Positions 1-21,872 of a stretch of DNA of 21,872 nt are shown piece by piece. Source of the DNA: a virus. Location of the stretch: positions 1 through 21,872 of IMG/VR virus record IMGVR_UViG_3300048834_001067; one strand, given 5' to 3'. The notes beneath the pieces are model-generated. The model was not told the origin of the DNA and ran no database searches. It was given only the letters and a program-made list of their open reading frames with translations. A program made the position numbers and the translations under genes. Positions within the stretch are counted from its first letter, which is position 1, and the number at the start of each line of letters is the position of its first letter.

Positions 1-402
1 GACCACTACGTCTGCCTGCAAAACTGGCTCGTCGAAAACCTGTGCGAGGCCGTCTACGCGAAGTGGTTGACGGGAGCGGTGCTTTCCAAGAAATTCACGA
101 AAATCACAACGGTCAACATGGACCGCTTTGACTCGCCCCAGTGGGTGGCTCGGCGCTGGGCCTGGGTCGACCCGCTCAAAGACACCAAGGCCAACATCCT
201 GGCGCTCGAGGCCGGGCTTAAATCCAGAACCGAGATCATCTCCGAGCAGGGGAGGTCTCTGGATGACGTCTTTTCAGAAATCGTAGCCGAGAAGGCTAAG
301 GCCGAAAAATTCGGCCTCTCCTTTGGAGAGGGCAGTGAAGAAGATAGCGGAGACGAAGCTGAGGCAGAGGCTCTTGAGCCAGACGAGCAGTATCTCTCAT
401 AG
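1..402 (+). CDS. Phage portal protein, 3' end (lambda gpB-like), partial
   Basis: The reading frame is open from the first base, so only the last 133 codons of the gene are present. The segment with QWVARRW, then AWVDPLKD, then a region ending in SEQGRSLDDVF is typical of the C-terminal part of lambda-family portal proteins. These form the dodecameric ring at the capsid vertex through which DNA is packaged and ejected. The extreme C-terminus is acidic (EEDSGDEAEAEALEPDEQ). The last ~70-80 bases overlap the start of the protease-capsid gene in another frame. The terminase genes would be expected just upstream of the window. Confidence 0.88.
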   Translation, partial: DHYVCLQNWLVENLCEAVYAKWLTGAVLSKKFTKITTVNMDRFDSPQWVARRWAWVDPLKDTKANILALEAGLKSRTEIISEQGRSLDDVFSEIVAEKAKAEKFGLSFGEGSEEDSGDEAEAEALEPDEQYLS

Positions 403-2230
403 GCTCTCTGACCTGGCCTCGGGCGAGATCAACGACGAGGCGAGAACGGTGGTGCTCACGTTTTCGTCGGAAGCCCCGGTCGACCGCTGGTTTGGCAGAG
501 AGATCCTCGACCACTCCTCGCGCGCTGTGCGCCTTTCGCGGATCAACCGCGGCGGAGCCTTTCTCTTAAACCACGATAGAAACCAGCAGATCGGGGTCGT
601 CGTCGAGGCCACAGTCGAGGGGCGGCGTGGCAAGGCGCTTGTCAAATTTTCCAGAAATAGGCTCGGCGAGGAAGCCTTCCAGGACGTCAAAGACGGCATC
701 CGCACCAACGTGTCGGTCTCCTACCGCTACCACGAGCTAAAGCTCGAGGAGCAAAAAAGCGAGGGGGCTGACACCTACCGGGTGACCGACTGGGAGCCGC
801 TTGAGATCTCGCTCGAAGCCGTGCCGGCTGACCCGACGGTCGGAGTCGGCAGGGGCAGTCACTTTGAAGACATCAACATGCTAGGCGGCCCCCACGAGGA
901 GAGCGCCGCAGAGCCAACGAGGGAGGAAGTTTCTGTGGCAGCAGGTGCCGAAGACGAACGCAAGAGGGCTCTCGAGATCATCTCGCTTGGAGACCGGTTC
1001 CAAAAGCCCGACCTGGCGCGCGCGGCCCTGATGGAAGGCCTGTCGGTCGACGAGTTCTCGCGAAAGCTTCTTATGGCGATGGAGTCCAGGCCTGAGCTGC
1101 CAGCGGCAGCCCCCGCCTCGGCACGCGAGAACGTCGGCCTAAGCCGCGACGAGTCAAAGAAATTTTCTTTCCTGAAGGCCATGCGGGCAGCCCTCAACAA
1201 CGACTGGCGGGGGGCCGAGTTTGAGCGCGAGGTGAGTGAGGCCGCGGCCGCTAAATTCAAGCGCCAGACGAGCGGCTTTCTCGTACCGTCAGACGTGATT
1301 TTCGCCTCGCGCTTTGAGACGACAACGGCGCCGGGATCGGCCGGCTCGCTGGTTGCCAGCAATATCCCGCCCGGCAGCTTTATCGAGGCGCTTCGGGCAC
1401 GGCTTGTGATCCGCCAGCTTGGCGCCAAGATCCTCTCGGGCCTGGAAGGCAACGTGACGCTTCCGAGGATGGCTGGCGGTGCCAAGGCCTTTTGGGTGGC
1501 AGAGACCAAGGACGTCGAGGAGCAGCCCTTTAAGACCGACCAGGTGCCGCTTTCGCCCAAGTCGGTGGGTGCCTTCACCGATATTTCCCGGCGACTCATT
1601 CTGCAAAGCTCAATCGACGTCGAGGAGGTCGTGAGAGAAGACCTCGCCACGGCCGTGGCAAGCGCCATCGACCTGGCAGCCATCGCCGGCAGCGGCAAGG
1701 ACAACCAGCCCCGGGGCATTCTCTCGACCGAGGGGGTTGCCAATGTGCCGCTCACCGATTTTGACTTTAACGCCGTCGTCATGCTCGAAACCGCGATTGC
1801 CAAGGCCAACGCCAATTTCGGCTCGCTCGCCTATCTCACAAACCCCAGGGTCTCGGGCATGCTGAAAACCACGCTCGTCAACGAGAACAGCAGCACCTTT
1901 ATCTGGGGAAGCGGGTCGAACGGCCGCGGCATCGTCAACGGCTACCCGGCCGAGGTCTCAACCATCGTCCCCGACAACTTGAACACCGACAAGAGCGCCA
2001 TGATCTTTGGCAACTGGGCCGATCTCGTGATCGGCGAGTGGGGGGTGCTCGACGTCCAGGTGAACCCCTATCTGAAGGGCACCTCGGGGACGGTTCGCAT
2101 CCGAGTCATTCAAGACGTCGACATCGCCATCCGCCACCCCGAGTCCTTTGCCTTCTACGACACCATCAAGCCGCCCCAGGGGCCAGTGCCAAGCCCTGAC
2201 CGCGCGCGGTCGCGGCGAGGCGAGAGTTGA
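323..2230 (+). CDS. Fused prohead protease - HK97-fold major capsid protein
   Basis: A single 635-codon frame joins two genes that are usually separate. Residues ~35-180 look like an HK97/U35-type prohead protease: a candidate catalytic His84 in LLNHDRNQQIG, a candidate Ser131 or Ser133 in TNVSVSYRY, and the WEPLEISLEAVPADPTV segment that normally follows. A charged Ala/Glu-rich linker (~185-275) could act as the scaffold or delta region. Residues ~280-620 match HK97-type major capsid proteins (SGFLVPSDV near the start, then AGSGKDNQPRGIL, then NGYPAEVSTIVPDN). After assembly the protease would be expected to cut itself away. The start is uncertain. TTG at 323 has no clear ribosome-binding site, GTG at 335 follows GGAGAGG closely, and TTG at 374 is a third option. 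All lie inside the portal gene. Confidence 0.9.
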   Translation: MERAVKKIAETKLRQRLLSQTSSISHRLSDLASGEINDEARTVVLTFSSEAPVDRWFGREILDHSSRAVRLSRINRGGAFLLNHDRNQQIGVVVEATVEGRRGKALVKFSRNRLGEEAFQDVKDGIRTNVSVSYRYHELKLEEQKSEGADTYRVTDWEPLEISLEAVPADPTVGVGRGSHFEDINMLGGPHEESAAEPTREEVSVAAGAEDERKRALEIISLGDRFQKPDLARAALMEGLSVDEFSRKLLMAMESRPELPAAAPASARENVGLSRDESKKFSFLKAMRAALNNDWRGAEFEREVSEAAAAKFKRQTSGFLVPSDVIFASRFETTTAPGSAGSLVASNIPPGSFIEALRARLVIRQLGAKILSGLEGNVTLPRMAGGAKAFWVAETKDVEEQPFKTDQVPLSPKSVGAFTDISRRLILQSSIDVEEVVREDLATAVASAIDLAAIAGSGKDNQPRGILSTEGVANVPLTDFDFNAVVMLETAIAKANANFGSLAYLTNPRVSGMLKTTLVNENSSTFIWGSGSNGRGIVNGYPAEVSTIVPDNLNTDKSAMIFGNWADLVIGEWGVLDVQVNPYLKGTSGTVRIRVIQDVDIAIRHPESFAFYDTIKPPQGPVPSPDRARSRRGES

Positions 2231-2574
2231 CACCAAAAGATGCCTTTGGCGAGGCGGACATTACCTTTTTTTTTAGAGGAACTGACCTCGTCCACCGGGG
2301 GGTGTTTCAGACCGGGAAGCTTTCCGGCAGAGAAGTGGCCGGCGTCTTTGACGTGAAGTTCTTCGACGAGGGCCTTGGCTCGATGCGTGTCTCGGCCGAG
2401 AACAGCCAGTTTCTCGGTCTGACGAGTGATCTTTCGGGGGCCAGCGCCGGAGACGTCTTTACCGTTGAGGGCAGGCGCTACCGGGTGGCCGCCTGCCACG
2501 ACGACCTCACCGGGATGAGTCAGCTTGATCTGGCCGAAGAACTCGACTCTGAGATCGGAGAGGACTTCGCTTGA
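2227..2574 (+). CDS. Head-tail joining protein, lambda gpFII-like
   Basis: This 115-aa protein starts at TTG in a TTGA overlap with the capsid stop, so it is probably translationally coupled. Length, position directly after the capsid, and a C-terminal half rich in beta-strand-like stretches (GDVFTVEGRRYRVAACHDD) fit the Gifsy/lambda FII head-tail attachment family, which joins the filled head to the tail. The assignment rests mainly on synteny and general sequence character. The early coding region contains a run of nine T (2266-2274), encoding Phe-Phe-Phe. Confidence 0.6.
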   Translation: MTPKDAFGEADITFFFRGTDLVHRGVFQTGKLSGREVAGVFDVKFFDEGLGSMRVSAENSQFLGLTSDLSGASAGDVFTVEGRRYRVAACHDDLTGMSQLDLAEELDSEIGEDFA

Positions 2575-3074
2575 GTCTTGAAAGGGAAATCGAAGGTCTC
2601 GCCCAGGCAGTCCAGATGTCTGAGAAGACGCTCGAGGCGGCCATCGCGCGGGCTCTCTCGCGCACGGTGAGGACTTTTGCACGAGAGCTGGCCAAAGAGA
2701 CGGCAGACGAGGCGAGAGTGCCGCTAAGGCCCGTGCGCCAGAGGATCAAGATGAGAGGGCGCGGGCTGACAGCCACCCTCTCGATGATCACCCACGACCT
2801 GCCCTTGATCCTGGCAGGTGCCAGGCAAGGCCGGGCGGGGGTTACCACACGCCAGGGGAGGCAAGTCGAGGGCGCCTTTATCGCCCGCAGCCGGCTCGGG
2901 CGGCTGGAAAGGAAGGTCTACCGGAGGGTGTCGAGGGCGCGCCATCCGCTTATTGCCCAGCAGGCAGAGCTGCACACGGCTGCCGCTGCCGCGGCGCTCC
3001 AGGTGGACGTGCGCGAGGCATTTCTGAGAAACCTGCTGCACGAGGTCAGATACCGCGGAGGCCTACTCGGATAG
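2571..3074 (+). CDS. Minor tail protein Z-like (lambda gpZ family)
   Basis: The start is TTG, again in a TTGA overlap with the preceding stop. The 167-aa product has a long helical N-terminus (~1-50), then VRQRIKMRGRG, a GAFIARSRLG segment and a basic stretch ending RARHPLIAQQ. This order (an Arg/Lys-x-Arg-Ile-Lys motif, a GAF-Ile/Ala motif, then HP-Ile) is characteristic of prophage minor tail protein Z (Pfam 06763). In lambda, gpZ acts late in tail completion, where the tail tube meets the head. Order between gpFII-like and terminator-like genes supports the call. Confidence 0.8.
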   Translation: MSLEREIEGLAQAVQMSEKTLEAAIARALSRTVRTFARELAKETADEARVPLRPVRQRIKMRGRGLTATLSMITHDLPLILAGARQGRAGVTTRQGRQVEGAFIARSRLGRLERKVYRRVSRARHPLIAQQAELHTAAAAAALQVDVREAFLRNLLHEVRYRGGLLG

Positions 3075-3081
3075 AGACAAG

Positions 3082-3537
3082 ATGTTTGGCGAGATCTACC
3101 AGAAGATCGGTGACGAGCTTAGGCGGGTTTTTCCAAAGATCCCCGTCTACGACGCTTATCCCGAGACCAAAAAGATCGAGAAGGTGCCTGCCATCTTTTT
3201 TGAGCTGACCGACTTTGAGCCTGAAGGCGACCCGATGACAGGCGAGATGGACTTTGAGACGCGCTGGGAGGCTCTGGCCGTGTTGCCGCCCGCTCGCGGC
3301 CGCCAGCAGGTGACAGCTCGCGACATTGCAGCCCGCATCGCCCTTGCTATTCATAACCAGACCTTTGTCGACTACGCGCGGCAGGCGCGGGTTCTTCGCT
3401 GCGTCGACTCTCGGTTTGATCTTGCCGTTGCAGGCTATGAGGTGTGGTCTTGCGAGTGGGCGCAGCTCTTGCGTCTTGGCGTCAACGACTGGGACACTCT
3501 CGCCATGTATCCAGAGGCAGCTGAGGTGCCGCCGTGA
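3082..3537 (+). CDS. Probable tail terminator / tail completion protein
   Basis: This 151-aa protein starts at ATG seven bases after the gpZ-like stop. It has the size and layout of tail-terminator proteins (lambda gpU and related families): an N-terminal helix (FGEIYQKIGDELRRVFPKIPVYD), alternating strands (VPAIFFELTDFEP, WEALAVLPPARG), a central helix (ARDIAARIALAIHNQ), then WSCEWAQLLRLG. Such proteins cap the tail tube and contact the connector. No diagnostic motif was seen, so the role comes from position and fold-like pattern. Confidence 0.5.
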   Translation: MFGEIYQKIGDELRRVFPKIPVYDAYPETKKIEKVPAIFFELTDFEPEGDPMTGEMDFETRWEALAVLPPARGRQQVTARDIAARIALAIHNQTFVDYARQARVLRCVDSRFDLAVAGYEVWSCEWAQLLRLGVNDWDTLAMYPEAAEVPP

Positions 3538-4190
3538 CCAAAAGAAAGCACGTGGTGCTCGACTTCACCGAAGAGGCCACCAGGCTCGGCTACCTGCCGT
3601 TTACGGCCTTTGACCCCTTCTCTAGGATGGCTTTTGACGGCTACATTGGCGAGTGGGCCTGGCCGCTGCTTGAAAAAAAGCTCAAAGAGCCCGGCAAAGC
3701 CTCCCCCCTTTGGACCGTCCAGTTTTGCTCGGCCATCCTCAAGCTTGGTCTTGACGTCTGCAGCAGCCAAGACGACCTCTACGAGTTTGTCACAAAAAGC
3801 GAGGCCTTCAAGGCTGCGGCCAAAGCCCGAAGGAGCTGGCAGTTTTGGACATGGAGGCATTTTGACAAGCTCAAGGCCAAGCTTTTGGACCTGCCGCCTG
3901 AGATTCGCGAGAGAGCGCTGAAAAAGTGCTCCGACTTCGAGCACGGCTTTCGCGGAAGGCACAAGATCCCAAAGCCCAAGAAGCCGCCGCCACCGCCCAA
4001 AGAAAAGCCCGCTAAGGCAGCGCCCAAGCCAGCGCCAAAGCCGGCAGCCAAACCGGCGCCAAAGCCTGTGCCTCCCCCGCCAAAGCCGCGTCAGGGGGCT
4101 AGCAGAGCGCCGGTGGTCGTCGTGCGAAGAAGCACAGCACCCGCTCCCGTCATCGTGCGCAAGACAAGGCTCACGGAGGACAAGCGGTGA
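3534..4190 (+). CDS. Unrecognised structural-operon protein with Lys/Pro/Ala-rich tail
   Basis: The GTG start lies in a GTGA overlap with the preceding stop, and the gene ends in another GTGA overlap with the spike gene. Residues 1-~140 are globular-looking, with several aromatics (FTEEATRLGYLPFTAFDPFSR, SWQFWTWRHFDKLKAK). Residues ~143-190 are low complexity, with many KP, PAPKP and polyproline stretches, followed by a short Val-rich end. The tail would be extended and positively charged, perhaps binding DNA, peptidoglycan or another virion part. I do not recognise the family. Its place between tail terminator and spike suggests a virion or tail-assembly role. Confidence 0.75.
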   Translation: MTKRKHVVLDFTEEATRLGYLPFTAFDPFSRMAFDGYIGEWAWPLLEKKLKEPGKASPLWTVQFCSAILKLGLDVCSSQDDLYEFVTKSEAFKAAAKARRSWQFWTWRHFDKLKAKLLDLPPEIRERALKKCSDFEHGFRGRHKIPKPKKPPPPPKEKPAKAAPKPAPKPAAKPAPKPVPPPPKPRQGASRAPVVVVRRSTAPAPVIVRKTRLTEDKR

Positions 4191-4744
4191 AGGCGTTTGA
4201 GGCAGCTGAGATGCGGCGCCAGCTTGCAAGCCTTGTGAGCTTTGGCGTCGTCACGGCCACCTTGGACTTCGGGGCAAGGGCACGGGTTAGGATCGAGGGC
4301 GGCCTCGAGACCCCGCCGCTTTCGACTCTGAAACGAAGAGGACGAGGCGACAGGGAGAACTGGCCGCTCGAGGTCGGAGAGCAGGTTCTTTGTCTTTTTC
4401 CGTCTGGCTCCCTCGCCCAGGGGGTCATCCTCGGGTCTGTCATGACAAACGACAGCTTGCCGAAGGAGGATGGCCACCGCCTGAGCTATAGCGACGGCAC
4501 GAGCGTGTCCTACGACAAGGCGGCCAAAGCCATGCGGGTCGTTCTGCCCGAGGGGGCAAGGCTCGAGGTCGAGGGCGGCGCCAGCATCGTCGTTAAGGCC
4601 AAGGCGGTCGTCGTCGAGGCTGAAACAGTAGCGCTCGGCGGCGCCGACGCGAGTGCTGGCGTCGTGACGACAGAGGCCGTCTGCGCCTTTACCGGGGGGC
4701 CGCACCCGCAGGGCTCTACCCGCTGCAAGGCCAAGCATGCTTAA
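4187..4744 (+). CDS. V: Baseplate spike protein, P2 gpV-like
   Basis: The GTG start overlaps the previous stop by 4 bp. Residues ~10-95 carry an OB-fold-like segment (VSFGVVTATLDFGARARVRIEG, then WPLEVGEQVLCLFPSGSLAQGVILGSV) typical of P2 gpV / gp45-type spikes. It is followed by a repetitive beta region (LSYSDGTSVSYDKAAKAMRVVLP, then Val/Ala-rich strands) expected to form a trimeric beta-prism. The C-terminus has two His and a Cys (GGPHPQGSTRCKAKH). P2 gpV ends with an HxH iron site at the spike tip, but the exact HxH motif is not seen here. The protein would puncture the outer membrane during tail contraction. Confidence 0.87.
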   Translation: MKAFEAAEMRRQLASLVSFGVVTATLDFGARARVRIEGGLETPPLSTLKRRGRGDRENWPLEVGEQVLCLFPSGSLAQGVILGSVMTNDSLPKEDGHRLSYSDGTSVSYDKAAKAMRVVLPEGARLEVEGGASIVVKAKAVVVEAETVALGGADASAGVVTTEAVCAFTGGPHPQGSTRCKAKHA

Positions 4745-4922
4745 CGAGGCCGAAGCGAGAGAGAGGATACTCGCCAAGATGAAAGAGCTTGGCTTCAAGC
4801 TTGACGCCGAGGGGGCCAGGGGAAGCGTGTTGGCGGATCTTCTCGCCGAGCTCGTTGCCTACATCGTCGAAAAAAACGAGGTCCAGGTCGACCCCGGCAG
4901 TGGGAAAGGAAAGTTTGGATGA
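4737..4922 (+). CDS. Small conserved-position protein between gpV and gpW
   Basis: This 61-aa acidic, helical protein starts at ATG inside the last codons of the spike gene and ends in an ATGA overlap with gpW. It has an N-terminal helix (NEAEARERILAKMKELGFKLD) and a second one (LADLLAELVAYIVEKNEVQVD). The tight double overlap and codon use like its neighbours argue that it is real. I do not recognise the family. A baseplate assembly or chaperone role is guessed from position only. Confidence 0.7.
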   Translation: MLNEAEARERILAKMKELGFKLDAEGARGSVLADLLAELVAYIVEKNEVQVDPGSGKGKFG

Positions 4923-5263
4923 TGTCGCGCCGCACGGGAAAGAGGCTCTCTCCCGAAGAGCATATTCGCCAAAGCCTCGAAGACATCCTCTCGACCCCCA
5001 AGGGCTCGCGCGTCATGCTCAGAGACTATGGCTCCAGGCTTTTTGAGCTGCTCGGCAAGGGGATCGACAAGATGTCGATCTTTACGGCCGTCCACGAGGC
5101 CGTAGCCCGCTGGGAACCCCGGGTGAGGCTCAATGCCGTGAAGGTGCTCGATGGACCAGAGGAGGAGAAAAAGCTATCCGACGGGAAGGTCTCCATCCTG
5201 CTTGACGGCGTCATCAAGGTGACCGACACGCCCTTTTCCTGGGACGTGAGGCTTGAGCGGTGA
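4919..5263 (+). CDS. W: Baseplate wedge protein, P2 gpW (GPW/gp25 family)
   Basis: The start is ATG in an ATGATG context overlapping the previous stop. Residues ~13-40 contain IRQSLEDILSTPKGSRVMLRDYG followed by SRLFELL, a hallmark of the GPW/gp25 family. The later VARWEPRVRLNAVKV is also typical. These proteins have a lysozyme-like name in T4 but act as structural wedge components of contractile-tail baseplates. The V-W-J-I order that follows is the P2 order. Confidence 0.93.
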   Translation: MMSRRTGKRLSPEEHIRQSLEDILSTPKGSRVMLRDYGSRLFELLGKGIDKMSIFTAVHEAVARWEPRVRLNAVKVLDGPEEEKKLSDGKVSILLDGVIKVTDTPFSWDVRLER

Positions 5264-6123
5264 GAGGCGGGGTGATTGATCTTCGTCGTCTGCCGGCGCC
5301 CGAGGTGGTTGAGACCTTGAGCTATGAGGCGATCAAGCGCCAGCTACTCGAAGATTTTCGCGCTCGCTACGGCGACAAGATCGACCTTTTCGAGTCAGAC
5401 CCCGCCGTCAAGGTGCTCGAAGTCTGCGCTTACCGCGAGCTGCTGCTGCGCGCCCGTGTGAACGAGGCGGCGCGTGCCACCATGCCGGCTTTTGCCCGGG
5501 GGGCAAACCTCGATCACGTCGCAGCACGCCGCGGCTTGACGAGGTCTGCTGGCGAGACAGACGAGAGCTTTCTCGGGCGGTTTTTGGACGAGGACGATCT
5601 CTTGTCGGCTGCCGGCTCCAAGGTCTCCTATATCGCTCAGGCCAAGGCCGTTCGGCTTTCCGGTGGCGGCTATATCGTAGATGCCAACTGCGCCGAAGTG
5701 GGGCCAGCGCGGGTCAAGCTGTGGGTGCTTTTTGATCCCAGGGCGGAAGAGTCGGTGCGCGCGGCAGACCTGGCGACTCTGCGCGAGAAGATGGCCTACG
5801 TTAGAGCGCTGACCGACGAGCTCACAGTCGAGGAGGCCTCCCTCAAGCGCTTTCGCCTGCACGCGCGGCTTAAGGTGCCCTACGGCGCCGACTGGCGGAT
5901 GGTGCGGGGGCAGGCCGAGGCCTCGCTCAGAGAGCTTTTTAAAAGTCGCTTTCGGGTGGGGGCAAGCCTCGAGCTGTCTGTCCTCTACGCGGCGCTCCAT
6001 GCCCAAAACGACGTCACCGCAGCCGAGGTGGTCGAGCCCTCAGGCGGCGTCTTGTGCGAGGCCTTCGAGGCGCCGCTACTTGAGGAGAGCGCGGGCGGCC
6101 TCAAGCTGGAGATGACCTCGTGA
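5260..6123 (+). CDS. J: Baseplate assembly protein, P2 gpJ-like
   Basis: The 287-aa product opens with VIDLRRLPAPEVVETLSYEAIKRQLLEDF, matching the IDL-x-x-LP-x-P-x-VVE-x-L beginning of P2 gpJ, a baseplate wedge component related to T4 gp6. Next come SDPAVKVLEVCAYRELLLRARVNEAARA and ANLDHVAARRGL, also typical. The start is either GTG 5260 (GTGA overlap with gpW) or GTG 5272, which gives an N-terminus closer to P2 gpJ and has a GAGAGGCGG upstream. Confidence 0.92.
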   Translation: MRGGVIDLRRLPAPEVVETLSYEAIKRQLLEDFRARYGDKIDLFESDPAVKVLEVCAYRELLLRARVNEAARATMPAFARGANLDHVAARRGLTRSAGETDESFLGRFLDEDDLLSAAGSKVSYIAQAKAVRLSGGGYIVDANCAEVGPARVKLWVLFDPRAEESVRAADLATLREKMAYVRALTDELTVEEASLKRFRLHARLKVPYGADWRMVRGQAEASLRELFKSRFRVGASLELSVLYAALHAQNDVTAAEVVEPSGGVLCEAFEAPLLEESAGGLKLEMTS

Positions 6124-6686
6124 CAAGCCTTCTGCCGAAAAACTCTACGCCGCTTGAGAGAGCGCTCGAGGAGGTCGCAGGAGAGCGACTTGATGGCCTC
6201 TCTTTTGACTTTGCCTCGCTTTTTGACCCCGCCACCTGCCCGCCGGCTTTTCTGCCGTATCTGGCTTGGGAGCGGGGGGTGGAGCTTTGGGACGAGGACT
6301 TTGTCGCAGTAGAGGGCGAAGACGACCTGATCAGGCGGCGGCGCGAGATCATCCGGCGCTTTGACAAGATCAGGCGGCTGCGCGGCACCCTTGCTGCGAT
6401 TGACATGGCCATGGAGACCCTTGGTGTCAGGGCAAGGATTCGCGAGTGGTGGGACCACCCCGAGCCAAAGGAGCCCTACACCTTCAAGGTCATCCTGCTC
6501 AATAAAGACAACCGCCCCCTTGGCGAGGCCGACCGCAGGCGCATCCTGCGGGTCATCGAGTCGCTAAAGCCCCTTAGAGCCCGCTTTGATCTCGACATCA
6601 TGTTTGAGGCCGACGCTGCCGTCGGGGCCGCGATGTTTGCGCGTGTCACAAGGGTTAAGCGTTTCACCGCAGCCCTGGAGCGCTGA
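6120..6686 (+). CDS. I: Tail protein I, P2 gpI-like
   Basis: The GTG start lies in a GTGA overlap with gpJ. The 188-aa protein contains SLLPKNSTPLERALEEV, then CPPAFLPYLAWERGVELWDEDF, then FDKIRRLRGTLAAIDMAMETLGV and REWWDHPEP. This matches the phage tail protein I family (CPxxxLPxLAW, then a KGT-like segment, then EWW). The usual Lys of KGT is Arg here (RGT). gpI links the baseplate to the tail-fibre protein. Confidence 0.93.
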   Translation: MTSLLPKNSTPLERALEEVAGERLDGLSFDFASLFDPATCPPAFLPYLAWERGVELWDEDFVAVEGEDDLIRRRREIIRRFDKIRRLRGTLAAIDMAMETLGVRARIREWWDHPEPKEPYTFKVILLNKDNRPLGEADRRRILRVIESLKPLRARFDLDIMFEADAAVGAAMFARVTRVKRFTAALER

Positions 6687-7813
6687 TGGCACTGTCGCGT
6701 CCCAAGATCACAAGACGCGGGCTAGAGGCCCTGGCCGAGGCCGAGGCCAGGGGCAAGAGGCTTCGCTTTGTCGGCATTGAGCTGGGCCGGGCCTCCTATG
6801 ACCCCACCGGCTTGGAGGAGGCCCTCAAGGATAGGGTCGAGGGATCGAGCCTTGCCGACTCAAACCGGGTCTCTGGAAACCGCGTCCACCTCACAGCCGA
6901 GTTTCGCGGCGGGAGAGAAAGCTATGACGTCGGCGAGATGGGGATTGTGGCAAGCCTCGAAGGGGTGGACATGCCCCTTCTCTTTGCCGTCCTCTCCAAG
7001 AGGAGCGAGATCCTCGCCAAGCGGATTCCGTCGGAAGACCTGCTTTTTGGCATCGACCTCATCCACGAGGAGATCCCCGACTCTCTCATTGCAGTCGATG
7101 GGGTCGGCGAGCGCCTCAACCTCTCCCTGGCAAGGGAGCTTGCTGCGGTGGCGCTTTCTCTCACTCAAGGCCAGCGCCACACGCTCGAGCTGATGCGAGA
7201 TCTGGCTGCCACCCGCGGGGAGCTTTTGACTTTGAGGGAGGTCGCCAAGGCCTCGCTTGCGGCGCTGCGGGCCGAGCTTCAGGCCCAAAAGGCCGAGACG
7301 GAGAGGCTTGTTCAGGGGGTCAAAGCTGAGCTTGAGGCCGCAAAGGCTGAGGCGCGTGATGAACTTGCCCGCTACAAGGGGCGGCTGGGGGCTCTCCTTG
7401 GCTGGCCTGCCGGGGCAGGAGCTCAAGCTCTCCTGCAGGAGATCGAACTCGATTTGTCGTCTCCCGTCTCCAATATGGGGCCTATCGAGTACGAGTTTAC
7501 CAAGAAGACAAGTGGCACTCTCAAAGTCGGGCTCAGAGATTTATGGCTTGTGCGCGCGGGCACGGGTTTCCCGCGCGAGCTGACGCTTGAGATCTATCTC
7601 GAAAGCGTCGAGCGACGATTTCGCATCGAAACGGCCGGCTACAGCGAGAAGCACCTCTATCTGAGCGGCGGGCTTGTCGAGTTTGAGTTCTCCGAGGCAG
7701 AGCTTGCCTCTCCAGGCCCAAAGGGAGGGCTTATGAGTCTAAGAATACTGGGTGACTCCCAGGCCCTCTTTTCTCAGGCGGCGCGAAAGCCTGCCATTTT
7801 CTTTATGGAGTAG
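6686..7813 (+). CDS. Tail collar/fibre protein, P2 gpH N-terminal type
   Basis: ATG 6686 follows the gpI stop with a one-base overlap. Residues ~1-150 resemble the phage tail-collar fibre domain (DUF3751) at the start of P2 gpH: RRGLEALAEAEARGKRLRFVGIELG, then DVGEMGIVASLEGVDMPLLFAV. Residues ~165-235 form a long Ala/Glu/Lys/Arg coiled coil. Residues ~255-375 are beta-rich and may be the receptor-contacting or trimer tip. At 375 aa it is short for a full fibre and has no obvious adhesin repeats. Either fibres are short, or further host-range genes lie elsewhere. Confidence 0.75.
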   Translation: MALSRPKITRRGLEALAEAEARGKRLRFVGIELGRASYDPTGLEEALKDRVEGSSLADSNRVSGNRVHLTAEFRGGRESYDVGEMGIVASLEGVDMPLLFAVLSKRSEILAKRIPSEDLLFGIDLIHEEIPDSLIAVDGVGERLNLSLARELAAVALSLTQGQRHTLELMRDLAATRGELLTLREVAKASLAALRAELQAQKAETERLVQGVKAELEAAKAEARDELARYKGRLGALLGWPAGAGAQALLQEIELDLSSPVSNMGPIEYEFTKKTSGTLKVGLRDLWLVRAGTGFPRELTLEIYLESVERRFRIETAGYSEKHLYLSGGLVEFEFSEAELASPGPKGGLMSLRILGDSQALFSQAARKPAIFFME

Positions 7814-7817
7814 GGAC

Positions 7818-7970
7818 GTGACTCTCGAAGAGCAGATAGCGCTCCTGGTCGACGAGGCCAGAAGGCTGCAAGAGCTGATGGCGAGCCAGGTTCGCGCCCT
7901 GCAGACGAAAGTCACCGAGCAGGAAGCTAGGATCACGGCACTCGAACAGGGGAGGTCGCCAGGTGGCTGA
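7818..7970 (+). CDS. Small coiled-coil protein before the sheath gene
   Basis: A longer frame starts at 7752 inside the fibre gene. GTG 7818 is the better start, because it follows GGAGTAGG at the end of the fibre gene and comes just after that stop. The 50-aa product is almost one amphipathic helix with heptad-like Leu/Ile/Val spacing (LEEQIALLVDEARRLQELM, then VTEQEARITALEQ). It overlaps the sheath start by 8 bp. It could be a trimerising accessory or fibre chaperone; no family is recognised. Confidence 0.65.
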   Translation: MTLEEQIALLVDEARRLQELMASQVRALQTKVTEQEARITALEQGRSPGG

Positions 7971-9126
7971 AGGTTTTTGGCATGGAATCGAGGTCGTGCC
8001 GGTCACGACGAGAGCTGCCCCGGGGGTAAGAACCCCCGCCACGTCGGTCATTGGCGTCGTCGGAACGTCGGCTCTGTCGGACAAAGTGACAGCCCACACG
8101 CCCTTTCTTGTCAGGGGGGCGAGAGAGGCCAGAGAGCTTTTTGGCGGTCTCGATGCCTCGGGAAGCCTGCCAAAGACGCTCGCCGCGATTTACGAGGAGA
8201 CGCCGGCCGTCTGCGTGGTCGTCACAGTGGGGAGCGGCGAGGCCGACGCTCTGGCTCTTCAGGTGGCGGGCACGCAAGGCGAGCTGACCGGGGTCTACAG
8301 CCTGCTCAAAGCCAAGGCTGCGCTTGGCGCCCAGCCGCGCCTTGTGATCGCGCCCGAGTTTTCCGCCGACGAGTCGGTGAGGGCCGCCCTGAGCGTTGTG
8401 GCAACGCGGCTGCGCGCTGTGGCACCGATTGAGGGCCCCGGCAGCGGCGACCTGCAGGCGGTGATAGGAAGCTTTCAGAATCTTCGCGGCTCAAGGCTCT
8501 ACCCGGTCTATCCCAACGTCCGGCTGGCCGCTCCGATCGGGGTCGTCGGCGGCTCGGCTCTGGTGGCCGCCCTGATCGCTAAGACCGACGCTGAGCTGGG
8601 CTTTTGGGTGTCGCCGTCCAACCGGCTTTGCTCGTCGGTGGTCGGAGTGACCCATCCGGTCGAGTTTTCCTTGGACCCCTCGTCGGGCGAGTCCGGCGCC
8701 AACCTTTTGAACAAAAACAAAATCGCCACATTCGTGAACGAGCAGGGCTTTCGCCTGTGGGGCAACCGGACCCTTTACGACGAGGCCGACGCGCTCGACA
8801 GCCGGCACAAGTTTATCAATGTGCGCCGCCTCAGGGATTTTATCGATGACGCGATCTTGGCCAGCCACCTTTGGGCCGTCGACCGCAACATCACCAAGAG
8901 CTACGTCGCTGAAGTCACAGAAAGCATCAACAACTACCTGCGCGACCTCAAGGCCCAGGAGGCAATCCTCGGCGGCCACTGCTGGATAGACCCCGAGGTC
9001 AACACGATCTCCCAGATCACCGATGGCCACGTCACGTTTGACTACGAGTTTACGCCGCCCTATCCGGCCGAGCGGATCACCTTTCGCTCGCTGCTGTCGG
9101 ACGACCACGTGAAGGAGGTCTTTTAA
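7963..9126 (+). CDS. FI: Contractile tail sheath protein, P2 FI-like
   Basis: The GTG start is preceded by GGGGAGG at about 8 bases. The 387-aa protein begins GFWHGIEVVPVTTRAAPGVR, then TSVIGVVGTSA, matching P2 FI (HHGV-x-V-x-E-x-x-x-G followed by STA-x-x-G). The C-terminal half has NVRRLRDFIDDAILASHLWAVDRN and INNYLRDLKAQEAILGGHCWIDPEVN, both typical of sheath proteins. It polymerises around the tube and contracts on infection, so it shows that the particle is a myovirus. Confidence 0.94.
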   Translation: MAEGFWHGIEVVPVTTRAAPGVRTPATSVIGVVGTSALSDKVTAHTPFLVRGAREARELFGGLDASGSLPKTLAAIYEETPAVCVVVTVGSGEADALALQVAGTQGELTGVYSLLKAKAALGAQPRLVIAPEFSADESVRAALSVVATRLRAVAPIEGPGSGDLQAVIGSFQNLRGSRLYPVYPNVRLAAPIGVVGGSALVAALIAKTDAELGFWVSPSNRLCSSVVGVTHPVEFSLDPSSGESGANLLNKNKIATFVNEQGFRLWGNRTLYDEADALDSRHKFINVRRLRDFIDDAILASHLWAVDRNITKSYVAEVTESINNYLRDLKAQEAILGGHCWIDPEVNTISQITDGHVTFDYEFTPPYPAERITFRSLLSDDHVKEVF

Positions 9127-9129
9127 AAC

Positions 9130-9648
9130 GTGACGCTGCTCAACAACCTTCCGCAGAAGCTCACGCATTTTACGCTCTTTGTCGACGGCCGCGGCTACGC
9201 CGGCATGGTCGACGAGATCGTCCTGCCAAAGCTCACCTACAAGGTCGAAGACTACCGCGCCGGCGGTATGGACGTGCCCATTCCCATCGAGATGGGTATG
9301 GAGAAGCTCGAGGCCGAGTTTACGCTCGGCGAGTACGACCGCTTTGTAATCCAGCAGCTTGGCTTCCAAGAGGGCGGCCCCATTGCCATTCACGTCAGGG
9401 GAGCGCTCAAGCGGCATACGCTGGCCATTCCCGTGAGCTGTCATATGCGGGGCGTCATCACCGAGATCGACTTTGGCACCTGGAAGGCCGGCGAGACGAC
9501 GGCCATGAAGTTTCGTCTCTACTGCACCTACTACCGCTACGCGCATGCCGAAGAGGTGCTCGTCGAGATCGACGCCGACAACATGGTGCGCCGCATCAAC
9601 GGCGTCGACCAACTGGCAGCCGTCAAGGCTGCCCTCCTGAGAGGATGA
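9130..9648 (+). CDS. FII: Tail tube protein, P2 FII-like
   Basis: The GTG start lies three bases after the sheath stop. The 172-aa protein has LTHFTLFVDGRGYAGMVDEIVLPKLTYK followed by EDYRAGGMDVPIPIEMGMEKLEAEFTLG, a close match in layout to P2 FII (LFNDG, then PPKLTRK, then YRGGGM, then EFTLGG). It forms the rigid inner tube inside the sheath. Sheath-tube adjacency is the normal P2 order. Confidence 0.94.
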   Translation: MTLLNNLPQKLTHFTLFVDGRGYAGMVDEIVLPKLTYKVEDYRAGGMDVPIPIEMGMEKLEAEFTLGEYDRFVIQQLGFQEGGPIAIHVRGALKRHTLAIPVSCHMRGVITEIDFGTWKAGETTAMKFRLYCTYYRYAHAEEVLVEIDADNMVRRINGVDQLAAVKAALLRG

Positions 9649-9653
9649 AGGGC

Positions 9654-9908
9654 ATGAAAAAAGAGGTAATCGAGCTTTCCTATCCCGTCGAGCTTTCCGG
9701 CCGGGGGCTGGTGCGCACCATCGAGCTTAGAAGGGCCAAGGTAAAAGACCTCGAGCTGGTCGACCGCTACGACACGGAGGCCGCCAAGACCTTGCATCTG
9801 ATCAGCCACCTGGCCGAGTGGAGCCCCGACGAGGTGCGGGAGCTGGACTTTGCCGACTACCGAAAGGTGTCGGACAAGGTGGCTGGTTTTTTAGGCCTTG
9901 CTCCCTAG
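9654..9908 (+). CDS. E: Tail assembly chaperone gpE (zero-frame product)
   Basis: The frame can be read from ATG 9645, but that codon sits directly on GAGAGG. ATG 9654 has the same GAGAGG nine bases upstream and is preferred, giving 84 aa. The protein (EVIELSYPVELSGRGLVRTIELRRAKVKDLELVDRYD) fits P2 gpE and related tail-assembly chaperones that coat the tape measure. Position between tube and tape measure agrees. It ends at TAG 9906-9908, inside the loop of a hairpin just after a -1 slippery site. Confidence 0.88.
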   Translation: MKKEVIELSYPVELSGRGLVRTIELRRAKVKDLELVDRYDTEAAKTLHLISHLAEWSPDEVRELDFADYRKVSDKVAGFLGLAP

Positions 9909-10075
9909 GGGAGCTGCCAGACGGCAGGCGGGCACTTCTTGAGGTGAAGGCCGACCTGGCTTTTGTCTTTCACTGGACGATCGAGGCCATCGACTCACTT
10001 TTGGCCGACGAGCTTGCCCTCTACCACCAGCTAGCGCTTGAGAGGCTGAAGGCGACATGGCCGATTTCAAAATAA
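9654..10075 (+). CDS. gpE+E' tail assembly chaperone by -1 ribosomal frameshift
   Basis: Slipping back one base on T TTT TTA (9887-9893) moves the ribosome from the gpE frame into a frame that stays open to TAA 10073-10075. The product would be about 140 aa: the first 80 residues of gpE, then RPCSLGELPDGRRALLEV, then AFVFHWTIEAIDSLLADELALY. The 3' frame has no sensible start of its own before the shift. It overlaps the first bases of the tape measure gene, as in P2. P2 makes E and E+E' in the same way on T TTT TTG. Confidence 0.87.
9887..9914 (+). promoter_or_regulatory. Programmed -1 frameshift site: T TTT TTA plus stem-loop
   Basis: The heptamer T TTT TTA is in the correct phase relative to gpE (GGT TTT TTA). 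Six bases later a stem of six GC-rich pairs can form: GCTCCC (9900-9905) with GGGAGC (9909-9914), loop TAG. The gpE stop codon is that loop. A second weaker stem (CTGCC with GGCAG) lies just after. Slippery site, spacing and stem are the three usual parts of a -1 signal. Confidence 0.87.
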
Positions 10076-12225
10076 GGGTAAGCCTTGCCGCCAAGGACCT
10101 TCTCTCGCTTCCGCTCAAAAACCTCTCGGGGGTCACCCGCGGGCTTGGCGGTGAGCTGAAGCGGGCAAGCCTGGCGCTCGACGAGCTGCGCCGCCACGAC
10201 AAGCTTGCTGGCCAGATGAGGGGGCAGGCCAAGGCCACGCTTGAGGCTCACTCGCAGTGGAAAAGAGCCGAGGGGCGGGTGAGGGCGCTTGCCGCCGAGA
10301 TCAAGGCTGCCGGCGAGCCGAGTCGGCGCCTGGCCCGTGAGTTTGACGCGGCAAGAGTCTCGGCCTCGCGGCTTAAAGACGCCTTTGAGACAAAGACCGC
10401 CCGGCTTCGCGGCCTAAAGCGCGAGGCGCGGGAGGCTGGGCTCTCGATCCGCGGGCTCTCCGAGCGGCTTTCCGAGCAGGAGAAGGTCTTTGATCGCCTC
10501 AAAGCCAAGTCGGACCGGCTGTCGGGGCTGCGGAGGTCGGCAGAGGGCTTGAGCAGCAGGGCCTCTGAGCTTGCCATGATCGGGGGTGCTGCCTCTGGCT
10601 TTGGTCGCGGGGTGCTGGCCCAAGCGTCGCTGCCGCTTCAAACCGCCATGAGCCTTGAGGCCGTCATGGCCCGCGTGCGCTCGCGGGTCTTGTCGGGGCC
10701 AGACTACAAGGACAAGGCCCGCCAGGAGAGAGACCTTGCGACGCTGGAGCGCATGGCAGCCCGGGTGTCGACCCAGTTTGGCTACACGGGCGAAGAAGTT
10801 GGCTCTGCGATGATCCAGATGGGGACTGCCGGTCTTCAGTTTAAAGACATCACCGAGGCCAACCTCAAGGCCGTGCTGGCGGTCGCCAAGGTCGGAGACA
10901 TCTTGCCCCAGCAGTCGGTGAGTCTTCTCACCGGGATTGCGCATGCCTTCGAGCTGCCGATCGCGCGGCTGTCGCGCATTGGCGACGTTGTCCAGTACAC
11001 AGCCGACGTCTCCGACACCAACCTCACCGAGATCGCAGACGTCCTAAAGCACGTCGGCTCGGTTGCCAACGCTGCCAAAATCCCGCTTGAGACGGTGATG
11101 GCATCGGTGGCGATGCTGGCTGACGTCGGGGTCAAGGGCTCGGTCGCGGCCACAGCTCTCAAGGGGGCCTTTCTTGATCCGCTGGTTCACGACACTGTCG
11201 GCGGCACGCCAAAGACCGAGCAGGCCAAGCTTCTTAGGGCGCTTGGCATCCGGGTCGTTGACCCCAAGACGCGCGGCATGCGGCCTTTTATCTCGGTCAT
11301 GGAGGAGCTTGGCGCAAAGCTCTCTCCCATGGGCTCAGGCCAGAGGCTCAAAATCCTCGAGAAGCTTTTTGGGCGCGAAGGTCTGGCCGGCATCTCCGAG
11401 CTTGTGAATGTCGCCGTCAAGGCCGCTCGCGGCGACAGCGGGGCAGCCTCGAGGCTGTCGGCCCTCAGAGCGCGCGAGGCTGAGATCAGGACCCTTTCTG
11501 AGGGGACTGCCATGGAGAAGCTTACGCTCGAGGGCGCAACGGCGAGCACCTCGCTGCTCAGGCTCAAGGCCTCGCTGTCAGATCTTTTGAACGTCCTCGG
11601 AAAGCCTCTCCTTTCAGACCTCGCGCGGCTTGCCGGGGGACTGGCAGGGGTTGTCGACAAAACGCGCGACTGGGCGCTTGCCAATCCAGGGGTGACGAAG
11701 GCTCTCTCGGGCGTAGCGCTTGGGGTGGGCGGCGCGGCAGCAGCACTCGGCGCCCTTTTTATTCCGATCTCAACAGCCCTCGGGGCTATCGCGCTCTTTA
11801 AGGGAGCCTGGATCGGTTTTGGAGCGGCAGCCTCGGGAGCTATGGCGGCCGCTGCGGCGGGGGTCGGCGCGCTAAAAATCGCGCTTCTTGGCTCAGGCAT
11901 TGGGCTTGCCATAGCAGGGCTCGCCGGCGCCTCCTACCTTGTCTACGAGAACTGGGACAAGATCACGCAAAGCCTCCAGGCGGGCGGAAGGTCGGTGGCA
12001 GACTTCATGACCCGCATGACCTCCTTCAAGGCAACCGGCACGGTGCCGCTGGCTCTTGCCGCAGCTCAGCGGGGGCCGAGTCAGTCGATCCTAAACGCTC
12101 CCATCACCGTCAACGTCACAGAGCCAAGGGCCACCACCGCCGAGATCGCTGCCAAGCTCAAAGAGGTTTTGCGCGAGGTCAAAGACGAGGAGGCCAGGAC
12201 GTCGAGGGCAAGGCTCTATGACTGA
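10057..12225 (+). CDS. T: Tail tape measure protein, P2 gpT-like
   Basis: ATG 10057 lies within the end of the E' frame. The 722-aa product has a long charged helical N-terminus (~25-170, coiled coil), then a tape-measure core (~190-430: SLEAVMARVRSRV, QFGYTGEEVGSAMIQMGTAGLQF, then ADVGVKGSVAATALKGAFLDP). A Gly/Ala-rich hydrophobic region at ~550-620 could span the host inner membrane during DNA ejection. Length sets tail length; about 720 residues would suggest a tail near 100 nm if the usual proportionality holds. It directly follows the E/E' chaperone that should bind it. Confidence 0.94.
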   Translation: MADFKIRVSLAAKDLLSLPLKNLSGVTRGLGGELKRASLALDELRRHDKLAGQMRGQAKATLEAHSQWKRAEGRVRALAAEIKAAGEPSRRLAREFDAARVSASRLKDAFETKTARLRGLKREAREAGLSIRGLSERLSEQEKVFDRLKAKSDRLSGLRRSAEGLSSRASELAMIGGAASGFGRGVLAQASLPLQTAMSLEAVMARVRSRVLSGPDYKDKARQERDLATLERMAARVSTQFGYTGEEVGSAMIQMGTAGLQFKDITEANLKAVLAVAKVGDILPQQSVSLLTGIAHAFELPIARLSRIGDVVQYTADVSDTNLTEIADVLKHVGSVANAAKIPLETVMASVAMLADVGVKGSVAATALKGAFLDPLVHDTVGGTPKTEQAKLLRALGIRVVDPKTRGMRPFISVMEELGAKLSPMGSGQRLKILEKLFGREGLAGISELVNVAVKAARGDSGAASRLSALRAREAEIRTLSEGTAMEKLTLEGATASTSLLRLKASLSDLLNVLGKPLLSDLARLAGGLAGVVDKTRDWALANPGVTKALSGVALGVGGAAAALGALFIPISTALGAIALFKGAWIGFGAAASGAMAAAAAGVGALKIALLGSGIGLAIAGLAGASYLVYENWDKITQSLQAGGRSVADFMTRMTSFKATGTVPLALAAAQRGPSQSILNAPITVNVTEPRATTAEIAAKLKEVLREVKDEEARTSRARLYD

Positions 12226-12637
12226 CAAGGCCCTTTTTGCGCTGGGGGCGTTTCGCTTTCTCGCCGGAAGAAGCATGTTTGAGCGCCTGACAAGGAGCGA
12301 GAGCTTTCTTTGGGCCGAGCAGGAGAGGCTTGGCGGGACTTCGACGCTTAGCTACATGGGGCGCAGGGCGCGTGAGGTCGAGGTGACAGGCGAGACCTAT
12401 GCAGAAAGAGCTTCCACCGATGACCCTTTGAAAGCTCTGAAAGACGAGGCTCGCAGAGGTGAGCCGCTTCTTCTGGTCGACTCGGAGGGGCGGTCTCTTG
12501 GCAGCTGGGCGGTGGTCTCGCTAAGCGAGGAGCTGTCGAGCTTTCGCGGTGACGGCAAGGCGCGCAAGGTTGCCTTTCGGATTTCCCTAAAAAGCGTGAG
12601 AGTCGATGACGCTGCCAGTCAGGCCAAAGCCCTATGA
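12218..12637 (+). CDS. U: Tail protein U, P2 gpU-like
   Basis: ATG 12218 overlaps the tape measure stop by 8 bp. The 139-aa protein starts LFALGAFRFLAGRSMFERLTRSESF, then GTSTLSYMGRRAREVEVTG, then LLLVDSEGRSLGSWAVVSLSE, which matches P2 gpU (LGFFVF near the start, a G-x-D/E-x-x-x-x-G pattern later). gpU is a tail completion component. Its place after T and before D is the P2 order. Confidence 0.9.
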   Translation: MTDKALFALGAFRFLAGRSMFERLTRSESFLWAEQERLGGTSTLSYMGRRAREVEVTGETYAERASTDDPLKALKDEARRGEPLLLVDSEGRSLGSWAVVSLSEELSSFRGDGKARKVAFRISLKSVRVDDAASQAKAL

Positions 12638-12843
12638 TCTACCTGACGCGAGGGGGCGAGGTGCTAGACCTCATCTGCCACCAGGTCTTTGGCAAGACCG
12701 CCGGCGTCGTCGAAGAGGTGCTCGAGCTGAACCCGCACCTTCCCGAGCTTACAGCCGTCTTGCCTGAGGGGGTCGAGATCCTTCTTCCAAGCCCCCCGCG
12801 CAGCGCCAGGCCCGAGCGAAGAGAGATCTCGCTTTGGGACTAA
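12634..12843 (+). CDS. X: Tail protein X (LysM-like), P2 gpX-like
   Basis: The ATG is in an ATGA overlap with gpU. The 69-aa protein (EVLDLICHQVFGKTAGVVEEVLELNPHL, then LPEGVEILLP) matches the short LysM-like gpX family, thought to bind peptidoglycan or stabilise the baseplate hub. In P2 itself X lies elsewhere; many related prophages place it between U and D, as here. Confidence 0.9.
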   Translation: MIYLTRGGEVLDLICHQVFGKTAGVVEEVLELNPHLPELTAVLPEGVEILLPSPPRSARPERREISLWD

Positions 12844-13823
12844 AGCCGGGGGTTTCCCTCACAATCGACGGCGAGGAGAAAAAGGGGGTCTACCGCGAGA
12901 GGCTCAAGCGGCTTGTTCTCAAAGACGAGCGTGGTCTGCTCGCCGATCAACTCGAACTCTCCTTTGACGACTCAGACGGCAGGCTTGCTGTCCCTGAGCG
13001 CGGCCACCTCCTCAGCGTGGCGCTTGGCTGGGGGGAGAGCCTCACCCCCATGGGAAGCTTTTTTGTCGACGAAGTGTCGGTCTCAAGCCGCGGCGTCATG
13101 CGGCTTACCGGCAAGGGCTTTGACACCCTAAAAGACTTAAAAACCGTCTCCTCCAGGCTTTATACGGCAGGAGACCTCAAGGGGGTTTTGGACGAGCTCG
13201 GCCGCATCTATGGGCTCAAGGTGAAGGCCGCCGCCGCGCTTTCCCGCGTGAGGGTAACGGAGGTCTCCCAGAGAAACGAATCGGCCGTCCATTTCCTCTC
13301 TCGGCTTGCTGATGAGCACGCCCTCTTGCTCAAGCTCCAAGGCGACACGGTGCTGGTTCTTCCCCAGGGGGCGGGAGAGAGCGTCTCGGGCGAGTCACTT
13401 CCGGTTGTCGACGTCGCAGCGCTCGGCGGAAAGGTTCTTTCCTGGGACTTTGATTTTGTGAGTCGGCCGCTCTATGCATCGGTTGAGGCCGAGGCCTTTG
13501 ACCTTCATACGGCGCAAAGCGAGAAGGTGGTCATCGGCAGCGGAAAGCCCGTCTTTCGCTTTCGCGAGGTGTTTTCTTCTCGCGAGAAGGCCGAGCAGGC
13601 GGCCGCGGCCAAGCTTGCTCTTGCCGAGAGGCAAGGCGTCACGGGAAGGCTCGAGCTGGAAGGCGAGGCAAGGATCTGTGCGGACTCCAGGCTCAGGCTT
13701 TCGGGGTTTCGCGCGGCAGTCGATGGCCTTTGGAGCGTGACATCTGCCACTCACACCGTGGCGCCCGAGGAGGCCTACGTCGTCAGCCTCGCATGCGAAA
13801 GGCTGCCAGACCAACAGCGATGA
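12834..13823 (+). CDS. D: Baseplate hub / late control protein D, P2 gpD-like
   Basis: The start is TTG 12834, ten bases inside gpX, with GAAGAGAG upstream. The 329-aa product has KPGVSLTIDGEE, LVLKDERGLLADQLELSFDDSDG, MGSFFVDEVSVSSRG and LTGKGFDTLKDLKTVSSRLY, the standard run of the late control D / gp27-like hub family. The protein forms the hub on which the spike sits. It closes the structural operon; no convincing terminator with a T-run is seen after it. Confidence 0.93.
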   Translation: MGLKPGVSLTIDGEEKKGVYRERLKRLVLKDERGLLADQLELSFDDSDGRLAVPERGHLLSVALGWGESLTPMGSFFVDEVSVSSRGVMRLTGKGFDTLKDLKTVSSRLYTAGDLKGVLDELGRIYGLKVKAAAALSRVRVTEVSQRNESAVHFLSRLADEHALLLKLQGDTVLVLPQGAGESVSGESLPVVDVAALGGKVLSWDFDFVSRPLYASVEAEAFDLHTAQSEKVVIGSGKPVFRFREVFSSREKAEQAAAAKLALAERQGVTGRLELEGEARICADSRLRLSGFRAAVDGLWSVTSATHTVAPEEAYVVSLACERLPDQQR

Positions 13824-13920
13824 CGAGAATGGTTAGTATAAGGGCCGCCGGAAGCCTGCGGGCTGGAGCCGACGTCTCCAGCGTGTAGACGGCGCGTGCG
13901 ATGGTGACCTTGGTAACCAT
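13783..13920 (-). CDS. Possible small single-pass membrane protein, antisense to the end of gpD
   Basis: Reading leftward from CAT at 13918-13920 gives 45 codons to TCA at 13783-13785. The product starts MVTKVTIARAVYTLE and has one clear hydrophobic helix (LPAALILTILVIAVGLAAF) ending in a basic RMRG. The last ~41 bases are antisense to gpD. The upstream AGGTCAGG is only a fair ribosome-binding site. A small holin-like or type I toxin-like peptide is possible. An artefact of GC-rich antisense frames is also possible, because Ala/Leu/Val-rich peptides arise easily this way. Confidence 0.35.
   Translation of the reverse strand: MVTKVTIARAVYTLETSAPARRLPAALILTILVIAVGLAAFRMRG
13862..13882. repeat. 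7-bp inverted repeat between gpD and parA
   Basis: GCTGGAG (13862-13868) and CTCCAGC (13876-13882) form a perfect 7-bp stem with a 7-base loop. No T-run follows on either strand, so it is not a standard intrinsic terminator. It lies within the possible small leftward gene. Confidence 0.4.
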
Positions 13921-14031
13921 GGCCTGACCTGTGACGAGTTACTGAAAGCGCCTCAGTCTAGCACGCTGCGGAGCAGAGATTGGGCTCAGTATCCCCTTAG
14001 GCACTTTCTTTACAGCTGCGGCTGGATATGT

Positions 14032-14075
14032 CATTGTAGGTTTGATCGAATCAAAGACAAAAAATACCTACAATG
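14032..14075. promoter_or_regulatory. Candidate operator: nested inverted repeats upstream of the ParA-like gene
   Basis: CATTGTAGGT (14032-14041) and ACCTACAATG (14066-14075) are a perfect 10-bp inverted repeat. A second one, TTTGAT (14041-14046) with ATCAAA (14050-14055), lies inside it. The outer right arm ends 14 bases before the ATG. The left arm shares TTGTAGG with the left edge of the 15-bp repeat array (15764-15769 reads TGTAGG after TT). In type Ia partition systems, ParA represses its own promoter by binding an inverted repeat here. No clean -35/-10 pair was found. Confidence 0.6.
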
Positions 14076-14089
14076 GCGGTGTGTGAATC

Positions 14090-15097
14090 ATGCTCGAAAA
14101 GGACCTATTCACTAGCACTGACCTGCACAAGCTGTTTCAGATGAATTCGGTTGCTCCTAATACGCTCATTGCCGCGGAGAAAGCAGGGCACATTCCCAAG
14201 GCGCGGCGCGTTCATCGCGGCCGGATAGAGGTGCGGCAGTGGACGCTTGCACAGGTGCCAGCGATCGGAGCTAAGTACGGTTTTCTTGAGCCGCCGAAGT
14301 CTCTGCGGGTGATTTGCGTATATACCGCGAAAGGAGGAGTGCTCAAAAGCACGCTGAGCTACTCGTTGGGTCGCCTCTTGGCCTTACACGGCATCAAAAC
14401 TCTGATCATTGGCCTGGATATCCAGGGAACGGTGACGGATCTAGCTCTGAATCCAATTGCAATCGAGTCTCTAGAGGAAGTTACGGCGTACAAGGGACTG
14501 GCGGATGTTTTGCTTGGGAAGGCGCCGCTAAAGAAGGTGATTCGCGAAACTCCATTGCCTACGCTCGATATTATTCCGGAGACACCTGGTCTAGGTCCTC
14601 TAGAAAAATTTATCCGTGATACGAAGCGCCGTGAGTTCGTCCTCAAAGAACAGGTGATCGCTCCCCTCGCGAACGACTATCAAGTGATCATTTTTGATAA
14701 CAGCCCTAACTGGAATCTCCTGATCGAGAATGCTCTCACTGCGGCTAATGTCGTGATTTCACCTATAGGGTGTGATCTTGGAAGTTATCAGGCTCTTTCG
14801 ACGAATCTTTCGACGACTCTCGACTTCCAGAAGGACATGCATATCGAGTGGGATAACGTCATTTTGGTTCCCACTCTTCTCGAGAAAAACAAGCTTAGCT
14901 CGCAAATCTATGGAGCATATCTCACACAGCATCCAGGTCTAGTTACTCATACAGCGATTCGTCGCGCTGTGCGTGGTCAAGAGGCGCTCACGATGCGGCA
15001 GTCAGCTCCAGAGTATGATCCGAAGAGTGATCTTGCGCGAGATTACTATGATCTCGTGAAGGAAGTTTGGAGCAGGATCTTGAAGGCGGAGAAGTAA
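14090..15097 (+). CDS. ParA/MinD-family partition ATPase with N-terminal HTH
   Basis: This 335-aa protein has a MerR/ParA-type DNA-binding start (~8-63: STDLHKLFQMNSVAPNTLIAAEKAGHIP, then VRQWTLAQVPAIGAKYG). An ATPase domain follows. Its P-loop (residues 81-88) reads KGGVLKST where the family consensus is KGGVGKT[ST]: both Lys are kept, the central Gly is Leu. GLDIQGT (~109) replaces the usual D-x-DPQ, and VIIFDNSP is the Walker B region. Size and N-terminal HTH fit type Ia plasmid ParA, which segregates DNA and represses its own operon. The gene and its partner are less GC-rich than the phage genes, suggesting separate acquisition. Confidence 0.85.
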   Translation: MLEKDLFTSTDLHKLFQMNSVAPNTLIAAEKAGHIPKARRVHRGRIEVRQWTLAQVPAIGAKYGFLEPPKSLRVICVYTAKGGVLKSTLSYSLGRLLALHGIKTLIIGLDIQGTVTDLALNPIAIESLEEVTAYKGLADVLLGKAPLKKVIRETPLPTLDIIPETPGLGPLEKFIRDTKRREFVLKEQVIAPLANDYQVIIFDNSPNWNLLIENALTAANVVISPIGCDLGSYQALSTNLSTTLDFQKDMHIEWDNVILVPTLLEKNKLSSQIYGAYLTQHPGLVTHTAIRRAVRGQEALTMRQSAPEYDPKSDLARDYYDLVKEVWSRILKAEK

Positions 15098-15098
15098 T

Positions 15099-15761
15099 AT
15101 GGCCATTAAGGGAAATCCCTTCGCTTCTACGCGCAAGCCGCCTGCACGCCTAACTCCTCGAGCATATGAAAAGCTGTATGGGTCGAGCAATCCTGAGGAT
15201 GAGACGGATCCGTCGCAGGCACCAGAGACAGCTTCGTCCGATATCAATGCGGAGGAACAAAGCCAGGCTCTTCCCACCCTAGAGAGCGGGAGCCAAGTTG
15301 AGTCTCCTGCCGTTGAAGCTAAAAAATCGATTCAGGGAGCGACATCTCAAGTTTCACGGCGTGCGCCGCCCGTGACTGTTGGTAAGTCATCATTGTTGCC
15401 TGAGGTACCTCTGAGGATTGACCTCACGAGGGACGAGCGATTTTTGGCGAGATATTGGTTTGATCCCGCATTAGGAGGCTTGCCTCGCTCACAGGAGCGT
15501 TTTTTTCATTTTTATCGCTTTCTGTATGCTGAGGCGGCCCGTACCGGTTGCGGCAGAGTTTTTTGCACGAAAAAGATGCTCGTGGACGCTCTTGGAGAGA
15601 GAGCTCGCGCTACGTTCACGAAGTATCGAAAGCTCGGCGAGCAGTACGGCATGTTCACTGTGCATGTTGTGGGCAATTTGGGGCGCCGAAAGAATCAGGC
15701 AGGCACCTACTTTTTTCTGCGCGATCCTTGGAATAGCCAAGTAATTACAACTAAGTCCTAG
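15099..15761 (+). CDS. Winged-helix-like DNA-binding partner of ParA (centromere-binding or Rep-like)
   Basis: ATG 15099 follows the ParA stop by one base and has GGAG nine bases upstream, so the two are co-transcribed. Residues ~1-105 are disordered-looking, rich in Ser, Pro, Glu and Gln, and would suit a ParA-contacting tail. Residues ~110-215 look like a winged helix: RYWFDPALGGLPRSQERFF, then TKKMLVDALGERARATFTKYRKLGEQYG, then a beta hairpin (FTVHVVGNLGRRKNQAGTYFFL). Canonical ParB N-terminal motifs are absent. The array of 15-bp repeats begins four bases after the stop, so this is the obvious candidate to bind it, as SopB binds sopC in F. A replication-initiator role is the main alternative. 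Confidence 0.72.
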   Translation: MAIKGNPFASTRKPPARLTPRAYEKLYGSSNPEDETDPSQAPETASSDINAEEQSQALPTLESGSQVESPAVEAKKSIQGATSQVSRRAPPVTVGKSSLLPEVPLRIDLTRDERFLARYWFDPALGGLPRSQERFFHFYRFLYAEAARTGCGRVFCTKKMLVDALGERARATFTKYRKLGEQYGMFTVHVVGNLGRRKNQAGTYFFLRDPWNSQVITTKS

Positions 15762-15764
15762 TTT

Positions 15765-16049
15765 GTAGGCTCCTATCGCGTAGGCTCCTATCGCGTAGGC
15801 TCCTATCGCGTAGGCTCCTATCGCGTAGGCTCCTATCGCGTAGGCTCCTATCGCGTAGGCTCCTATCGCGCAGGCTCCTATTGCGTAGGCTCCTATCGCG
15901 TAGGCTCCTATCGCGTAGGCTCCTATCGCGCAGGCTCCTATTGCGTAGGCTCCTATTGCGTAGGCTCCTATTGCGCAGGCTCCTATTGCACAGGCTCCTA
16001 TTGCGTAGGCTCCTATTGCGCAGGCTCCTATCGCGTAGGCTCCTACCAA
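15765..16049. repeat. Tandem array of 15-bp repeats: candidate centromere (parS) or iterons
   Basis: Eighteen complete head-to-tail units (15765-16034) are followed by one degenerate unit, GTAGGCTCCTACCAA (16035-16049). The consensus is GTAGGCTCCTATCGC. Bases AGGCTCCTAT are the same in all 18. Position 2 is T or C, position 13 is C or T, and position 1 is A once (unit 15990-16004). Units 1-7 are identical; variants cluster to the right. There are no spacers, so it is not CRISPR. Direct repeats next to a ParA operon usually form a centromere; replication iterons look similar but are more often 17-22 bp. Confidence 0.9.
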
Positions 16050-16145
16050 GTGAACCTTAGGCCTTTGTTTTGGTTGGTATTTTTTGGGATTCTCTGTTGT
16101 GGAAACGTGGCTGCTGTCGTAAGATTCAAAACAGAACTTTTGATC

Positions 16146-16159
16146 AGGAGCACGCTCCT
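16146..16159. repeat. Short palindrome AGGAGC-AC-GCTCCT
   Basis: This perfect 6-bp inverted repeat has a 2-base centre and lies 97 bases after the array. Its GCTCCTA half matches the core of the 15-bp repeat (GGCTCCTAT), so it may be an extra binding site for the same protein placed head to head. It could also be chance. Confidence 0.4.
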
Positions 16160-16168
16160 AAAATGAGT

Positions 16169-16201
16169 TCGGCACGTTGTGCTAGCAACACAACGTGCCG
16201 A
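16169..16201. promoter_or_regulatory. 13-bp-arm inverted repeat upstream of the membrane-protein gene
   Basis: TCGGCACGTTGTG (16169-16181) and CACAACGTGCCGA (16189-16201) are perfect inverted arms around the 7-base centre CTAGCAA. It is the strongest palindrome in the window and lies 57 bases before the ATG at 16259, in the 209-base gap between the array and that gene. No T-run follows, so a simple terminator is unlikely. Operator, replication or resolution site are possible. The first part of the gap (16050-16140) is T-rich and shows no gene. Confidence 0.65.
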
Positions 16202-16258
16202 TTGTCGCCCTCTCATTGGGGACGACGCGACATCACCTTAAGTAGGAAGGAGATGCCA

Positions 16259-17161
16259 ATGGGACAGCGTTCCATAGATGTGGCGATGCGTCAAAACAAG
16301 GCATTTCGGCAACGTGTCGCTTACTGGCAGGCCAAAGGGTATCCGGCAGAAGAGGCGCACCGTCGGGCTAGTGTGAGAAGTCAGATCCTGTCCTTGGCAC
16401 CGGCTCCCGAGCAGAAGATCAGCCGGGATGAACCTGTAGAGAGCAGAAGACCTGACGAGACGAAAGCCAGTCTCGCACCAGAAGTTGTGTCGCGCCGCGC
16501 CGTCCAGCCAGCCGGCGAGCTGGTGGCGCCGAAAACCTGCGCTGCCGGAAATCGGATCTCGCAGAAAAGCCACGCGGCAGATGCCCTGCAGGTTGCCGTC
16601 TGCGCCGTAGTCGTTCTCGGCGCATCGACTCTGCTCGTCAGGTCATCGGTGACGGTTTTCGGTGAGACCTGGGAAGGCTGGCTGAAGGCGATTCTGCTGG
16701 AGGTTGGAATCGTCGGCCTTTCGGTTTATCGGCCGACAGGGCTTGTCCAGTTTTTGGTCTCGCGCGGCGGCGCGCTGCTCTTAGTCGCTCTTTCGCTGCT
16801 GGTGCTTCATGCAGGCGTCAAAAACGACGCCTTGCAGGCGCTGGCGGCTGCTACAAACTCAAGCGCTGAAGTCGAGGACCTTCGCAAGGAGAGGCACCAC
16901 CTCGAAGCTCTCCTGGAGACGCTGCCGAAAGAGCATGTCACTCGCCGCGAGGCGACCCTTCGGCTTCTCGGCGAGAACTCTGCTCGCTCGCAAGCTGCGC
17001 GCATTCGCTCACAGGAAAGTGCCAGCGTCCAAGCTAGCGAGCGCCTCTACACGGTGGAGGCACTGATGCGTGCTGCGCTGATGTTTCTCAACATCAGTTT
17101 TGCGCACGGGCTTATCCGGCGTGTAAGATCCTCCGCTTTGGAGGACCACACGCCCAGATAA
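16259..17161 (+). CDS. Multi-pass membrane protein with coiled coil, unknown function
   Basis: The frame is open from further upstream, but AGGAAGGAG (16244-16252) lies six bases before ATG 16259, giving exactly 300 aa. Residues 1-100 are basic and soluble-looking (MRQNKAFRQRVAYWQAKGYPAEEAHRRAS). Hydrophobic segments occur at ~107-127, ~141-157, ~164-187 and ~267-285. A charged coiled coil fills ~203-265 (VEDLRKERHHLEALLETL). I do not recognise it. Its place between the partition/array block and the replication gene suggests membrane anchoring of replication or partition, or a superinfection-type envelope function; neither is shown. Confidence 0.8.
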   Translation: MGQRSIDVAMRQNKAFRQRVAYWQAKGYPAEEAHRRASVRSQILSLAPAPEQKISRDEPVESRRPDETKASLAPEVVSRRAVQPAGELVAPKTCAAGNRISQKSHAADALQVAVCAVVVLGASTLLVRSSVTVFGETWEGWLKAILLEVGIVGLSVYRPTGLVQFLVSRGGALLLVALSLLVLHAGVKNDALQALAAATNSSAEVEDLRKERHHLEALLETLPKEHVTRREATLRLLGENSARSQAARIRSQESASVQASERLYTVEALMRAALMFLNISFAHGLIRRVRSSALEDHTPR

Positions 17162-17177
17162 GGAAGTCTGACAGTTC

Positions 17178-17271
17178 CGCTTTCCTCACGAGGGAAGCGA
17201 AGAGCCAACCACCAAGAGACGAAAAATCGCGGGACACCTGCAACTCCCACGATAGCTCTCCCGGTTGGCTC
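17178..17271. repeat. Hairpin and long-range inverted repeat in the gap before the replication gene
   Basis: The 200-base gap holds CGCTTTCCTC (17178-17187) opposite GAGGGAAGCG (17190-17199), one G-U-type mismatch apart from perfect. It also holds GAGCCAACC (17202-17210) perfectly inverted as GGTTGGCTC (17263-17271). These could form a structured leader or a terminator without a T-run. No gene is seen in the gap. Confidence 0.4.
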
Positions 17272-17361
17272 CTCGCAACCCCCTCTAGGGATCTTTTTGT
17301 TCCATGCCGCTGGCCTTTGCCAGGGGCCAGGGGTGTTGCTGCCGGTTGGGGAGTTGATGGG

Positions 17362-19314
17362 ATGGTTGCTGCTGCTGAAAACACTTACGAGACGCCGTCT
17401 GGGCGTTATCAATTTCGCTTCTGGCACACTGACAGCAAGGGAGAGCGGCTTGCCCTTCGTCGGGCTCCCCCAGACTGGGCCGGCCGCTACCCCGATCTGA
17501 TCCGCACGGCCTACCGGAACAGCGACGGCTCGGAGACTGTTTACGGGATCGTTTTCGACCTGGACTCCCACCGGGCTCAGCCTAAGTGGCTCGACTCTGC
17601 CGGCAGGCTTGATTGGCCAAAAATCAGCGCCCACCTGGCCGAGACGCACGGCAAGGTCTTCTCTCAGATCTCGCATGTGATCCGGAGCAGCGGGGGCAAA
17701 GGGCTTGCTGTTCTTCTCGCGATCAATCCTCTGCCCATCCGGAAGTCGACCGAGAAAAACCAGCAGGTGGCCCTCAACCTCCAGAGCCGGCTTGTCGCTC
17801 TGCTGAGCCGCCTGGGGCTTGGCGCTGATCCCGGGGCTCGTGGGGTGGTTCGCGACTTTCCGAACTTTCTGAATCCGGAGCGCTGTCTCTACGAGAACCG
17901 CCTGGCTCAGCGCCGCGCCGAGCAGGGCCGCGAGCCCGTGCTGCGCAACCTTCACCGCTACTTGAACGAGCTCGAGGCCTGCGAGCGGCGGCAGGAGCGG
18001 ATCTATAACGATGCTCGCGCCGAGGGAGGGCTTGCCCGCCTGGTGGCCTGGCTTCTCGGGGCCAAGGATGGCCAGAAAGGCCTCCCAGAGGCGAGCTTCT
18101 TGTCGGGCGAGGCTCTCTGGGCCTCGACGGTTCAGCTGCAGAAGCTGACGGGGCTTTCCGATAAATTTCTGCGCCGGTTTCTGAACTCCCCTCCGTCCTG
18201 GCTTCGTGTGGAGTACATCGAGGCCGGCTGGCGGCTTTCGATTCCTCTTAGCGGCAGCGTGCAGAGGCTTCTTCCTCGCGCTGAGGAGCTTTTGGCGCGA
18301 GAGGAGCGGGGGGGGGGGGGGGCTCGCGGCAGGCTTCTCTGCTCAGTCGGTTCGATCAAAAGACCCGAGCTGGTCGAAGACGGGGAGCGCAACGCCTGGC
18401 TGACTTCGCTTGCGCTAGCCTACAAGTGGCATGGCTACTCTCGGGAAGAGGCTCAGGCCAAGGTTCAGCTGCGCATGGCCGCACTTCCCGGCTGCGAGTA
18501 TTCGCGCAACTGCCGTCAGGCCCGTTCGATCGTGAAAGCGATCTATCGCAACCTCCCCCACATGGCGGGCCGTTTTTCGGATCGCAGCCTTCCTGAGTGG
18601 CTGACAGACGACTTACCTTTTACTGGCGGAACATTCTTAAGAAGGGGGTTTACCCCCGGGGGGACGGAGGGTTTGATCCAGAAGGAGGCTCTGCGAGAGG
18701 CGACTCTGCCTAAGCTCGCTCTTGTGGCGCCTTGTCTTCAAAGCCTTCTGCAAGAAGGCTTCGGCGAAGATGTCGCAGCCACAGAGGCGGCCGCTGATGA
18801 GCCGAGCGGCAAGGCTCAAGGGCTCTTCGGCAGTACGGCTCGGGAGGTTTCGCTGGCAGCGATTCGCTGGCGGCAGCGGGTCGGTCTTTTCGAGGGAAGC
18901 CGGCTGGTGGCGTGCTTCACCAAGCGGCACTACCGGGCGCAGGCGGCGCTGGCGTTTCTATCCGGAAAGCTTGAGTACCAGGGCGCACAGCTCAGGGTCT
19001 ACACGCCTCACAGCGGACGGCAGCTCGCTTATCGCGACGCAATCGAGTCTTGCACCGACGTCTTGCAGTCTGGACTGGTGCTTGGCGGGCGGAAGACCTA
19101 CGGCGAGAAGCTTGCGGCGTGGCGGGCCGAGAATGGGCTCTCGAGGACGGTGAGCCTAGATGAGCTTGTCGATGACGGCGTAGACCCAATTGAAGATCTT
19201 CATTCCAGCACCGATACCGATTCCGGCTGGGACTGCCTTCCAGATGTTTTGGAACATCTCGTTGATGTCGAAACGCATGACACTGCTCCCTGTCTTGTCA
19301 GCTTACTTCCCTGA
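17362..19314 (+). CDS. Replication protein: AEP-type primase/polymerase plus PriCT domain
   Basis: A TTG start at 17317 is possible, but ATG 17362 has GGGGAG eight bases upstream and is preferred (650 aa). Residues 61-70 (YGIVFDLDSH) give the metal-binding D-x-D of archaeo-eukaryotic primases. SSGGKG at 109-114 resembles motif II. An HTH-like stretch follows at ~255-300. Residues ~340-400 (GERNAWLTSLALAYKWHGYSREEA, then RQARSIVKAIYRN) match PriCT domains of plasmid and phage primases. No Walker A helicase motif is seen. It probably primes the element's own replication. Codons ~315-320 contain a run of 15 G (18308-18322). The last ~45 residues are antisense to a small leftward ORF and have weaker codon bias. 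Confidence 0.78.
   Translation: MVAAAENTYETPSGRYQFRFWHTDSKGERLALRRAPPDWAGRYPDLIRTAYRNSDGSETVYGIVFDLDSHRAQPKWLDSAGRLDWPKISAHLAETHGKVFSQISHVIRSSGGKGLAVLLAINPLPIRKSTEKNQQVALNLQSRLVALLSRLGLGADPGARGVVRDFPNFLNPERCLYENRLAQRRAEQGREPVLRNLHRYLNELEACERRQERIYNDARAEGGLARLVAWLLGAKDGQKGLPEASFLSGEALWASTVQLQKLTGLSDKFLRRFLNSPPSWLRVEYIEAGWRLSIPLSGSVQRLLPRAEELLAREERGGGGARGRLLCSVGSIKRPELVEDGERNAWLTSLALAYKWHGYSREEAQAKVQLRMAALPGCEYSRNCRQARSIVKAIYRNLPHMAGRFSDRSLPEWLTDDLPFTGGTFLRRGFTPGGTEGLIQKEALREATLPKLALVAPCLQSLLQEGFGEDVAATEAAADEPSGKAQGLFGSTAREVSLAAIRWRQRVGLFEGSRLVACFTKRHYRAQAALAFLSGKLEYQGAQLRVYTPHSGRQLAYRDAIESCTDVLQSGLVLGGRKTYGEKLAAWRAENGLSRTVSLDELVDDGVDPIEDLHSSTDTDSGWDCLPDVLEHLVDVETHDTAPCLVSLLP
18308..18322 (+). 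repeat. Homopolymer of 15 G inside the replication gene
   Basis: The run reads as Gly-Gly-Gly-Gly between EER and ARG. Loss or gain of one base would put the rest out of frame, with stops at about 18401-18403 in one alternative frame and near 18596-18598 in the other. Either event would separate the primase half from the PriCT half. In-frame here. Confidence 0.95.
19156..19278 (-). CDS. Possible 40-aa amphipathic/hydrophobic peptide, antisense to the end of the replication gene
   Basis: Reading leftward from CAT 19276-19278 gives 40 codons to a TAG (CTA at 19156-19158). AGGGAG lies seven bases before the ATG on this strand, an excellent ribosome-binding site. Codons are mostly C-ending (ATC, TTC, AAC, GTC), a stronger bias than the sense frame shows here. 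The peptide starts MRFDINEMFQNIWKAVP, has a Gly-rich centre (AGIGIGAGMK) and ends FNWVYAVIDKLI. It looks membrane-active: a holin, a type I toxin, a bacteriocin-like peptide or a small coat-like protein could look this way. It lies next to the lysozyme but on the opposite strand. Confidence 0.5.
   Translation of the reverse strand: MRFDINEMFQNIWKAVPAGIGIGAGMKIFNWVYAVIDKLI
19242..19259. repeat. 7-bp palindrome AGATGTT-TTGG-AACATCT
   Basis: The arms 19242-19248 and 19253-19259 are perfect. Part of it, TTTTGGAACAT (19247-19257), is repeated inverted as ATGTTCCAAAA at 19369-19379, at the start of a short ORF before the lysozyme. The two copies bracket the divergent intergenic region and may bind one regulator. 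Confidence 0.4.
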
Positions 19315-19368
19315 TTTTTCTAGGGTTCGGGGATAACCCACGACCGCCGACGAGACAAGGAGCAAGGA

Positions 19369-19506
19369 ATGTTCCAAAATCTTGGAGATCACACGAAATC
19401 GTTGGCTCTCGGAGGCTCGGCGCAGTGCAGTTTCGCAAGGCCGTCTCGATCATTTTGGAGCTGGAAGGCGGGCTGGTTGACGATCCGCGCGACCCAGGCG
19501 GACTGA
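19369..19506 (+). CDS. Short leader ORF overlapping the lysozyme start
   Basis: ATG 19369 has AAGGAG six bases upstream, the best ribosome-binding site in this gap. It reads 45 codons (MFQNLGDHTKSLALGGSAQ at the start) and stops inside the lysozyme gene in another frame. After the first ~20 residues it is only the lysozyme shadow. It may be a translated leader that couples ribosomes to the lysozyme start. Confidence 0.3.
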   Translation: MFQNLGDHTKSLALGGSAQCSFARPSRSFWSWKAGWLTIRATQAD

Positions 19507-19904
19507 CAAACTACGGCATCTCGCTTGCGGCCTACCCCAAGCTTGGCCGGCAGGGGATCCTTGATCTGACCCCCGACGAGGCCCGCGCCATCTACCGGCG
19601 TGACTTTTGGGATGCGGCGCGCTGCAGCGAGCTGCCAGCTGAGCTGCGTCTGGCAGTGTTCGACGCGGCGATCAATCAAGGGGTGAAGCCTGCCATCCGC
19701 ATCTTGCAGAAGGCCTTGGGCGTCACAGTCGACGGCGTCATAGGGGCTCTAACGCTTGGCGCTGCCGCGAAAGCCGACCCCCAAAAGCTTGTTGTCGACT
19801 TCATGGCTGCGCGTGCCGAACGCTACGCAGGGCTTGCGACGTTCAAGACCTTCGGGCGTGGCTGGATGCGGCGCCTATTTCATGTCGCGCTGGAGTCGGC
19901 CTGA
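19425..19904 (+). CDS. Phage lysozyme, glycosyl hydrolase 108 with C-terminal peptidoglycan-binding region
   Basis: GTG 19425 has GGAGG nine bases upstream. Residues 9-32 (IILELEGGLVDDPRDPGG, then LTNYGIS) are the signature of GH108 muramidases, with Glu14 of EGG the likely catalytic acid. YRRDFWDAARCSELP follows. Residues ~80-110 (AINQGVKPAIRILQKALGVTVDGVIG) match the family's C-terminal peptidoglycan-binding domain. The 159-aa length is usual. No signal peptide is seen, so it needs a holin or other route to the cell wall. It would release progeny by cutting peptidoglycan. Confidence 0.93.
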   Translation: MQFRKAVSIILELEGGLVDDPRDPGGLTNYGISLAAYPKLGRQGILDLTPDEARAIYRRDFWDAARCSELPAELRLAVFDAAINQGVKPAIRILQKALGVTVDGVIGALTLGAAAKADPQKLVVDFMAARAERYAGLATFKTFGRGWMRRLFHVALESA

Positions 19905-19977
19905 GGCTTGGGGAGGGCAAGATCGATCCCGGCAGGTGTGAAGCACTAGCGATGAACAAACCATAACCATCGGTGAG

Positions 19978-20910
19978 ATGATGCGTCTTGAGCCGAGAAT
20001 GCGGCCCTACCGGATCCTGTCGCTTGATGGGGGCGGAATCCGTGGCGCCTATCAAGCCGTGATACTGGCTCGGCTGGCGGAAGCAGTGCCGGCGTTCTTG
20101 CCCTCGGTGCGTCTTTTTGCGGGGACCTCGATCGGTGCGATCAGCGCCATGGCGCTGGCCTCGGGGATGGGGGCCAGCGAGCTTGTCACGTTCTTCGAAA
20201 AGCATGGGGCCAAGGTCTTTGACGACTCCTGGTGCGACAACCTCCAAGACATGGGCAAGGTCATCGGCGCTGACTATGACCAGGGCTACCTCAAGCGGGT
20301 CCTCGAGCGGATCTTCGGCGAAGGGCTGCTCTCGGGCTTGAAGCGGCGCGTGCTCGTTCCAAGCTTCGACCTCGACAACGAGGGCTCGCCTCGGACCTGG
20401 AAAATGAAGTTCTTCCACAACTACCCCGGGGCCGATTCAGACGGGGCGGAACGGACAATCGACGTAGCCTTGCGATCGAGCGCGGCGCCGACCTACTTTC
20501 CAAGCTACCAGGGCTATGTCGACGGCGGGGTCGGGTGCAACAATCCGGCGATGGCGGCCGTAGCGCTTGCCATCAACCCGGACGTCGGCCGTCAGGACCT
20601 CGGCTCGCTGCGCGTCTTCTCGCTCTCAACCGGGAGGAGCCCGCAGTGGATCTCCGGCAAGACCCTGGACTGGGGCTTTGCCCAATGGGCTCAGCCGATG
20701 ACAAGCCTGATGATCGACGCCAACGTCGGGATAGCCGACTACCAGTGCCAACAGATTCTCGGCGAAAAGGCCTATTTTCGCTTTGATGAGATGCTTCCGC
20801 GCCGCGTCGGAACAGATGAGTCGGCCGCGCTAGCCGACCTCATGCGGTGGGCTCAAAGTGTCGATCTCACCGCAGCAGTGTCGTGGCTCGAGGAAAAATA
20901 CCTAGGCTGA
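19978..20910 (+). CDS. Patatin-like phospholipase
   Basis: The protein has all parts of a patatin active site: oxyanion hole GGGIRG (residues 18-23), nucleophile elbow GTSIG (Ser51) and the second catalytic residue in VDGG (Asp182). The first residues PYRILSLDGGG are typical; ATG 19978, 19981 or 19999 could be the start. Such enzymes cut acyl chains from membrane lipids. It follows the lysozyme by 73 bases, so it may help open membranes at lysis or entry. Patatin genes also occur with the tail genes of Wolbachia phage WO. CBASS effectors (CapV) share this fold, but no cyclic-nucleotide synthase gene is next to it. Confidence 0.9.
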   Translation: MMRLEPRMRPYRILSLDGGGIRGAYQAVILARLAEAVPAFLPSVRLFAGTSIGAISAMALASGMGASELVTFFEKHGAKVFDDSWCDNLQDMGKVIGADYDQGYLKRVLERIFGEGLLSGLKRRVLVPSFDLDNEGSPRTWKMKFFHNYPGADSDGAERTIDVALRSSAAPTYFPSYQGYVDGGVGCNNPAMAAVALAINPDVGRQDLGSLRVFSLSTGRSPQWISGKTLDWGFAQWAQPMTSLMIDANVGIADYQCQQILGEKAYFRFDEMLPRRVGTDESAALADLMRWAQSVDLTAAVSWLEEKYLG

Positions 20911-20915
20911 CGACC

Positions 20916-21156
20916 ATGGCTTTGCCTCTAAATCGTCGGCTCAAACTCCACGGCTATCTCGCGGGCATGGTCGGCGCATCGCACTCGCTCGACGAAGCTT
21001 TGCAGACCGCGAAGCAGCAGAGACACGCGAAACGGCTTTGCCTTGGCATGGCAAAAGCTCGAAGACCACTGGCGCGCTAGCGACCGGGCGACCGAAGAAA
21101 CCGAGCCGGCCCAGCACGAGAAGAGCCAGAGCGTCGAGAAGGCGCCGAGGGTTTGA
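20916..21156 (+). pseudogene. Possible frameshifted small gene in a gene-poor stretch
   Basis: The 425 bases between the patatin and antitoxin-like genes have no clear intact gene. ATG 20916 opens a 54-codon frame (LKLHGYLAGMVGASHSLDEAL, ending 21080). From about 21020 the next frame becomes convincing (FALAWQKLEDHWRASDRATE, then ETEPAQHEKSQSVEKAPRV, stop 21154-21156). Joining them needs a +1 shift or one lost base near 21025-21045. There is no good ribosome-binding site. Function unknown; it could be decayed or chance. The rest (21157-21286) is AT-rich and has no gene I can support. Confidence 0.28.
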
Positions 21157-21286
21157 GCGCTCCCGCGGTTATGAGCTGGGCTCTGAGCTTTTAAGGGCTG
21201 TGCCTGTAGCGATGGACCATTTATTTTAATAATAATCGTTACATATTGCCTGCTCAAGCTTCTGGACAAAGACGCCGATAAGCTTT

Positions 21287-21318
21287 AGGATCTGAAAATG
21301 GATCTTTAAACAGATCCT
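21287..21318. promoter_or_regulatory. 8-bp inverted repeat, candidate operator of the antitoxin-like gene
   Basis: AGGATCTG (21287-21294) and CAGATCCT (21311-21318) are perfect arms 18 bases before the next ATG. Just upstream is an AT-rich block (21220-21246) that could hold a promoter. Antitoxins of this class often bind palindromes in their own promoters. Confidence 0.45.
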
Positions 21319-21335
21319 GAAAGGCAAAGGACGTT

Positions 21336-21686
21336 ATGAGACCAGACCGCCAACCGGCTCCCGCCAAAGAGCCTACGGTTCCGGCCGCCAAAGCGCGTAG
21401 CCAACAGCCGCTTTTTGCCGGCACCGTTACAGTGAGCAAAGTACGAAGCCCCGAAGGTAACGCCCTTCTCGGCGACGTGACAGACGACAAAGCCCTGCGC
21501 ATCGTTCACCGCGGTCACCCCATCAAGGTTGTTGTGACCGAAGAACGCTACTTGGAGCTGCTGACCTTCTGGCAGCTCTTCGAGCATCAGGAGCCCCTGC
21601 CGACTACGACATCAGCTGAGGAGCTCGCCGCGGCCGAACAGGAAGATGCCGAGCTCGACGCGCTGGAGGCTGAAGACCGTGACTGA
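21336..21686 (+). CDS. Phd/YefM-like antitoxin candidate
   Basis: ATG 21336 follows AAAGGA closely. The middle of this 116-aa protein (IVHRGHPIKVVVTEERYLELL, ~56-76) resembles the core of Phd-type antitoxins, where a short strand, a G-x-P turn and a VxV-x-x-E-x-Y helix dimerise and bind DNA. The N-terminus (~1-30) is an unusual Pro/Ala-rich extension and the C-terminus is strongly acidic (EELAAAEQEDAELDALEAED), as in antitoxins that wrap a basic toxin. The next, Arg-rich gene overlaps it. The match is short, so the call is tentative. Confidence 0.5.
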   Translation: MRPDRQPAPAKEPTVPAAKARSQQPLFAGTVTVSKVRSPEGNALLGDVTDDKALRIVHRGHPIKVVVTEERYLELLTFWQLFEHQEPLPTTTSAEELAAAEQEDAELDALEAEDRD

Positions 21687-21872
21687 GCGTGCCGCCTTGC
21701 CATGGCGGTGGGCCTCCGAAGGTGCGCGACGGCGATTTCGTGGCCGTGCCCGTGCGATGGGTGCCTTTCAGCCGTTTCCGTTAGAGACCAGGCGCCGCTA
21801 TCGTGAGCACGTCCTCGCGGCAATCGAGGAGCTTGCGCGTTATCCCGAGGCAGCGCCGCTGACTGCGGACAA
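21679..21872 (+). CDS. Arg-rich protein, cut by window end; possible toxin partner
   Basis: GTG 21679 lies 8 bases inside the antitoxin-like gene with GGAGG nine bases upstream, so the two are coupled. The frame runs 64 codons without a stop to the last base: ERAALPWRWASEGARRRFRG, then MGAFQPFPLETRRRYREHVL. It is strongly basic at first, complementing the acidic tail of the upstream protein. I recognise no toxin family. An element-maintenance toxin is inferred from the overlap and charge only. Confidence 0.6.
   Translation, partial: MTERAALPWRWASEGARRRFRGRARAMGAFQPFPLETRRRYREHVLAAIEELARYPEAAPLTAD

Follow-up and report, generated by a model that had tools for sequence, protein, structure and literature searches.

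The locus described here is, with a probability that we put at about 75%, a type Ia-like ParA partition system in which ParB is replaced by a winged-helix centromere-binding protein. It lies in a stretch of 21,872 bp, hereafter the window, which is an entire IMG/VR record and a fragment of a contractile-tailed phage with genes for a major head protein, baseplate, sheath, tape measure and tail proteins as well as a GH108 endolysin and a patatin-like protein. A ParA gene, its partner gene and a tandem array are placed between the tail genes and a gene for a primase-like protein (PriCT_1 E 0.0016, a score below the curated cut-off). A preliminary description of this DNA had named an HTH-type ParA, a partner that is not a ParB and a 15-bp array; all three are present, far from chance expectation, and the features of the locus are as follows.

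14032-14075, no strand assigned: parA operator, a probable ParA dimer site judging by its inverted repeat, F-plasmid geometry and conservation.
14090-15097, plus strand: ParA ATPase, 335 aa, with an N-terminal HTH-type region (aa 1-66) and the deviant Walker A motif KGGVLKST (aa 81-88).
15099-15761, plus strand: partner, a predicted centromere-binding protein of 220 aa that starts MAIKGNPF, disordered over residues 1-105 and with a winged helix at 109-207.
15765-16045, plus strand: tandem array and predicted centromere, 18.7 copies of a 15-bp unit made of the core TAGG-N2-CCTA and five variable bases.

Other features of the window were seen along the way. A perfect inverted repeat with 13-bp arms, TCGGCACGTTGTG/CACAACGTGCCGA, around a 7-nt loop lies 3' of the array (16169-16201), a 301-aa predicted membrane/coiled-coil protein that matches no family is encoded between the array and the primase-like gene (16256-17161), and the gene for the patatin-like phospholipase (19978-20910) adjoins that for the phage endolysin.

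The ParA assignment rests on matches to AAA_31 (E 4e-28), to phrog_164 'ParA-like partition' (E 1e-38, from residue 18) and to SopA/RepA-type NCBIfam models, with the SopA profile aligned from residue 19; its 66-residue N-terminal region is conserved. The operator before the gene is a perfect 10-bp inverted repeat, CATTGTAGGT (14032-14041) and ACCTACAATG (14066-14075), whose hexamers TTGTAG/CTACAA are 28 bp apart in the window and 27-28 bp apart across the window, its viral relatives and Legionella, and the ParA site of the F plasmid likewise consists of inverted hexamers about 28 bp apart (PMC8465637). It is conserved in the viral relatives, in the Legionella loci and in L022. The preliminary description had remarked that the operator shares TTGTAGG with the edge of the array, and the letters do recur at 15763-15769; however, the Legionella operators (TTGTATG-N25/26-CATACAA) keep near-identical arms and spacing, at the same distance from parA as in the window, while the array motif there is GGTTCACAA, so the sharing is probably coincidental rather than functional, and we dropped the operator-array link. 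Since the operator is conserved independently of the array motif, it is most likely a binding site for ParA with the geometry seen in the F plasmid.

The partner gene begins after a gap of 1 nt. Pfam, PHROG and NCBIfam gave no match for its product at E<1, but the AlphaFold2 model bears out the earlier proposal of a disordered N-terminus and a winged-helix C-terminus: residues 1-105 are mostly disordered, and residues 109-207 (pLDDT about 80) run helix-helix-strand-helix-helix-strand-strand, which is winged-helix topology. Foldseek gave no significant match for this model, and neither the partner alone as a query against plasmid and phage collections nor its N-terminal patterns in a genome search retrieved anything.

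Four nucleotides past the partner's stop codon, and thus outside its open reading frame, the array begins, with a near-palindromic unit for which TRF reports period 15, 94% matches, a score of 471 and zero indels. Every one of the 14 TAGG-N2-CCTA sites in the window falls inside it (shuffled sequence gave a mean of 0.12 and a maximum of 2). A minus-strand open reading frame across it (15489-16049, encoding AYAIGAC repeats) was rejected as a gene, being an artefact of the 15-bp period. The partner is also encoded, at 71-100% identity, by five viral contigs, one of which (L002) is a near-identical copy. The preliminary description had suggested looking elsewhere for the same gene pair with repeats, and had counted a lack of repeats at this position in related elements as evidence against a partition module; on the contrary, all five contigs keep the order parA-partner-array, with the array directly behind the partner gene, and three of them terminate within it, as assemblies do. 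In L005 and L006 the unit has changed to TCCTACTTCGTAGGC, with at least 33 copies in L006, and here too the core TAGG-N2-CCTA is retained while the other five bases drift. All 25 such sites in a 36.7-kb viral relative are inside the array, and over 24 distinct units the core positions mostly carry 1.75-2 bits, compared with 0.3-1.1 bits for the spacer. A retained core, a drifting spacer and confinement to the array together suggest an array of binding sites under selection and homogenisation. Three of the viral relatives (L063, L064 and L065) have a tyrosine-recombinase domain in an open frame of 505-597 aa, an unusually long recombinase (531 aa in L063).

More distant relatives of the locus are found on plasmids and in genomes. 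Homologues of the window ParA occur on Piscirickettsia, Legionella/Fluoribacter and Bdellovibrio plasmids (36-48% identity along the full length) and, at up to 57% identity, in genomes of Gammaproteobacteria and Bdellovibrionota. At 34 such loci a disordered and winged-helix partner is encoded immediately 3' of parA. The first genome scan gave 27 loci, in which the partner gene starts -23 to +32 nt after the ParA homologue; most of the partners there combine a disordered N-terminus rich in repeats with a winged helix whose wing is of the GRGGW type. The family winged helix was modelled at pLDDT 93.5, and Foldseek returned many MarR/ArsR-type matches for it, pNOB8 AspA (4rs8) and TubR (6tey) among them, at E about 0.01. 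A short-period array is present here as in the window, although that of the window has 15-bp units outside the open reading frame and those of the distant family usually have an 11-bp period and lie mostly within the partner coding sequence, often with copies before parA too. The motifs are GGTTCACAA in Legionella, CGGAACACAAA and GGGGTAACAAA in Piscirickettsia and ACCCGATAA in Bdellovibrio, where all 14 copies in 50 kb of a plasmid are within the partner gene; L030 has 42 copies of TAAACTAGAGA before parA. Since 3 does not divide 11, the in-gene copies are spread over all three reading frames (96/76/83), and it is therefore the DNA rather than the peptide that is conserved.

Some further features of related loci were also noted. 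The Piscirickettsia plasmid L017 carries a second, distant ParA with a winged-helix partner (11262-13707, minus strand), with a 45-bp repeat in six copies (AGGAACAATAT-type) in the partner gene and the motif also before parA. Long-form partners (L024, L026-L028, L044-L048, L108 and L116) carry a further conserved domain at the C-terminus, about 180 aa long (GF..HL.QI...FMGI), that matches no family. In L083-L107, from Bdellovibrionota genomes, the ParA forms a related clade, is often encoded on a large contig and is followed by short partners of about 110-160 aa that have an N-terminal MALSL...RPW motif and no recognised DNA-binding domain, mostly without an array.

The window partner and the family winged helices have only their predicted topology in common: HHalign found no match between them, the HMM score was no better than for shuffles, and combined alignments were unreliable. 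Transfer from the family to the window consequently relies on ParA, gene order, the array and a short N-terminal likeness (MAIKGNPF in the window partner, which lacks the FDDP motif considered below, and MAIKKGAF or MTLKGNPF in relatives). Given this absence of detectable homology, and a 15-bp near-palindromic array outside the open reading frame, the winged helix of the window has either diverged strongly or been recruited independently as a DNA-binding domain for the same ParA.

Partner type and array go together across these loci. An array stands above shuffles at 31 of the 34 loci with a family winged helix (peak lag 11 in 27 of the 31) and at 11 of 42 loci with ParB or other partners, where it is mostly weak; two Legionella loci truncated inside repeats were counted among the 'other' partners. 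The Fisher p of 7e-9 for this association ignores kinship, and in independent contrasts (4-6 contrasts) the direction mostly holds and is not significant. In the ParA tree the window belongs to a 32-row clade (support 100/99) with 24 winged-helix partners, and nested in that clade are Cysteiniphilum and Francisella loci that have a true ParB as partner (ParB_N E 1e-12 and 1e-11) and no array. These ParBs and many of the winged-helix partners have in common an N-terminal motif of the type [KR]-x-F/Y-D-D-P. It occurs in 21 of 34 partners against 0.8 expected, a comparison to be read knowing that the pattern was written post hoc and the sequences are related, and the simplest reading is that it may be a common ParA-contact peptide on exchangeable DNA-binding domains. 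ParB_N is absent from the window record, its five relatives and four complete plasmids (L. anisa, F. dumoffii, Bdellovibrio and P. salmonis p2PS6); on the L. antarctica plasmid it is present elsewhere on the plasmid.

From these comparisons we infer that the partner binds DNA and contacts ParA, and that the pair acts in partition and may maintain the element as a plasmid, a state made less certain by the tyrosine recombinase of three relatives. ParA, with its HTH and deviant Walker ATPase, would bind the inverted repeat before parA and so repress its own operon, while the C-terminal winged helix of the partner would bind the TAGG-N2-CCTA units of the array. Many copies of the partner loaded side by side could make of the array a nucleoprotein cargo, and the disordered N-terminus might then contact nucleoid-bound ParA and stimulate ATP hydrolysis, so that the copies of the element would be moved apart. 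The partner would in this way do the job of ParB without the ParB fold. A partition role had already been put forward in the preliminary description, and the comparisons support it well, through the position of the partner, the N-terminal motif common to family partners and ParBs, the conservation of the array and the complete plasmids without ParB.

The main rival to this reading is replication instead of partition. The array would then be an origin made of iterons and the partner an initiator akin to lambda O or the Rep proteins of plasmids, ParA being no more than a linked gene. Some family winged helices do match phage replication initiators weakly (phrog_270 E 5e-6, L044), the lambda O gene likewise contains its origin (PMC7157519), and on a Piscirickettsia phage-plasmid the partner motif also precedes a separate HTH gene. 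We nevertheless consider this explanation unlikely, as a true ParB takes the partner's place in two members of the same ParA clade, a Piscirickettsia plasmid has a separate annotated replication initiation protein, the window encodes its weakly matched primase-like protein downstream, and the window partner matches no Rep family in Pfam, PHROG or NCBIfam. The repeats might instead serve both functions, as centromere and as copy-number or origin iterons, with the partner and a separate Rep binding the same repeats and coupling replication to segregation. Plasmids of Piscirickettsia and Legionella, which carry the motif both within the partner gene and close to a further HTH gene, would fit such an arrangement; in the window family and on the Bdellovibrio plasmid, however, the motif is limited to one place, and we hold a double role to be quite improbable. 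That the array has nothing to do with ParA and serves in regulation, packaging or recombination might be suggested by the tyrosine recombinase of the three relatives and by the capsid and tail genes that make the element a phage, but arrays track parA-partner loci in phages as well as on conjugative plasmids and do not occur where ParB replaces the partner, which makes this last explanation very improbable indeed.

If the partition reading is right, there is a ParB-less route to a bacterial centromere, which would account for the segregation of Legionella- and Piscirickettsia-type plasmids and phage-plasmids; when Piscirickettsia plasmids were studied in 2019, proteins of ParA type were found and iterons were not (PMC6963756). 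The module family, on Legionella, Piscirickettsia and Bdellovibrio-type plasmids, has been little noticed, and most of its members hold the repeats within the partner gene, which raises the question of how one stretch of DNA can be under selection for its binding sites and its coding sequence at the same time. Repeat motifs specific to each plasmid suggest that incompatibility could be predictable from sequence. Whether these loci form a distinct class of ParA segregation seems to us an evenly balanced matter: it would have a winged-helix replacement for ParB, an 11- to 15-bp array in or against the gene of its binder, a DNA-binding module repeatedly swapped and a conserved ParA-contact peptide, and it would be spread over phages and plasmids, in Gammaproteobacteria and Bdellovibrionota. 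In such a class protein and centromere would travel as one unit, and the array would constrain the disordered linker that it encodes.

Precedents exist for each part, in the CTPase-less ParT with its in-gene parS, the direct repeats of phage parABS systems and the winged-helix TubR and AspA; the combination of ParA, winged-helix partner and short-repeat array was not found in the open-access literature, most subscription journals lying outside the search. Like type Ia ParABS systems (F SopABC, P1 ParABS), the locus has a ParA with an N-terminal DNA-binding region and a deviant Walker A (KGGxxK[ST]), widely spaced inverted repeats before parA (the predicted ParA site in the window) and tandem repeats 3' of the partner gene (parS of F is twelve 43-bp repeats). 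It differs from them in a partner with neither ParB_N/CTPase nor a ParB-type HTH and in 15-bp (or 11-bp) repeats without a spacer, the arrays of relatives often being inside the partner gene. Unlike type Ib (ParF/ParG), its ParA has an N-terminal region and its partner is modelled as a winged helix, not a ribbon-helix-helix. The window ParA shares a clade with the winged-helix partner and array family (L016-L050 and others), although the winged helix of its partner has no detectable sequence similarity to theirs. By layout, the actinobacteriophage parABS systems (RedRock, Miko; PMC7157519) are also phage-borne, with ParA, varied DNA-binding partners and a direct-repeat parS, which there consists of two loci of eight 8-bp repeats. 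The ParATS system of SCP2 (PMC12260392) resembles the locus in a CTPase-less partner, in an N-terminal peptide that contacts ParA (as may hold in the window) and in a binding site within the partner's own gene (as in the relatives, not the window), but in ParT a ParB-like M domain is retained, and its site is a single one of 18 bp and no array. The window partner matches no ParB family and is modelled with a wing. Type III TubZRC is moved by a tubulin-like GTPase, whereas the motor in the window is a ParA ATPase. The pNOB8 system (ParA-ParB-AspA) differs in that a ParB adaptor is needed there and the window record has no ParB_N; it and TubZRC are like the window locus in using winged-helix proteins, the described TubR and centromere-binding AspA (PMC9178275), that assemble on their own centromere as the window partner is predicted to do.
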